Shown here piece after piece: positions 1 through 64,000 of a DNA stretch of 64,000 bases. Source of the DNA: Chitinophagales bacterium (lineage in GTDB: Bacteria > Bacteroidota > Bacteroidia > Chitinophagales > Chitinophagaceae); NCBI GenBank assembly GCA_015654695.1, contig JAATGJ010000127.1, positions 62,001 to 126,000 on the forward strand, read 5' to 3'. The notes beneath the pieces are model-generated. The model ran no database searches. It saw nothing but the letters and a program-made list of their open reading frames with translations, and had not been told where the DNA came from. Every line of letters starts with the position of its first letter. The stretch's first letter is position 1. The position numbers and the translations under genes were made by a program.

Positions 1-1134
1 GGCACCCCGCATGATGAGCATCCAGAAAAAACTATTCTTATCTGTATCAGGTGTTATTATTTTATATCCCCAGAAACAGAAAACAAAAAAGATAAGCATT
101 CCAAGAGCTACGAGATATTGCTGCGGAACACCTTTTTGTAATACCCTTCCTATCAATGGCATCATAAAGGCTGTCATCAATGCAGCGGGTATCATCAGCA
201 TACCTGCCTGGGTAGCCGTCCATCCCAGTGTTGCCTGCACATAAAGCGGAATGATAAACGTAGAACCATATAACCCGAATCCCATGATGAACGAAAGGAT
301 AGTTCCTACGCGAAGGTTCCCATTTTTCAATACTCTTAATTGTACAACCGGGTTCCGGAATGTCAGCTCCCGCCATATAAAAAAGAAACCACCCAATATA
401 GCGGCAACAGTCAGGAAGATAATCGTGTTGCTGTTGAACCAGTCGTCTTCCTGTCCTTTTTCTAAAATATACTGAAGTGAACCCACAAAGACCGCTAACA
501 AACCAATGCCTGTCCAGTCAATATCCCGCATCAAACTCTTTTCCGCATACTTCGGGCTCCTTACAAACTGCAGTGTGAGTAATGTGGCGATAATGCCTAA
601 GGGGATATTGATATAAAAAATATAAGGCCATCCGGCCATATCAGTGATGTAGCCCCCCAATGGCGGACCAAGTGTAGGGCCAATAATAACACCAAGCCCA
701 TAGATAGCCTGCGCCATACTTCTTTTCTCGGGCGGATAACTTTCAGTAATGATCGTTTGAGAAGTTACTAATAAAGCGCCGCCGCCCAATCCCTGTATAA
801 AACGGAAGACAACCAGTTCCCATACACCCGTGGCATTGCCACATAAAAACGAACAAACAGTAAATAAGATAATGGAGGCTGCGAAATAATTTCTACGGCC
901 AAACTGCGCAGCAAAAAAACTTGTCATCGGTATCACGATCACATTACCGATCGCATACGCTGTTACTACCCAGCCGATCTCTGATGTAGTAGCGCCAAGA
1001 TTACCTTTCATATCCGTCAATGCCACATTCACGATAGTAGTATCCACTATCTCCAGCAATGCACACACTATACAGGTAAGTGTAATGATCACCCGCTTTG
1101 AACCATATTCCACCAATGAACTTGCTTGTACCAT
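1..1134 (-). CDS. DHA2-family (EmrB-like) MFS drug efflux transporter, 3' end outside window
   Basis: Inner-membrane proton-driven multidrug exporter, expected to work with the adaptor and channel encoded just upstream. An open frame of 378 codons runs from an ATG at 1134 to the window edge without a stop, so the C-terminus is missing. The translation has many hydrophobic segments, the motif GLGGGALL in the fourth helix region, and the antiporter motif GPTLGPPLGGY, both typical of 14-helix DHA2 proteins. The N-terminal helix contains an acidic residue in EIVDTTIVNVAL, a hallmark of the EmrB/QacA group. It is the last visible gene of the TetR-TolC-HlyD-EmrB operon; 178 bases with structured DNA separate it from the adaptor gene. 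The substrate cannot be read from sequence. Confidence 0.93.
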   Translation of the reverse strand, partial: MVQASSLVEYGSKRVIITLTCIVCALLEIVDTTIVNVALTDMKGNLGATTSEIGWVVTAYAIGNVIVIPMTSFFAAQFGRRNYFAASIILFTVCSFLCGNATGVWELVVFRFIQGLGGGALLVTSQTIITESYPPEKRSMAQAIYGLGVIIGPTLGPPLGGYITDMAGWPYIFYINIPLGIIATLLTLQFVRSPKYAEKSLMRDIDWTGIGLLAVFVGSLQYILEKGQEDDWFNSNTIIFLTVAAILGGFFFIWRELTFRNPVVQLRVLKNGNLRVGTILSFIMGFGLYGSTFIIPLYVQATLGWTATQAGMLMIPAALMTAFMMPLIGRVLQKGVPQQYLVALGMLIFFVFCFWGYKIITPDTDKNSFFWMLIMRGA

Positions 1135-1166
1135 AGAACCTAAATCCCTGAAGGAACTTTAGAAGA

Positions 1167-1198
1167 GTCATTAAAGAACTGATATGTTCTTTAATGAC
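1167..1198. other. Perfect inverted repeat between hlyD-like and emrB-like genes
   Basis: Arms 1167-1179 and 1186-1198 are exactly complementary (13 bp, 14 with the flanking A-T pair) around a 6-base loop. It lies 32 bases upstream of the transporter start. There is no T-run on either side, so it does not look like an intrinsic terminator. It could be an mRNA-stabilising or processing hairpin, or a protein-binding palindrome. Confidence 0.6.
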
Positions 1199-1255
1199 TA
1201 CCGTTATTAAATAATATTTTTAAAACAAAAAACTAAAACCTATTTCTTTTTCAGA

Positions 1256-1276
1256 ATTCTTTTAATTTAAAAGAAT
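1256..1276. other. AT-rich 21-bp palindrome
   Basis: Two perfectly complementary 10-base arms (ATTCTTTTAA and its complement) flank a single central T at 1266. It lies in the same short intergenic region as the hairpin at 1167-1198. A dimeric regulator site or a weak hairpin are both possible. Confidence 0.45.
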
Positions 1277-1287
1277 ATCCGATCTAA

Positions 1288-1312
1288 GTCACCCCTTTAG
1301 GGGACAGGGGGC
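1288..1312. repeat. GC-rich palindromic repeat abutting the adaptor stop codon
   Basis: A C-run/G-run element with a CCCC-TTTA-GGGG core at 1292-1303 followed by a second G-run. It ends directly against the stop codon of the HlyD-like gene (1313-1315). It resembles the C/G-rich palindromes inside recQ (10818-10852) and leuS (37181-37213, 37452-37495). Membership of the same family is an inference from composition and structure. Confidence 0.5.
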
Positions 1313-2425
1313 TTAATCCAAATGCACATCCACTAACACATTCATACCCGGGCGAAGTTTATGCACCAATGTATCTGACGGATCTGAAAACTCAATTTTT
1401 ACAGGCAGCCTTTGTACCACTTTTACAAAATTCCCGCTCGCATTATCAGGAGGCAATAAAGCAAACGTAGAACCGGTAGCGGGAGAAAAAGAAGTTAGCG
1501 TAGCCACAAAATCATGACCGGGATAAGCATCCGCTTTAATCACTACTTTCTGACCTGTTTTCATTTTATTCAACTGCGTCTCTTTGAAATTCGCGATCAC
1601 CCATACATTATCGCTGTGTACGACACTAAACAAGGCCTGTCCCGCCTGTACATACTGTCCCGGTTGCACATTTACTTTTGATACCAATCCATCCTGCAGC
1701 GCAATAATAACGGTATAAGAAAGATTCAGTTTTGCAGCATCCACATCCACCTGTCTTTGATGAATAGTAGCATCCGCCACATTGATCTGCGAAGCAGTTG
1801 CAGTACTTTGTACAGCTACTGCATTTGTTTGCTGTGATGCCTGTTTCCTTTGCTCCTGCAGTATAGCTAATTGCTTTTCGGCAGTTTGCTTAGCTGCTGA
1901 TGCCTGTTCAAATTGTTGCTGTGTGATAGAATGATCTTTTATCAGGTTGGCATAGCGGTCATAGTCCTGTGATGCACGCCATACATTTACTTTTGCCGCA
2001 TCTATCTGTGCATCCACGGTTCCAACAGATGCCTGTGATGTGGCAATATTGGCTTTCGCTGCCGAAGTAGTCGCTTTGGCGCTATTGAGATTACTTTGCG
2101 CTATTTGCAAGGAAGCTTCCGCCTGTTCAACTTTGATGACATAATCACGGTTGTCCAGTACCAGTAGCGTATCGCCCTTTTTTACCTTTTGATTATCTTT
2201 TACCCTTACATCCATTACATAGCCTGATACCCTTGGTATGGCCGGACTGATGTCAGCGCTTACCTGCGCATCATCGGTATCTTCATGATGAAGACTGTGC
2301 TGGTATTTGGAAAAACCAAACCATCCCCCACCAATCAGCAGTAATGCCAGTATGATGATGAAGACAGGGTTTTTCTTTTTTGAAGCCGGTTTGTTGTCGT
2401 TTTGTATTTCGTTAGTTGTTGCCAT
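1313..2425 (-). CDS. HlyD/EmrA-family membrane fusion (periplasmic adaptor) protein
   Basis: Periplasmic adaptor linking the inner-membrane EmrB-like pump to the TolC-like channel. The 370-residue protein has a cytoplasmic Lys-rich N-terminus, one membrane helix at about 18-37, a first biotinyl-lipoyl half (SGYVMDVRVKDNQKVKKGD, about 50-70), a long Ala/Gln-rich coiled-coil hairpin at about 80-215, the second lipoyl half (DGLVSKVNVQPGQYV) and a beta-barrel region to the C-terminus. Length and order match EmrA-type adaptors. The gene lies 30 bases downstream of the TolC-like gene on the same strand, consistent with one operon. A palindromic repeat begins immediately after the stop codon. Confidence 0.93.
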   Translation of the reverse strand: MATTNEIQNDNKPASKKKNPVFIIILALLLIGGGWFGFSKYQHSLHHEDTDDAQVSADISPAIPRVSGYVMDVRVKDNQKVKKGDTLLVLDNRDYVIKVEQAEASLQIAQSNLNSAKATTSAAKANIATSQASVGTVDAQIDAAKVNVWRASQDYDRYANLIKDHSITQQQFEQASAAKQTAEKQLAILQEQRKQASQQTNAVAVQSTATASQINVADATIHQRQVDVDAAKLNLSYTVIIALQDGLVSKVNVQPGQYVQAGQALFSVVHSDNVWVIANFKETQLNKMKTGQKVVIKADAYPGHDFVATLTSFSPATGSTFALLPPDNASGNFVKVVQRLPVKIEFSDPSDTLVHKLRPGMNVLVDVHLD

Positions 2426-2455
2426 ATCGGTTCACTTAATATTATTTGTTAGTAT

Positions 2456-3790
2456 TTATTTTTTTAGTTCGGCGCTCAAAAGGCCGGCTGTTTGTAATAG
2501 TTTATTATAAGCGACAAAAGCATCCGCTCTTGCCAGTGTATAACTAAGCCTTGCCTGCAGTTGCGCCACATCGGCATCCAGCAGGTCAGTGGTAGTAGCA
2601 AGGCTATTGTCAAACTTATTTTTTACAATACGGTAATTTTCCTGCGCCTGTTCAACGGCTTTGTAATACACTTCAATTTTTTTTCGGCTGCTGACCAGGG
2701 TGAAGTAACTTTTATTTACCTGCAAACGCATATTGTCATCCATCATCGCTTCTGTTTCGTTCGCTTGTTTCACTTTCGCTTCCGCCTGTTGTACTTTCGA
2801 TTTTGTTTTCCAAAGCGAAGCGATATTATAAGACACGCCTACGCCTATGTTCATTGCGTTAGTAACGGAAAAAACATGAGGTATGTCCGCAGCGATATAA
2901 CCCCCGGTTAATGCAAGGCTTGGATAGAGTTCTCCTTTGGTGGCTTTCACTCCTGTTTCCGCTGCTTTTTTCCGATAGTCCATTGCAGCAATGTCTTTCC
3001 TGTTGGTCATGGCCGCCTGCAGGTAATCATCGAGTATCCTGCTATCATCCTTTTTCACTATACCTGTTGTATCCAATACCAGTTCGGTAGCTGTGGGCAA
3101 CCCAAGCATCAGGTTCATATTTACATTCGCCAGTTGCCAGTTATTCTCAGCATCCAATAAACTTAGTTCTGTATTAGACGACTGCAACTCTGCTTTCAGC
3201 AGATCGTTACGAGCAAGCAACCCGTTTTTCTCCAGGTTACCCAGGTCTTTCGTACGCTGTTGCGATTGCAGTAAATTTTCTGTTACCAGTCTTACGGCTG
3301 TCTTTGCTTTGAACAAATTGGCGAATGCCTCAATCGTAGTTTGTATTACTTCATCTTTGTCATTTTCTGCATCCAGCTTAGCAGCCTGCTCCAGGAACTT
3401 TGATGATTCAATACCATAGCGTATGCGTCCGCCACTATAGATAGGAAGGGAAATATTCAGTAAACCATACACGGCTTGTGACACTTTCGGCTCCTCACTT
3501 GCGGTACCACCGGTGCCGGTATTATTACTTTTTGTTTTCAGATCAAAGTTGGCGCTGTTCAACCGGATATAAGAACCAGATACTTTAGCATCCGGCAATT
3601 TTCTTTCCACGGCTTCTTTCAGGGCAGCAGTAGCTTCTTCTATTTTCGCCTGGTTACTTTTCAGTTGATGGCTGTTCTTAATGCTGAGATCAATTGCCTC
3701 ATTCAATGACAACTGCTTTTTCTCCTGTGCCGCTACCTGCAGCGCCAGGAAAGAAAAGATAATGGCAAGACCTTTCAGTTTATTCTTCAT
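2456..3790 (-). CDS. TolC-family outer membrane efflux protein
   Basis: Outer-membrane channel of the tripartite pump. The 444-residue product has a signal peptide of about 21 residues ending in VAAQ, then two repeated helical hairpin halves rich in Ala, Gln, Asn and Leu, typical of the OEP family; the motif SLNEAIDLSIKNSHQLKSNQ near the N-terminus and the terminal LDADVAQLQARLSY are characteristic. Its start overlaps the last 11 bases of the TetR gene, which suggests translational coupling. The substrate is unknown, but the TetR gene in the same operon suggests the pump is induced by a toxic small molecule. Confidence 0.93.
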   Translation of the reverse strand: MKNKLKGLAIIFSFLALQVAAQEKKQLSLNEAIDLSIKNSHQLKSNQAKIEEATAALKEAVERKLPDAKVSGSYIRLNSANFDLKTKSNNTGTGGTASEEPKVSQAVYGLLNISLPIYSGGRIRYGIESSKFLEQAAKLDAENDKDEVIQTTIEAFANLFKAKTAVRLVTENLLQSQQRTKDLGNLEKNGLLARNDLLKAELQSSNTELSLLDAENNWQLANVNMNLMLGLPTATELVLDTTGIVKKDDSRILDDYLQAAMTNRKDIAAMDYRKKAAETGVKATKGELYPSLALTGGYIAADIPHVFSVTNAMNIGVGVSYNIASLWKTKSKVQQAEAKVKQANETEAMMDDNMRLQVNKSYFTLVSSRKKIEVYYKAVEQAQENYRIVKNKFDNSLATTTDLLDADVAQLQARLSYTLARADAFVAYNKLLQTAGLLSAELKK

Positions 3791-4412
3791 TTGTCAGTAT
3801 TGCTTTAAATAATTTTTTTAAATGCTGGCTCAGTTTCTTCCGGATATGTTTATGAAAATCTTCATCGGGCATAGACTGAAGATTATTGATCTCCCGGTAA
3901 TAATATTGGGTGCTGACTATACTGTTCGCCGTGCCGATCAGGGTAGCCATCATCAGCGGTATATCAATATTTTTTTTGAAGTCACCTTTTTTCTGCCCGT
4001 CATGAATCAACCGGGAGATCAGTTCCTGGTTTCTTTTTTTCATCTGGAATATCAACTCAGCCGTAGTGCCGGTGTGGTTGAGTACCTGCTCCCTCACCAT
4101 GATGCGGTGAAAAGATTGCTGGCTCATGATCTTGTCAATGTAATGATCAATCAGCGTATTCATCTTTTCCATGGAACTAAGCTGTTTGTCCTGGATCATA
4201 CTTTCCAGCTTCAGCTTTATATATTCACCCCGGTAGTTAAACAAAGCTTCCAGCAGTTTATCCTTTGATCCGAAATAATAGGAGATCATCGCCAGGTTCA
4301 CACGGGCTTTCTTCGCTATTTCACGAATGGATGTCCCATTAAACCCTTTTTCTGCAAAAAGGATCTCGGCCATTTCCATGATCTGCACCTGCTTGTCGCT
4401 GTATTCTGCCAT
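3780..4412 (-). CDS. TetR/AcrR-family transcriptional regulator of the efflux operon
   Basis: DNA-binding repressor, first gene of the efflux operon. The start was placed at the ATG at 4412, giving MAEYSDKQVQ, because the 17 residues before it in the longer open frame do not look like TetR sequence and cover the probable promoter. The N-terminal helix-turn-helix contains AEKGFNGTSIREIAKKA and NLAMISYYFGSKDKL, the classic TetR recognition helix. The remaining part is a helical ligand domain of about 150 residues. Its 3' end overlaps the TolC start by 11 bases. A palindrome at 4456-4471, 44 bases upstream of the start, is a plausible autoregulatory operator. Confidence 0.92.
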   Translation of the reverse strand: MAEYSDKQVQIMEMAEILFAEKGFNGTSIREIAKKARVNLAMISYYFGSKDKLLEALFNYRGEYIKLKLESMIQDKQLSSMEKMNTLIDHYIDKIMSQQSFHRIMVREQVLNHTGTTAELIFQMKKRNQELISRLIHDGQKKGDFKKNIDIPLMMATLIGTANSIVSTQYYYREINNLQSMPDEDFHKHIRKKLSQHLKKLFKAILTNEE

Positions 4413-4455
4413 AGTGAGTTTTTGAATCCGGGGCGAAGTTAAACAAATGTTTGAT

Positions 4456-4471
4456 TTAAACAATCGTTTAA
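4456..4471. promoter_or_regulatory. Candidate TetR operator
   Basis: TTAAAC and GTTTAA form a perfect 6-base inverted repeat with a 4-base centre. It sits 44 bases upstream of the TetR ATG. Length and symmetry suit a TetR dimer. A second, weaker palindrome (CAAATGTTTG) lies at 4444-4453. The function is inferred from position only. Confidence 0.5.
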
Positions 4472-4578
4472 TTAATTTTTCCTAAAAAAATTTCTACCGC
4501 TCCCGTGTATAGAACAAAATAAATCCTCCATAATGAATAGGAACAGTTGTTAGCAGAAGGAAGATAACTTACTGGTGA

Positions 4579-5793
4579 TCATCGTTGACTCGCGATCAGT
4601 AAATTCAAATCCGTGTATTTGAGATCAAACCGTTCACTGAGATAAAAATTAGTCAATGCGCCTTTAAATAAATAAATACCACTGCGCAAATGCACCTGGT
4701 GCCAGACCAATTTTTCAAAACCTCCCTCCTCTCCCGCTTCCAATAATAAAGGCATCAGCACATTGCTGATAGCCTGTGAAGCGGTACGGGCAAACCCGGA
4801 AGGTATATTGGGAACGCAATAATGTATCACGCCGTATTTTAAAAAGATAGGATGCTCATGACTGGTGATCTCCGATGTTTCAAAACAACCACCGCGGTCA
4901 ATGCTAACATCAATGACCACGGAACCCGGCCGCATATTACTTACCATTTCTTCTGTCACCACCATGGGTGTTCTTCCTGTTTCAGATGCCAAAGCGCCTA
5001 CCGCTACTTCACAGGTCTTTAATTGCTTGGCAAGCATTCTCGGTTCAATTACTGATGTCCACAAACGATGACCGATATTATTCTGCAAACGTTTCAAGCG
5101 ATACACACTGTTGTCAAAAACTTTTACGGATGCTCCCAGCGCGAGCGCCGCCCTGGCAGCGTACTCACCCACTATACCGGCACCGATGATAATAACTTTT
5201 GTAGGAGCGATACCCGAAACACCGCCTAGTAAAACGCCTTTGCCATGATTGGCTGATCCTAAATATTGAGCTGCTATCAGCATCACGGCGCTACCGGCGA
5301 TCTCACTCATGCTTCTCACGATGGGATATGAATCACTATCGTCTTTCAGGTTTTCAAAAGAAATGCCTGTTATCTTTTTCTCCATCATCTTTTCCAGCAG
5401 GTCCGCTTTCAATACCGAAAGATGGATCGGCGATATGACCACCTGGTTTACCTGTAACAGTGGAATATCTTCTTCAATGATTGGAGCGCTCTTCACCAAT
5501 ACCGGCGCCCTGAAAACTTCTGCCCGATCATATACGATCTTCCCTCCCGCTTCACTATAATCCTTATCCCTGAAATGAGAAGCTTCACCGGCATTATGTT
5601 CTATTACTACTCCATGACCATTACTTACCAGTACGCTTACCGCATCCGGCGTCAATGCAATACGGTTTTCCTGGAAAGCGATTTCCTTTGGTATCCCGAT
5701 CATCATTCCCATCGCCTTTGGCTTAATGTCCAGCGTTTCTTCTAATGTCTCGTAGCTAAAGGATGTACTTATTTTAGGTCTTTGCTGGCTCAT
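4579..5793 (-). CDS. ald: Alanine dehydrogenase
   Basis: NAD-dependent interconversion of L-alanine with pyruvate and ammonium, in the cytoplasm. The 404-residue protein has the AlaDH/PNT N-terminal domain (IGIPKEIAFQENRIALTP at about 32-50, with substrate-binding Arg) and the Rossmann domain with IIIGAGIVGEYAARAALALG at about residue 200, followed by a C-terminal part with GVIHYCVPNIPSGFARTAS. It is about 30 residues longer than classical AlaDH, owing to an N-terminal extension. PNT alpha subunits share the fold, but no transhydrogenase beta gene is nearby, so alanine dehydrogenase is preferred. It is separated from tsaE by a structured repeat-rich spacer. Confidence 0.88.
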   Translation of the reverse strand: MSQQRPKISTSFSYETLEETLDIKPKAMGMMIGIPKEIAFQENRIALTPDAVSVLVSNGHGVVIEHNAGEASHFRDKDYSEAGGKIVYDRAEVFRAPVLVKSAPIIEEDIPLLQVNQVVISPIHLSVLKADLLEKMMEKKITGISFENLKDDSDSYPIVRSMSEIAGSAVMLIAAQYLGSANHGKGVLLGGVSGIAPTKVIIIGAGIVGEYAARAALALGASVKVFDNSVYRLKRLQNNIGHRLWTSVIEPRMLAKQLKTCEVAVGALASETGRTPMVVTEEMVSNMRPGSVVIDVSIDRGGCFETSEITSHEHPIFLKYGVIHYCVPNIPSGFARTASQAISNVLMPLLLEAGEEGGFEKLVWHQVHLRSGIYLFKGALTNFYLSERFDLKYTDLNLLIASQR

Positions 5794-5829
5794 GCAGGTT
5801 TAATTTTTTGTTCCAGCTTTAGTAACACA

Positions 5830-5935
5830 GATGAACTTCGTTGCAAGTTCATCCAGAGCAAAGCGAAGAGCTCCGTTCAGCGTTCTGCCTGCCTGTCCGG
5901 TAGGCAGGTCCGCCCTTGAGCATGATCCCGAACGC
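5830..5935. repeat. Structured intergenic repeat (three nested or adjacent hairpins)
   Basis: The spacer between tsaE and ald holds a perfect 9-bp hairpin with a 6-base loop (5830-5853), a shorter GAGC/GCTC pair (5856-5873), and a compact hairpin at 5888-5908 with 7 Watson-Crick pairs at its base extended by G-U pairs. The last is enclosed by an outer GCGTTC/GAACGC stem (5880-5885 and 5930-5935). This dense organisation is typical of REP-like dispersed elements rather than of a terminator. A genome search would be needed to prove copy number. Confidence 0.6.
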
Positions 5936-5969
5936 CTTCTTTTTTGCTTCTAATGGCTGGAAATCAAAA

Positions 5970-6401
5970 TTAGTTTATTTTATCATCTAACCGCAACTTC
6001 CTGTTCGCGGAATCTATTACTTCAATATAAATATGCAACGTATCCTCCGGGAAGATGCCCGGCGCTTTTTCGGGCCATTCTACCAGGCAGGTATTACCGC
6101 TGTATAAACAATCTTCCACACCCGCTTGTACCGCTTCTTCTTCATCTTTCAGCCGGTAAAGATCCAGGTGAAATATTTTTTTAACCGTCCCGTATTCATT
6201 GTACACATACTCATTTATAATAGAAAAAGTAGGACTGCCTACAATATCTTTTACTCCTTTTGCATCACAGAGTGCATGAATAAAAGTTGTTTTACCCGCA
6301 CCCATCTCTCCATGAAAGGCAAAGACCTTTGTGTTGCCGGCCATTTTCCAAAACCGGGTTGCAATTTCGTTGATACCATTTAATGAAAAATGAAACTCCA
6401 T
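5970..6401 (-). CDS. tsaE: tRNA threonylcarbamoyladenosine biosynthesis ATPase TsaE
   Basis: ATPase partner of TsaB/TsaD in making the t6A37 modification of ANN-decoding tRNAs. The 143-residue product contains the Walker A motif GEMGAGKTTF at about 31-40, the switch region VGSPTFSIINEY, the Walker B-like stretch FHLDLYRL, and LVEWPEKA near the C-terminus, all diagnostic of the YjeE/TsaE family; length is normal. The ATG at 6401 is the natural start, with the family's N-terminus beginning about 30 residues before the P-loop. It is transcribed away from the copper ATPase gene. Confidence 0.95.
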   Translation of the reverse strand: MEFHFSLNGINEIATRFWKMAGNTKVFAFHGEMGAGKTTFIHALCDAKGVKDIVGSPTFSIINEYVYNEYGTVKKIFHLDLYRLKDEEEAVQAGVEDCLYSGNTCLVEWPEKAPGIFPEDTLHIYIEVIDSANRKLRLDDKIN

Positions 6402-6622
6402 TGCGCAAATTTAGCAGGAATAGCAACCATGTTGCCAAGATATTGTTATAGATAATAGACGGGTGAAAAAGCATTTGATAATTTTGCAGAAGCTTCAACA
6501 AGATTTTTTGCCGGAAAGACGGGAAGATGAAAAGTAAATGCGATAAAAAAATACTTACCGACTTAGAGCCTTACCGGCTATTTTAAAAAAGAAAAAAGGC
6601 AAGTGAATAGAAAAGTTTGATT

Positions 6623-8758
6623 ATGGAGAAAGTTCAATGGAAAGTAGAAGGAATGGATTGTACCAACTGTGCCCTCACTATACGCCGCTACCTGGAAAAA
6701 GAAGGCATGAAGGAAGTGAAGGTAAACTTTGGCACGGGTGACGTATTATTTGAAATAAACGGCAACAATACAAAGGAAAAATTAGCCACAGGCATTAAAG
6801 GTTTAGGTTATACTGTAGTAAACGATCCATCAATAACCAACCCACAACAGGCAACCGGTAACCGGAAACCATTTCTTTCTACTCATCTTCACCGGTTCTG
6901 GTTCTGCCTTCCTTTTACAGTATTGCTGATGCTGCACATGATTCCTGTTGTTCATATTCCCTGGCTGATGGATCCATGGGTTCAATTAAGTTTAACTATT
7001 CCTGTATTCATCGTTGGCATGAGTTTTTTTGGGAAAAGCGCCTGGAAAAGTTTGCGCAATGGTATCCCTAATATGAATGTATTGATCGCAGTGGGAGCAA
7101 CGGCCTCATTTGTGTATAGTTTATACGGAACGCTGACAGGCCAGGCGGCCAATTTTATGTTTTATGAAACGACCGCCACTATTATTACATTGGTTTTCCT
7201 TGGTAATTATATGGAAGACGCTTCTGTTCATTCCACACAGAGAGCATTGAACAAACTGGCAAAGTCGCAGAAGGTAATGGCCAATATGATCGCCTATGAT
7301 GATCAGCACCGGGAACAGGTATTTGCCGTGGAGAATACTGAACTAAGAACAGGCGATCTTATTTTAATAAAAAGTGGTGAGCAGGTTCCGGCGGATTGTA
7401 AAATACTATGGGGCGATGTACATGTAAATGAGTCATTGCTTACCGGTGAAAGCACACCGATACATAAGGTCAGCAAGGATAAGCTGATCAGCGGAAGCAT
7501 TATTCACGATGGAACCGTGAAAGCACAGGTAACCGCCGCTGGCAATGATACTGTTTTAGCGGGTATCATCAATCTTGTAAAGAGGGCACAGGGAGAAAAG
7601 CCACCCGTTCAATTATTAGCTGATAAGATTAGCGCCATATTTGTTCCGGTAGTGCTTGTTATTGCCGCTGTTACATTGATCACTAACTGGTTCATCTTAG
7701 ACAATTTCACTTCTGCATTGATGCGCAGCATTGCAGTGTTGGTAATTGCCTGTCCCTGTGCAATGGGTTTGGCTACTCCTGCTGCTATCGCCGTAGGCCT
7801 GGGCCGCGGAGCCAGAAACGGTATATTGTTCCGCGATGCTACCAGTCTTGAATTATTCAAAGACATCAGGCAAGTGGTGTTTGACAAAACAGGAACGCTG
7901 ACAACAGGGAAATTTACAATAGGCAATTGGCAATTAGCAAATATGAGTTTGACTGAGAACGAGTTTAAACAAATTGTTTATTCCCTTGAAAAATATTCTA
8001 ATCATCCTATCGCAAAATGCATAACCACCGAATGGAAAACAAAAGACGAGATACGCTGGAAGAAGATCGAAGAAATAAAGGGAGTTGGTATGAAAGCTGA
8101 AGATAAGGATGGTGTTATCTACCAGGCGGGTTCATTTAAACTGGCAGCTACATTTACACAGGACGACAAGCACAATATATATGTCATTAAAAATGATCAG
8201 TTGCTCGGATGGATAGATGTAAAAGATGAAGTACGCCCGGAAGCAAAAACCGTGGTTGATTATTTACACTCAAAAAACATTAAAACCATTCTGCTAAGTG
8301 GTGACAGGTATGAGAAAACAAAACAATTAGGCGAGCAGCTTGGCATTGATGAAGTGGTAGCCGAGCAAACCCCTGAACAAAAACTGAACAAGATCGCAGA
8401 GCTAAATTCAAAAACACCTACGGCCATGGTGGGTGACGGCATCAATGATGCGCCGGCATTAGCCAAAGCCGCTGTGGGGATTTCCATGAGTGAAGCTTCA
8501 CAGATCGCTGTACAAACAGCACAGGTAGTGTTAATGAATAATGGTTTAAAGAATTTGCCAACAGCTCTGGGTCTTGGCAAACATACGTATATCACCATCA
8601 AACAAAATCTTTTCTGGGCTTTTGCCTATAATGTTGTTGCCATCCCGGTAGCAGCGCTGGGGTTCTTAACTCCTACCTTTGGCGCATTGGTGATGGGGCT
8701 GAGTGATGTGGTGCTGGCCATCAATTCGGGAAGATTATTTGTAAAGAAAGTAGTGTAG
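6623..8758 (+). CDS. copA: Copper-translocating P1B-type ATPase
   Basis: Inner-membrane pump exporting Cu+ from the cytoplasm. The ATG at 6623 is preferred to a TTG two codons upstream. The 711-residue protein carries one N-terminal HMA domain with GMDCTNC (Cys13, Cys16), the actuator TGES loop, the transmembrane CPC motif (VIACPCAMGLATP), the phosphorylation site DKTGTLT, the NHPIA nucleotide-binding His-Pro, and GDGINDAPAL. Near the C-terminus AYN followed by MGLSDV matches the YN and M-S ligands of Cu+-specific (P1B-1) pumps. No copper chaperone or CueR/CsoR-type regulator is next to it. Confidence 0.95.
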   Translation: MEKVQWKVEGMDCTNCALTIRRYLEKEGMKEVKVNFGTGDVLFEINGNNTKEKLATGIKGLGYTVVNDPSITNPQQATGNRKPFLSTHLHRFWFCLPFTVLLMLHMIPVVHIPWLMDPWVQLSLTIPVFIVGMSFFGKSAWKSLRNGIPNMNVLIAVGATASFVYSLYGTLTGQAANFMFYETTATIITLVFLGNYMEDASVHSTQRALNKLAKSQKVMANMIAYDDQHREQVFAVENTELRTGDLILIKSGEQVPADCKILWGDVHVNESLLTGESTPIHKVSKDKLISGSIIHDGTVKAQVTAAGNDTVLAGIINLVKRAQGEKPPVQLLADKISAIFVPVVLVIAAVTLITNWFILDNFTSALMRSIAVLVIACPCAMGLATPAAIAVGLGRGARNGILFRDATSLELFKDIRQVVFDKTGTLTTGKFTIGNWQLANMSLTENEFKQIVYSLEKYSNHPIAKCITTEWKTKDEIRWKKIEEIKGVGMKAEDKDGVIYQAGSFKLAATFTQDDKHNIYVIKNDQLLGWIDVKDEVRPEAKTVVDYLHSKNIKTILLSGDRYEKTKQLGEQLGIDEVVAEQTPEQKLNKIAELNSKTPTAMVGDGINDAPALAKAAVGISMSEASQIAVQTAQVVLMNNGLKNLPTALGLGKHTYITIKQNLFWAFAYNVVAIPVAALGFLTPTFGALVMGLSDVVLAINSGRLFVKKVV

Positions 8759-8791
8759 TGATAATTTAAAAAAATTATCTCATAAAAGTTT

Positions 8792-8818
8792 CCCACAAAG
8801 CCGCTAAGAACACAAAGG
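8792..8818. repeat. Short intergenic repeat unit (CACAAAG type)
   Basis: CCCACAAAG-CCGCTAAGAA-CACAAAGG lies in the gap between copA and the OmpA-family gene. A related copy with the same order of blocks lies at 44683-44716, next to a second block in the opposite sense. Short CACAAAG/CTTTGCG units are, from memory, common between genes in this phylum. Confidence 0.5.
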
Positions 8819-8972
8819 ATAATATTTTATGGCATCGTTGCGAAACAGCAACTCCTGGTTAAAATTGCGCTGATAAAATTAACTTGCTTACCGTTAATTT
8901 AATCAAAAACCAGCTACGAGATTCCCTATTAAGTCTAATTTCATACAAATAATTAAAGGTTCGCCTTGTCTT

Positions 8973-10166
8973 ATGCGCCAAGTTTTTCTTAACTCATTTC
9001 CTTTCCGTTTACTTTTTCTTATTATTTGTTTGATACAGGTAAATAACATCTCCGCCCAAAACAATTTATTACTTAATGGCGGTTTTGAAGACATCAATAC
9101 CTGTTCGGAATATAATTCAGAATGTGGTGTAGAGGGCTGGTTTTACCTGAAAGATGTAAAAGCGCAAATGCTGTCAAATGATTCTGCGCATCCTGCCATG
9201 GGCAGTAATTCATTTGGCCTGTTCTTTAACTGGCTTGGATATACAGGCTTTTCTCCATTGATCGGTACTGTCTTACCCTGCCGCTTACAAAAAGACAAAC
9301 ACTATAGCTTTAAAGGAATGGTTTCAGCTAAGCTGAACCCAAAGCTGATCTTTAAAGCAGGTGTAACAACAGGTGAAAAGTTTTATGTACCCAAACGGCC
9401 CTTCTCCCCTGCTATGCACCCGGACAGCATCACACAAATACAGCGTGTTCCGGGAACCGATTTTTACCAGTTTGAATTCAGTTTCATTGCCAATGGAAAA
9501 GAAAAATACCTGACATTCGGAACCTATATTGAAGAAGATACCCTTTCCGGTAAGAAAAATCTTATAGGCACCCAGTCCGTTTCAGTTGTACTGGACAATT
9601 TCCAGCTATTACCATCCGATAAGAATGAAATGGTTTGCAATGACTTTGTGAAAAATAAAAAACAGATTTATAATTATAATTTCCGTCATAAGGAAATGGA
9701 TTATTCTCTTTACGGTAAAGGAGAGATTGCCATCCTTATTAATGGACCGGACAGTAATACTATTACACATACGCAACTACCAGCCCCGGAAGAAAAAACA
9801 GTAAACGCTGATACATTAAAACTGGGTGATGTATTTTTTGATTTTAATAAAGCAAACCTGAAACCCGGTTTTTTAAAATTGCTGGAAACTTTTTTCAGGA
9901 CTCGCCAACCCGATCAACCAATTGATAGTATTTATATAGAAGGGCATACTGATTCCATCGGGACGGATGGCCGTAACCTTCAATTAAGCCGTCAACGCAG
10001 CGAAAGTGTCCAATCATGGCTTCTTTCCAATAAGATACTGCCCGGCGAGCTTATACACATACATCCCTTTGGTAAAACAAAACCCATTGCCACCAATACT
10101 ACGCCACAGGGCAGGGCATTGAACCGCAGAGTAGAATTGATCGTTTTCAGAAAACCGAAAAAATAA
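8973..10166 (+). CDS. Secreted OmpA-family peptidoglycan-associated protein
   Basis: Probable outer-membrane protein anchored to peptidoglycan. The 397-residue protein begins with a signal peptide of about 28 residues ending in NISAQ. Residues about 30-230 form a beta-rich N-terminal domain with NLLLNGGFED at its start, an opening often seen in Bacteroidota carbohydrate-binding-like modules. The C-terminal 110 residues are an OmpA domain: GDVFFDFNKANLKP, then IYIEGHTDSIGTDGRNLQLSRQRS and NRRVELIV, containing the Asp and Arg positions that bind diaminopimelate. The gene stands alone between copA and recQ. The role of the N-terminal domain is unknown. Confidence 0.85.
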   Translation: MRQVFLNSFPFRLLFLIICLIQVNNISAQNNLLLNGGFEDINTCSEYNSECGVEGWFYLKDVKAQMLSNDSAHPAMGSNSFGLFFNWLGYTGFSPLIGTVLPCRLQKDKHYSFKGMVSAKLNPKLIFKAGVTTGEKFYVPKRPFSPAMHPDSITQIQRVPGTDFYQFEFSFIANGKEKYLTFGTYIEEDTLSGKKNLIGTQSVSVVLDNFQLLPSDKNEMVCNDFVKNKKQIYNYNFRHKEMDYSLYGKGEIAILINGPDSNTITHTQLPAPEEKTVNADTLKLGDVFFDFNKANLKPGFLKLLETFFRTRQPDQPIDSIYIEGHTDSIGTDGRNLQLSRQRSESVQSWLLSNKILPGELIHIHPFGKTKPIATNTTPQGRALNRRVELIVFRKPKK

Positions 10167-10254
10167 TAGAGAATCAATATCGCCAGCCTGTAAATTGGCT
10201 GATCAACGGTAATGCGATAACTTGTAACGCTAATTACGATGACAAGTAGCCTTC

Positions 10255-12216
10255 ATGACTGAACCTATAAAAATATTAAACCAATACTGGGGCTTTGATG
10301 CCTTTCGGCCCTTGCAGGAAGATGTGATAAATTCCGTGCTGGCAGGTAACGATACATTAGCCTTAATGCCCACAGGCGGTGGCAAATCGCTATGCTACCA
10401 GGTACCTGCATTAGCCAAAGAAGGGATGTGCCTGGTTATTTCGCCGTTGATCGCATTGATGAAAGACCAGGTAGAGAACCTCCGTAAAAAAAATATCACC
10501 GCCTATTCCATTTTTTCCGGCATGAGCCGCAAAGAAGTGATCACTATTTTAAAAACTGTAACATATAGCAATTGTAAATTTCTATATGTATCGCCTGAAA
10601 GATTAGAAACGGCTTTATTCAGGGAATACCTGCCGGGTATGCATATCACCCTTATTGCCGTGGACGAAGCGCATTGCATTTCGCAATGGGGTTATGATTT
10701 CCGGCCTCCCTATTTACGGATAGCCGCGTTGAGAGAAGAATTGCCAGGTGTTCCAATATTGGCGTTGACTGCCTCGGCTACTCCGGATGTGCAGAGAGAT
10801 ATTTGTGAAAAGTTAACCTCACCCCCAGCCCCTCTCCAAAGGAGAGGGGGGCAGACTCCGTTTACCGGAGATTCATTTAATAGTTGGAAAATATTCCGCC
10901 AGTCATTTGAAAGGCCCAATCTTTCGTACAGTGTTTTTAAAGTTGATTCACGTATCAATAAGATCATTGAGATACTCACCAAAGTTCCGGGTACGGGTAT
11001 TGTTTATTGCAAAAGCCGGAAGAGAACAAAAGAAATAAGCGAACTATTACAATTGCAAAATATTTCGGCGGATTATTATCATGCAGGTTTGCTGCAGGAA
11101 GAACGCAACCGCAAACAGGAAGCCTGGATCAATAATAAAATAAGGGTGATCGTTTGCACCAATGCATTCGGTATGGGCATTGATAAACCGGATGTCCGTA
11201 CTGTGATACATGCTGATGTACCCGATTGCCTGGAAAATTATTACCAGGAAGCAGGCCGTGCGGGAAGAGATGGAAAAACGTCGTATGCTGTTCTGTTGTA
11301 CGATGAAAGGGAATTGCAGGAATTAAATGAGATGGTGGCTATTCGTTTTCCTACGCAACTTGATATACGTAATGTTTATCAATCGGTGGCCAATTATTTA
11401 CAGATACCAACAGGCATCGGTGAAGGCGAATATTATGAATTTGATATCGCTGATTTCCTGAAGAAATTCAAGCTTAACAGTCATACCGCTATCTATTCAT
11501 TAAAAACACTGGAGCAGGAAGGCTGGCTTTCTTTTAATGAACAGGTATTCCTGTCTCCCACCATTCAATTCACTGTCACAAAAGATTATTTATACCAGTT
11601 TGAACAAAGCCATCCACTGCTGGAACCCATACTCAAAACATTACTCAGGGCCTATGAAGGAATATTTGATCACACCTGCTTTATATCAGAATTGCAGGTC
11701 GCTCAATTACTAAAGAAACATGTGGATGAAATAAAGCAACAGTTAACCGAATTGAACGCCGCCGGTATCATTGAATACACTCCTAGAAAAGATTCACCCC
11801 AGTTGTACCTGCTGCGCAACCGTATAAAAGCGGAAGATATTTCTATCAATAGGGTAGCTTTTAATCAGCGAAAAGAAAGATTTGAGAAAAGGCTGAAAGA
11901 AATAATGCGCTATATAAAGGAAGAGGCTGAATGCCGCAGCCGGATCATGGGTTCCTATTTTGGTGATAAAAAGATCAGGTCTTGTGGTATCTGCGACAAT
12001 TGCCTGCGTCAAAAAGCAGTCACACTTAGCAAAGAGGAATTTGATTCTATTCACTCCCGTATTCTTGATATTACAAGAAGTGAAAGGCTGCAGATAAAAG
12101 ACCTGATGATAAAATTGAGCGGCATTAAAAAAGAAAAAGCCTGGAAGGTGATTGAGTTCCTCCAGGCAGAAAAAAAGATTGAAACGGATTCGGCCGGTTT
12201 GGTCAGGCTGAAATAA
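10255..12216 (+). CDS. recQ: ATP-dependent DNA helicase RecQ with an in-frame repeat insertion
   Basis: 3'-5' DNA helicase of recombination and replication-fork repair. It has Walker A TGGGKSLCYQ at about 40-50, the DEAH box with the aromatic-rich loop (VDEAHCISQWGYDFRPPY), motif V/VI sequences (TNAFGMGIDKPDVR, YYQEAGRAGRDG), and the RecQ-Ct zinc-binding cysteines (CRSRIMGSYFG..CGICDNC) at about 560-585. No convincing HRDC domain follows; the tail resembles a short winged helix. Residues about 187-203 (LTSPPAPLQRRGG) come from a GC-rich palindromic repeat inserted between the two RecA lobes, just before RQSFERPNLSY. The frame is intact, so the gene is probably functional. Its 3' end overlaps the convergent NTF2-like gene by 14 bases. 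Confidence 0.96.
   Translation: MTEPIKILNQYWGFDAFRPLQEDVINSVLAGNDTLALMPTGGGKSLCYQVPALAKEGMCLVISPLIALMKDQVENLRKKNITAYSIFSGMSRKEVITILKTVTYSNCKFLYVSPERLETALFREYLPGMHITLIAVDEAHCISQWGYDFRPPYLRIAALREELPGVPILALTASATPDVQRDICEKLTSPPAPLQRRGGQTPFTGDSFNSWKIFRQSFERPNLSYSVFKVDSRINKIIEILTKVPGTGIVYCKSRKRTKEISELLQLQNISADYYHAGLLQEERNRKQEAWINNKIRVIVCTNAFGMGIDKPDVRTVIHADVPDCLENYYQEAGRAGRDGKTSYAVLLYDERELQELNEMVAIRFPTQLDIRNVYQSVANYLQIPTGIGEGEYYEFDIADFLKKFKLNSHTAIYSLKTLEQEGWLSFNEQVFLSPTIQFTVTKDYLYQFEQSHPLLEPILKTLLRAYEGIFDHTCFISELQVAQLLKKHVDEIKQQLTELNAAGIIEYTPRKDSPQLYLLRNRIKAEDISINRVAFNQRKERFEKRLKEIMRYIKEEAECRSRIMGSYFGDKKIRSCGICDNCLRQKAVTLSKEEFDSIHSRILDITRSERLQIKDLMIKLSGIKKEKAWKVIEFLQAEKKIETDSAGLVRLK
10818..10852. 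repeat. GC-rich palindromic repeat inside recQ
   Basis: A perfect 9-bp stem (10829-10837 with 10841-10849, CCCCTCTCC and its complement) closes on an AAA loop, preceded by a C-run (10822-10826). It is read in frame as part of RecQ. The same CTCC-AAA-GGAG core occurs at 37181-37213 within leuS. Confidence 0.75.
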
Positions 12217-12631
12217 ACGCCTCTGCATTTGCTGCAACAATATGTTTGGCAGTATCAGTATAGTGGCGTAAGCGGATCACCTTACCCTGGTCATTAAATG
12301 TCCATAAATGCATTTCTTCATCCCGGTAATGGCCACCGGTAGCGGGAACACCGGCTTCAATGATAAATTCAGCCGCTACCTGGTTTCCATTACCCATTAT
12401 GGATAAGACCTGGAAATCTTTGATGTTAAGATCACCAACAATTTTAAAAAATTCTACTGCACCCTCTTTTCCTTTCCGTGGCGCCAACCAGGGAACTCCT
12501 GCCTTTTGTGCTGAATTATCAGCCCACTGCTCCCATTGTACATCATCTGCCAGTTCATTAATAATAGCAGGAATGTCGCCTTTTCCGAATGCTTCATAAA
12601 TGCGGTTTACTGTTGCTGTATTATTGCTCAT
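12203..12631 (-). CDS. SnoaL/NTF2-like protein (cluster member 6, most distal)
   Basis: A 142-residue cytoplasmic protein of the NTF2-like (cystatin-like cone) fold. It starts NTATVNRIYEAFGKGDIPAIINELADDVQWEQW, which matches the opening helix and cavity of SnoaL-like/ketosteroid isomerase-like proteins, and continues with a beta-rich part (AAEFIIEAGVPATGGHYRDEEMHLWTF). The fold supports small-molecule binding or catalysis, but no substrate can be inferred. It is the last gene of the sigma-factor operon and its stop lies inside the 3' end of convergent recQ (14 shared bases). It is most like the copy at 13134-13547. Confidence 0.82.
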   Translation of the reverse strand: MSNNTATVNRIYEAFGKGDIPAIINELADDVQWEQWADNSAQKAGVPWLAPRKGKEGAVEFFKIVGDLNIKDFQVLSIMGNGNQVAAEFIIEAGVPATGGHYRDEEMHLWTFNDQGKVIRLRHYTDTAKHIVAANAEAFISA

Positions 12632-12688
12632 AACGTGAGAATTAAAAGTTTTATTGAACTGATATTTATTTCCCTGTATCCATAAGTT

Positions 12689-13102
12689 TTATGACGTTAG
12701 CTGACCTATTACCTGCTGCCAATCCAGTACATTCCAATGCTCTACAAATTTTCCATCTTTCAGGCGGATAATATCCATTACTTCCATGGTTACATTTTTA
12801 CCGGTAGCCGGGATACCCATGAAATCGCCTTTGTGCGTAGTATGAAATATCTTATGTGCTGTCACTATATCATTCTCGGCTACCTGTCTTTGTATCTGCA
12901 CCTTCAGATCAGGAAATGCGGGTTTCAAAAAATGATTAAAGAAATACATCACTCCTTCCGGCCCTTTGGGTACACCCGGGGGCGCTGTCTGGTTAATGAA
13001 ATCAGCCGCCACGATCTCATTGAAAGCATTGATGTCACCGCCTTCAATAAATTCTTTATTAAAACGGGTAACAGTGGCTTTGTTTTTTTCTGTGGTGGTC
13101 AT
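12689..13102 (-). CDS. SnoaL-like polyketide cyclase family protein (cluster member 5)
   Basis: A 137-residue NTF2-like protein. The pattern KATVTRFNKEFIEGGDINAFNEIVAADFINQ, then FPDLKVQIQRQVAENDIVTAHKIFHTTHKGDFMGIPATGK and VEHWNVLDW, is the SnoaL-like polyketide-cyclase signature of the ester-cyclase subfamily. No signal peptide is seen, so it is cytoplasmic. It follows the gene at 13134-13547 by about 30 bases and precedes the one at 12203-12631 by about 57 bases on the same strand. The GIPATGK segment recurs in the copies at 13587, 14148 and 15948 (as GIKATGK, GMKATGK and KIPATGK), showing they are paralogues. Confidence 0.85.
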   Translation of the reverse strand: MTTTEKNKATVTRFNKEFIEGGDINAFNEIVAADFINQTAPPGVPKGPEGVMYFFNHFLKPAFPDLKVQIQRQVAENDIVTAHKIFHTTHKGDFMGIPATGKNVTMEVMDIIRLKDGKFVEHWNVLDWQQVIGQLTS

Positions 13103-13133
13103 AACTGTTTATTTATAGTTACTGATTAAAAGA

Positions 13134-13547
13134 TCATTGCTGGTTGGCGATATAAGCTGCGGCCGTATCGAAGAAATCCTGGAAGTAAACCACTTTGCCT
13201 TCTTCGTTAAATTTCCAATGCATAGCCCAGTCAGATACCACTTTTTTGCCCGTGATTTTGGAAGTAGCGATCATATTACCAAAGGCGGCCACTTCATTAT
13301 CATTAATGTTATTGACCGAAACAGGATTGAATGCATTGATCTCCTCGCTTTCACCCAGCCGGATGAAAAAGTTAACGGCATCTTTTCCTGTATAGGTCCC
13401 TCCCTGCGGCAGAGAGCCTTCACCTGAACCGATCCATTTACAATTATCCGCTATATGGCTGAGGATATAAGGAATATCGCCCCGGCCAAAAGCTTGATAC
13501 AGTTTAGTTACTGTTGCTGCGTTATTTACTAATGTTGTTGTGCTCAT
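13134..13547 (-). CDS. SnoaL/NTF2-like protein (cluster member 4)
   Basis: A 137-residue cytoplasmic NTF2-like protein. NAATVTKLYQAFGRGDIPYILSHIADNCKWIGSG is the typical N-terminal helix and first strand, followed by YTGKDAVNFFIRLGESEEINAF and FQDFFDTAAAYI at the end. It is similar in opening and length to the 12203-12631 protein, suggesting tandem duplication. The gene lies about 39 bases after the lipoprotein gene at 13587. No catalytic residue can be assigned. Confidence 0.82.
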   Translation of the reverse strand: MSTTTLVNNAATVTKLYQAFGRGDIPYILSHIADNCKWIGSGEGSLPQGGTYTGKDAVNFFIRLGESEEINAFNPVSVNNINDNEVAAFGNMIATSKITGKKVVSDWAMHWKFNEEGKVVYFQDFFDTAAAYIANQQ

Positions 13548-13586
13548 AAAAAAAGTTTTATTGATTATTAATTAATAGAGACATAT

Positions 13587-14117
13587 TTATTTCATCATAC
13601 CGGATGCCATCAGCACCGCTCCTAGGTTCTGTACTGCCGAGTGCTCTGTTATTTTTCCTTCCTCATTAAATTTGAAGATGTCAACATCTTTGAACTTAAC
13701 AGGTTTGCCTGTAGCCTTTATCCCCATTATATCGTTTTTAAATACACCGCCCCAGTCTCCATGCACCAATACATAATCACCGTCCGCGTAATACTCCAGG
13801 TTTTCGCCCTTGTATCCTTCCACAGCAACCGTAAGCATTTTAATAAATCCCTTCAGGGTATCAATGTTTGTAATAGGCGGTATGCTTCCATCCGCATAAT
13901 CAACAAAATTGACGGCAGCATCTTTGAAAGTCCCGTCCAGGTCTCCTTTATTAAAACTTTCCATACTGGCCATAGCGGTCTTTTTGTTACGTTCCTGTTT
14001 GCTTTCAGTTGAAGACATCGAAGTTTCTTTTTTATCGCCTTCACCTGTTTTTTTGTCATCATTGCAGGCAGCTATTACTAATGATGCCGCCAATAAAGAA
14101 AAGATGATCTTTTTCAT
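13587..14117 (-). CDS. Lipoprotein with SnoaL/NTF2-like domain (cluster member 3)
   Basis: A 176-residue predicted lipoprotein. MKKIIFSLLAASLVIAACNDDKK is a signal peptide with a lipobox (VIAAC, Cys at 18), followed by a charged linker to about residue 45 and then an NTF2-like domain: KTAMASMESFNKGDLDGTFKDAAVNFVDYADG, and MGIKATGKPVKFKDVDIFKF. An Asn-Asp-Asp after the Cys would fit surface or periplasmic retention, not tested. The closest relative in the window is the neighbouring lipoprotein at 14148-14702, to which it is about 30 bases downstream. Confidence 0.83.
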   Translation of the reverse strand: MKKIIFSLLAASLVIAACNDDKKTGEGDKKETSMSSTESKQERNKKTAMASMESFNKGDLDGTFKDAAVNFVDYADGSIPPITNIDTLKGFIKMLTVAVEGYKGENLEYYADGDYVLVHGDWGGVFKNDIMGIKATGKPVKFKDVDIFKFNEEGKITEHSAVQNLGAVLMASGMMK

Positions 14118-14147
14118 GTTGTGTTGTTTTGATTTATAGTAATAAAA

Positions 14148-14702
14148 TTATTTACCCATTTTAGCGCCCACCTGCATCATAGCTGTCATACCAGATTGAA
14201 TAAACCTGTGCGAGGTGATCTTTCCGTCACTATTAAAAGTAAAAATGGCGCCTTCCATGTACTTAAAGGATTTGCCGGTGGCTTTCATCCCCATAAAGTC
14301 ATTTTTAAACGTACCGGTAAATTCGCCTGTGATGATAACCTTGCTCCCATCTGCATTGCTAAACGCCTCCGGGTTTTCTTCTTTTACATCAGGAAAAGCT
14401 GCCATCCAGGCTTTGATGCCTGCTTTGATAGAATCTATGCTTTTTACCGGCGGCATGCTTCCGTCATTATAATCCACTGCATCAGGCGTTACATTTTTAA
14501 ATGCAGCATCCAGGTCCAGGGCATTCACTGCTTGTACAGCCATTAAAGCTGTTTGCATGTTCTTTTCAGCCGCTGAAGGTATTGCTTGCTTGTGATCAGA
14601 AGACATAATTTCATTCTTGCCCGATGATTCATCTTTTTTTTCATTATTACAGGCCACCAACAACAATGCAGCAGCCAGTAAAAAAAGAATTACTTTTTTC
14701 AT
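14148..14702 (-). CDS. Lipoprotein with SnoaL/NTF2-like domain (cluster member 2)
   Basis: A 184-residue predicted lipoprotein. The ATG at 14702 is preferred to a TTG two codons upstream. The signal peptide ends in a lipobox (LLVAC) followed by NNEKKDES; after a linker the NTF2-like part contains MAVQAVNALDLDAAFKNVTPDAVDYNDG, FTGTFKNDFMGMKATGKSFKY and GAIFTFNSDGKITSHRF. It is clearly a paralogue of the downstream protein at 13587. The lipid anchor places two of the six cluster members outside the cytoplasm and the others inside it. Confidence 0.83.
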   Translation of the reverse strand: MKKVILFLLAAALLLVACNNEKKDESSGKNEIMSSDHKQAIPSAAEKNMQTALMAVQAVNALDLDAAFKNVTPDAVDYNDGSMPPVKSIDSIKAGIKAWMAAFPDVKEENPEAFSNADGSKVIITGEFTGTFKNDFMGMKATGKSFKYMEGAIFTFNSDGKITSHRFIQSGMTAMMQVGAKMGK

Positions 14703-14790
14703 GATCAATTTTTTAAATAGATAATTAAGTTGAAATGTTTACCAGGGTAGCGTTCTTTCGTTTCGTAAGCCGGGCTTGTAGCAAAGACGG

Positions 14791-15489
14791 TTATAAATAC
14801 GATGGTTTTTCCTGAAGGGTTCTCACCGGAGCAGATTTTTTAAAAACAGGGTTGCGAATATCTTTTACTTCAAGGATGCGTAGCGGCAGTGATTCATTTT
14901 CTGTAACATTCACCAGGATATTCAATACTTGATTGATAGTAACCAACGCCATCGTCCTTGCTTTTTTTCTCCATGCAGGCACAATCTCTGCCAAACCATA
15001 AAACGGCAGCAAAGTAACAGGCCACCAATGACCCGGCCCCAACACATACCAGGGACGGATGAATGTGCAATTAAATGTTTTACTCAAACAATATTTCTCG
15101 CCTTCCTTTCTCACTTGCTGGTAGGCCTGCATCAGCTTTGATGGCGCCATCGCTACGCTTACATAAACAAAATGCAGGACGCCTGCAGCAGCGGCCGCAT
15201 CGGCTGAAGCTTTCACGCTACGCAGGTCAATCTCTTTGAACTGCTTTGCTTTCTTTGGTGATGGATGAGGCACTCCCAGCAATTGCACAAACACACAAGC
15301 TGCCGGAATATATTGCTGAAAAGTTTGCGCGTCAAATGGATTGCCCACCATCACTTCTGCTCCTGCGGGAACTTTATGCTCACTGCCTTTTCTTACCAAT
15401 GCAATGACATGATGTCCCCTGTCAAGTAAGAGTTTGGTCAATCTCGTACCGATGTACCCGGTAGCCCCTGTTATAAAAATAGCTTGCAT
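14791..15489 (-). CDS. NAD(P)-binding NmrA/epimerase-like protein
   Basis: A 232-residue atypical short-chain dehydrogenase. The N-terminus MQAIFITGATGYIGTRLTKLL carries the TGATGYIG dinucleotide-binding motif, followed by GHHVIALVRKGSEHKVPAGAEVMVGNPFD, typical of NmrA-like and NAD(P)H-binding proteins. A classical YxxxK catalytic pair is not obvious, so it may be a redox sensor, a quinone or epimerase-type enzyme, or a non-catalytic binder. It lies 4 bases downstream of the membrane protein gene within the sigma operon. Confidence 0.8.
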   Translation of the reverse strand: MQAIFITGATGYIGTRLTKLLLDRGHHVIALVRKGSEHKVPAGAEVMVGNPFDAQTFQQYIPAACVFVQLLGVPHPSPKKAKQFKEIDLRSVKASADAAAAAGVLHFVYVSVAMAPSKLMQAYQQVRKEGEKYCLSKTFNCTFIRPWYVLGPGHWWPVTLLPFYGLAEIVPAWRKKARTMALVTINQVLNILVNVTENESLPLRILEVKDIRNPVFKKSAPVRTLQEKPSYL

Positions 15490-15493
15490 TGCA

Positions 15494-15925
15494 TTATTTT
15501 TTTTCCAGCTTATTATACAATAAAGCGATCAAAAAGCCGGAAACAGTTCCAACAATCAATATATGAAATGCCATATCCGGCAAAATGATTCTTTTGGGGA
15601 AAGCATTGAATAAAGAAGCATTAATAAAATTCCATGTTCCGCTTACTGCCGCATTCATCAGCATACCACCAACTATTGCATGACTGGTACTGATCTTTGG
15701 GCCACGCTGATAAGTAAGCAGGTAGAATAGTGCTGAAACCCATACGAGCTCAGTCGCCAGTTGCCATACAGGATTACTGTTTGCTATTTTATTTACTTTG
15801 TTTTCAAATCCTGAGAAAGCGGAATCAAAATAATCGCCTATGATCAGGACATGAAAAACGCCATTTAATGCTATGCACGCAAGGGCTGTTACCAAAACAG
15901 TAATTAAAACAGTTTTAGCTTTCAT
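15494..15925 (-). CDS. Small integral membrane protein of unknown function
   Basis: A 143-residue protein with about four hydrophobic segments: residues 5-28, about 50-68, 80-100 and 118-136, and a Lys-rich C-terminal tail (LYNKLEKK). The hydrophilic stretch between the first two segments has DSAFSGFENKVNKIANSN. I do not recognise the family. It sits between an NTF2-like gene (22 bases upstream) and the NAD(P)-binding gene (4 bases downstream), so it is almost certainly part of the same transcript. Confidence 0.7.
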   Translation of the reverse strand: MKAKTVLITVLVTALACIALNGVFHVLIIGDYFDSAFSGFENKVNKIANSNPVWQLATELVWVSALFYLLTYQRGPKISTSHAIVGGMLMNAAVSGTWNFINASLFNAFPKRIILPDMAFHILIVGTVSGFLIALLYNKLEKK

Positions 15926-15947
15926 AAAAAATTATTACTATTAAATG

Positions 15948-16400
15948 CTAATGATTGATCTCAGGCAGTAGCCCGATCTGGCGCAATACACCTGCCAGGT
16001 CCCACATTACCTGCCCGTGTTTTATTTTACCATTTTCAAGCGTAAGGATAGACATACCATGTATGAAAACATTTTTCCCGGTAGCGGGTATCTTCATCAG
16101 CGGGCCCTGGTGATTGCCTTTAGCTAACCAGTGCAATACGATCTTACCGTCTTTTTCCACATCATCTATCAATGTATAATGAAGATTGGGAAATGCAGTG
16201 AATACGCTTCTTGTCCATTGCCGCATACCTTCCCATCCTTCCCGGATGCGGCCGGCTGTAATATCTTCTACTACATAATCAGTGCTGTAAAAAGGCAAGA
16301 TGATCTCATCAGCACGGGAATTCCAGGCATCAATGATCTGCTGTCCGGCCGATTTTGTCTTTGTCTCTTTTGTTTTCACCTTGGTATTTGCGGTATTCAT
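15948..16400 (-). CDS. SnoaL-like ester cyclase family protein (cluster member 1)
   Basis: A 150-residue NTF2-like protein. SAGQQIIDAWNSRADEIILPFYSTDYVVEDITAG, then FTAFPNLHYTLIDDVEKDGKIVLHWLAKGNHQGPLMKIPATGKNV and HGMSILTLENGKIKHGQVMWDLAG, follow the SnoaL-like polyketide-cyclase pattern including the conserved late His-Trp positions. It is the first structural gene after the ECF sigma gene (13 bases between sigma stop and this start), so it is the most likely direct co-product. No signal peptide. Confidence 0.85.
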   Translation of the reverse strand: MNTANTKVKTKETKTKSAGQQIIDAWNSRADEIILPFYSTDYVVEDITAGRIREGWEGMRQWTRSVFTAFPNLHYTLIDDVEKDGKIVLHWLAKGNHQGPLMKIPATGKNVFIHGMSILTLENGKIKHGQVMWDLAGVLRQIGLLPEINH

Positions 16401-16413
16401 GCTGGTTTATTTA

Positions 16414-17013
16414 TCAGTTCAATGAAATGTTCTGTATAGCCTGTTTCCAGTCTTGCTTAAAAAAATATCTCAGGTTTCTGATTGCCCGGCTCATTCTTGT
16501 TTTCACCGTGCCCAGCGGCATATTCATGATGTCGGCAATTTCACTTTGTGTAAACCCCTTGAAATACATCAGCTCAACCACTTCTTTTTCTTCCTGCCGC
16601 AACGTGTTAACTAATTTACGGAGGTCAATCGTATCGGGCAAAAAACTGACCTTATTTCCGGGCGGCAGCAACACGGGAATATCATCACTCAATACGGAAG
16701 CTTTACCCTGTTTATGCGCCTTACTGCGATAATGATCAATACAAATATTACGGGTGATATTATATAGCCAGGTAAATATCCTTCCTTTGGCTGCGTCATA
16801 CTGCAACCTGTTCCGCCATGCTTTTACAAAAACATCCTGCAGCAGGTTCTCTGCCACTTCGGTGTCTTTAATCCACTTGGTAATAAGGCCGAACAGTGCA
16901 TCCGAATAGCTGTCATACAATTTAGAAAAATGACGCTGATCTCCGCCCTGCAGGCATTGCAGCATTTCATTTTCCTTTTGAACGGGCCAGGCTTGGTTAA
17001 TTATAGGTGTCAT
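16414..17013 (-). CDS. ECF-type RNA polymerase sigma factor
   Basis: A 199-residue sigma-70 factor with region 2 (LYDSYSDALFGLITKWIKDTEVAENLLQDVFVKAW and the -10 recognition helix ending in YNITRNICIDHYRSK) and region 4 (LMYFKGFTQSEIADIMNMPLGTVKTRMSRAIRNL). The arrangement resembles the SigK/RpoE-like ECF group. No anti-sigma factor gene is visible downstream, where one would be expected; instead a train of NTF2-like genes follows. The sigma factor probably drives its own operon. Two tandem 11-base repeats lie in its upstream region (17067-17088). Confidence 0.94.
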   Translation of the reverse strand: MTPIINQAWPVQKENEMLQCLQGGDQRHFSKLYDSYSDALFGLITKWIKDTEVAENLLQDVFVKAWRNRLQYDAAKGRIFTWLYNITRNICIDHYRSKAHKQGKASVLSDDIPVLLPPGNKVSFLPDTIDLRKLVNTLRQEEKEVVELMYFKGFTQSEIADIMNMPLGTVKTRMSRAIRNLRYFFKQDWKQAIQNISLN

Positions 17014-17066
17014 AGTTGGTTAAATGCAGGACAAATATGCACCCGTTCATTGGTCATTGACAAGTC

Positions 17067-17088
17067 CAAAAACTGTTCAAAAACTGTT
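17067..17088. promoter_or_regulatory. Tandem 11-bp direct repeat upstream of the sigma gene
   Basis: CAAAAACTGTT occurs twice without a gap (17067-17077, 17078-17088), starting 54 bases upstream of the sigma start codon. One helical turn between copies is the spacing expected of paired protein-binding half sites or of an ECF promoter element. Function inferred from position. Confidence 0.4.
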
Positions 17089-17217
17089 CAGGGGAGAATA
17101 TTGATTGGCGGCGTTTTAAGCCCTGATTGGGTCAGAATTACTTCGTTTCGGTAGAGGAGGCTGTTCCTTATTCAGCATATTGTCTGGAGAGTTTGTCCTC
17201 TATTAACTTCAATTTTA

Positions 17218-17703
17218 TTACGGATTAACAAAAGACCATCCTTCTTCATCAAAAAAATCAACAAGCCTTTGGCATTCAAGTCCATATTTTTTGGCAACAG
17301 AAGGAATTTTATACTGCTTAGCATCATTCAATTCCTGTTGTATAATCGGAAGTTCATAATATTTGGCACAAGCTATTACTAAAGGATCTGCCCAAGATCT
17401 CGTGCTGTATTTTAATATAATTTGCTCAGGGTAATTCGATAATACATTTTGTAAAATAACAATTTCATCATCACAAGGTTCTAAAAACATATGCTCATAA
17501 TCCTCTGCCCATAAAATAAGGTCATCATCCCCTTTCTTGATTTCTGTTAAAACTTCTTTTGGTGCAATAATTTTTTCTTGAACACACATTTCATTGAATC
17601 TTTCCCATAACCCAGGAAATATTTTTTCTGGATACTGATTCTTTAAATCAAATAGTGCACTAGTGTCAATAACATATTGATATGGTGGTTTAAGAACAGT
17701 CAT
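17218..17703 (-). CDS. DUF4411 PIN-like protein, probable toxin
   Basis: A 161-residue protein of the DUF4411 type, a PIN-like nuclease family usually paired with an HTH-metallopeptidase protein. The start YQYVIDTSALFDL has the first PIN acidic residue (Asp13), VLTEI gives Glu54, and SWADPLVIACA gives Asp106, matching the acidic metal cluster of a PIN fold. Expected role: RNA cleavage kept in check by the partner. Its ATG overlaps the stop codon of the partner by one base (TAATG), so the two are translationally coupled. The region is visibly AT-rich compared with neighbours, suggesting transfer. Confidence 0.83.
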   Translation of the reverse strand: MTVLKPPYQYVIDTSALFDLKNQYPEKIFPGLWERFNEMCVQEKIIAPKEVLTEIKKGDDDLILWAEDYEHMFLEPCDDEIVILQNVLSNYPEQIILKYSTRSWADPLVIACAKYYELPIIQQELNDAKQYKIPSVAKKYGLECQRLVDFFDEEGWSFVNP

Positions 17704-18881
17704 TAACTATTCAAACGTTCAATAATTTTAGGGAGGTGATAAAGCTTGGTTTCAAGATAATTAGAAAGATCGGAAGATGATATCAATCCCTGTTGGAAGG
17801 CATTCACAACGCTAGCCACATAAGGTCTGCCTTTATCACTTATAATCTTAATCCCCTGGTTTATTCCTTTCGGATCCTGGTCTTTTAGTTTTTCATTTTC
17901 ACGTTCTTTAGCAGATTTAGCCATTGAATCCCATAGTCTTTTTTTCTTCCAAAAAAATTCTTCAGATATAAGCCTTAACAATAAGAATTTTCTTGCTATT
18001 ACTTCGTTACTTACATTATAGATCCTTGCCAACCTCTGAATATCGTTGTCATTCGTTTGAGTATCCCCAATATCAAAATGTTTTATATCATTTTGAAACG
18101 ATTCGTCAGGAACCAGAAATGAAGCAGCAAATTGATTACAAAATGCTTCTATCTTCTCATAGTCCTTATTCAAAACACCGTTGCTGGAATCTCTAAAGAC
18201 ATCATTCGTATTAAAAAAAATATGACAAGCCTCATGAAAAATGCTAAAAATTCTACCATTTTTTGAATCATCCTTATTCAAAACAATAATTGGGAATTTA
18301 CCAGTTAAACAAAATGCTCTTGCATCTTGCATAGGCATCTTTATTTGAAAAACATAAATTCCAATAGATTCTATGACCTTCTTGAAATTGCGGAAAGCTT
18401 CTTCATATCTCCAAGACTTTTGTTCGTTTAACGATAATCCTAAAAATGTTCTAAATCGCTTTGATGCAGAAAATGGGTCATCGTCTATTGAAACTTTAAA
18501 TTCTTTAAACTTTATTGGCTCGTCTGTTGAAGCAACTTCATCCAAAATGAGTTGATACCTCTTAGCTTTTCTCAAAGCAAGCCTTATTTCTGGAGAAAGA
18601 TCAGTTATTTCTGAATTTGAAAGATTCCGAAAATCTTTTTGAATAGAGACTTCTTTGGGAGGCTCTGTTAATAGTAATATAGCAAGAGGTCTGTTGTAAA
18701 CCTTTTCAGCAAGTTCTTCAAGCTGCTTATAAGTTGGAAGCTTATCTCCCTTTTCCCAGGCTTCATATCTTTCAGAAGGGACGCCGACTTTCTTAGCCGC
18801 TTGCTCCATAGTATACCCCATTGAAGTTCTTGCCCATTCCAGAACTGACCCTGAAAGACGAAAGCTAATACTACCTGCCAT
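17703..18881 (-). CDS. XRE-HTH / ImmA-IrrE metallopeptidase protein, probable antitoxin
   Basis: A 392-residue two-domain regulator. Residues about 12-70 form an XRE-type helix-turn-helix (MEQAAKKVGVPSERYEAWEKG..PTYKQLEELAEK). Residues about 140-290 form an ImmA/IrrE (DUF955) domain with the zinc-protease motif HEACH (His216, Glu217, His220) and a downstream EAFCNQFAASFLVP helix supplying the third ligand. In toxin-antitoxin loci of this architecture the protein represses the operon and neutralises the nuclease. A 10-bp perfect palindrome (TATTGCAATA) overlaps its start and could be the operator. A sampled line inside the gene (18241-18300) is 14/60 G+C, against 31/60 at 19021-19080. Confidence 0.88.
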   Translation of the reverse strand: MAGSISFRLSGSVLEWARTSMGYTMEQAAKKVGVPSERYEAWEKGDKLPTYKQLEELAEKVYNRPLAILLLTEPPKEVSIQKDFRNLSNSEITDLSPEIRLALRKAKRYQLILDEVASTDEPIKFKEFKVSIDDDPFSASKRFRTFLGLSLNEQKSWRYEEAFRNFKKVIESIGIYVFQIKMPMQDARAFCLTGKFPIIVLNKDDSKNGRIFSIFHEACHIFFNTNDVFRDSSNGVLNKDYEKIEAFCNQFAASFLVPDESFQNDIKHFDIGDTQTNDNDIQRLARIYNVSNEVIARKFLLLRLISEEFFWKKKRLWDSMAKSAKERENEKLKDQDPKGINQGIKIISDKGRPYVASVVNAFQQGLISSSDLSNYLETKLYHLPKIIERLNS

Positions 18882-18890
18882 ATTGCAATA
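18881..18890. promoter_or_regulatory. Palindrome at the antitoxin start, candidate operator
   Basis: TATTGCAATA is a perfect 10-bp palindrome beginning at the first base of the HTH-ImmA start codon. Autoregulation by the HTH protein at such a site is typical for these loci. Inferred from position. Confidence 0.35.
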
Positions 18891-18982
18891 ATATATAAAA
18901 TGCTATTTCAAGCTAACAATATTTCTTAACAAAATCTCATATTAAATAACCATATCGTCTAATGTTACTTTTAAACCGTTTC

Positions 18983-21052
18983 CTACACAATTCTCTTCTC
19001 CTCCAGCCACAATATATCCGCCACCCTTTCCACGCCTTTCTTCACCTGGCGGCGGTAGGTACTGAAACTCATATAGAGAAAGTCGGCGGTTTGCTCCTGG
19101 CTGCCTACCGGATTGATAAATGTGCGGTACAATACCCTGTGCAGGGATTCATCTTTAGGGGAATTTTCCAGTGAGGCTATGGCTTTGGTGAGTTTATCAG
19201 CCAGCGTCAATGCGAGGTTGAGATCAGTCGGTTCATCTTCATTAGCCTGCTGCACAAAATGAGATTTCAACAATGCATTGCCAATTATTTTTTTGGGATT
19301 CTTTAATTGTTTCAATGCATCATGAATGGCATCAATGAATTTTTGTTCGGTCAATGCAGTTGCTGCAGGCAGTATCTGCACGGTGCTGGTTTCTTCTTCA
19401 TTAATCTCCCGCTTACCCATCAGCTCCAGCCAGGCCAATGGCGCACGCTGCCGCCAGTCGTGCATATACCAGCCATAGTTTTGTTCATTCAGTTCATGAT
19501 CCAGTTCAGGCAGATGATGCAGGTCGGCATAATTCAATAGCTGCTGCCAGAACTCCGGGTTCACACATCGCAGCATACTGACGGCAAGACCCGGCGTAAA
19601 ATACCATTGCACGATACCGAGAAAGATAGCGCTTTGCACACCACTTACATTCTGAAAATGATCGCGGCTCATCCACGAACGAAACACCGTCATCAGTTGC
19701 CCTTCTTCTATCTCCCACTCTTTTTTATAGGGCAGCAGATCGTTGATCACCTTATCATGTGTTTTGCCATTTATTTTCTCCACATTTATTTTCAATACAA
19801 ACCCTGCAGGTGTTTTTTCCGCATCCCGGAATACCCACACATCAGCCGCTTCATGATCCAGCCATTTGGAAAAAAAATCTACGGAAGTATTGCTTTCATA
19901 TTTTTTTACCATCGCTACCAGGTGCTGGCGGTCATCTTCTTTCATTTTATCCTGCCAACTGCTGCCTGTTTCCTGGAACTCGAAGAAAGGTTTTACAGCA
20001 GGGTTCATCCGGTGTAAAAAAATGAGACCGAATAAAACTTCCCGTTGTTTCTCTCCACTTTTTTTTAATAATCTTGAAATAAAGAACTGCTGTGCCTTTA
20101 TATGCAGGTGCCGGTACCATTCAGGATTGCGCCAGTGCGTTTCAGTGGCAATAGCATCCCGGGCTATATCATGCGGGTAAATACCTGCGGGACCTTTTTC
20201 AATAAAGGTGAGTGTGGTAAGCCAGTTGAATAATTCATGCGCCAGTTGAGCCCCCAGTACTTCTTCAATTAATTTTTCCGTAGTGACATATACCAATGAA
20301 CATAATTCCAGTGCTGCTTTATGCGCCGGGCTGGGCACCTCCTGTACAAATTGTTCCAGCAGGGTTTTCATGATATCCGGTGAATCCAGCGGATCGAAGT
20401 GACTGTCTTTACGTTGTCCAAACATATCGGCCACAATGGACAATGCCAAAGGATTGCCATGCGTATACTTAACGATACGTTTTACCTGTTGTTCCGGGAT
20501 ATTTCTGCGGTTAAGTAATTGCGTACTTTCTTCATCGCTTAATTCTTTTAATGAAAAAACTTTAGTGATACTTTGCCATCCCGGATCAGTTTTCCAGTTG
20601 GTAGAAAGATTATGTCGTCCTGAAATAACAGTAATGACATTCCCCGGTAACTCGGGGAGAAATTCTATCCGCATCCAGTCATCCAGTGGTTTTAGTTTTT
20701 CAAATGTATCCATCAGCAATACCACGTTTCCTGTATACGCATCTATCGCTGTGAATACATCATTGTCATTGGAAAAAGGTGATGCCGTTTTTAAAGCCTG
20801 TTTGAAACTATCCGGGTGTGATTCAATATACCGGCAATCCAACTGGATAAAAGGAACCGATGATTCCTTGCAGTGATCAGCGAATTGTTTGAGCAATGTT
20901 GTTTTGCCCTGTCCGCCGGGGCCATACACGTAGATTAAATGAACAGAAGGTTCTTGCTCTTTCAATAGCTGTTCAAAAAAAGAAATTTCCTTTTGACTGC
21001 CGACAAAATTCTTTTTCCGCTGTTGCTGTAATATATCTTTTAGCCTTGCCAT
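18983..21052 (-). CDS. STAND/NB-ARC-like ATPase with C-terminal HTH-like region
   Basis: A 689-residue signal-transduction-type ATPase. The Walker A motif GPGGQGKTT is at 44-52, the Walker B region NVVLLMDTFEKL at 109-120, a sensor-like VISGRHNLS at about 142-150, and GNPLAL at 199-204, corresponding to the GxP motif of NB-ARC/STAND proteins. The middle is helical without clear repeats. The last 40 residues (QTADFLYMSFSTYRRQVKKGVERVADILW) resemble a conserved C-terminal HTH-like segment found on other large bacterial ATPases. Its function is unknown; roles in regulation or conflict defence are plausible. It follows the HerA-like gene by 47 bases on the same strand. Confidence 0.78.
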   Translation of the reverse strand: MARLKDILQQQRKKNFVGSQKEISFFEQLLKEQEPSVHLIYVYGPGGQGKTTLLKQFADHCKESSVPFIQLDCRYIESHPDSFKQALKTASPFSNDNDVFTAIDAYTGNVVLLMDTFEKLKPLDDWMRIEFLPELPGNVITVISGRHNLSTNWKTDPGWQSITKVFSLKELSDEESTQLLNRRNIPEQQVKRIVKYTHGNPLALSIVADMFGQRKDSHFDPLDSPDIMKTLLEQFVQEVPSPAHKAALELCSLVYVTTEKLIEEVLGAQLAHELFNWLTTLTFIEKGPAGIYPHDIARDAIATETHWRNPEWYRHLHIKAQQFFISRLLKKSGEKQREVLFGLIFLHRMNPAVKPFFEFQETGSSWQDKMKEDDRQHLVAMVKKYESNTSVDFFSKWLDHEAADVWVFRDAEKTPAGFVLKINVEKINGKTHDKVINDLLPYKKEWEIEEGQLMTVFRSWMSRDHFQNVSGVQSAIFLGIVQWYFTPGLAVSMLRCVNPEFWQQLLNYADLHHLPELDHELNEQNYGWYMHDWRQRAPLAWLELMGKREINEEETSTVQILPAATALTEQKFIDAIHDALKQLKNPKKIIGNALLKSHFVQQANEDEPTDLNLALTLADKLTKAIASLENSPKDESLHRVLYRTFINPVGSQEQTADFLYMSFSTYRRQVKKGVERVADILWLEEKRIV

Positions 21053-21099
21053 GTAAATTTGATCAGCTATTAATACGAAGTAATAACAAGGCAGGTTTT

Positions 21100-22650
21100 T
21101 TAAAACAAACTTTTTCTCCTGCTTCTTCCTCCCAGGCCTAACGCCCCGAGCAAAGACCGGACAATAGTGTTACCGGCAGTACGGGTCATGCTTTTTACAG
21201 TGGGATCATCAAAGAAACCTTTTTCTTTTTTGGCAGTGGCCTTTGTTTCTTTTTCCTCCTGTCTCTGTTTTTTGATCTCTTCTGTTTTTTCCGCCGCTTC
21301 ATTCAGTTTTTCTGTCAGTATTTCATAAGCGCTTTGGCTGTCTATTACCTGGTTATACTTTGCCGCGATCTTTGATTTACTAACCAATACATCTATTTCG
21401 GTATCCGTCAGTATATCCATCCGGCTTTGCGGCGGCCTGATCATGCAATGCACCAGCGGTGTGGGAATACCTTTTTCATTTAATATGGTTACCAATGCTT
21501 CGCCTGTTCCTAATTGTGTGATCAGGTCTTCGGTTTTGTAAAATTCCGTTTCAGGATAGTTCTCTGAAGTTTGTTTGATCACCTTCCTGTCAGCGGCGGT
21601 AAATGCCCTTAATGCATGTTGTATTTTTAATCCAAGTTGCGCCAATACAGAAGCAGGGACATCCATCGGGTTTTGCGTACAGAAATAAATACCGATGCCT
21701 TTGGAACGGATCAGTTTGATGATCGTTTCGATCTGCTGCAGCAAGGCATCATTGGCTTCCTGGAAAATCAAATGCGCTTCATCAATGAACATTACCAGTT
21801 TGGGTTTGTCCATATCTCCTTCTTCAGGACAAGAAGCGTATAACTCTGCCAATAGCTGCAGCATGAAAGTAGAAAAAAGTTTGGGCCTGTCCTGCAAATC
21901 AGTTACTCTTACAATGGAGATCATTCCCCGGCCGTCATCACTGATACGCATCAGGTCATCCACTTCAAAACTTTTTTCACCAAAGAAAACATCGGCGCCC
22001 TGCTGCTGGAGTTCTATCACTTTTCTTAAGATAGTTCCTGTGGAAGACGTGGATATTTTTCCGTACGTTTTCTCCATTTCCGCTTTTCCTTCATCACTTA
22101 CAAATTGCAATACTTTGATAAAATCTTTCAGATCGAGTAATGGCAGTTTCGTATCGTCGCAGTATTTAAAGATCATAGCCACAAAGCCACCCTGCGTATC
22201 ATTTAATCCAAGAATTTTTGAAAGAAGCACAGGGCCGAATTCACTAACTGTTGCTCTTAATCTTGCACCTTTCTGGTTACTCAATGTCAGCAGGTCAGCA
22301 GGGCTGGCAGCAGGTTTGAATTCAATACTTAATTGACGGCAACGGTCTGTTATTTTATCATTCACCGTTCCGGCAGCAGCGATACCGCTCAGGTCGCCTT
22401 TGATATCCATCAGCAATACAGGAATGCTGGCATTACTCAATCGTTCAGCCAGTACCTGCAGGGTTTTCGTTTTACCGGTACCGGTTGCCCCTGCGATCAG
22501 TCCATGGCGGTTCAATGTTTTCATCGGTATCAGTACATCTGCGCCACTCACAACGCTGCCATCCAGCATAGCACAACCTATCTTGAAGCTTTCCCCTTTG
22601 AATGTATAGCCATCTTTTACGGTCTGTGAGAATTTCGCGTTGTCAGCCAT
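21100..22650 (-). CDS. HerA-like (DUF853/YjgR-type) ATPase
   Basis: A 516-residue HerA/FtsK-superfamily ATPase. MKTLNRHGLIAGATGTGKTKTLQVL gives Walker A at about 54-62; KLVMFIDEAHLIF gives Walker B at about 286-298; GIGIYFCTQNPMDVP matches the conserved Gln of motif III. The C-terminal 100 residues are charged and low complexity (AAEKTEEIKKQRQEEKE), ending in GRSRRKSLF. These proteins are predicted DNA-pumping or remodelling ATPases; the DUF853 branch has no established role. It sits between the GroES-like and STAND genes, with gaps of 52 and 47 bases. Confidence 0.88.
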   Translation of the reverse strand: MADNAKFSQTVKDGYTFKGESFKIGCAMLDGSVVSGADVLIPMKTLNRHGLIAGATGTGKTKTLQVLAERLSNASIPVLLMDIKGDLSGIAAAGTVNDKITDRCRQLSIEFKPAASPADLLTLSNQKGARLRATVSEFGPVLLSKILGLNDTQGGFVAMIFKYCDDTKLPLLDLKDFIKVLQFVSDEGKAEMEKTYGKISTSSTGTILRKVIELQQQGADVFFGEKSFEVDDLMRISDDGRGMISIVRVTDLQDRPKLFSTFMLQLLAELYASCPEEGDMDKPKLVMFIDEAHLIFQEANDALLQQIETIIKLIRSKGIGIYFCTQNPMDVPASVLAQLGLKIQHALRAFTAADRKVIKQTSENYPETEFYKTEDLITQLGTGEALVTILNEKGIPTPLVHCMIRPPQSRMDILTDTEIDVLVSKSKIAAKYNQVIDSQSAYEILTEKLNEAAEKTEEIKKQRQEEKETKATAKKEKGFFDDPTVKSMTRTAGNTIVRSLLGALGLGGRSRRKSLF

Positions 22651-22702
22651 TATTATAATTTGAATGAAAGTTAAAGGAAAAGAATAAAAAACTGCCGGTT
22701 GT

Positions 22703-23074
22703 TTACAAATCTTCTTCTCTTTCCAGCATCAGTATAGCACCTTGCGGCACGATGAAGTATTTTTCATTTTCATACATCACTTCCGTAGCAGCGCTTAATA
22801 AAAAGATAGCGAGATCACCTTCCTTTGCCTGCAAGGGTACGTATTTGATCTTTTCTTCTTCTCCTTTCCAGGCCTCATCTTCTACAGGCATGGGAATAGC
22901 ATAACCGGGACCTGCTTTTATAACATAGCCTTGCTGTACTTTCTCCCTTTCCTGCACACCGGGCGGTAAATATAATCCGCTGGCAGTACGTTCATCTGGT
23001 TTGGTGAGTTTGATGAGGAGGCGGTCACCGATCACAATTAATTTTTTCAGACGGTTATCAGGAGTTAGATGCAT
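22703..23074 (-). CDS. GroES-like co-chaperonin family protein
   Basis: A 123-residue protein of the GroES fold. VIGDRLLIKLTKPDERTASGLYLPPGVQEREKVQQGYVIKAGPG matches the first part of GroES (ASGLYLP corresponding to the mobile loop flank), and AATEVMYENEKYFIVPQGAILML matches its last strands. It is longer than canonical GroES (about 97) by an internal insertion around VEDEAWKGEEEKIKYVPLQ. No groEL gene is in the window. It is probably not the main GroES but a stand-alone paralogue. It is the first gene of a train with the HerA-like and STAND ATPases. Confidence 0.8.
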   Translation of the reverse strand: MHLTPDNRLKKLIVIGDRLLIKLTKPDERTASGLYLPPGVQEREKVQQGYVIKAGPGYAIPMPVEDEAWKGEEEKIKYVPLQAKEGDLAIFLLSAATEVMYENEKYFIVPQGAILMLEREEDL

Positions 23075-23227
23075 GGTTTATTGTTGAATTGGACAACAAA
23101 TGTAGAAAATGCCTGTCAAATGAGTTTTGCCGGTACTCTTAACAAAATATTAGTCCCCTGTTCAGATGTTTGGCAAATGATTTACTTTTATTTGTCATCT
23201 TAATATGAAATAAACTTATACAAAACC

Positions 23228-23926
23228 ATGGACTCAAAAAAACCTAAGATCCTCCTGTGCGAAGATGATCCCAACCTGGGAAGCGTGCTGAAGAATTATC
23301 TTGAACTGAATGACTACGATGTAACACTGGAAAGAGATGGCCGTCTTGGCCTGGCTGCTTTTCAGCGTGAAAAATTTGATCTCTGCCTGCTGGATGTAAT
23401 GATGCCCAATATGGATGGATTTACGCTGGCTGAAGAAATACGTGATGTTGATCCGGATATTCCTCTTTTCTTTCTGAGCGCAAAAACAATGAAGGAAGAT
23501 ATCATCCAGGGCTATAAACTTGGCGCTGATGATTATATCACCAAGCCTTTTGACAGCGAAGTTTTGTTGCTGAAAATAAAAGCGATCCTGAAACGTAATG
23601 AAGAGATCAACAGGGAAAGTGAGAATAAAGAGTTTGATCTTTCCACTTATCATTTCAATCCCAAATTGCGCCAGTTGATCCACAGTGGTATCACGCAAAC
23701 GTTATCTCCAAAAGAAAACGAGTTGCTGAAAATGCTGGCCGAACACCTGAATGACCTGTTACCAAGAGACCAGGCATTAAAAAAGATATGGGGCAGTGAT
23801 ACGTATTTCAATGGCCGCAGCATGGACGTTTATATTGCCAAGCTGAGAAAATACCTGAGAGATGATGCAAAGATTGAGATCGTGAATATACATGGGAATG
23901 GGTTCAGGCTGGTGGTACAGGAATGA
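23228..23926 (+). CDS. OmpR/PhoB-family response regulator
   Basis: A 232-residue two-component regulator. The receiver domain (1-120) has the acidic pair Glu12-Asp13, phospho-acceptor Asp56 in LLDVMMPNMDGF, and Lys in DDYITKPFD. The C-terminal winged helix (about 135-230) has LSPKENELLKMLAEHLNDLLPRDQALKKIWG and RSMDVYIAKLRKYLRDD, the OmpR recognition helix. It resembles the RprY type common in Bacteroidota. No histidine kinase gene is adjacent, so it is an orphan in this window. A terminator follows at 23954-23979. Confidence 0.95.
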   Translation: MDSKKPKILLCEDDPNLGSVLKNYLELNDYDVTLERDGRLGLAAFQREKFDLCLLDVMMPNMDGFTLAEEIRDVDPDIPLFFLSAKTMKEDIIQGYKLGADDYITKPFDSEVLLLKIKAILKRNEEINRESENKEFDLSTYHFNPKLRQLIHSGITQTLSPKENELLKMLAEHLNDLLPRDQALKKIWGSDTYFNGRSMDVYIAKLRKYLRDDAKIEIVNIHGNGFRLVVQE

Positions 23927-23953
23927 CCGTTGATTACTTTGAATGAATGATAG

Positions 23954-23979
23954 AGGTGAGTTAACAACTCACCTTTTTT
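23954..23979 (+). terminator. Intrinsic terminator after the response regulator, probably bidirectional
   Basis: AGGTGAGTT (23954-23962), loop AAC, and its exact complement (23966-23974) are followed by a run of Ts. The ruvB stop codon (23978-23980) lies at the other foot of the hairpin, so it can also terminate convergent ruvB transcription. Confidence 0.85.
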
Positions 23980-25012
23980 ATTGATCAAAAAGAGAATTAC
24001 CGGGATAAGCCTGGGGTTTCTTTCCCAGGTGTTCATACGCTTTCGCTGTTACTTCTCTTCCTCTGGGTGTACGTTGCATAAAACCTTCCTGTATCAAAAA
24101 AGGTTCATATACTTCTTCCAATGTTCCGGCTTCTTCACCAACGGCTGTGGCGATTGTGGTAATACCCACGGGGCCGCCTTTGAATTTTTCAATAATGGTC
24201 AGGAGAATTTTATTATCCATATCATCCAGCCCGTATTCATCTACATTCAATGCTTTTAATGCATGTTGTGTAATGCCCATATCAATGATACCGTCATTTA
24301 ATACCTGTGCGAAATCTCTCACCCTTCGTAATAAGCCATTGGCAATTCTTGGTGTGCCACGGCTGCGTCTTCCAATCTCACCAATAGCATCTTTGGATAT
24401 CTCTGTACCGAGTATGGATGCTGACCGCAGGATGATCCTGTTTAATGTAGCAGCCGTATAATACTCCAGCCGTGATTTAATCGCAAATCTTGAAAGCAAA
24501 GGCGCCGTAAGCAAACCGCTTCTCGTGGTAGCGCCTATTAATGTAAATGGGTTCAGGTTGATCTGTATGCTTCTTGCATTGGGTCCGCTGTCCACCATGA
24601 TGTCAATACGGTAATCTTCCATCGCGGCATATAAATATTCTTCCACTACCGTACTTAAACGATGAATTTCGTCTATGAATAAAACATCATTGGGTTCAAG
24701 ATTGGTAAGCAGGCCTGCAAGATCTCCCGGTTTTTCAATAACCGGGCCTGATGTTTCCCTGATATTAACGCCAAGTTCATTGGCCACAATTCTTGACAAA
24801 GTTGTTTTTCCAAGACCCGGCGGGCCATGAAATAAAACATGATCCAATGCTTCGCCGCGGATCTTTGCCGCTTTGATGAATATCCTCAGGTTTTCGATGA
24901 TCTGTTCCTGCCCGGCAAAATCGCTGATCTGCGCAGGACGGATATTGTTTTCAAAATCCTTTTCTGCCGCTGTCAAATTTTCTTTATCACTACCCAGGTT
25001 TGGATTTGCCAT
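23978..25012 (-). CDS. ruvB: Holliday junction branch migration ATPase RuvB
   Basis: Hexameric motor driving branch migration with RuvA. The 344-residue product has the typical N-terminus with [21 protein letters not shown], Walker [12 protein letters not shown], Walker B FIDEIHRL, sensor 1 [11 protein letters not shown], and the arginine-finger and C-terminal winged-helix part ([40 protein letters not shown]). Length is normal. It is convergent with the response regulator and divergent from marR. RuvC is encoded elsewhere in this window (46579). Confidence 0.98.
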
Positions 25013-25070
25013 GCTGTAAATTTAATGATAGACTTTGTGAAAGCATTAAGAAAAATTACATCTCATTTAG

Positions 25071-25082
25071 TTGTATATACAA
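25071..25082. promoter_or_regulatory. MarR operator copy 1, overlapping the marR promoter
   Basis: TTGTATATACAA is a perfect 12-bp palindrome in the ruvB-marR gap. The identical palindrome with the same flanks (AG before, ATAT after) occurs at 25556-25567 upstream of the next gene. It overlaps the expected -33 position of a promoter whose -7 box is at 25095-25102. Repression of both promoters by the MarR protein encoded between the sites is the natural reading. Confidence 0.85.
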
Positions 25083-25094
25083 ATATAATCCCCT

Positions 25095-25102
25095 TATCTT
25101 TG
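25095..25102 (+). promoter_or_regulatory. Bacteroidota-type -7 promoter box of marR
   Basis: TATCTTTG matches the phylum consensus TAnnTTTG exactly and lies 7 bases upstream of the ATG at 25110. A TTG at 25071-25073, 21 bases upstream, is a suitable -33 element and lies within the operator. If this is the true promoter, the marR mRNA has almost no leader. Confidence 0.6.
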
Positions 25103-25109
25103 TCCCGGA

Positions 25110-25538
25110 ATGAAAACCTCCGATAGTAAATATTATCAATGCCTCTACTTTACGGCCAATGCCCTGGCACGAAAAATAGAAAAGCTGGCGCAGGAAAGCT
25201 GGCGCAAAGTGGATCTTTCTCCCAGTCATGCTTACCTGCTCATGCTGGTCATTGAAGAACCCGGTATTCAGCCTACCGCCCTGGCTGAACACTTGCAACT
25301 ACAACCCAGTACCATTACCCGGCTGGTAGAAAAACTGGAAGAAAAAAAACTGTTGATACGCACTACGGAAGGAAAGATCACCAACGTGTACCCTACGCCA
25401 AAAGGAAAAGAGTTGTCGCCGCGGCTTCGGGAATGCGTGAACGAATTTTACAGCAGTTATTCATCTATTTTAGGCAAAGAAGAAAGCGCAAAGCTGGTAC
25501 AAAGCATTGGAAAATTCGCCGATAAATTAAGTTTTTAA
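25110..25538 (+). CDS. MarR-family transcriptional regulator
   Basis: A 142-residue winged-helix repressor, probably responsive to a small aromatic or oxidising compound. The HTH region is AYLLMLVIEEPGIQPTALAEHLQLQPSTITRLVEKLEEKKLLIRTTEGK at about 48-92, with the wing at TNVYPTPKGKE. Identical palindromic operators precede this gene and the NmrA-like gene 61 bases downstream, so the regulator probably controls both itself and that enzyme. An N-terminal Cys (YYQCLYF) could be a redox sensor residue, as in OhrR-type relatives, but a second conserved Cys is not obvious. Confidence 0.93.
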   Translation: MKTSDSKYYQCLYFTANALARKIEKLAQESWRKVDLSPSHAYLLMLVIEEPGIQPTALAEHLQLQPSTITRLVEKLEEKKLLIRTTEGKITNVYPTPKGKELSPRLRECVNEFYSSYSSILGKEESAKLVQSIGKFADKLSF

Positions 25539-25555
25539 TTTTTTTGAGTCAATAG

Positions 25556-25567
25556 TTGTATATACAA
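25556..25567. promoter_or_regulatory. MarR operator copy 2, upstream of the NmrA-like gene
   Basis: A second exact copy of TTGTATATACAA lies 32 bases before the ATG at 25600 and only 17 bases after the marR stop. This indicates a separate repressible promoter for the oxidoreductase in addition to any read-through from marR. Confidence 0.85.
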
Positions 25568-25599
25568 ATATTTATTATTCATACATCAAACCTAAAAAC

Positions 25600-26493
25600 A
25601 TGAAGTACGTAATCACCGGTTCACTCGGGCACATCAGCAAACCTCTTACCCAAAAATTAATAAATGCAGGCCACGAGGTTACCGTTATCAGCAGTAAAGA
25701 AAGCAACCGCCCCGCGATTGAAAAGCTTGGTGCGAAAGCCGCTATAGGTTCAGTAGAAGATGTGGCATTCCTTACAAAAGCTTTTGCCGGCGCCGATGCC
25801 GTTTATACAATGGTGCCGCCTAATTTTGCTGCCCCCAACTGGAAGGAATGGATCGGGCAGATTGGCAAAAATTATACAGATGCCATTAAGGCCAATCAAA
25901 TCAAATATGTTGTGAATCTTAGCAGCGTTGGCGCTCATTTGCCGGATGGCTGTGGACCCGTATCTGGTTTATACAAAGCGGAACAGGCACTTAATACGCT
26001 GAAAGATGTAAACATCAAACATCTTCGCCCCTCTTATTTCTTTGACAACTTGCTGGCCAATGTTGGAATGGTAAAACAAATGGATATCATAGGCGGTAAC
26101 TTTGGCGAAACCGGTCAAAAACTGGTATTAGCTGACACAACTGACATAACTGATGCAGCTTTTGAAGAATTATCAACATTAAAGTTCAGTAGTCATTCAG
26201 TTCGTTATATTGCCAGCGATGAAAGAACTTCAGATGAAGTTGCAAAACTTATCGGGGCTGCTGTCAGTAAACCGTCTTTATCCTGGGTTGTTTTTACCAA
26301 TGAACAGTCGAAAGCAGGAATGCTGCAGGTGGGGCTTCCCGAAGAGATAACGAAAAACTATGTGGAAATGGGAGACGCCCTTCACAGTGGCCGGATGATG
26401 GAAGACTATTGGAAAAATCATCCGTCAGCATTAGGAAAAGTAAAACTGGAAGATTTTGCCAGGACATTTGCGTCAGTATATAATGCCAATTAA
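25600..26493 (+). CDS. NAD(P)H-binding NmrA-like oxidoreductase, MarR target
   Basis: A 297-residue atypical short-chain dehydrogenase. MKYVITGSLGHISKPLTQKL replaces the usual TGATG motif with TGSLGHIS, and VTVISSKESNRPAIEKLGAKAAIGSVEDVAFL matches the NmrA/azoreductase-like pattern, in which Arg or Lys after the second strand selects NADP. No Tyr-Lys catalytic pair is clear; related proteins act as quinone or azo reductases or as redox sensors. The upstream MarR operator suggests induction by an electrophile or oxidant. A degenerate F420-type reductase gene follows directly. Confidence 0.85.
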   Translation: MKYVITGSLGHISKPLTQKLINAGHEVTVISSKESNRPAIEKLGAKAAIGSVEDVAFLTKAFAGADAVYTMVPPNFAAPNWKEWIGQIGKNYTDAIKANQIKYVVNLSSVGAHLPDGCGPVSGLYKAEQALNTLKDVNIKHLRPSYFFDNLLANVGMVKQMDIIGGNFGETGQKLVLADTTDITDAAFEELSTLKFSSHSVRYIASDERTSDEVAKLIGAAVSKPSLSWVVFTNEQSKAGMLQVGLPEEITKNYVEMGDALHSGRMMEDYWKNHPSALGKVKLEDFARTFASVYNAN

Positions 26494-26504
26494 CAACTCA
26501 TAAT

Positions 26505-26748
26505 ATGAAGGCAGGTATCATTAGTTCAGACAGGTGGGACAGGTGTTAGCCAAATAATTTCTGAACCCGCTGAATGATTCATTAATCGAAGAATTCACAA
26601 ATGGTTGCCGGAAGCCAAATTAGTGAAGGCATTCAACAGTGCAGATAATGTATTAATGTATAAACCAGGTTTAAAAGGCAATCCTCCTGTTATGTTTATT
26701 TGCGGTAATGATGAAGAGGTTAAGAAAAAAGTAATTTCCAAACTATGA
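26505..26748 (+). pseudogene. Remnant of an F420/NADP-dependent oxidoreductase gene
   Basis: From the ATG at 26505 the frame reads MKAGIISSDRWDRC and stops. Restoring two lost bases turns this stretch into the expected IIGSGQVGQVLAK dinucleotide-binding start. A second frame from about 26592 reads WLPEAKLVKAFNSADNVLMYKPGLKGNPPVMFICGNDEE and ends at the stop at 26746-26748, the middle of the same family. The central and C-terminal parts are missing. It is thus frameshifted, internally deleted and truncated. It may once have been co-regulated with the NmrA-like gene by MarR. Confidence 0.8.
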
Positions 26749-26751
26749 TAA

Positions 26752-26785
26752 AAAAGTTCTGTTTCACAGGACTTTTTTATTTTTG
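26752..26785 (+). terminator. Intrinsic terminator after the oxidoreductase remnant
   Basis: A 10-bp stem (AAAAGTTCTG at 26752-26761 with CAGGACTTTT at 26767-26776, one G-T pair) is followed by a T-rich run to 26785. It ends only a few bases before the ATG of the next gene at 26789, so that gene needs a promoter inside this structure or must be read through it. Confidence 0.8.
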
Positions 26786-26788
26786 AGC

Positions 26789-27079
26789 ATGACCATACAA
26801 CAATTCCGGAAAACTATTACTGAATCATCACCACCATCGTCAGTATCAGGTCATTTGAAAGCGCTCTGGTATGATGCAAAAGATGATTGGGAACAATCAC
26901 ATACTATCATCCAGGATATAGAAGATGCTGATGCAGCATGGATACATGCTTATCTTCATCGTAAGGAAGGTGATACAGGAAACGCTGATTATTGGTACCG
27001 CCGCGCAGGGAAGAAAAGACCGGCTATAACGCTTGAAGAAGAATGGGAAAATATTGCAGCTTCCCTAATTCACCAATGA
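26789..27079 (+). CDS. Small conserved hypothetical protein
   Basis: A 96-residue soluble acidic protein. The ATG at 26789 is preferred to a TTG two codons before it. The core SGHLKALWYDAKDDWEQSHTIIQDIEDADAAWIHAYLHRKEGD and NADYWYRRAGKKRP matches, as far as I remember, a widespread uncharacterised family of about 90 residues rich in Trp and His. No catalytic motif, signal peptide or membrane segment. It is the only gene between the MarR locus and the convergent M23 peptidase gene. Confidence 0.78.
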   Translation: MTIQQFRKTITESSPPSSVSGHLKALWYDAKDDWEQSHTIIQDIEDADAAWIHAYLHRKEGDTGNADYWYRRAGKKRPAITLEEEWENIAASLIHQ

Positions 27080-27114
27080 TGTGTCACCCGCTGCTTGCCG
27101 AAGGGTGATACCCG

Positions 27115-27870
27115 CTATAAATAGCGATTCATCTGTAGTATAATATCAGGATCGGGACAATTTTGCAAATACTTTTCTCTTTCTGAATATTTACAAACAC
27201 CCGGGTAATCGCCGCTCCATTTTTCCAGGTCATTGATAATTTGAAAATGAAGATGCGGAGGCCAATGGCCATTTTCTATCGGGATTCCAAATTCGGCAAA
27301 AATATCTCCCTTAACGATCCTGTCTCCTTCCTGGAAATTTTTTATAGCGTTCAAGCTTAAATGTCCATACAAAGTATGAAAACTGATTCCCTGCCAATAA
27401 TGGGAAAGAATGATCGTTGCGCCATAGTCACCCGCCTGGTTATTAAAAGCAAAACTATGAACAATGCCGTCTAATGGCGCTATGACCGCCGTGTGGGGTT
27501 TGCCCCAGATATCCACTCCGAGATGCAGGCGTCTTGGCTCAACCTCACCCTCTAACCCAGCTACGCTCCTTCCCTTCGTTTTACCCGAGAACTCCGGAGG
27601 AGAGAGAGAACTATCAAACAACTTACTCCTGCTATAAACTGTACGATGTTCCGCATATCCGCCAATTCCATAACGGGCATTATGGTTTTGCAGTTCGTGA
27701 TTTATATACTCACAGAATCCCTTTATATTATTTAATACTTCATCTGTCAATTCCTCATTTGCCGCAGTAAAATCCAGTACTGTTAATTTATCTTTTTCCT
27801 GGTCAAATGGAACCACGCCTGTAAATTCCTGCTGGTTCGATTTAAGTATCACTGTAAGATCACTCATCAT
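27115..27870 (-). CDS. M23-family (LytM-type) metallopeptidase with repeat-derived insert
   Basis: A 251-residue cell-wall peptidase family protein without a clear signal peptide. The zinc ligands are visible: HLGVDIWG (His and Asp) and PHLHFQI (last HxH). The first His lies at about residue 118. An insertion of about 24 residues (LSPPEFSGKTKGRSVAGLEG) just before HLGVDIWG is coded by a sequence resembling a dispersed GC-rich repeat (27535-27605), and relatives I recall go straight from the short Glu-Pro-Arg stretch into this motif. The ATG at 27870 is one of two adjacent Met codons. Whether the enzyme is active cannot be seen. Confidence 0.82.
   Translation of the reverse strand: MMSDLTVILKSNQQEFTGVVPFDQEKDKLTVLDFTAANEELTDEVLNNIKGFCEYINHELQNHNARYGIGGYAEHRTVYSRSKLFDSSLSPPEFSGKTKGRSVAGLEGEVEPRRLHLGVDIWGKPHTAVIAPLDGIVHSFAFNNQAGDYGATIILSHYWQGISFHTLYGHLSLNAIKNFQEGDRIVKGDIFAEFGIPIENGHWPPHLHFQIINDLEKWSGDYPGVCKYSEREKYLQNCPDPDIILQMNRYL
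27535..27605. repeat. Repeat-like insertion inside the M23 peptidase gene
   Basis: This segment has a CTCCGGAG palindrome at 27592-27599 and a GA-rich tail at 27600-27609. It codes the extra stretch before the first zinc motif and keeps the reading frame. It differs from the CTCC-AAA-GGAG repeats and may be another family. The evidence is the unusual composition and the interrupted family alignment. Confidence 0.45.
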
Positions 27871-27897
27871 TCATAAAGTTGCTACCTGTGATAATAA

Positions 27898-27925
27898 GGA
27901 AGCCGTCCCTGTTGAGACGGCTTCC
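27898..27925 (-). terminator. Terminator downstream of the 1538-residue adhesin gene
   Basis: GGAAGCCGTC (27898-27907) and its complement (27916-27925) form a perfect 10-bp stem with an 8-base loop, 27 bases beyond the stop codon on the minus strand. The following T-tract is weak (TTATTATC), so termination strength is uncertain. Confidence 0.65.
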
Positions 27926-27951
27926 CTGGAAACTATTCGTCAGAGTCATTA

Positions 27952-30900
27952 TTATTTGTGGCCAATGATAACCCTGAAGGTTTTTTCTGATGTTCTTACG
28001 CCGCCTTCATAATAGAAATGGACCATATACACGCCGCCCGGAAGATTAGTCAGGTCAATAGGTACTACACGGCTATACGCCAGTCCGCTCAATTGCTGTG
28101 TTCTTACCAGTACACCATTGTTAGTATATACCTTCATAACAAGATTATTATACAATACGCTGTTGATCCTGATATTGAACAGCCCATTATTCGGATTGGG
28201 ATACAAGATCACTGCATTGTCTCTGAGCAAAATGATCCTTTCGGGACAATCTTTTACGGCTATGCGTTTTGTAGCAGTTGAAGCACATCCAAAACTATTA
28301 GTATAACTATAGGTAAGCGTATAAGTACCCACGGCGGTAGCCGGTGGTATAAAGCTGGTGCCTGATACACCAATGCCACTCCATGATCCGCCACCGGGAC
28401 TGGCTGCCAGCGGTATCACCTGGTCGCTGATACAAACTGTATCCGGAATATTTCCTATGGTGACCGGTGTAGGAGCATTTACCGTTACGGTAGCGGTACC
28501 TGAAGCTGTACAACCTGCTGATGTTGTAGCTGTGACAGTATACCCATAAGTACCTGTTGCAGGTGGCTTAGAATAAACTGAATATGCATTTGTACCTGCC
28601 ACATAAGCTGTGGTCGCTGTTGCATTGGTAAATAAACCTGTTACGGGAGTCCAGGTAATAACAGGAGTTACTATCTGGTAGGTAATTGTAATGGACCATG
28701 AAGTTAATGTACCATCATCCGCAGGAGGAAAGATATCCTGCATCGCAAGTGTCCAGTTACCATTTCCAACGGAATAAAGATCAGGGAAACCGAAAACATT
28801 TGACACATTGCCTGCCGGACCTATGCCATATGCACCATCAGCGGTAAATGTACCGGTAAACGGAGGTGCGCCGGTGGTGCTGAGAAATGCAGTAGAAGCC
28901 GAACTTATAACAGTATTCACAAGGTTATCACCATCGCCGCCTCTGCTATTAAACAGATTCAGCACATTGCCATTTGGCGCCCTTAGATTAATAACCATAT
29001 CACTGATCCACGGGTGTGTCATATTCATAGTCACACTTATTCCTGTAACAGTGGCCCCGACCGGAACACTATTTACTGCCAGCGTATGTGTACCGGGACT
29101 ACCAGGCACCACCACTGCAATTGTTCCCGAAGAAACAGCAGGAAGAGTGACAGGAGGAGGTGATGCGGCGAACTGGGTATTTAACTGCACCTGGCCACCG
29201 ATACATAGTTGCGGTGATGCAGGTGTAATTACAGGCGCGGCAGGAATAGGGTTCACATTAACAGAAGTAATAAACACATTATTTCCTGGTTCACCATCAT
29301 CCGGTGAGGTGGCTGTAGTTGTGATACTATAAGTACCGGCTGCTGAGAAGTTGAATGCCGGGTTCAGATAAACACTCATGGAAGCTCCGGCAGCCAGCGT
29401 GCCTGCATTTAATACAGCACTCAGTGTAGCCGTTGCTGCTCCTGTAATATTCGCGGTAACCGTAACAGGATAGGTTGCAAAATTAATGGCAGTTAAGTTA
29501 TAGTTCCTGATGGTAGCCTGAACGATTACTCCGTTGGTAGGACAATTCAAAGAGGGGAGTGTAAGACCTGTAATACCTACATCAACCAAAGGAGTTGTTT
29601 TAACACTTATATCATCCACCAACAGACCTAATTCGTCAGCATCTGACATGGCATGGAAACCAAGGTAATATAGACCGGTAGCCGGAGGTGTAAAATCTAC
29701 TTCCGCTGAATCAAATTTCGCCTGACCATAAACACTGCTGATATTATTATTGGTGAAAAGAGTTCCCGTAGTCATATTTGGTGCGTAAGCTGTTGTCCCG
29801 TATTTTACTTCCAGCTTTTCCGGGTAGTTTACTCCGTCCAGGCCTTTATAATAGAATTTCAACCTATAGCTGGTACCTGCTGTAAGGTTCAGCCCCTGTG
29901 TATAGAACCAATCATCGGCTGGGCGGCTCAAATCATTAAAATCATAGTAATACAGTAAAGCTTTGGATGGAGAAACATAAGTAAGCGGGTTGGCATCAGT
30001 ATATGTTTCCCATGATCCTGCACCTGTACCAAACCAGAACGATCCGGAATTACCATTCACATCCTGCGTACTTGTACAGGTAGGCATGGCCGGAACGACA
30101 GCCGATTCAAATGTTTGCAGGTAAGGGATGTTTGTCGGAGGGCATAATGTAGTAGCGGTAGCTTTCTTATTTAAGCTATAGTCAACACCCGCGATACAAA
30201 CACGTCTTATATAAAAATCATAAGTTGTAGATGCAGTAAGACCCGTTATAGTAATGGGCGATGTAGCGCCGGTTACCGTAACCGCTGTGCCGCCAACTCC
30301 CGCTGTATTAGTAGTGCCGGGAGTAAACCCTGGCGCTCCATATTCTACAACGAAGTCTGTACCCGGTGAATTGTATGATAGGAGTACTGTTGTCGGCGAA
30401 ACTCCTATAGCAGTGACAAGACCTGTCGGCGCTAAACAGGAGGGCGTTTGTTGAATTGATATATTATCAAGGTAGAGATTGTTTCCGTATGCAGAGATTC
30501 CGCGGAACCTGATCCTGTTTGTACCGACGGGCAGATCAATGGCTTTCTCATCCCATTGGCTTGCCCCGGGTGTGAAAGCCCCCCCCGAAATTCCGCCGGT
30601 ATTCAACGGTCCGTTAGTACCACCGTCATACGTAATCAGGCTTATATATGTAGCGCCACCATCGGTAGAATAAAATATCTGGAGCTGGTCATTATCATCG
30701 AAAAAATAAGTAGCATACGCATGATCAAAGACCAGCCTGTGATTAGCCGGAACTGGTGTAAATAAAGGTGAAACAAGATCAAGATTTGTGCCTGCGCTGG
30801 CAGTATAGAAATCAAACAGGACGGATCCCGTTCCAATTGCATAAGCGCTGGCAGCATCGCCTGCCACCAATGAAGCATTATTCCTTGTCCAGCAAGTGGG

Positions 30901-32568
30901 TGGGAATATAGTTGCGTATGTAGCAAAGTTTTCAGTGATGGGTGTAGCTACGGGATTACATGGAGTAGTAAATACATAAACAAGTGTCCATGCACTGAAT
31001 GTGCCGCCGCCACAATCAGAACGAACATAAGAACTATAAGTAGTAGAGGCAGTAAGACTGTTTACAGTTACTGTTGTAACACCTGCAATTGTAACCCCGT
31101 TTGCAACAAGACCTGTTGCACCGCTTCCCGCTGCGCCTGAAGTACGTACCTCCCATTGATACCCGTTGGATGGATTGGAAGCAGATGCTGTCCAGCTAAG
31201 GTCCGCTGTTGTTGGAGTCATAAAAGCAGTAGTCAAACCCGTTGGAGCCAGGCACGGAGGTATTGGCTCTACCGTTATGTTATCAATAAAAAGATTATTA
31301 CCAAATGCTGAAATACCCCTGAATAAAAGTTTATTGGTTCCCACCGGCAATGTAATGCTTTTAGTTGCCCATTGGTCCGCTGTGGGTGTAAAAGCCGGTC
31401 CTGAGATACCCGCTGTATTTAATGGCCCTGTATTACCTCCGTCATAAAGAATTAACGTTGTATAGGTGGCGCCGCCATCAATTGAATAAAGTATTTCAAG
31501 CTGGTCATTATCATCGAAAAAATAAGTAGCATACGCATGATCAAAAGTTAAACGATGATTAGCCGGAACTGCTGTGAAAGTAGCAGTGGTAAGCTCAATG
31601 TCACCGAAATTATAATAAAAATCAAATTTGGCCGACCCGTTTCCAATACCAAAAGCGCTTTGAGCAACACCCAGTAAGGCGGTAGCGCTGTTCCTTGTCC
31701 AGCAAGTGGGTGGGAAATTAGTTACATAGGTGGCAAAATCTTCAGTGAATGGGAGAGCCAGCGGAGGATTAACCGTTATCAATATGCTTGTTGAATAAGC
31801 ATCCGATCCACTGCAACTGATCTTTCTCCTGTAATACGTAGATGCATTTGCACTGGTGGTTAAAGAAGCACTGGTAGCTGCGTCAACCGGGATCCAGGTA
31901 GCATTATCAGGAGAAGACTCCCATTGATAAGTTATTCCCGTACCAAAACTTCCACCCGCAATAAACATTGTAAAATTGCTTCCCGGGCAAACCGCTCCTG
32001 CCGGGCCTGTAGGTGTTCCACCACCAAGAGGATTGACACAGGGAGGAAGTGTGCCCACGATTAATGTATAGTCTTCCGCCTGTCCGTAACCAGCAGCATT
32101 ACAAGGCCCAGCCGACGCATTCCATTTCTTGATTACTCTCATTCTTGTACTGCCGTCAAGGGCTGTTGGCGGTACAAGGATATTACCCGATGCCTCAATG
32201 GCATCAAGGCCCGTGGAATTGAAAATAGTACCAATGAAAAAATTCTCACCCGGATCACCAAAATCATTATCATGGTTCCAGTCAATATAAACATCAATAT
32301 AATTTGTAAACGTCCCGTCTGTATTTCCTTTCACAGTAATAGGATAAGAAGTCGTTTTGAATACAGCAGTTGTAATGGCTGTGAAATCTTCCAAAGCCGG
32401 AGTTCCGTTCAACGCAGGATCAGTTGCATTACTGATGGTATTAAAATTTACGAACGTAATGGGCTCTACATTACTGGGAAAAGTAACACCGCAATACTGT
32501 GCAGATAGTTTTTGCGTAGCCGCCAGAAATAATAATACGGAAGAAAGCAGAAAGTAGATCTTTCTCAT
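27952..32568 (-). CDS. Very large secreted T9SS cargo protein with GEVED, MAM-like, P-domain modules
   Basis: A 1538-residue modular surface or secreted protein. Signal peptide of about 23 residues (ATQKLSAQ), then a GEVED domain (YIDWNHDNDFGDPGENFF, AEDYTLIVG) to about 170, an Ig-like segment, two near-identical MAM-like modules (about 270-435 and 540-705) each followed by a fibronectin type III-like repeat, a further jelly-roll module (about 820-1000), a CARDB-like region, a proprotein-convertase P-domain (HPWISDMVINLRAPNGNVLNLF) at about 1140-1290, Ig/PKD-like repeats, and a type A sorting domain (LYPNPNNGLFNIRI) at the C-terminus. Adhesion or glycan binding is the likely role; no catalytic domain is seen. 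Confidence 0.9.
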   Translation of the reverse strand: MRKIYFLLSSVLLFLAATQKLSAQYCGVTFPSNVEPITFVNFNTISNATDPALNGTPALEDFTAITTAVFKTTSYPITVKGNTDGTFTNYIDVYIDWNHDNDFGDPGENFFIGTIFNSTGLDAIEASGNILVPPTALDGSTRMRVIKKWNASAGPCNAAGYGQAEDYTLIVGTLPPCVNPLGGGTPTGPAGAVCPGSNFTMFIAGGSFGTGITYQWESSPDNATWIPVDAATSASLTTSANASTYYRRKISCSGSDAYSTSILITVNPPLALPFTEDFATYVTNFPPTCWTRNSATALLGVAQSAFGIGNGSAKFDFYYNFGDIELTTATFTAVPANHRLTFDHAYATYFFDDNDQLEILYSIDGGATYTTLILYDGGNTGPLNTAGISGPAFTPTADQWATKSITLPVGTNKLLFRGISAFGNNLFIDNITVEPIPPCLAPTGLTTAFMTPTTADLSWTASASNPSNGYQWEVRTSGAAGSGATGLVANGVTIAGVTTVTVNSLTASTTYSSYVRSDCGGGTFSAWTLVYVFTTPCNPVATPITENFATYATIFPPTCWTRNNASLVAGDAASAYAIGTGSVLFDFYTASAGTNLDLVSPLFTPVPANHRLVFDHAYATYFFDDNDQLQIFYSTDGGATYISLITYDGGTNGPLNTGGISGGAFTPGASQWDEKAIDLPVGTNRIRFRGISAYGNNLYLDNISIQQTPSCLAPTGLVTAIGVSPTTVLLSYNSPGTDFVVEYGAPGFTPGTTNTAGVGGTAVTVTGATSPITITGLTASTTYDFYIRRVCIAGVDYSLNKKATATTLCPPTNIPYLQTFESAVVPAMPTCTSTQDVNGNSGSFWFGTGAGSWETYTDANPLTYVSPSKALLYYYDFNDLSRPADDWFYTQGLNLTAGTSYRLKFYYKGLDGVNYPEKLEVKYGTTAYAPNMTTGTLFTNNNISSVYGQAKFDSAEVDFTPPATGLYYLGFHAMSDADELGLLVDDISVKTTPLVDVGITGLTLPSLNCPTNGVIVQATIRNYNLTAINFATYPVTVTANITGAATATLSAVLNAGTLAAGASMSVYLNPAFNFSAAGTYSITTTATSPDDGEPGNNVFITSVNVNPIPAAPVITPASPQLCIGGQVQLNTQFAASPPPVTLPAVSSGTIAVVVPGSPGTHTLAVNSVPVGATVTGISVTMNMTHPWISDMVINLRAPNGNVLNLFNSRGGDGDNLVNTVISSASTAFLSTTGAPPFTGTFTADGAYGIGPAGNVSNVFGFPDLYSVGNGNWTLAMQDIFPPADDGTLTSWSITITYQIVTPVITWTPVTGLFTNATATTAYVAGTNAYSVYSKPPATGTYGYTVTATTSAGCTASGTATVTVNAPTPVTIGNIPDTVCISDQVIPLAASPGGGSWSGIGVSGTSFIPPATAVGTYTLTYSYTNSFGCASTATKRIAVKDCPERIILLRDNAVILYPNPNNGLFNIRINSVLYNNLVMKVYTNNGVLVRTQQLSGLAYSRVVPIDLTNLPGGVYMVHFYYEGGVRTSEKTFRVIIGHK
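30490..31740. repeat. Intragenic module duplication in the adhesin gene
   Basis: Two copies of a roughly 800-base module lie in the same orientation. A 45-base stretch is identical at 30685-30729 and 31501-31545 (816 apart), and another block coding FPPTCWTRN is shared at about 30880-30905 and 31694-31720. The identity at synonymous positions suggests recent duplication or gene conversion. Confidence 0.85.
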
Positions 32569-32814
32569 AAGCAGAATTTGAAATTAAGTAGAAAATGTTT
32601 TGGATGTCCCGTCCCGGGCTTTAGTGTTGAAAGGTATCTAATTTTTCTGTTGCGGCAATTTTTCACAATATTTTTCTTTTAGTATAGGCTTTTCAGGATC
32701 AAAGGCTTGTTTAATATCAGTCTGTGCTCCTGTTTTATTACAAATAAATATTATCTAAGCCTGTAAACCAGCCCGCATACTAACTGAATCTACTTTCCGT
32801 TTTAAGAACGGACA

Positions 32815-33873
32815 ATGACAATTTACTCATTAAAAATCAATGACTTGAAAAGATCATTTGCAATATATTTTATCATTATGATAATGCTGCCCTCCACGGC
32901 AGCATTTGCGCAAATGATAACCGGCGTATGGAAGGGAAAGATCAACAGGCAGAAAGCAGAATTAAAGATCATTCAGAATGGTGACAGTCTTGCCGGCACC
33001 TCTTATTATTATGAATCACCCACTAACTATCGCCGCTATAGTATCAAAGGATATTTTGATGCCACTACGAATGAAGCCGTATGGTGGGATGATCAGCTGA
33101 TCGAAGAAAAAAATGGCAAGCTGAGTATTTCTACACCGGGAAGAATGCCGCTATTATCAAGGGCTGATTTCAATTGTCCCGGCGGAAGTAAAATGATGCT
33201 GGATGGAAAGGCGGGCAAAGTATATGAAGAAGATCTCAAAGGCGATGTTCATTTAGATAAAACTGCTGACAGGAACTTTGAAGATGAATGGGATTTTGTA
33301 ATAGATAATTATCTTGTTGGCGGAAATGATCCTGATATTATTGATAGCGTCGCTTCCCTGCGTACTGTTCCTTTTCAGCAACAAACAGAAACGTTACAAA
33401 CACAAACACCGGTGACGCCGGTAGTAGTTGAACCACCCGTACAAAAAACCGAACCACCCAAAGAAGAGCCAAAACCCCTTGTAAAAGTAATTGAACCGGT
33501 AAAGCCGCTAACGATAGAAGAAAAGTTCGTTACCCGTAAAAAAGTACTGATCACCGAAATTCCTGTCACCGGCGATTCGGTTGAACTTCGCTTTTACGAT
33601 AATGCGGAAATTGATGGGGACTCCATTTCACTTTTCCTGAATGATAAACTTATTTTCCAGCATATAAGGCTATTGGGCAGCGCTTATACCATTAAGCTCG
33701 CGGTATCAGAATTAAATACAACGAATGAAATGATCATGGTGGCAGAAAATCTCGGTTCCATTCCACCCAATACTTCTTATATGGTGGCGATTGTTGGAGA
33801 AAAAAGATATGAAGCAAGATTAGAAAGTACAGAAGGAAGCAGCGCGATGGTAAAGTTTGTGAAGAAAGAATAA
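32815..33873 (+). CDS. Secreted protein of unknown function with a conserved C-terminal domain
   Basis: A 352-residue exported protein. A signal peptide ends near residue 33 (AAFAQ). Residues about 34-160 are a beta-rich domain (MITGVWKGKINRQKAELKI..GDSLAGTSYYY), resembling a lipocalin-like ligand-binding strand pattern. A Pro/Glu/Val-rich linker spans about 195-240. The C-terminal 110 residues (VELRFYDNAEIDGDSISLFLNDKLI..) form a domain seen at the ends of other Bacteroidota exported proteins, as I recall. No enzyme motif is recognised. It is transcribed away from the adhesin gene. Confidence 0.75.
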   Translation: MTIYSLKINDLKRSFAIYFIIMIMLPSTAAFAQMITGVWKGKINRQKAELKIIQNGDSLAGTSYYYESPTNYRRYSIKGYFDATTNEAVWWDDQLIEEKNGKLSISTPGRMPLLSRADFNCPGGSKMMLDGKAGKVYEEDLKGDVHLDKTADRNFEDEWDFVIDNYLVGGNDPDIIDSVASLRTVPFQQQTETLQTQTPVTPVVVEPPVQKTEPPKEEPKPLVKVIEPVKPLTIEEKFVTRKKVLITEIPVTGDSVELRFYDNAEIDGDSISLFLNDKLIFQHIRLLGSAYTIKLAVSELNTTNEMIMVAENLGSIPPNTSYMVAIVGEKRYEARLESTEGSSAMVKFVKKE

Positions 33874-33905
33874 TACAGCTACTCATCACACAACAAATTC
33901 AAATT

Positions 33906-34754
33906 TTAGTACAGGCTGACTTCTGCCATTACCGCAAAATGATCTGAAGCAAATCTTCCCATCCATGACTGCGAGATAGTAGCATGCGCCAGTACTTTCC
34001 ATTTCCCTTTTAGAAAAATATAATCAATCGGCTGATCATTTCTTTCTTTTGACTGAAAGCCGGTAAATGTGCCTGTTGGTCCGTAATGAGGCGTTTGAGA
34101 ACTTTCTTTGGAGTCTATCAAGTGAAGCGGGTTCGTTTTATCCATAATGATCATGACCGGCTCATCGGAAGGTTCTGCATTAAAATCCCCGGTGAATATG
34201 ACAGGATAAGTGCCTGCGATTTCTTTTACTTTATTCAAGACAATTTTAGCGCTTTCCCGCCTGGCTATTTTGCCTATATGATCAAAATGCGTATTGAAAG
34301 CGAAGAATATCTTTTTCGTTTTCCTGTCTTTGAATTTCGCCCATGTCACCATCCGGGTAATAGCTGCATCCCAGCTCTTGCTACCGGGCACTTCGGGTGT
34401 TTCAGACAACCAGAACATTTTTGTTACCAGTAATTGTAACCTGGTAGTATCATAAAAAATAGCAGAATACTCTCCTTTTTCTTTACCATCATCACGGCCG
34501 CCACCTACATATTTGAATTTTGGTAACCGGTCTTTCAAATCCACCATCTGGTTGTGCAACGCTTCCTGTACACCAAGTAACTGCACTTCATGAAAAAGAA
34601 TTTGTGAGGCGCATTTATCCTTTCTGTATGGCCATGCATTCAAACTATCAGAAGCGATATTCAACCGGATATTAAAGGTCATCACAGTTAATTCCTGTGC
34701 TGGTAAAGAGGAAGAAAAAAATAATATGGCTGTAAAAAGAAAATATTTTTTCAT
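33906..34754 (-). CDS. Secreted endonuclease/exonuclease/phosphatase-family hydrolase
   Basis: A 282-residue exported EEP-superfamily enzyme. Signal peptide of about 19 residues (SSLPAQ). Motifs in order: MTFNIRL, GVQEAL (Glu metal ligand), AFNTHFDHIG, FTGDFNAEPSD (Asp-Asn), and SDHFAVMAEV (catalytic Asp-His). The family includes nucleases, phosphodiesterases and sphingomyelinases; a phosphodiesterase acting outside the cytoplasm is likely, substrate unknown. It lies 38 bases downstream of the SUMF1-like gene. Confidence 0.88.
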   Translation of the reverse strand: MKKYFLFTAILFFSSSLPAQELTVMTFNIRLNIASDSLNAWPYRKDKCASQILFHEVQLLGVQEALHNQMVDLKDRLPKFKYVGGGRDDGKEKGEYSAIFYDTTRLQLLVTKMFWLSETPEVPGSKSWDAAITRMVTWAKFKDRKTKKIFFAFNTHFDHIGKIARRESAKIVLNKVKEIAGTYPVIFTGDFNAEPSDEPVMIIMDKTNPLHLIDSKESSQTPHYGPTGTFTGFQSKERNDQPIDYIFLKGKWKVLAHATISQSWMGRFASDHFAVMAEVSLY

Positions 34755-34792
34755 ATACCGGCAAATAGTTTAGTCAGGTAAATCGTCCAAAG

Positions 34793-35638
34793 CTACAATT
34801 TAACCACGCGGAATCCCTGGTTGCTGAATGAAGCATGAATATTGACCCTTCCAATATCATAAGAATTAAAAAAATTACAGGCATTCCTGCTGCACCACCA
34901 CGATCCGCCACGGGCATGGGCTATCGTGCTCTTCTCCGATTCTTTTAATTTGCCGGTACAAAATTCAAACACATTGCCATACATATCATACAACCCGAGA
35001 GCATTGGGTGCAAAACTGGCCACCGGCGATGTGTACATATATCCATCACTGCTGTCCGCCTGCAAATGATTTCTCCCCTGCCAGATATTAGCATACAGTT
35101 TTATCTTCTCTTTATTATTGCCAAAAAAATAATCACTGTCAGAACCGGCCCTGCTGGCTATCTCCCACTCGGGCAATGAAGGCAACCTCACTCCCGCCCA
35201 TTTACAATAAGCCAGTATATCACTAAAACTGATACAGGTGACAGGATGATCCATTTTGTTTTCAATGCCTCCACGGCTTATTCCATTGGGATAACGCCAG
35301 TACGCTGTTGAATCTTCTATCCATTCAAATTCCTTTAATCCCGGTTGAAAGACCATCGCATTATGCATCCGCTCCGCATCTGTTTTATATAAAGTGGTGG
35401 TAACGAATAGTGAAAACTGCTGATTGGTAGTTTCGGTTTTGGCTATATAAAAATCATTTACTTCGACTTTGCGTTGCGGATTGAGCAAATGATTCTTTTT
35501 GCCGATGGTATAAATCCCTTTGGAAATTAAAACATACTGGCTGTCCGTAGCCTGAAGCGGGGAAAGTTGCGCTGATAGTTCATTACTGTAAAAAACAAAC
35601 GCACTGCAAAACAGGAAGATTTTACTTATTACGCGCAT
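34793..35638 (-). CDS. Secreted SUMF1/formylglycine-generating-enzyme-like protein
   Basis: A 281-residue exported protein with a signal peptide ending in LSAQ (about 24). The FGE-sulfatase domain is shown by FYIAKTETTNQQFSLF, DHPVTCISFSDILAYCKWAGVRLPSLPEWEIASRAG, ALGLYDMYGNVFEFC and ARGGSWWCSRNAC..NQGFRVVKL. Members include GldK/GldJ-like gliding lipoproteins and true formylglycine enzymes. The Cys pair of the active site is not clearly present and no lipobox is seen, so a catalytic role is uncertain. The ATG overlaps the previous gene by 17 bases. Confidence 0.82.
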   Translation of the reverse strand: MRVISKIFLFCSAFVFYSNELSAQLSPLQATDSQYVLISKGIYTIGKKNHLLNPQRKVEVNDFYIAKTETTNQQFSLFVTTTLYKTDAERMHNAMVFQPGLKEFEWIEDSTAYWRYPNGISRGGIENKMDHPVTCISFSDILAYCKWAGVRLPSLPEWEIASRAGSDSDYFFGNNKEKIKLYANIWQGRNHLQADSSDGYMYTSPVASFAPNALGLYDMYGNVFEFCTGKLKESEKSTIAHARGGSWWCSRNACNFFNSYDIGRVNIHASFSNQGFRVVKL

Positions 35639-36353
35639 TATAAAATTCCATAGCCTTTTTTATGATCAGGTCTTCATTGCCTTTGTTGTAATTCAGGTAA
35701 GACATATAATCAGACTCTTCGCTATACAGCTTTCTATAGTAGGGCGACATAAGGAAAGGTTCATATTCATTATCCTTCATCATCTGCATCAGCAGGGTGA
35801 GGATATCCAGGTCTTTTTTCGTCAAATTATACGTAGCGATAAGAAAGGGGATCATTTCCTTTGCATTGATCTGCGATATGGCATGTTTATAATTTACCCC
35901 TATCCTCTTGCTCCGGGTCATACTTTCTGTGATCAATGCGATAATGGAATCCCTGTTTTTCTGTAAAAATGCTGTCTGCCTGTCGCTCCAGTCATATTCA
36001 TCAAAGGCGTCGGGTAAATAAGCAAATATCTTTTTCTGCTCATTCTGGATCGGTGGCATGGCATCGCAATTCTGGCTATAGGACTCAGCATGGATCATGT
36101 GATAAGTAAATTTTTCCCGGAAGGAAAGTTCTTCATATTCTGCCTTGCCCAGCGCTTCATTATCTTCTTCGTCCACTTTTATTTTTGCGATGAGCTCTTT
36201 TACTTTTACTAACCCATAAGGCGGCACTGAGGGCCTGACTCTTGATTCATGATATGCCTGGCTTTCTTTACTGGCAGGTCTCCATACCGCAGTACCCTGG
36301 GAAAAAACGTTAACAGAAAGGAATAAGACTAAAAGGGAGAGGATAAGTTTCAT
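35622..36353 (-). CDS. Exported protein of unknown function
   Basis: A 243-residue protein with a signal peptide of 18 residues (VFSQ at about 16-19). The rest is helical and charged, with FTYHMIHAESYSQNCDAMPPIQNEQKKIFAYLPDAFDEYDWSDRQ in the middle and an Asn/Lys tail. I do not recognise the family. Its 3' end overlaps the SUMF1-like gene by 17 bases, so the two are translationally coupled and probably work together. Confidence 0.72.
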   Translation of the reverse strand: MKLILSLLVLFLSVNVFSQGTAVWRPASKESQAYHESRVRPSVPPYGLVKVKELIAKIKVDEEDNEALGKAEYEELSFREKFTYHMIHAESYSQNCDAMPPIQNEQKKIFAYLPDAFDEYDWSDRQTAFLQKNRDSIIALITESMTRSKRIGVNYKHAISQINAKEMIPFLIATYNLTKKDLDILTLLMQMMKDNEYEPFLMSPYYRKLYSEESDYMSYLNYNKGNEDLIIKKAMEFYNARNK

Positions 36354-36418
36354 GGTCTGGAATTTAATTTAAAGCTACAAAAAAAGAATTTCCCATAAAG
36401 AACGGGCGGGAGTATTAA

Positions 36419-36928
36419 TTATTTTATGTACAATTTATAATAGCCCTCCACCCTGTTATCCGGGTTAGTATTATCCTTAACATGAAAAGAAACTTTGTAA
36501 TAATCAAACAGCTTAGTTATTTCTGTTATCACCACATTCAAATTAATGTATTTCGCATCTTCCGGGGAAAACCCATCCTTCAGGCTCTTAAACAGATCAC
36601 CTTCGTCTAACAGGATATCACCTTCGCTCGTCTCAACGGTTTCTCCCCCTGAAAGAAAAACCTTGCCCTGTTTTTCTTTCCATCCTGATGTGATCAACCT
36701 GAGAACGACCTTCTGGTTTACTTTCACCATATTGTCCTCCGGCACAAGAGTACCATCGGTGAAAAGCAGGAATGCCTGTTCTACTTTTATCCCATTTGCT
36801 TTTACAACAATCCCATTCCTGATCTTTGAATTGTTTATCTCCTTCTTCTCTTTTCCTGCACTTACGCTGAACTCGCAGGAAGGAAAGATGATCATGATAA
36901 AAAAAACAGGCAGAAAAAAATATCGCAT
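36419..36928 (-). CDS. Predicted lipoprotein of unknown function
   Basis: A 169-residue protein. The ATG at 36928 was chosen because MRYFFLPVFFIMIIFPSC is a signal peptide with a lipobox Cys at 18; the longer frame (to 37009) overlaps leuS and its first 27 residues are charged and unrelated. The mature part is beta-rich (VVKANGIKVEQAFLLFTDGTLVPEDNMV). No family recognised. It lies 11 bases downstream of the leuS stop codon and may be co-transcribed with it. Confidence 0.7.
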   Translation of the reverse strand: MRYFFLPVFFIMIIFPSCEFSVSAGKEKKEINNSKIRNGIVVKANGIKVEQAFLLFTDGTLVPEDNMVKVNQKVVLRLITSGWKEKQGKVFLSGGETVETSEGDILLDEGDLFKSLKDGFSPEDAKYINLNVVITEITKLFDYYKVSFHVKDNTNPDNRVEGYYKLYIK

Positions 36929-36939
36929 AGATTGGTTTT

Positions 36940-39900
36940 TCAAATTACCACATTCACCATCTTCCCTTTTACAAAAATGATTTTTTTCGGTGGCTTTCCT
37001 TCCAGCCATTTCTTTACTATATCATTTTCCAACACCATTTTCTCTACATCGGGTTGCGCGGCATCCAGGGATATATCCATCGTTGTCCGCAACTTTCCGT
37101 TAATAGAGATAGGGTATTCTTTGCTGCTTTCGGCGACATACTTTGCTTCGAAGGTTGGGTAGGTGGCATCAAGTATTGAAGCCTCCCCCAAACCCCCTCC
37201 AAAGGAGGGGGCCTGTCGTAGCTGCGCATACAATTCTTCTGCTATGTGTGGAGCGTAGGGAGCTAACAATATCAATAGTGGTTCCAGTATTTCACGTTTA
37301 TGGCATTTCAGGTCGCTGAGTTCGTTTACGGCGATCATAAAACCACTGACACCGGTATTGAAACTGAAACGCTCTGTATCGCTTTCTATTTTCTTAATTG
37401 TATTATGCAACACTTTCAGTTCCACATCAGTTGCTTTTTCTTCTGTCCATACGGCCCCCTCCAAGTCTCCCCCTCCGGGGGAGACTTGCGAAGACCCCGA
37501 TTCTTTGTAAAATAAACGCCATAATTTTTTCAGGAAACGATGTACACCTTCAATGCCTTTGGTATCCCAGGGTTTACTCATTTCTACCGGGCCGAGGAAC
37601 ATTTCGTACATGCGGAAGGTGTCGGCGCCGTATCTCGCTACCAGATCGTCTGGATTGACAGTGTTGAATTTTGATTTAGACATTTTTTCTATTTCAACAC
37701 CACAGATGTATTTTCCGTCTTCAAGAATAAATTTAGCATTCACATATTCACCGTTTCTCCATTTTCTAAATTCTTGAACGTTTAGTTCAACTCCATCAAC
37801 AATATTTACATCAACATGTAGTTTTATAAGTGAAATAGGAAGATTATCGATTTCACCACTATAATTAAAATAATTGGCAGACACAGTATTTAATAAATCT
37901 ATTAATTCCTGCTTAGTAAGTTCATTGTTTAAATACTTTTCTGCATAACCTGATGAAATAAAAATTTCAGCATCTTCATTTACAATTACCTTTTCCATAA
38001 CACCAAGATGAGGGAAATCCATAAAGCTTATTCTATATACAAATCTTGAACTTCCTTGTATCATTCCCTGATTCACTAACTTCTTATACGGTTCATCATG
38101 TCCGATATAACCAAGATCATACAATGCTTTTGTCCACATACGGCTGTACAGCAAATGTCCTACAGCATGTTCTGTACCTCCAATGTAGAGATCAACCTGC
38201 CCCCAGTAATCAGAAACTTTGCGGTCGCAAAATGCTTTGTCATTATGCGGATCCATGTAACGGAGAAAATACCAGGAAGAACCTGCATAACCCGGCATTG
38301 TGTTCGTTTCCAAATTTTGTGAAGTCCATGTTTTAATATTCGCCAATGGCCCTTCTCCTTCCAGTCCCGGTTTATAGCTATCTACTTCTGGTAACTCCAA
38401 TGGCAATTCGCTTTCATCTAAAGGATAAGCGATACCATTGATCCATTTGATGGGAAAAGGTTCGCCCCAGTAACGCTGGCGGCTGAATGCCGCATCACGC
38501 ATTTTATAATTTATTTTTCTTATGCCAATTCCCAGTTCTTCTATTTTTTTGTTCACTACTTCAATAGCATCACGCATCACCATGCCATTGAGAAAATCAG
38601 AATTTTCCAGTATGGCATCTTTCGTCGGGTTGGCTTCATTACCATCATAATATTTACCAATGATGTTGGTGATGGGAATATTAAAATGCTGCGCAAACTT
38701 ATGGTCGCGTTCATCACCACAAGGTACCGCCATGATAGCGCCTGTACCATACCCTGCTAAAACATATTCCGATATCCAGATGGGTATCGCCTTACCATTA
38801 AAAGGGTTCAATGCATAGGAGCCGGTAAACACACCACTGATCTTTTTCTCCGCCATGCGTTCTCTTTCACTCCGGCTTTTTACATAGGCAATATATTCAT
38901 CAACCGCCTGCTTTTGTTTTTCTGTTGTTATTTCTTCTACCAACTCATGTTCAGGGGCGATCACCATGAAGTCAACGCCAAAGATGGTATCAGGTCTTGT
39001 TGTGTAAACCCTTAGGGGTTCATCGTTTTCTGCTACTGTTTCGCTGATAGCCACCTCCACGATTTTAATGGAAGGGTCATCAGACTTTATATCTCTCCTT
39101 ATTTCAGTTGTTTCCAGCTCCCCGATCCTGATGCTGTAATCTATCTCCGCCCCGCTGCTCTTGCCAATCCAGTTGGTCTGCATTTCTTTCATCGCTTCAC
39201 TGAATTCAATTCTTTCTAATCCTTCCAGTAAACGGTCAGCATATTCTGTTATTCTTAAATACCATTGGCGCAGTTTCTTTTTTACAACGGGATACCCGCC
39301 ACGTTCGCTTACGCCATTCACTACTTCATCATTGGCTAATACTGTTCCCAGCGCTTCACACCAGTTCACTTCGCCGATACCACAATACGCCAGGCGGTAT
39401 TGCATCAATATATCCTGCTGTCTTTTTTCATCAAAACCCTTCCATTGTTTAGCATTGAATTGCTGAATATAATATTGAGTATTGGGCATTGCATATTCAG
39501 CATTTCCTTCTTTTTCAAAAGCGTTGATCAATACCTGTATTCTTTCCGCCTTACCGGCTTTCCGGCTATAAAATGAATTAAACAATTGCAGGAAGATCCA
39601 CTGCGTCCATTTATAATATCCCGGTTTGGATGTATTCACTTCCCTGTCCCAGTCATACGAAAAACCGATCTTGTCAAGCTGGCTGCGGAAGTTGCTGATG
39701 TTAGTTGCTGTTGACACCGCAGGATGAATGCCATGATCAATCGCATATTGTTCAGCAGGCAAACCAAAAGCATCATACCCCATCGGGTGCAATACATTGA
39801 AACCTTTCAATCTTTTGTAACGGCTGTAAATATCTGAAGCGATATAGCCAAGCGGATGGCCTACATGCAGCCCGGCACCGCTTGGATACGGGAACATATC

Positions 39901-40008
39901 CAGCACATAATATTTGGGTTTGGAACAATTATTTTCTACTTTATACGCATTGGATGCCTTCCATCGTTCCTGCCATTTCTTTTCAATATCCCTGAAACTA
40001 TATTCCAT
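36940..40008 (-). CDS. leuS: Leucyl-tRNA synthetase, with two repeat-derived inserts and an AT-rich patch
   Basis: Class I enzyme charging tRNA-Leu. The 1022-residue protein has HVGHPLGYIASDIY (HIGH motif), an editing domain with TTRPDTIFGVDF, EKMSKSKFN at about 775 and the C-terminal anticodon-binding and tail parts. It is longer than the usual 920-950 residues in this phylum. The excess includes a palindrome-coded stretch at about 841-852 (SSQVSPGGGDLEG), another at about 932-943 (APSFGGGLGEA) and a segment of about 130 residues before KMSKS that is coded by visibly AT-rich DNA (about 37680-38066). Frame and motifs are intact, so the enzyme is probably active. Confidence 0.97.
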   Translation of the reverse strand: MEYSFRDIEKKWQERWKASNAYKVENNCSKPKYYVLDMFPYPSGAGLHVGHPLGYIASDIYSRYKRLKGFNVLHPMGYDAFGLPAEQYAIDHGIHPAVSTATNISNFRSQLDKIGFSYDWDREVNTSKPGYYKWTQWIFLQLFNSFYSRKAGKAERIQVLINAFEKEGNAEYAMPNTQYYIQQFNAKQWKGFDEKRQQDILMQYRLAYCGIGEVNWCEALGTVLANDEVVNGVSERGGYPVVKKKLRQWYLRITEYADRLLEGLERIEFSEAMKEMQTNWIGKSSGAEIDYSIRIGELETTEIRRDIKSDDPSIKIVEVAISETVAENDEPLRVYTTRPDTIFGVDFMVIAPEHELVEEITTEKQKQAVDEYIAYVKSRSERERMAEKKISGVFTGSYALNPFNGKAIPIWISEYVLAGYGTGAIMAVPCGDERDHKFAQHFNIPITNIIGKYYDGNEANPTKDAILENSDFLNGMVMRDAIEVVNKKIEELGIGIRKINYKMRDAAFSRQRYWGEPFPIKWINGIAYPLDESELPLELPEVDSYKPGLEGEGPLANIKTWTSQNLETNTMPGYAGSSWYFLRYMDPHNDKAFCDRKVSDYWGQVDLYIGGTEHAVGHLLYSRMWTKALYDLGYIGHDEPYKKLVNQGMIQGSSRFVYRISFMDFPHLGVMEKVIVNEDAEIFISSGYAEKYLNNELTKQELIDLLNTVSANYFNYSGEIDNLPISLIKLHVDVNIVDGVELNVQEFRKWRNGEYVNAKFILEDGKYICGVEIEKMSKSKFNTVNPDDLVARYGADTFRMYEMFLGPVEMSKPWDTKGIEGVHRFLKKLWRLFYKESGSSQVSPGGGDLEGAVWTEEKATDVELKVLHNTIKKIESDTERFSFNTGVSGFMIAVNELSDLKCHKREILEPLLILLAPYAPHIAEELYAQLRQAPSFGGGLGEASILDATYPTFEAKYVAESSKEYPISINGKLRTTMDISLDAAQPDVEKMVLENDIVKKWLEGKPPKKIIFVKGKMVNVVI
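37181..37213. repeat. GC-rich palindromic repeat inside leuS (3' copy)
   Basis: CCCCCTCC (37193-37200), loop AAA and GGAGGGGG (37204-37211) form a perfect 8-bp stem, preceded by a CCTCCCCC run. It codes APSFGGGLGEA in LeuS. The core and loop equal those in recQ, but the repeat is read in the opposite sense relative to the gene. Confidence 0.75.
37452..37495. repeat. GC-rich palindromic repeat inside leuS (5' copy)
   Basis: AAGTCTCCCCC (37463-37473) pairs perfectly with GGGGGAGACTT (37477-37487) over 11 bp around a 3-base loop, with a GGCCCCCTCC lead-in. It codes SSQVSPGGGDLEG in LeuS, between two conserved segments of the anticodon-binding domain region. Confidence 0.75.
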
Positions 40009-40046
40009 TCCTGTTCATTATTTTTTAGTATGCACCCGGCTGATTC

Positions 40047-40069
40047 ACTGTCCTGAGCTTGTCGAAGTA
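40047..40069. repeat. Short dispersed element between leuS and ftsX
   Basis: ACTGTCCTGAGCTTGTCGAAG lies in the leuS-ftsX gap. The TCCTGAGCTTGTCGAAG core is, as I recall, a frequent intergenic motif in many bacterial genomes. Only one copy was seen in this window. Confidence 0.35.
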
Positions 40070-40218
40070 TTTTCCTGGTTAAAAATTTCTTTAACAAATA
40101 TCTTACAACATGCGGCAATATCAGCCCGCAGCCATCGTTTAAATGGGCAGCAAAAATACTGATTGTAACCCTGAATCTGTATTTTTGCCGTAACCTGTTA
40201 TATTCTAAATCCATTACT

Positions 40219-41091
40219 ATGGCTCAAACCGGTAAGGCCTCTATCAAACGCGGCAAACCATCGTACTTTATGTCTATTGTTGGCGTGACGCTGGTTCTTT
40301 TCCTGCTCGGCATCATTGGCTGGCTCGTTATCAACGCTAATAAACTCGGCGACTATTTCAAAGAAAACATAGAAGTAAGGACCTATCTCCGCGGCGACCT
40401 GAACCCCAAAGACAGTGTGGCGCTGATGGAGTATATCAGCGTAAAGCCTTATGTGAAAAAGATAGAATACGTCACTAAGGAAAAGGGCAAAGAAATATAT
40501 ATGTCAGATGGCAACAGCGACTGGAATAAAGTGCTGGATGCTAACCCGCTTCCTAATGCTATATTTTTCAAAGTAAAGAAGCAATACCTGAATACGGATT
40601 CACTGGCAAGCATCAAGGCTGATCTGAAACAACAGACCTGGGTAGATAATGTAGAATATCCTGAAGCATTGGTAGGAAAAATGAGCGAGAACCTGCGCAA
40701 TATCAGTATCGGTATGCTGATCATCGCTATTGTGCTGGCCATCGTAGTGATCATATTAATTGATAATACGATCAGGCTGGCTATGTTCAGCAACCGTTTC
40801 CTGATCAAAACCATGCAGATGGTAGGCGCTACCCGTGGTTTTATCGCCAAGCCGATGAATATACGTGCTATCATCAACGGGGCTATTGGCGGGGCTATTG
40901 CGGCTGTGGCCGTTTACCTGCTGATATTGCTCGCAGAAAGCCAGATAGAAGACCTGAAAACGATCCGTGATAACAATATGCTGTTATTGCTTTTTTCTAT
41001 CCTGATCATCCTGGGTATTTGTATCACCTTGTTCAGCACGCACCGTAGCGTACTAAAGTACCTGAAGATGAAACTGGACGATCTTTACTGA
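40219..41091 (+). CDS. ftsX: Cell-division permease FtsX
   Basis: Membrane component of the FtsEX ABC-like complex that controls peptidoglycan hydrolases during division. The 290-residue protein has an N-terminal cytoplasmic tail, membrane helix at about 18-40, a periplasmic domain of about 115 residues (NIEVRTYLRGDLNPKDSV.. to ..NVEYPEALV), and three C-terminal helices (about 158-182, 220-245, 255-275). The FtsX core signature LIDNTIRLAMFSNRFLIKTMQMVGATRGFI is present. ftsE is not in the window. It is divergent from leuS and followed by DUF3098 and uppP. Confidence 0.93.
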   Translation: MAQTGKASIKRGKPSYFMSIVGVTLVLFLLGIIGWLVINANKLGDYFKENIEVRTYLRGDLNPKDSVALMEYISVKPYVKKIEYVTKEKGKEIYMSDGNSDWNKVLDANPLPNAIFFKVKKQYLNTDSLASIKADLKQQTWVDNVEYPEALVGKMSENLRNISIGMLIIAIVLAIVVIILIDNTIRLAMFSNRFLIKTMQMVGATRGFIAKPMNIRAIINGAIGGAIAAVAVYLLILLAESQIEDLKTIRDNNMLLLLFSILIILGICITLFSTHRSVLKYLKMKLDDLY

Positions 41092-41205
41092 GGTACGAGG
41101 CCGGAGATCAGAAGTACGAAGATTTCGTTTTAAACAAGTTGATTATATTATTAAATCTCCTGTTCAGACTTCTGACATCAGGCATCTGACTTCCGACTTC
41201 AGCCC
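41092..41205. repeat. Imperfect inverted repeat between ftsX and the DUF3098 gene
   Basis: The first half (CTGAGGTACGAGG..GATCAGAAGTACGAAG from 41089) is approximately complementary to the second (ACTTCTGACATCAGGCATCTGACTTCCGACTTCAG near 41168-41202). The repeated GACTTC/GAAGTC units are characteristic of dispersed intergenic repeats in this phylum, as I recall. Confidence 0.45.
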
Positions 41206-41239
41206 TTTTTCCTATATTGCAGGTCCAAATCGTATAAAA

Positions 41240-41479
41240 ATGACTGAATACAAAACGACAACTTCTATCTTTTCAAAAGATAACTATATATGGATGCTGG
41301 CTGGTGCAGTGGTAATAGCTATTGGCATGTTCCTGCTGGCCGGTGGTAAAAGTGAAGATCCCAATGTATTTAATCCTAAAGAAGTGTATAGCAATACCCG
41401 TATTACGGTGGCTCCTATCCTGATACTGGCGGGCCTTGTTATAGAGATATTCGCCATATTCAGAAAACCGAAAGGGTAA
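41240..41479 (+). CDS. DUF3098 family small membrane protein
   Basis: A 79-residue protein with two hydrophobic helices (residues about 17-33 and 52-70) joined by a loop with GGKSEDPNVFNPKEVYSNTRITVAP, the DUF3098 signature. Function unknown. In Bacteroidota it is regularly found between ftsX and uppP, as here, which suggests a role in envelope biogenesis or division. It ends 19 bases before a strong terminator. Confidence 0.9.
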   Translation: MTEYKTTTSIFSKDNYIWMLAGAVVIAIGMFLLAGGKSEDPNVFNPKEVYSNTRITVAPILILAGLVIEIFAIFRKPKG

Positions 41480-41497
41480 AATAAAAAATTGAAGAAG

Positions 41498-41524
41498 GCC
41501 GGTTGTGAAACCGGCTTTTTTTAT
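41498..41524 (+). terminator. Intrinsic terminator after DUF3098
   Basis: GCCGGTT (41498-41504), loop GTGA, AACCGGC (41509-41515) followed by seven or more Ts. It separates DUF3098 from uppP, so uppP needs its own promoter or partial read-through. Confidence 0.9.
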
Positions 41525-41565
41525 TTAGTTTTCCGGCCATCTTATTATCATTTACAAACTAATCA

Positions 41566-42390
41566 ATGGATTTTCTTCAAGCTATCATCATCGCCGTTGT
41601 AGAGGGACTTACTGAATTTCTCCCGGTTTCTTCTACCGGCCACATGGTCATTACCAGTTCCCTGCTGGGCATACAAAAAGAAGAATTCACGAAACTATTT
41701 GAAGTATCTATACAATTCGGCGCTATACTGGCCGTAGTGGTATTGTACTGGCAAAAATTTTTCGACTTCAGCCGCTGGCAATTTTATGTAAAGCTGATCA
41801 TCGGTGTTATTCCGGCATTGGCACTTGGTTTTCTTTTTTCAGATAAAATAGATAAACTGCTCGAAAGCCCGACTACGGTCACCATCTCGATGCTGGCCGG
41901 TGGTATCATTTTATTATTTATTGACCGGGCTTTTAATAAGCCAAAGATAGAATCAGACGAACAGATCAGCTATATCAAAGCTTTTTTGGTAGGAATCTGG
42001 CAAACTATCGCCATGATACCGGGAGTAAGCCGCAGCGCCGCTTCTATTATTGGTGGTATGCAGCAAAAATTTACCCGTAACCTGGCTGCTGAGTTCTCCT
42101 TTTTCCTGGCAGTACCCACTATGTTTGCCGCTACAGCCCATTCTTTGTTTTTAAAAAAATGGGAACAAAGCGGAACAGCGAGAAAAGGATATGAAATAAT
42201 CCTGGAATCAACCGATAATATTATCGCATTCGCCCTGGGTAACCTGATGGCATTTGTTGTAGCTATCATAGCGATCCGTTTTTTTATCAACTACCTGAAG
42301 GTGTACGGGTTCAAAGTATTTGGCTGGTACCGCATCATAGCCGGCCTTATCCTCCTTGTGTTATTACTTACAGGTGTTATCAAAGAATAA
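41566..42390 (+). CDS. uppP: Undecaprenyl-diphosphatase UppP (BacA)
   Basis: Integral membrane enzyme that recycles undecaprenyl diphosphate to the monophosphate carrier for cell-wall synthesis; overproduction gives bacitracin resistance. The 274-residue product has the two signature motifs [15 protein letters not shown] (residues about 12-26) and [14 protein letters not shown] (about 150-165), with eight predicted membrane helices. Length and start agree with the family. It lies after ftsX and DUF3098. Confidence 0.97.
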
Positions 42391-42480
42391 TGCTGCTTAC
42401 GGCTTAGGAATTATGAGTTACGGTCTTGCAGAAACGATAATGACTCTACGTACTCAGAACTTATTAACTTGTGAGCCTAT
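42391..42480. repeat. Repeat-like intergenic spacer after uppP
   Basis: The gap contains GCTTACGGCTTAGGAATTATGAGTTACGG and, about 60 bases on, GAGCCTATAAACCCATAAC. Such TTACGG/CTTA units look like an inverted dispersed repeat. No gene is seen. Confidence 0.3.
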
Positions 42481-42497
42481 AAACCCATAACTTTCTT

Positions 42498-43808
42498 ATG
42501 CAAACCGCTTCCAAAAAAGTAATCCATGGATGGGCAATGTTTGACTGGGCCAACTCTGTTTATAACTTAGTGATCACCTCTACTATCTTCCCTGCCTATT
42601 ATGACGGTATGACGGCGGAACATACAGTTAACGGTACAACTTACGTTCACTTCATGGGAAGAGAATTTGTAAGTACTTCTTTATATAATTATGCGCTTGG
42701 TTTCGCCTTATTGATCGTGGCGCTTATTTTACCCTTACTTACTTCTATTGCAGATTCAAGGGGCAATAAGAGAAAATTCATGGCATTCTTTTTTACATTA
42801 GGAAGTATAGCCTGCGCCGGCTTGTACTTTTTTAACAGCCTGGATACGCTTTGGCTGGGCATTGTATTTATGATATTGGCCTGCATCTGTTTTTGGAGCA
42901 GTTATGTATTCAGCAATTCCTTTCTCCCGGAAATTGCTGCTCCTGAAGACAGGGACAGGGTAAGCGCCAAAGGATTTGCTTACGGCTATGTGGGCAGTGT
43001 TATTCTCCAGGTAATATGCTTTGTATTCGTTATGAAAAATGATCTGTTTGGCATATCTAAAGGCGAGGGTTCTCGTATATCTTTTTTATTAGTAGGTATA
43101 TGGTGGCTGGTATTCGGGTATTATTCTTTTTTCAGGTTACCTAAGCCAATAGCTGCAGGTAATGCTGTTTCTAAAAATAATGTTTTTACAGATGGCTATA
43201 AGGAATTAATTAAAGTGTGGAAGCAACTGAAAAAAATGCCTGTTATTAAAAGATACCTGGGATCTTTCTTCTTTTATAATATGGGTGTGCAAACAGTAAT
43301 GCTCGCAGCTACACTTTATGGGAAAAGTGAATTGGAAATACCTGTTGAGAACCTGATTAGTGCCATTTTATTGATACAATTGGTAGCCATTCCGGGTGCC
43401 TTTCTCATCAGTAAATTATCCGGAAAGATTGGAAATTTCAAAGCGCTGATGTATGTAATTTTTGCGTGGATATTGATCTGCGTTGCTGCTTATTTTGTAC
43501 CTAAACACGCTATTGTACAATTCTATATTTTAGGCGCCTGTGTTGGTTTTGTAATGGGCGGTATACAGTCTTTAAGCAGAAGTACCTACAGCAAATTAAT
43601 GCCTGAAACCAAAGACACGGCTTCATTCTTTAGCTTCTATGATGTAACGGAAAAGATAGCAGTAGTAATTGGTATGTTCAGCTTCGGTTACATTACAGAA
43701 CTGACCGGGTCTAAAAGAGGCTCCGTATTGGCATTGGCAGTTTATTTTATCATTGGTTTATTCATTTTGTTTACTGCATTAAAAAAACAACAGCAGGAGC
43801 AGCTATGA
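42498..43808 (+). CDS. UMF1-type major facilitator superfamily transporter
   Basis: A 436-residue inner-membrane transporter with about 12 hydrophobic helices. The N-terminal stretch GWAMFDWANSVYNLVITSTIFPAYYDG is the signature of the UMF1 (ATG22-like) family, and the rest has the usual SRSTYSKLMPETKDTASFFSFYDVTEK loop. The substrate is unknown; fungal relatives export amino acids from the vacuole. Its stop codon shares 4 bases with the next gene (ATGA overlap), implying coupled translation. Confidence 0.9.
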   Translation: MQTASKKVIHGWAMFDWANSVYNLVITSTIFPAYYDGMTAEHTVNGTTYVHFMGREFVSTSLYNYALGFALLIVALILPLLTSIADSRGNKRKFMAFFFTLGSIACAGLYFFNSLDTLWLGIVFMILACICFWSSYVFSNSFLPEIAAPEDRDRVSAKGFAYGYVGSVILQVICFVFVMKNDLFGISKGEGSRISFLLVGIWWLVFGYYSFFRLPKPIAAGNAVSKNNVFTDGYKELIKVWKQLKKMPVIKRYLGSFFFYNMGVQTVMLAATLYGKSELEIPVENLISAILLIQLVAIPGAFLISKLSGKIGNFKALMYVIFAWILICVAAYFVPKHAIVQFYILGACVGFVMGGIQSLSRSTYSKLMPETKDTASFFSFYDVTEKIAVVIGMFSFGYITELTGSKRGSVLALAVYFIIGLFILFTALKKQQQEQL

Positions 43809-44680
43809 AACTTTACACCATCAACACCGGCTACTTCAAATTGGATGGCGGCGCTATGTTTGGTGTTGTGCCCAAAAGTATCTGGAACAGGATAAACCCG
43901 GCTGATGAAAATAATATGTGTTCCTGGGCATTGCGTTGTTTACTGATTGAAGACGGAAACCGGCTTATACTGATTGACACGGGTATGGGCAGCAAACAAG
44001 ACACAAAATTTTTTACTTACTACTATTTACATGGTGATGATACGCTGGACAAGTCATTAGCCAAATATGGTTTTCACCGCGATGACATCACTGATGTTTT
44101 TTTAACTCATCTTCATTTTGATCATTGCGGTGGTTCGATTATCCGCAAAGGGAATAAACTTTTACCAGCATTTGGCAAAGCGACATTCTGGAGCAATGAA
44201 TTGCACTGGATGTCGGCTACCGAACCCAATCAAAGAGAAAAAGCTTCTTTTCTCAGGGAAAATATTTCGCCCATTAAAGAAAGCGGGCAATTAAAATTTC
44301 TTTTTGAAATACCTCAAACGCATGAGGGCTGGACCATCTATCCCAATCACATCTATGACTTTAGCGCCGGTATCAAAGTATTGGAAGTAAGCGGACATAC
44401 ACAAAGCATGATGTTGCCCATAATAAAATATAAGGATAAAACAATTGTCTATATGGCTGACCTTATCCCGTCCGCGGGACATATTCCCATCCCATATGTA
44501 ATGGCTTACGATATGCAGCCAGGCGTAACACTATCTGAAAAATACGTTTTCTTGAATGAGGCGATCCAAGGCGATTACATTCTTTTCTTTGAACACGATC
44601 CGGTAAATGAATGCTGCAACCTGCAACAGACCGATCGTGGCATCAGGGCAAAAGATATTTTTAAGCTGGAAGATATTTAA
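43805..44680 (+). CDS. Metallo-beta-lactamase-fold hydrolase
   Basis: A 291-residue cytoplasmic MBL-fold hydrolase. The zinc motif HxHxDH is THLHFDHCGG (His102, His104, Asp106, His107), further ligands are SGHTQSMM and YMADLIPS, and a late FEHDP supplies the last His. It resembles lactonase/quorum-quenching and other N-acyl homoserine lactonase-like MBL proteins in outline; substrate unresolved. Translationally coupled to the UMF1 transporter. Confidence 0.88.
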   Translation: MKLYTINTGYFKLDGGAMFGVVPKSIWNRINPADENNMCSWALRCLLIEDGNRLILIDTGMGSKQDTKFFTYYYLHGDDTLDKSLAKYGFHRDDITDVFLTHLHFDHCGGSIIRKGNKLLPAFGKATFWSNELHWMSATEPNQREKASFLRENISPIKESGQLKFLFEIPQTHEGWTIYPNHIYDFSAGIKVLEVSGHTQSMMLPIIKYKDKTIVYMADLIPSAGHIPIPYVMAYDMQPGVTLSEKYVFLNEAIQGDYILFFEHDPVNECCNLQQTDRGIRAKDIFKLEDI

Positions 44681-44682
44681 GT

Positions 44683-44755
44683 CCCACAAATAAAATATCC
44701 GACTAAGAACATAAAGAAAATGCTTTGCGGACTCAGTGTCTTTGCGGTAACTTCT
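44683..44755. repeat. Inverted pair of CACAAAG/CTTTGCGG repeat units
   Basis: CCCACAAATAAA-CCGACTAAGAACATAAAG is followed by CTTTGCGGACTCAGTGTCTTTGCGG in the reverse sense. The first block resembles the copy at 8792-8818. The unit lies between two convergent genes. Confidence 0.5.
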
Positions 44756-44756
44756 A

Positions 44757-45563
44757 TTATCGCCGCTTGATGAGCGATGTCAACGGATGCCGGATATTCT
44801 CATAGTTCATCATATCTATTTTTACCTTTCCCACTACAATGGGGCTTTCAATACGGACAGGTATATGATTGGCATCATCGGTTACCCATACGGTCATCTC
44901 CTCACCGCCTTCAAAAATAGTTCCCTTCAGTAATAAGGGTTTGAACTTGATAGCATCGAACTTACCGTATTTTGTTTTGATCGTTTCTTTTCCCAGGTAG
45001 CGTATGTACATATTAAATACTTCATTATCCAGGAACATGGAAAAACCGATCTTGTCATTTTTGCGCAGTTTGGAGAAATCAATATTACGGGCATAAAAAA
45101 CAGCGCTGACCACATCCTGTACACAGCCCGGCACCTTGAAAACACCATCATTGGTGACAGCGGTATTAGACGTTTTATTGAAAGTAATATTCTGGAATTT
45201 TTTATATCCTCCTTCATTTACATTGCGGATAAACTTTAAGGGCTGCATCGTGGCAGTATCAACATAGGTCTCGTATTTATCCCTTACTTTATAGATCCAG
45301 TCGTAAGACGAGTTGGTATTTCCCTCTCCTACTATATGAAAAACCGGTTTATTATTCAGCGTTTCCAGTGTATTGGTAAATGTAGCCGTACCTGCATTTA
45401 CATAAATACCCGCTACGGCATAATAGACGGTATAGGTCACTTTTTCCCCCGCTTTAAATGCCGTATTATCAATACGGCAAAAATCCTGGAAATGCGTTTT
45501 TGCTTCAGTAGAAAAAGCCATCAGCGCTATAAGTGGTACAACGATCAGTTTAAATCCTTTCAT
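44757..45563 (-). CDS. DUF3108 family exported protein
   Basis: A 268-residue protein with a signal peptide ending near residue 22 (FSTEAK). The mature part is beta-rich, with FKAGEKVTYTVYYAVAGIYVNAGTATF and GKFDAIKFKPLLLKGTIFEGGEEMTVWVTDDANHIPVRIES, the DUF3108 pattern; related to the periplasmic or outer-membrane beta-sheet proteins of unknown function. The ATG overlaps the end of the flippase gene by 14 bases. Confidence 0.85.
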   Translation of the reverse strand: MKGFKLIVVPLIALMAFSTEAKTHFQDFCRIDNTAFKAGEKVTYTVYYAVAGIYVNAGTATFTNTLETLNNKPVFHIVGEGNTNSSYDWIYKVRDKYETYVDTATMQPLKFIRNVNEGGYKKFQNITFNKTSNTAVTNDGVFKVPGCVQDVVSAVFYARNIDFSKLRKNDKIGFSMFLDNEVFNMYIRYLGKETIKTKYGKFDAIKFKPLLLKGTIFEGGEEMTVWVTDDANHIPVRIESPIVVGKVKIDMMNYENIRHPLTSLIKRR

Positions 45564-46554
45564 TATTATTATTCTTAAAGATTTTCTTTATACTCAAAAT
45601 TAGTAAACTTCCGGCCAGCGCGGGAATGATCAGGTTAATGACCCAGATAGTGAATGAGGCAAAGCTTATCCCGATAGTATTGCTGCTGAACAATCCTAGC
45701 AGTTTAAAACTCACTTCACCCCGCAATCCAAGGTCCGTAAATAAGGCGATAGATGGAATAACCGCCATCACTAAAAACGAAACACTTACCGCCCATAATC
45801 CCTGCCACCAGGTAACGTCCACATTAAATAAACGAAACAACAGGTAATATTGTATAATAAAGACCAAAAAACGCAACGCTGATAAAGACAAAAGTTGCAG
45901 CATCAGCGTTGCATTGAAATCCTCCAGTTCCTTTACCAGCCAGGTATATTTTCTCATTACAGGTAAACGGTCCGTCCATTTGATTATCCATGGCAGCCTG
46001 AAATAAAAGACTGTTAAAATTAACAGCACAAACGACACCCCATAAATAATGACCTGCATCCATATCCCGGATAGCAATTGACTGGCTTCTATCTGTTTTT
46101 GAAGCAGTATTAATCCCAGCCAACCCATGAATAATGTTGTAATAAGCTGGCTGATACTGCCGACAATGGTGAGTGAGATGGCTTTGAGCCTGTTTCCCTC
46201 ATTCATATATAATACCCTGCCGAGATATTCACCGACCCGGTTAGGCGTAGTGGCGGAAAATGAAGTGCCGGATAATATGGCTTTGAAAGCTGTAAAATAA
46301 CTTATCCGCTGAATTTTCTGCACGGCTAATTTCCATTTGAAAGATTCAATTCCCCAGTTAACTATCATCAGCAGGATCACACCTGCAAGATTAAAAACTT
46401 TAGAACTGCTGAAAGACTGGCGAATGCCATTCCATTTATCTTCCAGGTCGGGCTGATGACTTACCTGTTTGTAAATGGAATAAGACAACCATACAAACAA
46501 TAATGGCCCCAGGAAATAGTTGATGAAGATTTTGATATTTTTGTTCAGCTTCAT
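45550..46554 (-). CDS. Lysylphosphatidylglycerol synthase/flippase-type membrane protein (UPF0104)
   Basis: A 334-residue integral membrane protein with about eight helices. GTSFSATTPNRVGEYLGRVLYMNEGNR is the signature of the UPF0104/LPG-synthase transmembrane region. Such proteins act as lipid flippases or uncharacterised membrane partners; no catalytic C-terminal domain is attached. Translationally coupled to the DUF3108 gene, and divergent from ruvC with only 24 bases between the start codons. Confidence 0.85.
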   Translation of the reverse strand: MKLNKNIKIFINYFLGPLLFVWLSYSIYKQVSHQPDLEDKWNGIRQSFSSSKVFNLAGVILLMIVNWGIESFKWKLAVQKIQRISYFTAFKAILSGTSFSATTPNRVGEYLGRVLYMNEGNRLKAISLTIVGSISQLITTLFMGWLGLILLQKQIEASQLLSGIWMQVIIYGVSFVLLILTVFYFRLPWIIKWTDRLPVMRKYTWLVKELEDFNATLMLQLLSLSALRFLVFIIQYYLLFRLFNVDVTWWQGLWAVSVSFLVMAVIPSIALFTDLGLRGEVSFKLLGLFSSNTIGISFASFTIWVINLIIPALAGSLLILSIKKIFKNNNNERI

Positions 46555-46578
46555 AGATCATGTAAAAATACAGTCCCT

Positions 46579-47163
46579 TTGCAAAAGCCCGCTAAAATAA
46601 TCCTCGGTATTGATCCCGGCACCCTTATTATGGGACATGGTATCATCGCTATCAATGGAAACTCGGTGCAGGTACTTGAAATGAGCGTATTGAAACTTTC
46701 CGGGAAAAAAGATAATTATGAACGCTTGCAAATGATATACCAGCAGGTAATGTTGCTGGTAAAAAAATACAAACCGCATGAGTTTGCTATTGAAGCCCCT
46801 TTCTTTGGAAAGAATATACAAAGTATGCTGAAGCTTGGCCGGGCGCAGGGGGTAGCCATAGCCGCGGCTATAAGCGCAGGCATACCGGTTACAGAATACT
46901 CACCTAAAAAAATAAAACAATCCATCACTGGTAATGGTAACGCGGATAAAGAACAGGTCTGGAAAATGCTGCAGCATATACTTTCCCTTAAAGAAAGGCC
47001 CAAACATTTCGATGCTACTGATGCTTTGGCAGTAGCGATTTGTCATCACTTCCAGGGAAAATTACCGGCAGAAGCAAGCAACATTAAAAAGAAGGTGGAA
47101 AAAAAAGAAAATAGCTGGAATGATTTTATTGTAAAAAATCCACACAGGCTTTTAAAAAAATAG
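46579..47163 (+). CDS. ruvC: Crossover junction endodeoxyribonuclease RuvC
   Basis: Holliday junction resolvase. The 194-residue protein has the catalytic acidic residues Asp12 (GIDPGT), Glu72 (FAIEAPF), Asp145 and Asp148 (HFDATDALAVAICHH). The reading frame begins with TTG at 46579; upstream there is no in-frame ATG and the family N-terminus (only a few residues before GIDPG) fits this TTG exactly. It has a Lys-rich C-terminal tail. It is divergent from the flippase gene by 24 bases, so the promoter must be inside that gene or the spacer. Confidence 0.95.
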   Translation: MQKPAKIILGIDPGTLIMGHGIIAINGNSVQVLEMSVLKLSGKKDNYERLQMIYQQVMLLVKKYKPHEFAIEAPFFGKNIQSMLKLGRAQGVAIAAAISAGIPVTEYSPKKIKQSITGNGNADKEQVWKMLQHILSLKERPKHFDATDALAVAICHHFQGKLPAEASNIKKKVEKKENSWNDFIVKNPHRLLKK

Positions 47164-47165
47164 CT

Positions 47166-47555
47166 TTATAAATTAGCGACTATCTTCTCCTGCACTTTTT
47201 TTAATTCTTCAGGAGATGTTTTAAATTTTGGCCTGGTAAAATTCAGGTCATTGGCTGAATTAATGGGAATAAGATGCACATGGGCATGAGGCACTTCCAA
47301 ACCCATCACACTAATCCCGCAACGATTACAATTAAATGATCTTTCTATTGCCTTTGCAATGGGCCGGGCGAATACCAGTATTTCTTTAAGGTAATCTTCG
47401 GGCAGGTCAAACAGGTTATCCGTTTCGTTTTTCGGCACTACTAATACATGTCCTTCCCGCAAAGGAGAGATATCAAGAAAAGCAAAGAACTTATCATTCT
47501 CCGCGATTTTATAAGAAGGTATATCACCTGCTATGATCTTTGAAAATATTGTCAT
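47166..47555 (-). CDS. HIT-family nucleotide hydrolase/transferase
   Basis: A 130-residue protein. MTIFSKIIAGDIPSYKIAENDKFFAFLDISP gives the family N-terminus; the ATG at 47555 is chosen because the upstream 31 codons in the longer frame are not HIT sequence. The HIT triad is HAHVHLIPI near residue 98. Acts on AMP-containing dinucleotides or aminoacyl adenylates in relatives. It is the last gene of the greA-side minus-strand transcript, downstream of greA. Confidence 0.93.
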   Translation of the reverse strand: MTIFSKIIAGDIPSYKIAENDKFFAFLDISPLREGHVLVVPKNETDNLFDLPEDYLKEILVFARPIAKAIERSFNCNRCGISVMGLEVPHAHVHLIPINSANDLNFTRPKFKTSPEELKKVQEKIVANL

Positions 47556-47646
47556 GCTGCCAAAAATTTTTGATGGTAATGAAATTAAATAATATCGGAT
47601 CCGTCTGAACACAACTGGTTTATTTGGCAAAGCTACTATCTTACTC

Positions 47647-47674
47647 AAAAAAAATGCCCCTGTTTACAGGAGCA
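47647..47674 (-). terminator. Intrinsic terminator of greA
   Basis: On the minus strand, TGCTCCTGT (47674-47666) pairs with ACAGGGGCA (47663-47655) with one mismatch, followed by eight Ts (47654-47647). It separates greA from the HIT gene. Confidence 0.88.
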
Positions 47675-47696
47675 TGGTATAAAAGTTTAGAGACGA

Positions 47697-48170
47697 TTAT
47701 GCGGTGATGTTTTCTATCCTGAACTGAATAGTACCGGCAGGCGCCTGCACTTCAGCTGTCTCTCCCACTTGTTTTCCCAGTATCCCTTTGCCAATAGGCG
47801 AAATAACCGAAATCTTTCCTGCTTTCAGGTCAGCTTCCTGTTCACTTACTATCTGGTAGGTTACCTGTTTTTTAGTATTTACATTGGTTAAGGTAACCTT
47901 TGTAAGGATTGACACTTTACTGGTATCAATATTGGCTTCATCCATTACCCTGATGGTGGACATAGATCCTTCCATCGCCGCTATCCTGGCTTCCAACAGA
48001 CCCTGTGCTTCCTTGGCTGCATCATATTCGGCATTTTCCTTCAGATCACCTTTTTCCCTTGCTTCTGCAATAGCACGGCTCGCGGCGGGGCGGTCAACCG
48101 ATTTCATTTTCTGCAACTCTGCTTTCAATTGCTCTAAGGTCTCTTTGGTCACGTATTGAAAACTGCTCAT
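47697..48170 (-). CDS. greA: Transcription elongation factor GreA
   Basis: Relieves backtracked RNA polymerase by stimulating transcript cleavage. The 157-residue protein starts at the ATG at 48170 (MSSFQYVTKETLEQLKAEL) and has the coiled-coil tip (REKGDLKENAEYDAAKEAQG with the acidic DL/ENAEY positions) and the C-terminal FKBP-like domain ending in IENITA. The longer frame to 48272 adds 34 unrelated residues. A strong Shine-Dalgarno (AGGAGGG, 48174-48180) precedes the ATG, unusual in this phylum. A possible leader hairpin lies at 48203-48229. Confidence 0.96.
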   Translation of the reverse strand: MSSFQYVTKETLEQLKAELQKMKSVDRPAASRAIAEAREKGDLKENAEYDAAKEAQGLLEARIAAMEGSMSTIRVMDEANIDTSKVSILTKVTLTNVNTKKQVTYQIVSEQEADLKAGKISVISPIGKGILGKQVGETAEVQAPAGTIQFRIENITA

Positions 48171-48173
48171 AAT

Positions 48174-48180
48174 CCCTCCT
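48174..48180 (-). promoter_or_regulatory. Strong Shine-Dalgarno of greA
   Basis: On the minus strand AGGAGGG lies 3 bases before the ATG (AGGAGGG-ATT-ATG; the GGAGG core is five bases away). Most genes in the window lack any such motif. It decides the greA start. Confidence 0.8.
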
Positions 48181-48202
48181 TTGGTAAAAAATAAAAAAAT
48201 AA

Positions 48203-48229
48203 CAACGCCCCAGGGATACTGAAGCGTTG
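48203..48229 (-). terminator. Hairpin plus T-rich tract upstream of greA, terminator or attenuator
   Basis: On the minus strand CAACGC (48229-48224) pairs with GCGTTG (48208-48203), with an inner CAG/CTG pair, followed by a T-rich stretch to about 48183, just before the greA ribosome-binding site. It may end transcription from the dehydrogenase gene, or attenuate greA. Confidence 0.6.
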
Positions 48230-48374
48230 CATTATTACTGTAAAGATAATAAACAATTCTGGAAAAGAACAAGAGGTACGCAAAACAAGGTGCCTGTTTT
48301 ACTAATACATTCCGCAGGGATGCACTTCGGCAAGCTCTGTAGAGAAAAAGAGAAATTTATACAAACCTGTCTTT

Positions 48375-49301
48375 TCACGGTAATATCTTATCGGCAAGGA
48401 TCTTCGCCATTTTATAAGCAGCTTCATGGGTGTATCCAGCGATATGCGGCGTAATAATAACATGGGGCTGTTCCAGCAGCCAGGCTAATTGCTTTTTATC
48501 ATTTGCACTATAAGAATCAAGCTTTTCATTTTCCAATACATCCAGTGCTGCACCGGCGATCTTATTTTCCCGGATGCCTGTAATAAGAGCTTCCGTATCT
48601 ATTACTTTACCCCTTGAAGTATTCAGTAAAAATGGTTTGTTTTGTAATGAATGGAAGAACCTGTTATTTGCCATGTGAAAAGTATCGTCGTTCAGCGGCA
48701 CATGGAAACTAACAACATCTGCATAGCGGCCTATCTGCTCCAGGCTCGCTTCTTTAATATAACCGCTTCCAAAACCAAACTTATATTTATCATACGCCAG
48801 TATGGTAACATCAAATGATTTCAGCAATTGGGCAAAGGCGCTTCCTGTATTCCCAAAGCCGATGATACCAACAGTTTTCCCGCTTAGCTCAGTACCCCGG
48901 TTTGGTTCTCTTCGCCATTGTCCCTTTTTTATTTCATCTGAAGAAACATGGATATTATTCATCAGGTTTAGCAGCAATCCGATGGTATGTTCCGCTACTG
49001 CATTACGGTTTCCTTCAGGACTGCTAACACATTTTATTCCCTTACTCTCTGCATACGGCAGGTCAATCAGCTCCATCCCGCTGCCTAGCCTCCCAATCCA
49101 TTTTAAATGGGTGGCTTTATCCAGTAACGGCTTATCTACTTTTATCCTTGTTGTTACTACCAGGCCTTCCGCCTCATGAATCAATGCGGTCAGTTCATCA
49201 TAACTCATACCGGGATCGTATATTACTTCATAACCCTGCTCCTGCAGCCTTTCTATCAAATGCTCATGTGTTTTTCCAGTGATAATTACTTTCATGCCCA
49301 T
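48375..49301 (-). CDS. D-isomer-specific 2-hydroxyacid dehydrogenase
   Basis: A 308-residue NAD-dependent dehydrogenase. [19 protein letters not shown], the Rossmann motif [28 protein letters not shown] (catalytic Arg), LDVLENEKL (catalytic Glu), and [10 protein letters not shown] (catalytic His) follow the SerA/GyaR-type order. It lacks the ACT domain of full-length SerA. Substrate may be phosphoglycerate or another 2-oxoacid. The start is MGMKV at 49301 (second Met two codons on). Confidence 0.9.
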
Positions 49302-49322
49302 GATCCGCCAGAGCGGAGAATT

Positions 49323-50078
49323 TTAATTGTTCATTTTAAATGTCAGATCAGCAAATTGCTGCACACTTAATTGTTCAGCTCTTTTACTAAACAACTCCTC
49401 CTGGAGTATCGCTGCATTAAACAAAGCTTTTACCGCATTTCGCAGTGTTTTACGTCTTTGATTGAAGGCGGTTTTCACCAAAAGAAAAAGGTCTTTCTCA
49501 CTTTTCATTGCCAGCGGTTTGGTTTTTGGTAAAAGACGGATAACGCCGCTTTTTACTTTAGGTGGCGGATTAAAAGATTTTTCATTTACATCAAATAAAT
49601 ATTCTACCTCAAAAAAGGCCTGTACCAGTACACTCAACACCCCATAGGTTTTATTTCCTTCTTTTGCCGCTATCCGTTGAGCCACTTCTTTCTGAAACAT
49701 TCCTGTCATACATTCCACATCGTCTTTCCATTCCAGCACCTTAAACAATATCTGTGTAGAAATATTGTAAGGAAAATTTCCAATTACTGTAAACCTGCCT
49801 TCAAAAGGTTTTTCTATACCCAAAAAATTCCGGTGAATGATCTTATCTCCAAGGCCGGGAAATGTTTTTACTAAGAATTCTACTTTTTCATGGTCCAGTT
49901 CTACCGCTTTGAAATCAATATTCTCTATTTGCAATAAGTATTTTGTCAGTGCACCGCCACCCGGTCCTACTTCCAGCAATTGTGAAAAAGGCTTTTGCTG
50001 CAATGCCGCCACGATCTTGCGGCATATATTTTCATCTTTTAAAAAATGCTGCCCAAGAGATTTTTTGAGGGTGTACAT
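49323..50078 (-). CDS. rsmA: 16S rRNA dimethyladenosine transferase RsmA (KsgA)
   Basis: Dimethylates two adjacent adenosines near the 3' end of 16S rRNA. The 251-residue protein has KKSLGQHFLKDENICRKIV at the N-terminus, the SAM-binding LEVGPGGGALT, VELDHEKVEFL and IGNFPYNIST (NLPY variant), then AQRIAAKEGNKTYGVLSVLVQ and the C-terminal NQRRKTLRNAVKALF. Length is a little below E. coli KsgA. Its ATG lies 5 bases after a minus-strand TAnnTTTG-like box. Confidence 0.96.
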   Translation of the reverse strand: MYTLKKSLGQHFLKDENICRKIVAALQQKPFSQLLEVGPGGGALTKYLLQIENIDFKAVELDHEKVEFLVKTFPGLGDKIIHRNFLGIEKPFEGRFTVIGNFPYNISTQILFKVLEWKDDVECMTGMFQKEVAQRIAAKEGNKTYGVLSVLVQAFFEVEYLFDVNEKSFNPPPKVKSGVIRLLPKTKPLAMKSEKDLFLLVKTAFNQRRKTLRNAVKALFNAAILQEELFSKRAEQLSVQQFADLTFKMNN

Positions 50079-50140
50079 GCCGGCAAAAGTAGTTAAAAAG
50101 CATGCTGAAACCGGTTAGATGAAGTTTAAAGTGTTTATAG

Positions 50141-50202
50141 CCGGTAAGAATGTAACTATTGTTATCCCTTACTATTTTCTTTTTGTCTCACCATCTTACC
50201 GG
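50141..50202. other. Inverted repeat in the rsmA upstream region
   Basis: CCGGTAAGA (50141-50149) and TCTTACCGG (50194-50202) are exact complements separated by 44 bases. The 247-base gap between rsmA and the T9SS dehydrogenase gene otherwise shows nothing recognisable. It might bracket a structured RNA or be a protein site pair. Confidence 0.35.
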
Positions 50203-50325
50203 TGAATACTATTTTTGATACGGCCTGTCATTTATCCGGAAGATACAATACAATATTTTACTATCTTTTAATACCCGGTCTTTTGCTTACAGGTTGACAA
50301 GAGATTTCCGTAATTCAGTACACTA

Positions 50326-52239
50326 TCATTGTTTTAATACTTTCTCTGTCGCCAGTATTTCATCATTACCAGTAGCTATTCGCAGGATATATACCTGCGC
50401 AGGTACATTCCTCATATCCATTCCTATATCACTAACCCCTGCTTCGTACGTGCCGGATTGCCTGTATATTATTTTACCTGCTGCATCAGACAGCGTCATT
50501 TTTATTTTCAATTTTTTTATAGAAGATATCCTTATGTGCAGGTAATCCGATATTGGATTAGGATAGGTAGTTATGATAACCTTTGACGGGTCATACGTGA
50601 TCTTTATATCCTTACTGTATGTCGCTTTTCCGTCTTTATCTATTTGCTTTATCCTGTAATAATTATTGCCGGCAGGAACAGAAGCATCGGTGAATTTATA
50701 AGGTGGTGCATCCCCGCTTCGTCCAATGCTGTAATAAGTATTTCCGTCTGCTGATCTTTCTATTTCAAAATGATCATGATACTGATCCGTCACTGCGTCC
50801 CATATAAGTTCCGCTATACCATTGCCTGTTAATTTCGCCTGGAATTTCAGGAAATGGGAAGGTAAAGTAGTACCGGTATAAGTATATTCCATAATGGTAC
50901 CCGCATCTCTTGCCACATAAAACGTCAACCCATCCGGGGCAATCCTGATTCTGCGGATACGGTTACCGTCTCCACGAAAGTAGGAGATAGTATCCTTGCC
51001 GTTAGGCAGTGCCAGGACACCGGTACCTGCTGTATTGGGTTTTATTCTGTAAACCTTATCCTGTTTGAGGGATGATATAAGGATAGATTCATGCCAGCCG
51101 GGTATTAGGTTTTGTCCATAGAAGTCAATGGAGGAACTGGCAATAGTGGGCCATAAGCTATTATTTGATTCTGCATATAAAGCGGCCATTTGCGCTGCCG
51201 GAGTAATAAATGTGCTGAATATAGGCTCCCTGTAGCTGGGAGTTGCAGAACAAAAATTCTGTTCATTGGGATTCGTTGTTTGGCCTATTTTAAATCCATT
51301 TACATTGCCCTCGCAAAAACCGGTTACCTTATCCCATCCATAATTTTTCCCCGGCTCTATTATATTGATCTCATCATCGCTTCTATCCTGTTGCTCGGAA
51401 CTATAAAGCCTGTCAGTAGTATTTGCTTTTCCCCATACCAGCCCCTGCGCATTACGATGCCCTAATGAATAAACATAATCACGGGGAGTTACCGAACCGC
51501 TGGTATAGAAAGGGTTATCGTTGGGAACCCATGCATCCAACCCGGCATCACCATCATTTTCTGTATTTATCCGCAATACTTTGCCTTCCATAATGTTTAC
51601 GTTTTGCGCATTCTCGGCCCGGGTTGTATTAAGAAACTGCCCGGCTCCCATATCACCAACCGTATAATATAACCTGTATTGTGTATGTGCTGCATCAGAC
51701 CCGGTTTCAATGTTCGGACCAATTACCAGGCGGCCCGAATTATGGTCACTGCTGCCAGGGATATTATCCAGGACAATTGTCGGGCTGGACAATGTATTGC
51801 CGTTATATGTAAATCTGACAATCTTAGTTGTAAAAATGCAGGAAGTATTAGTACCGGGGCAGGAATTTCTTTCGTAAACATAGGCTGCATATACCCAGGG
51901 TTTGGCTGCTCTTATTACCGGATCCGATGAATAAAGATTAGGATGTAATGCCAACCCCATCAAACCTCCTTGTGGTTGCTGACCACTTCCAGTGGTAAAA
52001 TTGATTGTACCATCGGTTGACCTGAGATCAACCAAAACAGTTTTCGATCCATTACTTATGTTTACTCTTGAGATAAGGTAAGCGTTATTCTCAGTGACCC
52101 ATAATGAATCATTGGGACCATATACCACTTCCCACGCATCATTTAATCCGGATATTACTGTCCGCTTTGCAAATGGTTCTGATTGCGCAGTTACTTTAAA
52201 CCCTGCAAAAAGGAGCAGGATGATAATTAGGTTTTTCAT
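50326..52239 (-). CDS. Secreted PQQ-dependent sugar dehydrogenase-like protein with T9SS signal
   Basis: A 637-residue exported protein. Signal peptide of 18 residues (KVTAQ). The GSDH-type beta-propeller covers about 25-420: LNDAWEVVYGPNDSLWVTENN, GGLMGLALHPNLY, DHNSGRLVIGP, YSLGHRNAQGLVWG, SSEQQDRSDDEINIIEPGKNYGWDKV. A fibronectin-like segment follows (FLKFQAKLTGNGIAELIWDA) and the C-terminal type A sorting domain starts YPNPISDYLHIRI. Related enzymes oxidise sugars using PQQ; here extracellular sugar oxidation is possible but the active-site residues were not verified. Paralogue of the next gene. Confidence 0.85.
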   Translation of the reverse strand: MKNLIIILLLFAGFKVTAQSEPFAKRTVISGLNDAWEVVYGPNDSLWVTENNAYLISRVNISNGSKTVLVDLRSTDGTINFTTGSGQQPQGGLMGLALHPNLYSSDPVIRAAKPWVYAAYVYERNSCPGTNTSCIFTTKIVRFTYNGNTLSSPTIVLDNIPGSSDHNSGRLVIGPNIETGSDAAHTQYRLYYTVGDMGAGQFLNTTRAENAQNVNIMEGKVLRINTENDGDAGLDAWVPNDNPFYTSGSVTPRDYVYSLGHRNAQGLVWGKANTTDRLYSSEQQDRSDDEINIIEPGKNYGWDKVTGFCEGNVNGFKIGQTTNPNEQNFCSATPSYREPIFSTFITPAAQMAALYAESNNSLWPTIASSSIDFYGQNLIPGWHESILISSLKQDKVYRIKPNTAGTGVLALPNGKDTISYFRGDGNRIRRIRIAPDGLTFYVARDAGTIMEYTYTGTTLPSHFLKFQAKLTGNGIAELIWDAVTDQYHDHFEIERSADGNTYYSIGRSGDAPPYKFTDASVPAGNNYYRIKQIDKDGKATYSKDIKITYDPSKVIITTYPNPISDYLHIRISSIKKLKIKMTLSDAAGKIIYRQSGTYEAGVSDIGMDMRNVPAQVYILRIATGNDEILATEKVLKQ

Positions 52240-52389
52240 GCCGCAGAAATTATGACACTAAAGTATCAATATTCACAAAGAAGCACAATGACTTTAGCCG
52301 GTACTTTTTTTTCTTTGGCCGGGTTTATCGTAATACCTCGGAAAAACCCTGCTGGATCTTCGATAAATTACTATCCTGTACCAGTATAA

Positions 52390-52424
52390 AAAAGTCCGCC
52401 CCGGTAAAACCGGGGCGGACTTTT
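52390..52424 (-). terminator. Strong terminator between the two dehydrogenase-like genes
   Basis: A perfect 16-bp stem (52390-52405 and 52409-52424, loop AAA) flanked by A-run/T-run, 22 bases past the stop codon at 52446 on the minus strand. It separates the 1143-residue gene from the 637-residue gene, which therefore has its own promoter. Confidence 0.92.
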
Positions 52425-52445
52425 AATCATCTATAAAAGGTTCTT

Positions 52446-55400
52446 TTATAATTTTTGCAGCTTGATATTCTGATCAATGCCGGCGCCCGTTACACTGATA
52501 TAGTACAACCCGCCTGAAAGTTTATTGATATCAATCATCACGTTATTGTTCCCTTTTTTCAGCTGCATTGAATTTTGCATTACAACACGGCCTGCATTAT
52601 CTGTTATTTTCCATTGTGCATTCCCATCAGCCGCAGATATAGTAGTTAATTTAATTTCATGTTTTGCAGGATTAGGATACACGGATACTTTACCTGCCAT
52701 ATCTGCCAGTGTAATAAGTATGGTGTTCGAGTAGGTGTATTTGCCGTCAGCATCCATCATCTTCAACCTGTAGTAGATGCTATTAGAGGGCAGATCAGCT
52801 ACATCATTGTCTGTATAAGAATACCTGATAGTGGCGCTGCTGTTTCCACTGGCTGCTACTGTTCCTATTGCCTCAAAGCTGTTGTTATCAATACTTCTTT
52901 CCACTATAAAATGAGAAGTATTGGTTTCATTAGCGGTTTCCCATTTCAATAAGGTCGCGTTATTTTGCAACGATCCGCTAAAGCTCAGCAGTTCAAGCGG
53001 CAGGGTAATACTGGCGCTGCCAAAATAGAAAGAAGAGAAAGAAGTGATACTTCCCTGCAGTACATAGCCTTTGGAACCATGTGCATCGTAAAAAGCAGGG
53101 GTGACCAGCGTGGTATTAGATGCCACTGCAGCTCCGCAGGCATCATTATTCTTCAGGATCTTTACATTAGTGATCGCACTGATACCACTCAGGGCATCTG
53201 CATCCAGTGCATTGTATTCTGCTTTGGAGAAATAAAGCCTGATGTTTACAGCGCTGCCCGGCTGATTTTGCGGAGTGATGGTAATATTCCTGTCAAGGTA
53301 ACGGAAGCCATTCCTCACCCTGATCGCCCCTGAGTTTTTATAAAATGATGAGGTGACCGTTCCCAGGTTATTTCCATTAGCATCAATCTCTGCCAGGATA
53401 TTTCCATCAGGCCCTGTTATCGGAACCCAGATATTATTATTGGTATTATCAATAGTTATTGTCGTTCCGCTATTACAGGTATTTACTGTTCCGGTTGTTA
53501 CAATTACACTGGTGTCTATTGTGCTTTTGCCATTTCCGTCACTATTATAACCAAGAAATGTATATTTCAGAAGACAACCCTGGCAGGCAGGCACGACCGG
53601 GTTAGCTGCACTGGGCCCTGAAGTGGTAGTGGACTTATCCATGATCACATACATATCTTTTCCATTGGGAGCCAAAGCAACATCCCTGTACCGGTTAACG
53701 CTTCCAAAATAACTTGCTGTATCAACCAGGCCATCAATGTGAACAACAGTATCGCCGGTGGCATTAAGCTTCAATCGTACAAGTCGTCCCCATTTCAATG
53801 AACTGGCCACCAGTGAATTTTTCCAACCCGGGATAATTGTATGTTTATAAATATCCAGGCCTGACCAGCCTTCAGACGGCCATCCGCCATTGCCCGGATT
53901 TGTAGTCCATATATTATTAATAGTAGTCCGCGGCTGCGCATAAGCAGAAAACAAAGGGTCTTTATAACTGGCGCCGATTGCTGTTGCATTGTTAGATTCA
54001 TCCACGATCGGGGGGCAACTGGAAACTCCACCGTTATCGGTAAGCGCTGCGCCGGCTGTTGAACCGTTATAGTTATCATCGGCAGCATACCCAATCACCC
54101 GGGGATGTCCATAATTTTTTCCTGGTTGAATGATATTAATTTCATCATCACTGTAAGGCCCATGTGATGAACCGTATAATGTTCCCGTGGTGGTATCATA
54201 AGCAAAGCCCTGGTTATTTCTTATACCAATGCTATATACAGCGCTGGTAGCAGAGTAGGGATTACTATTGGGTATCCATGCTGCAAGCCCGGGATCACCA
54301 TCTGATACCAGGTTAAAGCGGAGTATTTTTCCTTCGTATGAATTAGGATTTTGCGCCTTATTAAGACGGTCCCTGTTGCCAAACTGTCCGGCGCCCATAT
54401 CACCTTCAGCATAGAACAAATAATCTGTGCCTCCTACAGGGGCAATGATCATTCGTTGTGAATTATGATCTCCGCTTCCGGGTAGTGTATCGCACAGTGA
54501 TACGGGGGATTCAAGTTTTCCCGTACCTGTGTTATAGGTAAATCTTACCAGGCGGTTGGTAAAAAATATTCCGGTGGGCGATGATCCTCCTCCATAACTA
54601 TGCACATACGCTACGTACACATAGTTCTGGGGTGTAGTGGGATCCAGGAATTTTGGATGAAGCGCTAAACCAGCCATGCCACCCTGCGGATTAGCGATGG
54701 CCAGTTCATAATTTATATTAAAGGCTTTATCTGCGGCTGAAGAAAAGAAATTACTGTTCCACTCAAGATCCAGTACAGTAGTTCTTGCTCCCGTGGCGGG
54801 ATTCATTCTCAATACACGGTATCCTTTTGATTCCGTTATCCATAAGTAACCATCAGAACCATAAGTTACCTCCCACGGATCGTTTAACATATTAGGAACA
54901 GAGAGGGTTGTTTGACTGTATATTTCTTTCAGTCTGCCTGATCCTACTGTAGTAGTGGTAGGTGTAGTAACAATAATACTGAAGTCGGCGCCAGCGGCAG
55001 GAGTCGCATTAGCCGTTGTACCGAAAGCGCCAAATGAATAGACCCTGATATAATAGGTATTGGTCGGGGTCAATCCTGTTGCATACAATGAACCCCGGTC
55101 TCCGCATGCCATAGAAACAAGGGAACCACAGGTTCCGGAAAAAAGTTGCAGCATGGCACCAGCGGCGCCCAGTGTAGAACTGGAGGCTCCTGAAACAGGA
55201 TTAGGATTTACAGTTATGTTGGCAGTACTGGATGTAGCAACAAAGCGGTACCATACATCATCATCAGGTGTCCCCGTGGCACAACCAACGGGTATGCCCG
55301 TACTGGCGGTAGCATTGGTTACTCTTCCGGTAGTATTAACGGTGCCCACCGTAAGCAGTGTTGAGCCTGCACAATCGTTATTACCCGGAACAGCGGGACT

Positions 55401-55877
55401 GGAAACACAAATGCTAAAAGCCCAGTTACCTGCAGAAGAATTTGGGACCACATTGGTAAAAACACGGAAATAATATTGAACTCCGGCACTCAGATCAGTA
55501 ACGGTAAGACCAGTCTGCCTGGTGCCCGTACCTAAAGTAGTGGTAGTGGATATACCTGCACAGTTTGCAGAATTATATGCCTCGATAAATGTATTGGTAT
55601 TGGATATTCCGCCGCCAACACCTGATAAAGCGATCTGCACGGTTGTAACTCCGGCAGCGGGTGTAAACCTGTACCATACGTCATAGGTAGTTCCGTAAGG
55701 ACTGGTTGGGCTCCCGGTACTATTGGCATTGAAAAGTGATTGCCCGGTAACAGGAGAACCGCAGTTTGCAGTTACTGTTAAGTTCGTTGCACCTGCACAA
55801 AGGTTATTGGCAGGCTGTGCAAACAAATAGTTCGAAATAAAAATAAAGCCTAAAAAACAGAGTAGTGGTTTTTTCAT
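52446..55877 (-). CDS. Large secreted PQQ-type sugar dehydrogenase-like protein with T9SS signal
   Basis: A 1143-residue exported protein. Signal peptide (YLFAQ at about 17-21), then two tandem PPC-like beta-sandwich modules (about 22-300; NNLCAGATNLTVTANCG, PGNNDCAGSTLLTVG), followed by a GSDH-type propeller (about 330-740: LNDPWEVTYGSDGYLWITES, GGMAGLALHPKF, GDHNSQRMIIAP, YGSSHGPYSDDEINIIQPGKNYGHPRV), a beta-rich linker, a fibronectin-like domain (LPLELLSFSGSLQNNATLLKWETANETNTSHFIVERS) and a type A sorting domain with VYPNPAKHEIKL. Same core as the 637-residue protein plus two added binding modules. Confidence 0.85.
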   Translation of the reverse strand: MKKPLLCFLGFIFISNYLFAQPANNLCAGATNLTVTANCGSPVTGQSLFNANSTGSPTSPYGTTYDVWYRFTPAAGVTTVQIALSGVGGGISNTNTFIEAYNSANCAGISTTTTLGTGTRQTGLTVTDLSAGVQYYFRVFTNVVPNSSAGNWAFSICVSSPAVPGNNDCAGSTLLTVGTVNTTGRVTNATASTGIPVGCATGTPDDDVWYRFVATSSTANITVNPNPVSGASSSTLGAAGAMLQLFSGTCGSLVSMACGDRGSLYATGLTPTNTYYIRVYSFGAFGTTANATPAAGADFSIIVTTPTTTTVGSGRLKEIYSQTTLSVPNMLNDPWEVTYGSDGYLWITESKGYRVLRMNPATGARTTVLDLEWNSNFFSSAADKAFNINYELAIANPQGGMAGLALHPKFLDPTTPQNYVYVAYVHSYGGGSSPTGIFFTNRLVRFTYNTGTGKLESPVSLCDTLPGSGDHNSQRMIIAPVGGTDYLFYAEGDMGAGQFGNRDRLNKAQNPNSYEGKILRFNLVSDGDPGLAAWIPNSNPYSATSAVYSIGIRNNQGFAYDTTTGTLYGSSHGPYSDDEINIIQPGKNYGHPRVIGYAADDNYNGSTAGAALTDNGGVSSCPPIVDESNNATAIGASYKDPLFSAYAQPRTTINNIWTTNPGNGGWPSEGWSGLDIYKHTIIPGWKNSLVASSLKWGRLVRLKLNATGDTVVHIDGLVDTASYFGSVNRYRDVALAPNGKDMYVIMDKSTTTSGPSAANPVVPACQGCLLKYTFLGYNSDGNGKSTIDTSVIVTTGTVNTCNSGTTITIDNTNNNIWVPITGPDGNILAEIDANGNNLGTVTSSFYKNSGAIRVRNGFRYLDRNITITPQNQPGSAVNIRLYFSKAEYNALDADALSGISAITNVKILKNNDACGAAVASNTTLVTPAFYDAHGSKGYVLQGSITSFSSFYFGSASITLPLELLSFSGSLQNNATLLKWETANETNTSHFIVERSIDNNSFEAIGTVAASGNSSATIRYSYTDNDVADLPSNSIYYRLKMMDADGKYTYSNTILITLADMAGKVSVYPNPAKHEIKLTTISAADGNAQWKITDNAGRVVMQNSMQLKKGNNNVMIDINKLSGGLYYISVTGAGIDQNIKLQKL

Positions 55878-56069
55878 GGAATGGTGGATTTGGTGGATTC
55901 AGCCACAAGATATTCACACATAGTAACTCATGCAATCTGACAAGTACTTAATATTTTTTAGTAAATACCCTTAGTGTACCATAGGAGTTATTCTCTTGTT
56001 TGTTTAGTAGGTCTAATGTTATTTTGTTAGTCCATCATCCATAGAAACCATTAGTTAGAATCCTACTTT

Positions 56070-59000
56070 ATGAAAAAACCGTTACACCACCATGTCCTTT
56101 CTCTCGTATGCGTGTTTGCACTTAGTTTTTTGATTCCTGCACACTCATTTGCACAAACATTTTTTGGCGTGTCAAGTAATCCGGCAGACAACGCAACGCA
56201 GATAGCAGCTACCGTTGTTGTAACGCCACCTGCGTCTATGGTGGCCGGTGATCTGGTTATTATTTATGCGCATTACAGGGCCGCCGGTGCAACGTTGTCT
56301 ATGTCAGCAACCGGGGGTCAGGCCTGGACTAATGAAACTACAGCTAACGGAGGCAACCAAACCTTTGATGTATTCTGGTGTCGTTTCAATGGAACATGGG
56401 GAGCAAACCCTTCGGTTACTGGTGGCAATGGTACAAATCCCTTTTCGGCTATCATGTATGTTTATCGGCCTTACAATGCCAGCAACACCTGGGGTATACA
56501 TGTGGGTGCATCAAATAATAGCGCTACAAATACTACCATCTCAATCACCGGGTTAACAACCACTGTTCCCAATACTGTGACTATGGCATTCTGGGGAAGC
56601 CCTGCAGCCAATACCTGGGGAACATTGACCGGTACAGGATGGAGTAAAACCGGGTTGGCCAATCAATACAGGAATATAGGAGGTAGTGACCAATCTCATA
56701 CGGCCGCTTATAATATCCGCACAACAACGGGTGCCGTAGCAACCGCATCACAAACCCAGTCTACAAGTCAAAGCACCCGGACTAATATTATGTGCTGGCG
56801 TGAGATACCTCCGGCACTTACAAACAATGAATGCGCCGGGGCAACATTATTAACCTCAGGTCCAACCTGCACTAATACCACAGGTAATATTTACGGAGCT
56901 ACTAACTCTGCTCCTACCATCACGGCGCCCAGTTGTGCGGGAACGACCATTAATGATGTATGGTATCGTTTTGTTGCCCAGACTACTAACCCAACGATCA
57001 CGTTAAGTAGCTTGAGTGCCGGTTTCACTAACCCCGGCATTCAATTGCTATCTGATAATTGCGGCAGCACATTCACATCACTTTTTTGTGGTACTACATC
57101 CATTGCAGCGGATTTCCTAATTCCCGGAACTAGTTATTATATAAGAGTGTATTCCACTTCTGCATCCATTACATCCGGCGCTTCTTTTAATATTTGTATT
57201 ACAGATCCTGTTGCAACGGTACCTCCTAATGATGAATGTGCGAATGCTATTAATCTGCTTATCAGCGCCAGTTGTTCCAATATACCCGGCACCGTATCCG
57301 GAGCCACTCCATCCGCTCTTGGCACATTTGGCTGTAGCGGTACAGTTGCTTACGATGTATGGTATAAGTTTACAGCGTTAACCACTTCATCAACTATTAC
57401 ACTTAGTGGTGCAGGAAGCAATTTTAATACTCCGCGCTTACAACTTTTATCAGGCGCCTGTGGTTCTCTTACTTCACTTTCGTGTAGTTCCAGCGGCACC
57501 ATCACCTATGCTACCGTATCAGGCACTACCTATTATGTAAGGGTGTATTCTGCTACCGGACCCGCATCCAATGGTAATTCAGATTTTAATATTTGCGTAG
57601 CTGCTACCGGTGCATTGGTAAGATATGGTAACAGCTATGTAAACATTACCCGTAAAACAACCGGTGGTGTGGTGCAAACAGGGGATATTCTTGAAATAAG
57701 AATGACGATAAATCATACTTCAGGAACAATGAGCAGGCTTCGGTATGTGGACAATGTACCCACTAAAACTACGATGGCCACCTCCGCACCGCATGACTCT
57801 ATTAAGATAATAACCAATGAAGGGCTGAGGTATAAGAAATATACGTTGGCAGCGGGAGATGATGCCGGCACTTACCTGGCTTCACCACCGGCTGGTCAAT
57901 ATAATGTCCGTTTAAACCTGGGCTTTGGCGCCACATTGCCGGGAACCCCGGTAAATAATACTTATACAGAATTCGCTTCAGCTACAGGTTCAATGAATGC
58001 AGCCAGCAACAATCCAAGAGGTGGCGGGGGAATGTTGTTTGCTGTAGCCTACAGGGTAAGAGTAACTGGCTTACCGGGCGACACAATCGTGCTGAACCCT
58101 GCAAGGTTTGTTTATTACAATGGAACTTCTGATGTTATCTTAACCGGTACTTCTTTTAAAATAGTTATCAGTAACCCTTTGAACTTATGTTCGAACAGTA
58201 TAGGATTAAATGTTGCCGATGAGTTTGGTGGCACATTTGGATCAGGAACTTCACCTAACAGGCTTACGGATCTTACCATTCCGATAAGCGGGTATAGCTT
58301 TATCAGTAATGTGAATGCTAATAATAACGTGGGGGATGGCCGCTATGCCATTGTAAAAAACTTAAGTCCACGCAACAGAACTGTAACAACTGCAAGGAGA
58401 CAACCGAATTGCAACGTAGGCCCGGCCCTCAATGTTAATGATGCTTTGAATTGCAATAACCGGATGTTCAATGGATACTGGTATATTGATGGAGACCATA
58501 CCGGCACTAACAATGCGGCTGGTAATGCGCCTCCTGCATCCAATGCCAATGCAGGATATATGCTCATGGTCAACGCCGATTATGTTGCATCAGAAATATA
58601 CCGGCAAAACATCACTAATCTCTGCCCCAATACCTATTATGAATTCTCGGCCTGGGTAAAAAACATTTGTCCTACATGTGGAATAGACTCTACCGGCGCC
58701 CAGTTTGCAGGAACACCTACGGCCCCTGCAAATGGCTACCCTGGTGTTTATCCCAACCTTACGTTTGCCCTCAATGATGTTGATTATTATAACTCCGGCG
58801 AGGTGGACACCCTGGGCTGGTTAAAAAAAGGATTTGTATTCAGAACAGGCCCTACACAAACAAATGCCACATTTTCCATCCGCAACAATTCACAGGGTGG
58901 TGGCGGAAACGACTGGGCCCTGGATGATATAGCTGTAGCCACCTGTTTACCTACTATGGCTTACTCTCCCACCATTAATCCAAATGTATGCACAGGGAAT

Positions 59001-59858
59001 TCTATTACCATTGCGGATACAATAAGTTCGTTCTTCAGAAATTATACCACTTATAAATGGCAACGCAGTACAAACGGTGGCTCCAACTGGACGGATGTAA
59101 CAGGAGTCACCACGTTGGCTGATACCAATTATTATGTCACAACTTTCACAGTACCTCCCGGAAATACAACACTTGCTGACAGTGGTGACCTCTACAGGGT
59201 AGTAGTGGCTACTACCACTGACAATCTTTCAGACCCTAACTGTAATATTTCTGATGGTGTTACTATCACCCTTAGTGTAAATAATTGTGGTATCCCGCTG
59301 CACACAGACCTGCTTTCATTTAACGGGAAACTGGTACTTGATAAAGGGAACCTTTCCTGGACAACATCGAAAGAAGATAAACCGGTAACTTTTATTATTG
59401 AGCGTAGTAATGATGGCATCAGCTTTACACCTATTGGGTCTGTCAGCAGCCATAATAATTATACGGCCGCTGTCAATTCTTATTCATTTATTGATCCTGT
59501 GCCGGTTACAGGCAAGGTCTATTACCGGCTGGCAATAACAGATCAATCGGCTCGCAAATATTCACGCGTCATTAACCTGATCAGGCAGGGTGGCGATAGT
59601 TTCGGGTTGGCCACCCTGGTAAACCCATTCAACTCCTCTGTTGAGTTTGACATAACAGCAAAAAATGATGCGAAGATTGAAGTTGAACTTATAGACTTAC
59701 TTGGAAAAGTTGTGCGGAAGAACAGCTTCACCGTATATGCCGGCGTCAATGCATTGAGCCTGCCCGACACAGGTAATCTTCCCTCGGGCACCTATATTTT
59801 CCGGGTAAGAAATAATGAAATGCTGATCAACAGGAAAGTACTGAAAAATAGTTTTTAA
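56070..59858 (+). CDS. Large secreted T9SS cargo protein (paralogue A)
   Basis: A 1262-residue exported protein. Signal peptide of about 28 residues (AHSFAQ). An N-terminal module to about 240 is unique to this copy; then PPC-like modules (NNECAGATLLTSG, PNDECANAINLLIS), each with VWYRFVA or VWYKFTA; a large lectin-like domain (about 600-960) ending in GGGGNDWALDDIAVATC; an Ig-like part; a fibronectin-like DLLSFNGKLVLDKGNLSWTTSKED; and a C-terminal T9SS domain (PFNSSVEFDI..SGTYIFRVRNNEMLINRKVLKNSF). Adhesin-like or glycan-binding. The next gene shares the same architecture. Confidence 0.88.
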   Translation: MKKPLHHHVLSLVCVFALSFLIPAHSFAQTFFGVSSNPADNATQIAATVVVTPPASMVAGDLVIIYAHYRAAGATLSMSATGGQAWTNETTANGGNQTFDVFWCRFNGTWGANPSVTGGNGTNPFSAIMYVYRPYNASNTWGIHVGASNNSATNTTISITGLTTTVPNTVTMAFWGSPAANTWGTLTGTGWSKTGLANQYRNIGGSDQSHTAAYNIRTTTGAVATASQTQSTSQSTRTNIMCWREIPPALTNNECAGATLLTSGPTCTNTTGNIYGATNSAPTITAPSCAGTTINDVWYRFVAQTTNPTITLSSLSAGFTNPGIQLLSDNCGSTFTSLFCGTTSIAADFLIPGTSYYIRVYSTSASITSGASFNICITDPVATVPPNDECANAINLLISASCSNIPGTVSGATPSALGTFGCSGTVAYDVWYKFTALTTSSTITLSGAGSNFNTPRLQLLSGACGSLTSLSCSSSGTITYATVSGTTYYVRVYSATGPASNGNSDFNICVAATGALVRYGNSYVNITRKTTGGVVQTGDILEIRMTINHTSGTMSRLRYVDNVPTKTTMATSAPHDSIKIITNEGLRYKKYTLAAGDDAGTYLASPPAGQYNVRLNLGFGATLPGTPVNNTYTEFASATGSMNAASNNPRGGGGMLFAVAYRVRVTGLPGDTIVLNPARFVYYNGTSDVILTGTSFKIVISNPLNLCSNSIGLNVADEFGGTFGSGTSPNRLTDLTIPISGYSFISNVNANNNVGDGRYAIVKNLSPRNRTVTTARRQPNCNVGPALNVNDALNCNNRMFNGYWYIDGDHTGTNNAAGNAPPASNANAGYMLMVNADYVASEIYRQNITNLCPNTYYEFSAWVKNICPTCGIDSTGAQFAGTPTAPANGYPGVYPNLTFALNDVDYYNSGEVDTLGWLKKGFVFRTGPTQTNATFSIRNNSQGGGGNDWALDDIAVATCLPTMAYSPTINPNVCTGNSITIADTISSFFRNYTTYKWQRSTNGGSNWTDVTGVTTLADTNYYVTTFTVPPGNTTLADSGDLYRVVVATTTDNLSDPNCNISDGVTITLSVNNCGIPLHTDLLSFNGKLVLDKGNLSWTTSKEDKPVTFIIERSNDGISFTPIGSVSSHNNYTAAVNSYSFIDPVPVTGKVYYRLAITDQSARKYSRVINLIRQGGDSFGLATLVNPFNSSVEFDITAKNDAKIEVELIDLLGKVVRKNSFTVYAGVNALSLPDTGNLPSGTYIFRVRNNEMLINRKVLKNSF

Positions 59859-60352
59859 TATACCCCGTAACAATCCGTACCCTTTAACCGTCCCGTTCCA
59901 AACGAGGCGGTTTTTTTATTCACTGTATCATACGTTATAGAAAAGCTACCTGTTATGCTAACCGGTTTTTATTCGAGAATAATGCCGGCATTCCAGGTTG
60001 ATGAAAGCTTTCATTTTGAAAACATCCGGAATAATACAAAGGGACGACTTGCCCGGTCAATGGCATGGATAGCTTTCTCTATGTGGAATACTTTCTATCT
60101 GCCGATAGTGGTAAACGGCCCGACAAGGGACCGAACGACAAATGTATTTTTTATACAACCTGGCTGGCATTATCACCGGATAGTATAAAATAAAAACCTA
60201 ATCCCGCTAAGGGTATCTGCTATTTTATACCGGAGCATTCCCTTATTTTATTCAATCCATTCTTCTATTGCTTAAGAAAGAAATGGTTATGGGCTATTTT
60301 ACCTGCGGTCCATACTCTGAAAAACTAATTGAATCTGTTAATGCCCATTTCC
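59859..60352. other. Spacer between the two paralogous T9SS genes
   Basis: 494 bases without a convincing gene. It contains the terminator at 59886-59917, and an open frame at 59955-60188 (77 residues, MLTGFYSRIMPAF...) with no recognisable similarity and no ribosome-binding site, which I regard as spurious. Promoter elements for the downstream gene are probably in the AT-rich last 100 bases, but no exact TAnnTTTG match was confirmed. Confidence 0.6.
59886..59917 (+). terminator. Terminator after paralogue A
   Basis: AACCGTCCCGTT (59886-59897) and AACGAGGCGGTT (59901-59912) form a 12-base stem with one mismatch and one G-T pair, followed by a run of seven Ts starting at 59911. Confidence 0.82.
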
Positions 60353-63178
60353 ATGAAAACACGAACCTGCCTGAGGGTAATAAAAAGATCATTTATCTTT
60401 TTATTGTTCCCTTTTCTTTCAATGGCACAACCCGGGAATGATGCATGTGGAAACGCAGTAACATTGATTTCGGGAACATCCTGTTCCAATACAGCAGGGA
60501 CGCTCAGGCTTAGCGGCGTGAATGCTACAGCCACAACAAGCATATCCTCATTTTGCGGTAATGCAGGTTCAGCCGATGTCTGGTATTCATTTGTTGCGCA
60601 AACCGCTTATTCAACCATAACATTAAGCAGTATGGGAACCAGTATGGATGATAATCCACGGTTACAACTTTTCAATACTACTTCCTGCACCGTGGCTACT
60701 TTAAATGCAAATTCATTGGCTTGTGTCAGCGGAACGGCTACTGCTACACTAAGTTTAAACACGTCAACTTCCCCTGGTGGTGCAGGATTAACCGTGGGCG
60801 CAACATATCTTATCAGGGTATTTACCGGTTCAGGTACAGCGCCATCGGGTACATCCAGTACCTGGAATTTTAATATTTGTGTGACAGACCCCATACCAGC
60901 AAGAGTAGAGATCAGTAAAACTTATATCAATGTCTCAAAAGGATCAACCGGTGGTACTGTCAATCCGGGTGATACATTAGAGATGCGGGCGACCTTCGTT
61001 ATTTTTGATAAAGCCGCAGACAGTCTTGCTTATTATGATACATTATTTTCCGCAAGAGGTGTGCGTTTAGTTCCCGGTTCCCTGCAATTAAGAACAAATG
61101 AAGGGATCACTTATAAATCATTTACAGATGCACCCGGGGATACTGATGCCGGGTGGCGGACCCAGGCAGGTTCGGATACACTCATACAAATTAATTTTGG
61201 CAGCGGCGCTACCAGGTCAGCAAGAGGTAAACTATTTAATACTTCCCGGCCTTCTTTTTTTGGAGGTACCTGTATTATCATGGCTACCTACCGGGTAGTT
61301 GTTTATGCTGCTTACAATACAAAGATCAATTTTAGAAATGGCGGGATAACTTATCGTGATGCGACAACCGGGGTTAATTACAATAAAACATTTATTAATG
61401 ATAGCCTGATCGTTTATCAAAGCCCTGGCCTTTGTCCGAATGCTATTTCCGCCACCAATGCGATAGGAGTTGAATTCAACGGCACATTTGGTGCGCCTTC
61501 CGGATCTGCTCCTCTTGCAAGAAACAGGGGCACTACTGCTTATACTCCCACTTACATTTATAAAGTATTCGGTCCGAATTCAGGTCCGGGTGATTATTAT
61601 TATGGTATTGCAAATAATACAAGCACACAGTTTACCACTACCAGCACATGGCCAAAACCGGCAGGTGATCCTGACGGAGGTGGTCCACTAGTATCTTACA
61701 GGTTATTTGATGTATGGGATATTTCAGGTGATCACACCGGAGCTGCGAACCTTACAAAAGGCAACCCTCCCTGCGATAGTACCCAGCCTGTCAGCGCATC
61801 CAATCCCTGCGGGTATATGCTAATAATTAATTCCGCTTACAGACCAGATACGGCATTCCATTACACTGTCACAAATCTTTGTCCCAATACTTACTATGAA
61901 ATTTCCACCTGGTTAAAAAATATCTGCTATAAGTGCTCCTGTGATTCACTGGGCAACGGGGCTTCAAGCGGATCATATCAACCTGCGACACCCGGTGACT
62001 CTTCGGGTGTTAAGCCTAACCTGGCATTTGATGTCAATGGTAAAGATTACTACACAACAGGAAACCTTAGTTATATAGGAACTACACCCCGTGGCTCTGA
62101 CTCCAGTAACAGGTGGGTCAAAAGGGGGTTTACTTATTTAACCGGCGCTACAGAAACATCTTTTATTTTAACTATCAGGAATAATGCGCCGGGTGGTGGC
62201 GGTAATGACTGGGCCATTGATGATATTTCTGTTGCCACCTGTTTACCTAACATGAAGTATTCTCCTTCGCTAAGTCCCAATGTATGCCGCCTGAACCCAC
62301 TTACCATTTATGACACGGTGCGTTCCTATTTCAATAACTATGTTTATTATAAATGGCAGCGAAGTACTAATAACGGGGTTACATGGGCAGACGCCACAGG
62401 CGCTCTCGGTCCTGCAACACCCACCTGGAATGGCACTGCCTGGGAATATGTAACTTCTTATACTATCACTCCTGCTGATACAGATACGTCAGATAATGGT
62501 GATCGTTACAGGGTGATCGTTGCTACCACATCAGCCAACTTATCCAATACCGATTGCCAGTTTACAGATGGAGTAAGTATTATTAGTTTAAGCGTTACCA
62601 ATTGCGGCATACCGCTAAAAACAGATCTGCTTTCTTTCAGCGGAATATTGATCAACGATAAAGGAAATATTTCATGGACAACATCTAAAGAAGAGGTGCC
62701 GCTAACATTTACTGTAGAGCGCAGTACTGGTGGCAATAATTTTATACCCGCGGGCTCTGTAAGCAGTCACACTAATTATTCAGCCGCCTTTAATACCTAT
62801 TCCTTTGCTGATCCGGTAGTCGTACCAGGAAAAGTTTTTTACAGGCTGGTGATGACCGATCAGTATGGTGTGAAGAAATATTCACGCACTATTCAGTTGA
62901 GCAGGCAGGGCAGCGACAGCTTTGCACTCGTAACAGTTATCAACCCGTTTAATTATTCCATTGAATTTAATGTAAGCTCGTTGCGTGAAGAGAAAATTGA
63001 AGCAGAGCTTATTGATCTGACCGGCAAGGTGGTTCAAAAAAACAGTTTCCAGGTACATGCGGGTATCAATGCGTTGAGTTTATCCAATACAGCGAATCTT
63101 CCCCGCGGAACCTATATCTTCCGGTTAAAAAATAATGAAATGCATATAAACAGGAAAGTGATAAAAGGGATGTTTTGA
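60353..63178 (+). CDS. Large secreted T9SS cargo protein (paralogue B)
   Basis: A 941-residue exported protein. The ATG at 60353 was chosen because MKTRTCLRVIKRSFIFLLFPFLSMAQ is a clean signal peptide; earlier ATG (60341) and TTG (60329) add only a few residues. It has one PPC-like module (NDACGNAVTLISGTSC..VWYSFVAQ), a lectin-like domain with GGGGNDWAIDDISVATC, an Ig-like segment, the fibronectin-like DLLSFSGILINDKGNISWTTSKEE and the C-terminal sorting domain (ANLPRGTYIFRLKNNEMHINRKVIKGMF). The C-terminal 300 residues are strongly similar to paralogue A, so the pair arose by duplication; this copy is about 320 residues shorter. Confidence 0.88.
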   Translation: MKTRTCLRVIKRSFIFLLFPFLSMAQPGNDACGNAVTLISGTSCSNTAGTLRLSGVNATATTSISSFCGNAGSADVWYSFVAQTAYSTITLSSMGTSMDDNPRLQLFNTTSCTVATLNANSLACVSGTATATLSLNTSTSPGGAGLTVGATYLIRVFTGSGTAPSGTSSTWNFNICVTDPIPARVEISKTYINVSKGSTGGTVNPGDTLEMRATFVIFDKAADSLAYYDTLFSARGVRLVPGSLQLRTNEGITYKSFTDAPGDTDAGWRTQAGSDTLIQINFGSGATRSARGKLFNTSRPSFFGGTCIIMATYRVVVYAAYNTKINFRNGGITYRDATTGVNYNKTFINDSLIVYQSPGLCPNAISATNAIGVEFNGTFGAPSGSAPLARNRGTTAYTPTYIYKVFGPNSGPGDYYYGIANNTSTQFTTTSTWPKPAGDPDGGGPLVSYRLFDVWDISGDHTGAANLTKGNPPCDSTQPVSASNPCGYMLIINSAYRPDTAFHYTVTNLCPNTYYEISTWLKNICYKCSCDSLGNGASSGSYQPATPGDSSGVKPNLAFDVNGKDYYTTGNLSYIGTTPRGSDSSNRWVKRGFTYLTGATETSFILTIRNNAPGGGGNDWAIDDISVATCLPNMKYSPSLSPNVCRLNPLTIYDTVRSYFNNYVYYKWQRSTNNGVTWADATGALGPATPTWNGTAWEYVTSYTITPADTDTSDNGDRYRVIVATTSANLSNTDCQFTDGVSIISLSVTNCGIPLKTDLLSFSGILINDKGNISWTTSKEEVPLTFTVERSTGGNNFIPAGSVSSHTNYSAAFNTYSFADPVVVPGKVFYRLVMTDQYGVKKYSRTIQLSRQGSDSFALVTVINPFNYSIEFNVSSLREEKIEAELIDLTGKVVQKNSFQVHAGINALSLSNTANLPRGTYIFRLKNNEMHINRKVIKGMF

Positions 63179-63322
63179 TCACTAAAAAATCTATACCCCT
63201 GCATCTGTTTAATAACCCGTGCTGTTTTACGAAGATGATAATCCTGGCGGGATACATCCTGCGGCAGGGCTTCAATACTATAATAGTTTAAAAGCTGTAT
63301 TTTTATAGCTTATTGTAGTATT

Positions 63323-64000
63323 ATGAGTGTTACCCCCAAACCTGTTATCGGCATCTCCTGCGGCGACCTGAATGGAATAGGTGTTGAACTGATCATTAAA
63401 ACGTTTTCAGACAACCGCATCCTGGAATTCTGCACGCCGGTAATCTTTGCTTCTAATAAGGTGATTAATTTTTACAGGAAGTCCATTCCTGATATCAATT
63501 TCAACTATCAAATCACAAAGGATTTCAGTCGTTTAAATATTAAACAGGTCAATCTGTTTAATTGCTGGGAAGAAGAAACAGCCATTAACCCGGGACTACT
63601 GACTGATGTAGGAGGCAAATATGCCGTTCTCTCCCTGCAGAGCGCAACCGCCGCGCTAAAACAAAAACAAATTGATGGATTGGTAACAGCTCCTATACAT
63701 AAAAAAAATATTCAGTCTGCGGAATTCAGTTTCACCGGGCATACCCCCTATCTTAAAAGTATGTTTGATGTAAATGATGTGGTCATGATGCTTTGTGCCG
63801 GCAATTTCAGGGTGGCGCTGGTAACAGAACATATCCCTGTAAGCGATATTACAAATCATATTACCAAAGAAGTGATCGTGAGCAAGCTGCATATTATGAA
63901 TAAAAGCCTGCAAAAAGATTTTGGTATTGATAAACCCCGCATAGCTGTACTGGGACTAAATCCCCATGCCGGTGATGAAGGCCTCGTAGGCACTGAAGAA
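63323..64000 (+). CDS. pdxA: 4-hydroxythreonine-4-phosphate dehydrogenase PdxA, 3' end outside window
   Basis: NAD-dependent step of the DXP-dependent pyridoxal phosphate pathway. 226 codons from the ATG at 63323 run to the window edge without a stop; the family is about 330-350 residues. KPVIGISCGDLNGIGVELI is the N-terminus, DGLVTAPIHKKNI and FTGHTPYL give the first metal-ligand His, and FRVALVTEHIPVSDI and LNPHAGDEG (second His region) follow. No other vitamin B6 gene is in the window. Confidence 0.95.
   Translation, partial: MSVTPKPVIGISCGDLNGIGVELIIKTFSDNRILEFCTPVIFASNKVINFYRKSIPDINFNYQITKDFSRLNIKQVNLFNCWEEETAINPGLLTDVGGKYAVLSLQSATAALKQKQIDGLVTAPIHKKNIQSAEFSFTGHTPYLKSMFDVNDVVMMLCAGNFRVALVTEHIPVSDITNHITKEVIVSKLHIMNKSLQKDFGIDKPRIAVLGLNPHAGDEGLVGTEE

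Follow-up and report, generated by a model that had tools for sequence, protein, structure and literature searches.

The window, as we call the whole stretch of 64,000 nucleotides that was analysed, contains recQ on its forward strand (10255-12216) and leuS on its reverse strand (36943-40014), both with in-frame palindromic inserts. The recQ gene encodes an ATP-dependent DNA helicase of 653 residues, identified from its open reading frame, the Pfam domains DEAD, Helicase_C, and RecQ_Zn_bind, and the PDB RecQ structures 4tmu and 1oyw. tblastn alignments of relatives delimit an insert of 57 nt at 10816-10872, on the same strand as the gene, which encodes T188-D206 (TSPPAPLQRRGGQTPFTGD). Within it lies a perfect hairpin with 9-bp arms (CCCCTCTCC/GGAGAGGGG) and an AAA loop (10829-10849), the stretch being translated as LTSPPAPLQRRGG from L187 onward. 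The hairpin is preceded by the 5′ foot AACCTCACCCCCAG (10815-10828) and followed by an inner part, CAGACTCCGTTTACCGGAGAT (10852-10872), recognized by sequence comparison. The insert falls between Pfam DEAD (residues 18-179) and Helicase_C (234-340), at the junction of the two RecA lobes. An earlier note on this DNA had described the hairpin as in frame and placed between the lobes, where ordinary RecQ proteins have a short loop, and we confirmed both points: the loop has 26 residues here versus 7 in G002 and G005, two genomes of the same genus. The extent that it gave (10818-10852) was right as to frame and position and too small, the true insert covering 19 residues.

The leuS gene, for leucyl-tRNA synthetase, is open over 1024 codons and has two in-frame palindromic inserts; Pfam recognizes Anticodon_1 and tRNA-synt_1 in the 3′ part of the gene. 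We were able to score these elements with R1, a covariance model built from 20 copies of the palindrome in this genome (solo copies and one end of the aroC cassette described below), which matches the recQ element at 10815-10850 with 53.1 bits. The window's second in-frame copy, at 37180-37212, has the element on the forward strand and the gene on the reverse strand, encodes APSFGGGLGEAS, and is matched by R1 with 33.2 bits (E 3.6e-5). The third in-frame insert, at 37453-37500 on the reverse strand (TCGGGGTCTTCGCAAGTCTCCCCCGGAGGGGGAGACTTGGAGGGGGCC), is a near match to the right end, with inner flank, of the leuS DUF559 cassettes found in G005 and G019. Its R1 score is weak (13.2 bits) because it is of another sequence type.

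Chance is not a good account of the recQ hairpin. When up to three mismatches are allowed, the pattern of its 21-mer has a single occurrence in the window and none in 100 dinucleotide shuffles, and GC-rich hairpins with arms of at least 9 bp occurred once across ten block-shuffled windows. The real window has five with arms of at least 8 bp, three of them being the recQ insert and the two leuS inserts. RNA folding of the recQ hairpin stretch gave z = -2.45. Two other strong GC-rich hairpins, at 27898-27925 and 52390-52424 (arms of 10 and 16), are outside the recQ-palindrome family and are possibly terminators.

The recQ loop and the copies of its palindrome

The 57-nt insert is absent from G002, G005, and most Chitinophagaceae, and 47 of the about 70 recQ genes that were compared have a loop of 21 nt. 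Inserts of one type occupy this position in the present genome (G000), in G003, and in G264; the last belongs to another genus, and its two sisters, G137 and G213, are both empty at the site. The hairpin arms are identical in the three genes and the loops differ (AAA, ATAAAT, and CTTCGG). G147 has in its recQ loop a palindromic scar with two feet, different in sequence type and apparently of independent origin. Judging from these alignments, the patchy distribution would fit repeated insertion at a preferred spot, loss not being excluded.

A search of the genome at the DNA level revealed more than 30 places related to the recQ palindrome, and R1 gave 30 places at E ≤ 0.014, two of which are the ends of one cassette, in aroC; these genome-wide figures rest on searches and on individually retrieved loci. 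Of the about 28 non-cassette copies, 15 were mapped to Pfam-supported genes, 8 are intergenic, and 5 are uncertain (gene ends or short ORFs). The hosts are recQ, the gene for a CO-dehydrogenase-like FAD subunit, paaC, thyA, aroA, an Lhr-like helicase gene, a DNA polymerase III subunit gene, ftsZ, a poly(A) polymerase-like gene, and those for a nitrilase and a GH9/deacetylase, as well as leuS, the gene for an FAD-dependent protein, purN, and nadE. The intragenic copies are found on both strands and in several frames, with peptides such as LTPNPSPGERG, TSPPTPLQEERG, SPSNSLSKGEGG, and APSPSGERVGGEV, besides that of leuS. The palindrome pattern is present in 27 of 101 relative genomes, its reversed control being nearly absent. 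One copy, L022 (G000:C90:2158-2213), is apparently split between foot and arm by a different hairpin, CTCCCGCTCCAGCGGGACAAG, and looks like an element that received a second one.

The two outcomes that would have refuted the earlier note, namely the presence of the same residues in all related RecQ proteins or the lack of other copies of the DNA, did not occur: many copies were found by DNA search and covariance model, and insert-free recQ homologues are found within the genus. Its idea that a mobile palindrome has become a segment of RecQ is thus supported, with mobility itself inferred. The exaptation that it also proposed, in the sense of a gained function of the peptide, is not shown, and a tolerated insertion is the simpler reading.

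Could the insert be merely a hypervariable RecQ loop that drifted to a palindrome-like, C-rich sequence without any mobile element? Loop length does vary among relatives, from 21 to 117 nt, several long loops having no palindrome. This reading is already contradicted and can be given virtually no credence: the genome has about 30 occurrences of the 35-nt sequence, both intergenic and in genes unrelated to each other, the chance expectation of the pattern is nil, and the reversed control is nearly absent from the 101 genomes. The palindrome could also be a regulatory hairpin of RNA or DNA that is selected in place, such as a terminator, an mRNA stabiliser, or a recombination signal, with its coding incidental. 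The identity of the recQ arms in the three genomes despite their differing loops would suit such a role, as would the 8 intergenic copies out of 28. We consider it improbable, as most copies are intragenic, in either orientation and in different frames, the distribution in relatives is patchy, and no known RNA family was found by Rfam in the window.

Palindrome-bounded DUF559 cassettes

In relatives, inverted pairs of the palindrome enclose an ORF for a DUF559 protein. In the full cassette a DUF559 nuclease is encoded by a central part of about 150 codons, with the foot CCTCACCCC and a hairpin before it and a hairpin and the inverted foot after it; short linkers separate each hairpin from the nuclease (about 110 residues). 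The feet and hairpins are translated as flexible linkers rich in Pro, Gly, and Ser (LTPNPSPKERG, SPPTPLQRRG, PSFGEGLGVR). The 5′ foot of the recQ element matches the outer inverted repeat of the cassette (CCTCACCCC/GGGGTGAGG), and the stretch CAGACTCCG of the recQ insert resembles a segment inside the hairpin of the aroC cassette of this genome (TCAGACTCCGATA, reverse strand), a short match that is supportive only. Moreover, when applied to other genomes, R1 detects the ends of their DUF559 cassettes, so that the palindrome has what is required of a MITE or cassette remnant, ends in common with an autonomous element; the same holds for the leuS insert at 37453-37500, which matches the ends in G005 and G019.

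Four DUF559 matches were found in this genome, one splitting aroC and another cinA. The aroC cassette keeps the frame within an ORF of 504 residues and is flanked by R1 palindromes. In relatives, DUF559 splits aroC, leuS (at two sites), metG, metH, cinA, and an M23 peptidase gene, and in Pfam the chorismate synthase, CinA, MetH, and LeuRS domains are those found split. A scan of public genomes, giving 80 named Bacteroidota DUF559 loci, added ileS, purL, recG, icmF, paaZ, a DEXH helicase, and an alpha-xylosidase to the hosts. Some host positions are used repeatedly, with 17 loci near residue 295 of leuS, 11 near 624 of ileS, 8 near 800 of metH, and 6 in aroC. One leuS ORF of 1315 codons (L162/L180, G020:C90) carries two different cassettes at two sites, and one metH ORF from a Flavobacterium sp. 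MAG (L243) has two DUF559 domains. For the Lhr-like helicase, a claim of insertion at the same site had to be rejected, since about 40 residues of that protein separate the solo copy of this genome from a Mucilaginibacter cassette. A phage origin was likewise rejected, with only three distant phage matches, all below 42% identity. No clear target-site duplication was seen.

A GC-rich perfect hairpin was found within 160 bp on each side in 45 of the 78 DUF559 loci that could be tested, versus 4 of 1167 control positions taken at random in the same loci (Fisher p = 3e-56); a perfect 7-bp hairpin is missing on one or both sides in the remaining 33. The left and right ends within a cassette are more alike than the ends of different cassettes (p = 6e-15), and palindrome and DUF559 co-occur across the 101 relatives (p = 1.4e-4). 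Some DUF559 genes have other surroundings. Stand-alone genes (L181, L182, L186, L188, and others) lie between palindromes of a different type, CCCCTAAA..GGGGGACTTT, which suggests a separate end sequence for every nuclease subtype. In L205, L227, L240, and L258, from Prevotella and uncultured Prevotellaceae, DUF559 is near the start of the ORF, with about 180-205 residues downstream and CCCCTCCC palindromes. Finally, a stand-alone gene in L173 (G087:C4) sits amid tandem units of the CACCCCTCTCCATGAATGGAGAGGG type, an array and not a pair.

These figures bear on whether the solo palindromes form an independent REP-like or MITE-like family, served by another enzyme such as a RAYT/Y1 transposase, with which the DUF559 cassettes have borrowed or recombined. 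Solo copies do outnumber cassettes, 14 Y1_Tnp (PF01797) matches are present in this genome, and intragenic REP insertions are known (PMC3733652). Palindromes are also found without DUF559 in G046 (12 pattern matches) and G002 (1); those of G046 include inverted pairs spaced by 213-241 bp that enclose no DUF559 and may be emptied cassettes. Against this, the CTCTCC..GGAGAG hairpin was found in the examined flanks of none of the 14 Y1_Tnp loci, so that a RAYT was rejected as the partner enzyme, and it is DUF559 loci, 45 of the 78, that have hairpins on both sides, with ends that match within a cassette. An independent family remains possible and is, in our judgement, unlikely.

The measured aroC and leuS cassettes have 477-564 nt, always a multiple of three, and are stop-free in one frame; a cassette thus sits inside the housekeeping gene, whose protein is read from end to end with the cassette included. 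That the host enzyme stays active is inferred. It might be argued that the cassette is removed after transcription or translation, by an undescribed splicing or ribosome bypass, leaving mature enzymes without it: the terminal inverted repeats could form a stem that excludes the nuclease, and aminoacyl-tRNA synthetases could be expected to suffer from long insertions. A removed element would not need to be stop-free or a multiple of three, as all measured inserts are. Furthermore, Pfam scans of 8 cassette-bearing proteins revealed no Hint splicing domain of inteins, and no RNA family reached the gathering score of Rfam in 12 cassette loci. With no intron match there and inserts open in frame, a group I or II intron was rejected, and removal of any kind seems to us very improbable.

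Three allele states were identified at each of two orthologous sites, in aroC and leuS. The aroC linker between conserved blocks is empty, with 9-30 nt, in most genomes; it holds a full cassette (477-510 nt) in G000, G001, G003, G005, and G026, and a scar of 60 nt in G009, TTAGACCTCACCCCCAACCCCTCTCCACAGGAGAGGGGGGTAGGGGGTGAGGTCAATAAA, with one hairpin and both feet. Going by its layout, this scar is as expected if two hairpins had recombined. In leuS the empty state has 30-57 nt in most genomes, the full cassette 495-564 nt (G005, G019, G020, and G035), and the scar 69 nt (G003); the linkers of G000 (126 nt) and G001 (114 nt) are longer, without palindrome. All of these states, at both sites, are multiples of three without a stop. 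The coexistence of occupied and empty alleles at one conserved site, a criterion for homing endonucleases, was observed in aroC and leuS. The recQ insert is different: it comprises a single foot with a portion of the inner segment, which makes it a solo end and not a collapsed cassette, and the leuS insert at 37453-37500 likewise matches a cassette end together with its inner flank. No full cassette was found in Chitinophagaceae recQ genes in a search of 296 genomes of the family, and the long recQ ORFs retrieved (738, 756, and 772 residues) have none in the insert-bearing loop. The step from cassette to recQ insert therefore rests on the similarity of the ends, and the origin as a solo end is inferred.

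The nuclease itself is under purifying selection, pN (0.10-0.27) being well under pS (0.73-0.86) in pairwise comparisons of the aroC-embedded copies; as pS is near saturation, no exact ratio is given. In 45 DUF559 sequences 13 columns are invariant, including D46, E57, D59, and H63. The predicted model (pLDDT 85) has as its best PDB fold match 3hrl (DUF559-like), followed by I-Bth0305I (3r3p, E 2.6e-4) and, weakly, Vsr. DUF559 has been placed with Vsr-like nucleases (PMC12907096), and a DUF559 gene has been assigned to the EDxHD homing endonuclease family (PMC9403480). Fold and conserved acidic residues meet the criterion for an EDxHD/Vsr-like homing endonuclease, as far as a predicted structure allows, with cleavage inferred. 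Grouping of the DUF559 relatives follows the host site more closely than chance would give (19 label changes versus a shuffled mean of 38.4 and minimum of 33), which suits homing and also vertical inheritance.

Origin of the recQ insert and comparison with known systems

Combining these data, we propose as the probable explanation that the recQ palindrome is the solo end of a family of palindrome-bounded, unspliced homing-nuclease cassettes that are read through in host genes of Bacteroidota. The cassette would sit at an inter-domain loop of a housekeeping gene whose protein is read straight through. The nuclease, produced within the host enzyme, would cut uninterrupted alleles, and repair of the cut allele would copy the cassette in. 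The palindromic ends may be the substrates of this homing reaction; such use of the hairpins, like the mobility of the cassette, is inferred. Loss of the middle of a cassette would leave a two-foot scar, as in aroC and leuS, or a one-foot end, as in the recQ insert. One-foot solo copies are the commonest form and are not explained by a collapse of the aroC/leuS type; such ends may also have moved in trans, as REPs are moved by their transposases. A broader claim, that these cassettes represent a class of selfish elements of Bacteroidota in which protein compatibility replaces splicing, and in which a palindrome-bounded cassette, placed in frame at loops between the domains of essential enzymes and produced with the host protein, copies itself into empty alleles and sheds solo ends that become permanent protein segments such as that of RecQ, we regard as evenly poised.

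No prior account of palindrome-bounded DUF559 cassettes was found in the literature searched, which was limited to open-licence full text without preprints. Judged by title and abstract, none of the open-licence papers mentioning DUF559 is apparently on such cassettes, and no paper was found there for element peptides such as PSPKERG. Coding palindromic repeats have been known since the work on Rickettsia, with no nuclease-bearing parent found in that literature. The cassettes offer such a parent, and their intermediate states, at orthologous sites of ordinary environmental bacteria, lend themselves to testing; the cassettes also explain the odd "DUF559" domains annotated in tRNA synthetases, methionine synthase, and other core enzymes.

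The earlier note had likened the recQ repeat to the Rickettsia palindromic elements (RPEs), a likeness that holds by analogy of behaviour and not for sequence or family; we do not claim membership. We know of no nuclease-coding parent cassette identified for RPEs, whereas the recQ-type unit is linked to one. Both are short palindromic repeats in frame in many unrelated genes; RPEs form translational fusions with host ORFs (PMC10969869, PMC3733652), and the palindrome here has about 30 copies in the genome (E ≤ 0.014), in-frame positions in 15 Pfam-supported hosts, and insert-free recQ orthologues. RPEs differ in phylum and in size, with about 150 bp versus about 35-57 nt for the recQ-type unit.

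With the REP/RAYT system (REPtron) the family shares a footed hairpin, scattered solo copies, and a related inverted pair flanking a nuclease gene. It differs in that the nuclease is DUF559 (Vsr/EDxHD-like) and not an HUH Y1 enzyme, and in that cassettes and solo copies are largely intragenic. Neither REPtron criterion is met: no GTAG or CGTC tetranucleotide was seen at the foot of the hairpin, which is CCTCACCCC, and a Y1 HUH transposase gene flanked by the repeat was found at none of the PF01797 loci, in the flanks examined. Intragenic REPs have been described in frame in DNA repair and replication genes (PMC3733652), and such hosts recur here (recQ, recG, the Lhr-like helicase, and the DNA polymerase III subunit gene). 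The repeat family and the associated enzyme are different, and many hosts here are tRNA synthetases and biosynthetic enzymes.

Finally, the cassette shares with EDxHD homing endonucleases (I-Bth0305I) and Vsr-like nucleases the fold of the catalytic domain, together with occupied and empty alleles in conserved genes. It differs in that DUF559 has no intron or intein carrier and lies bare in the host protein, bounded by palindromes, its cleavage activity being inferred. Inteins are likewise nuclease-bearing in-frame elements of conserved enzymes; the cassette differs from them in having no Hint domain, the non-nuclease parts of its 160-190-residue insert being short linkers. If homing is confirmed, this would be a selfish in-frame nuclease that does without introns and inteins and from which new protein segments arise.
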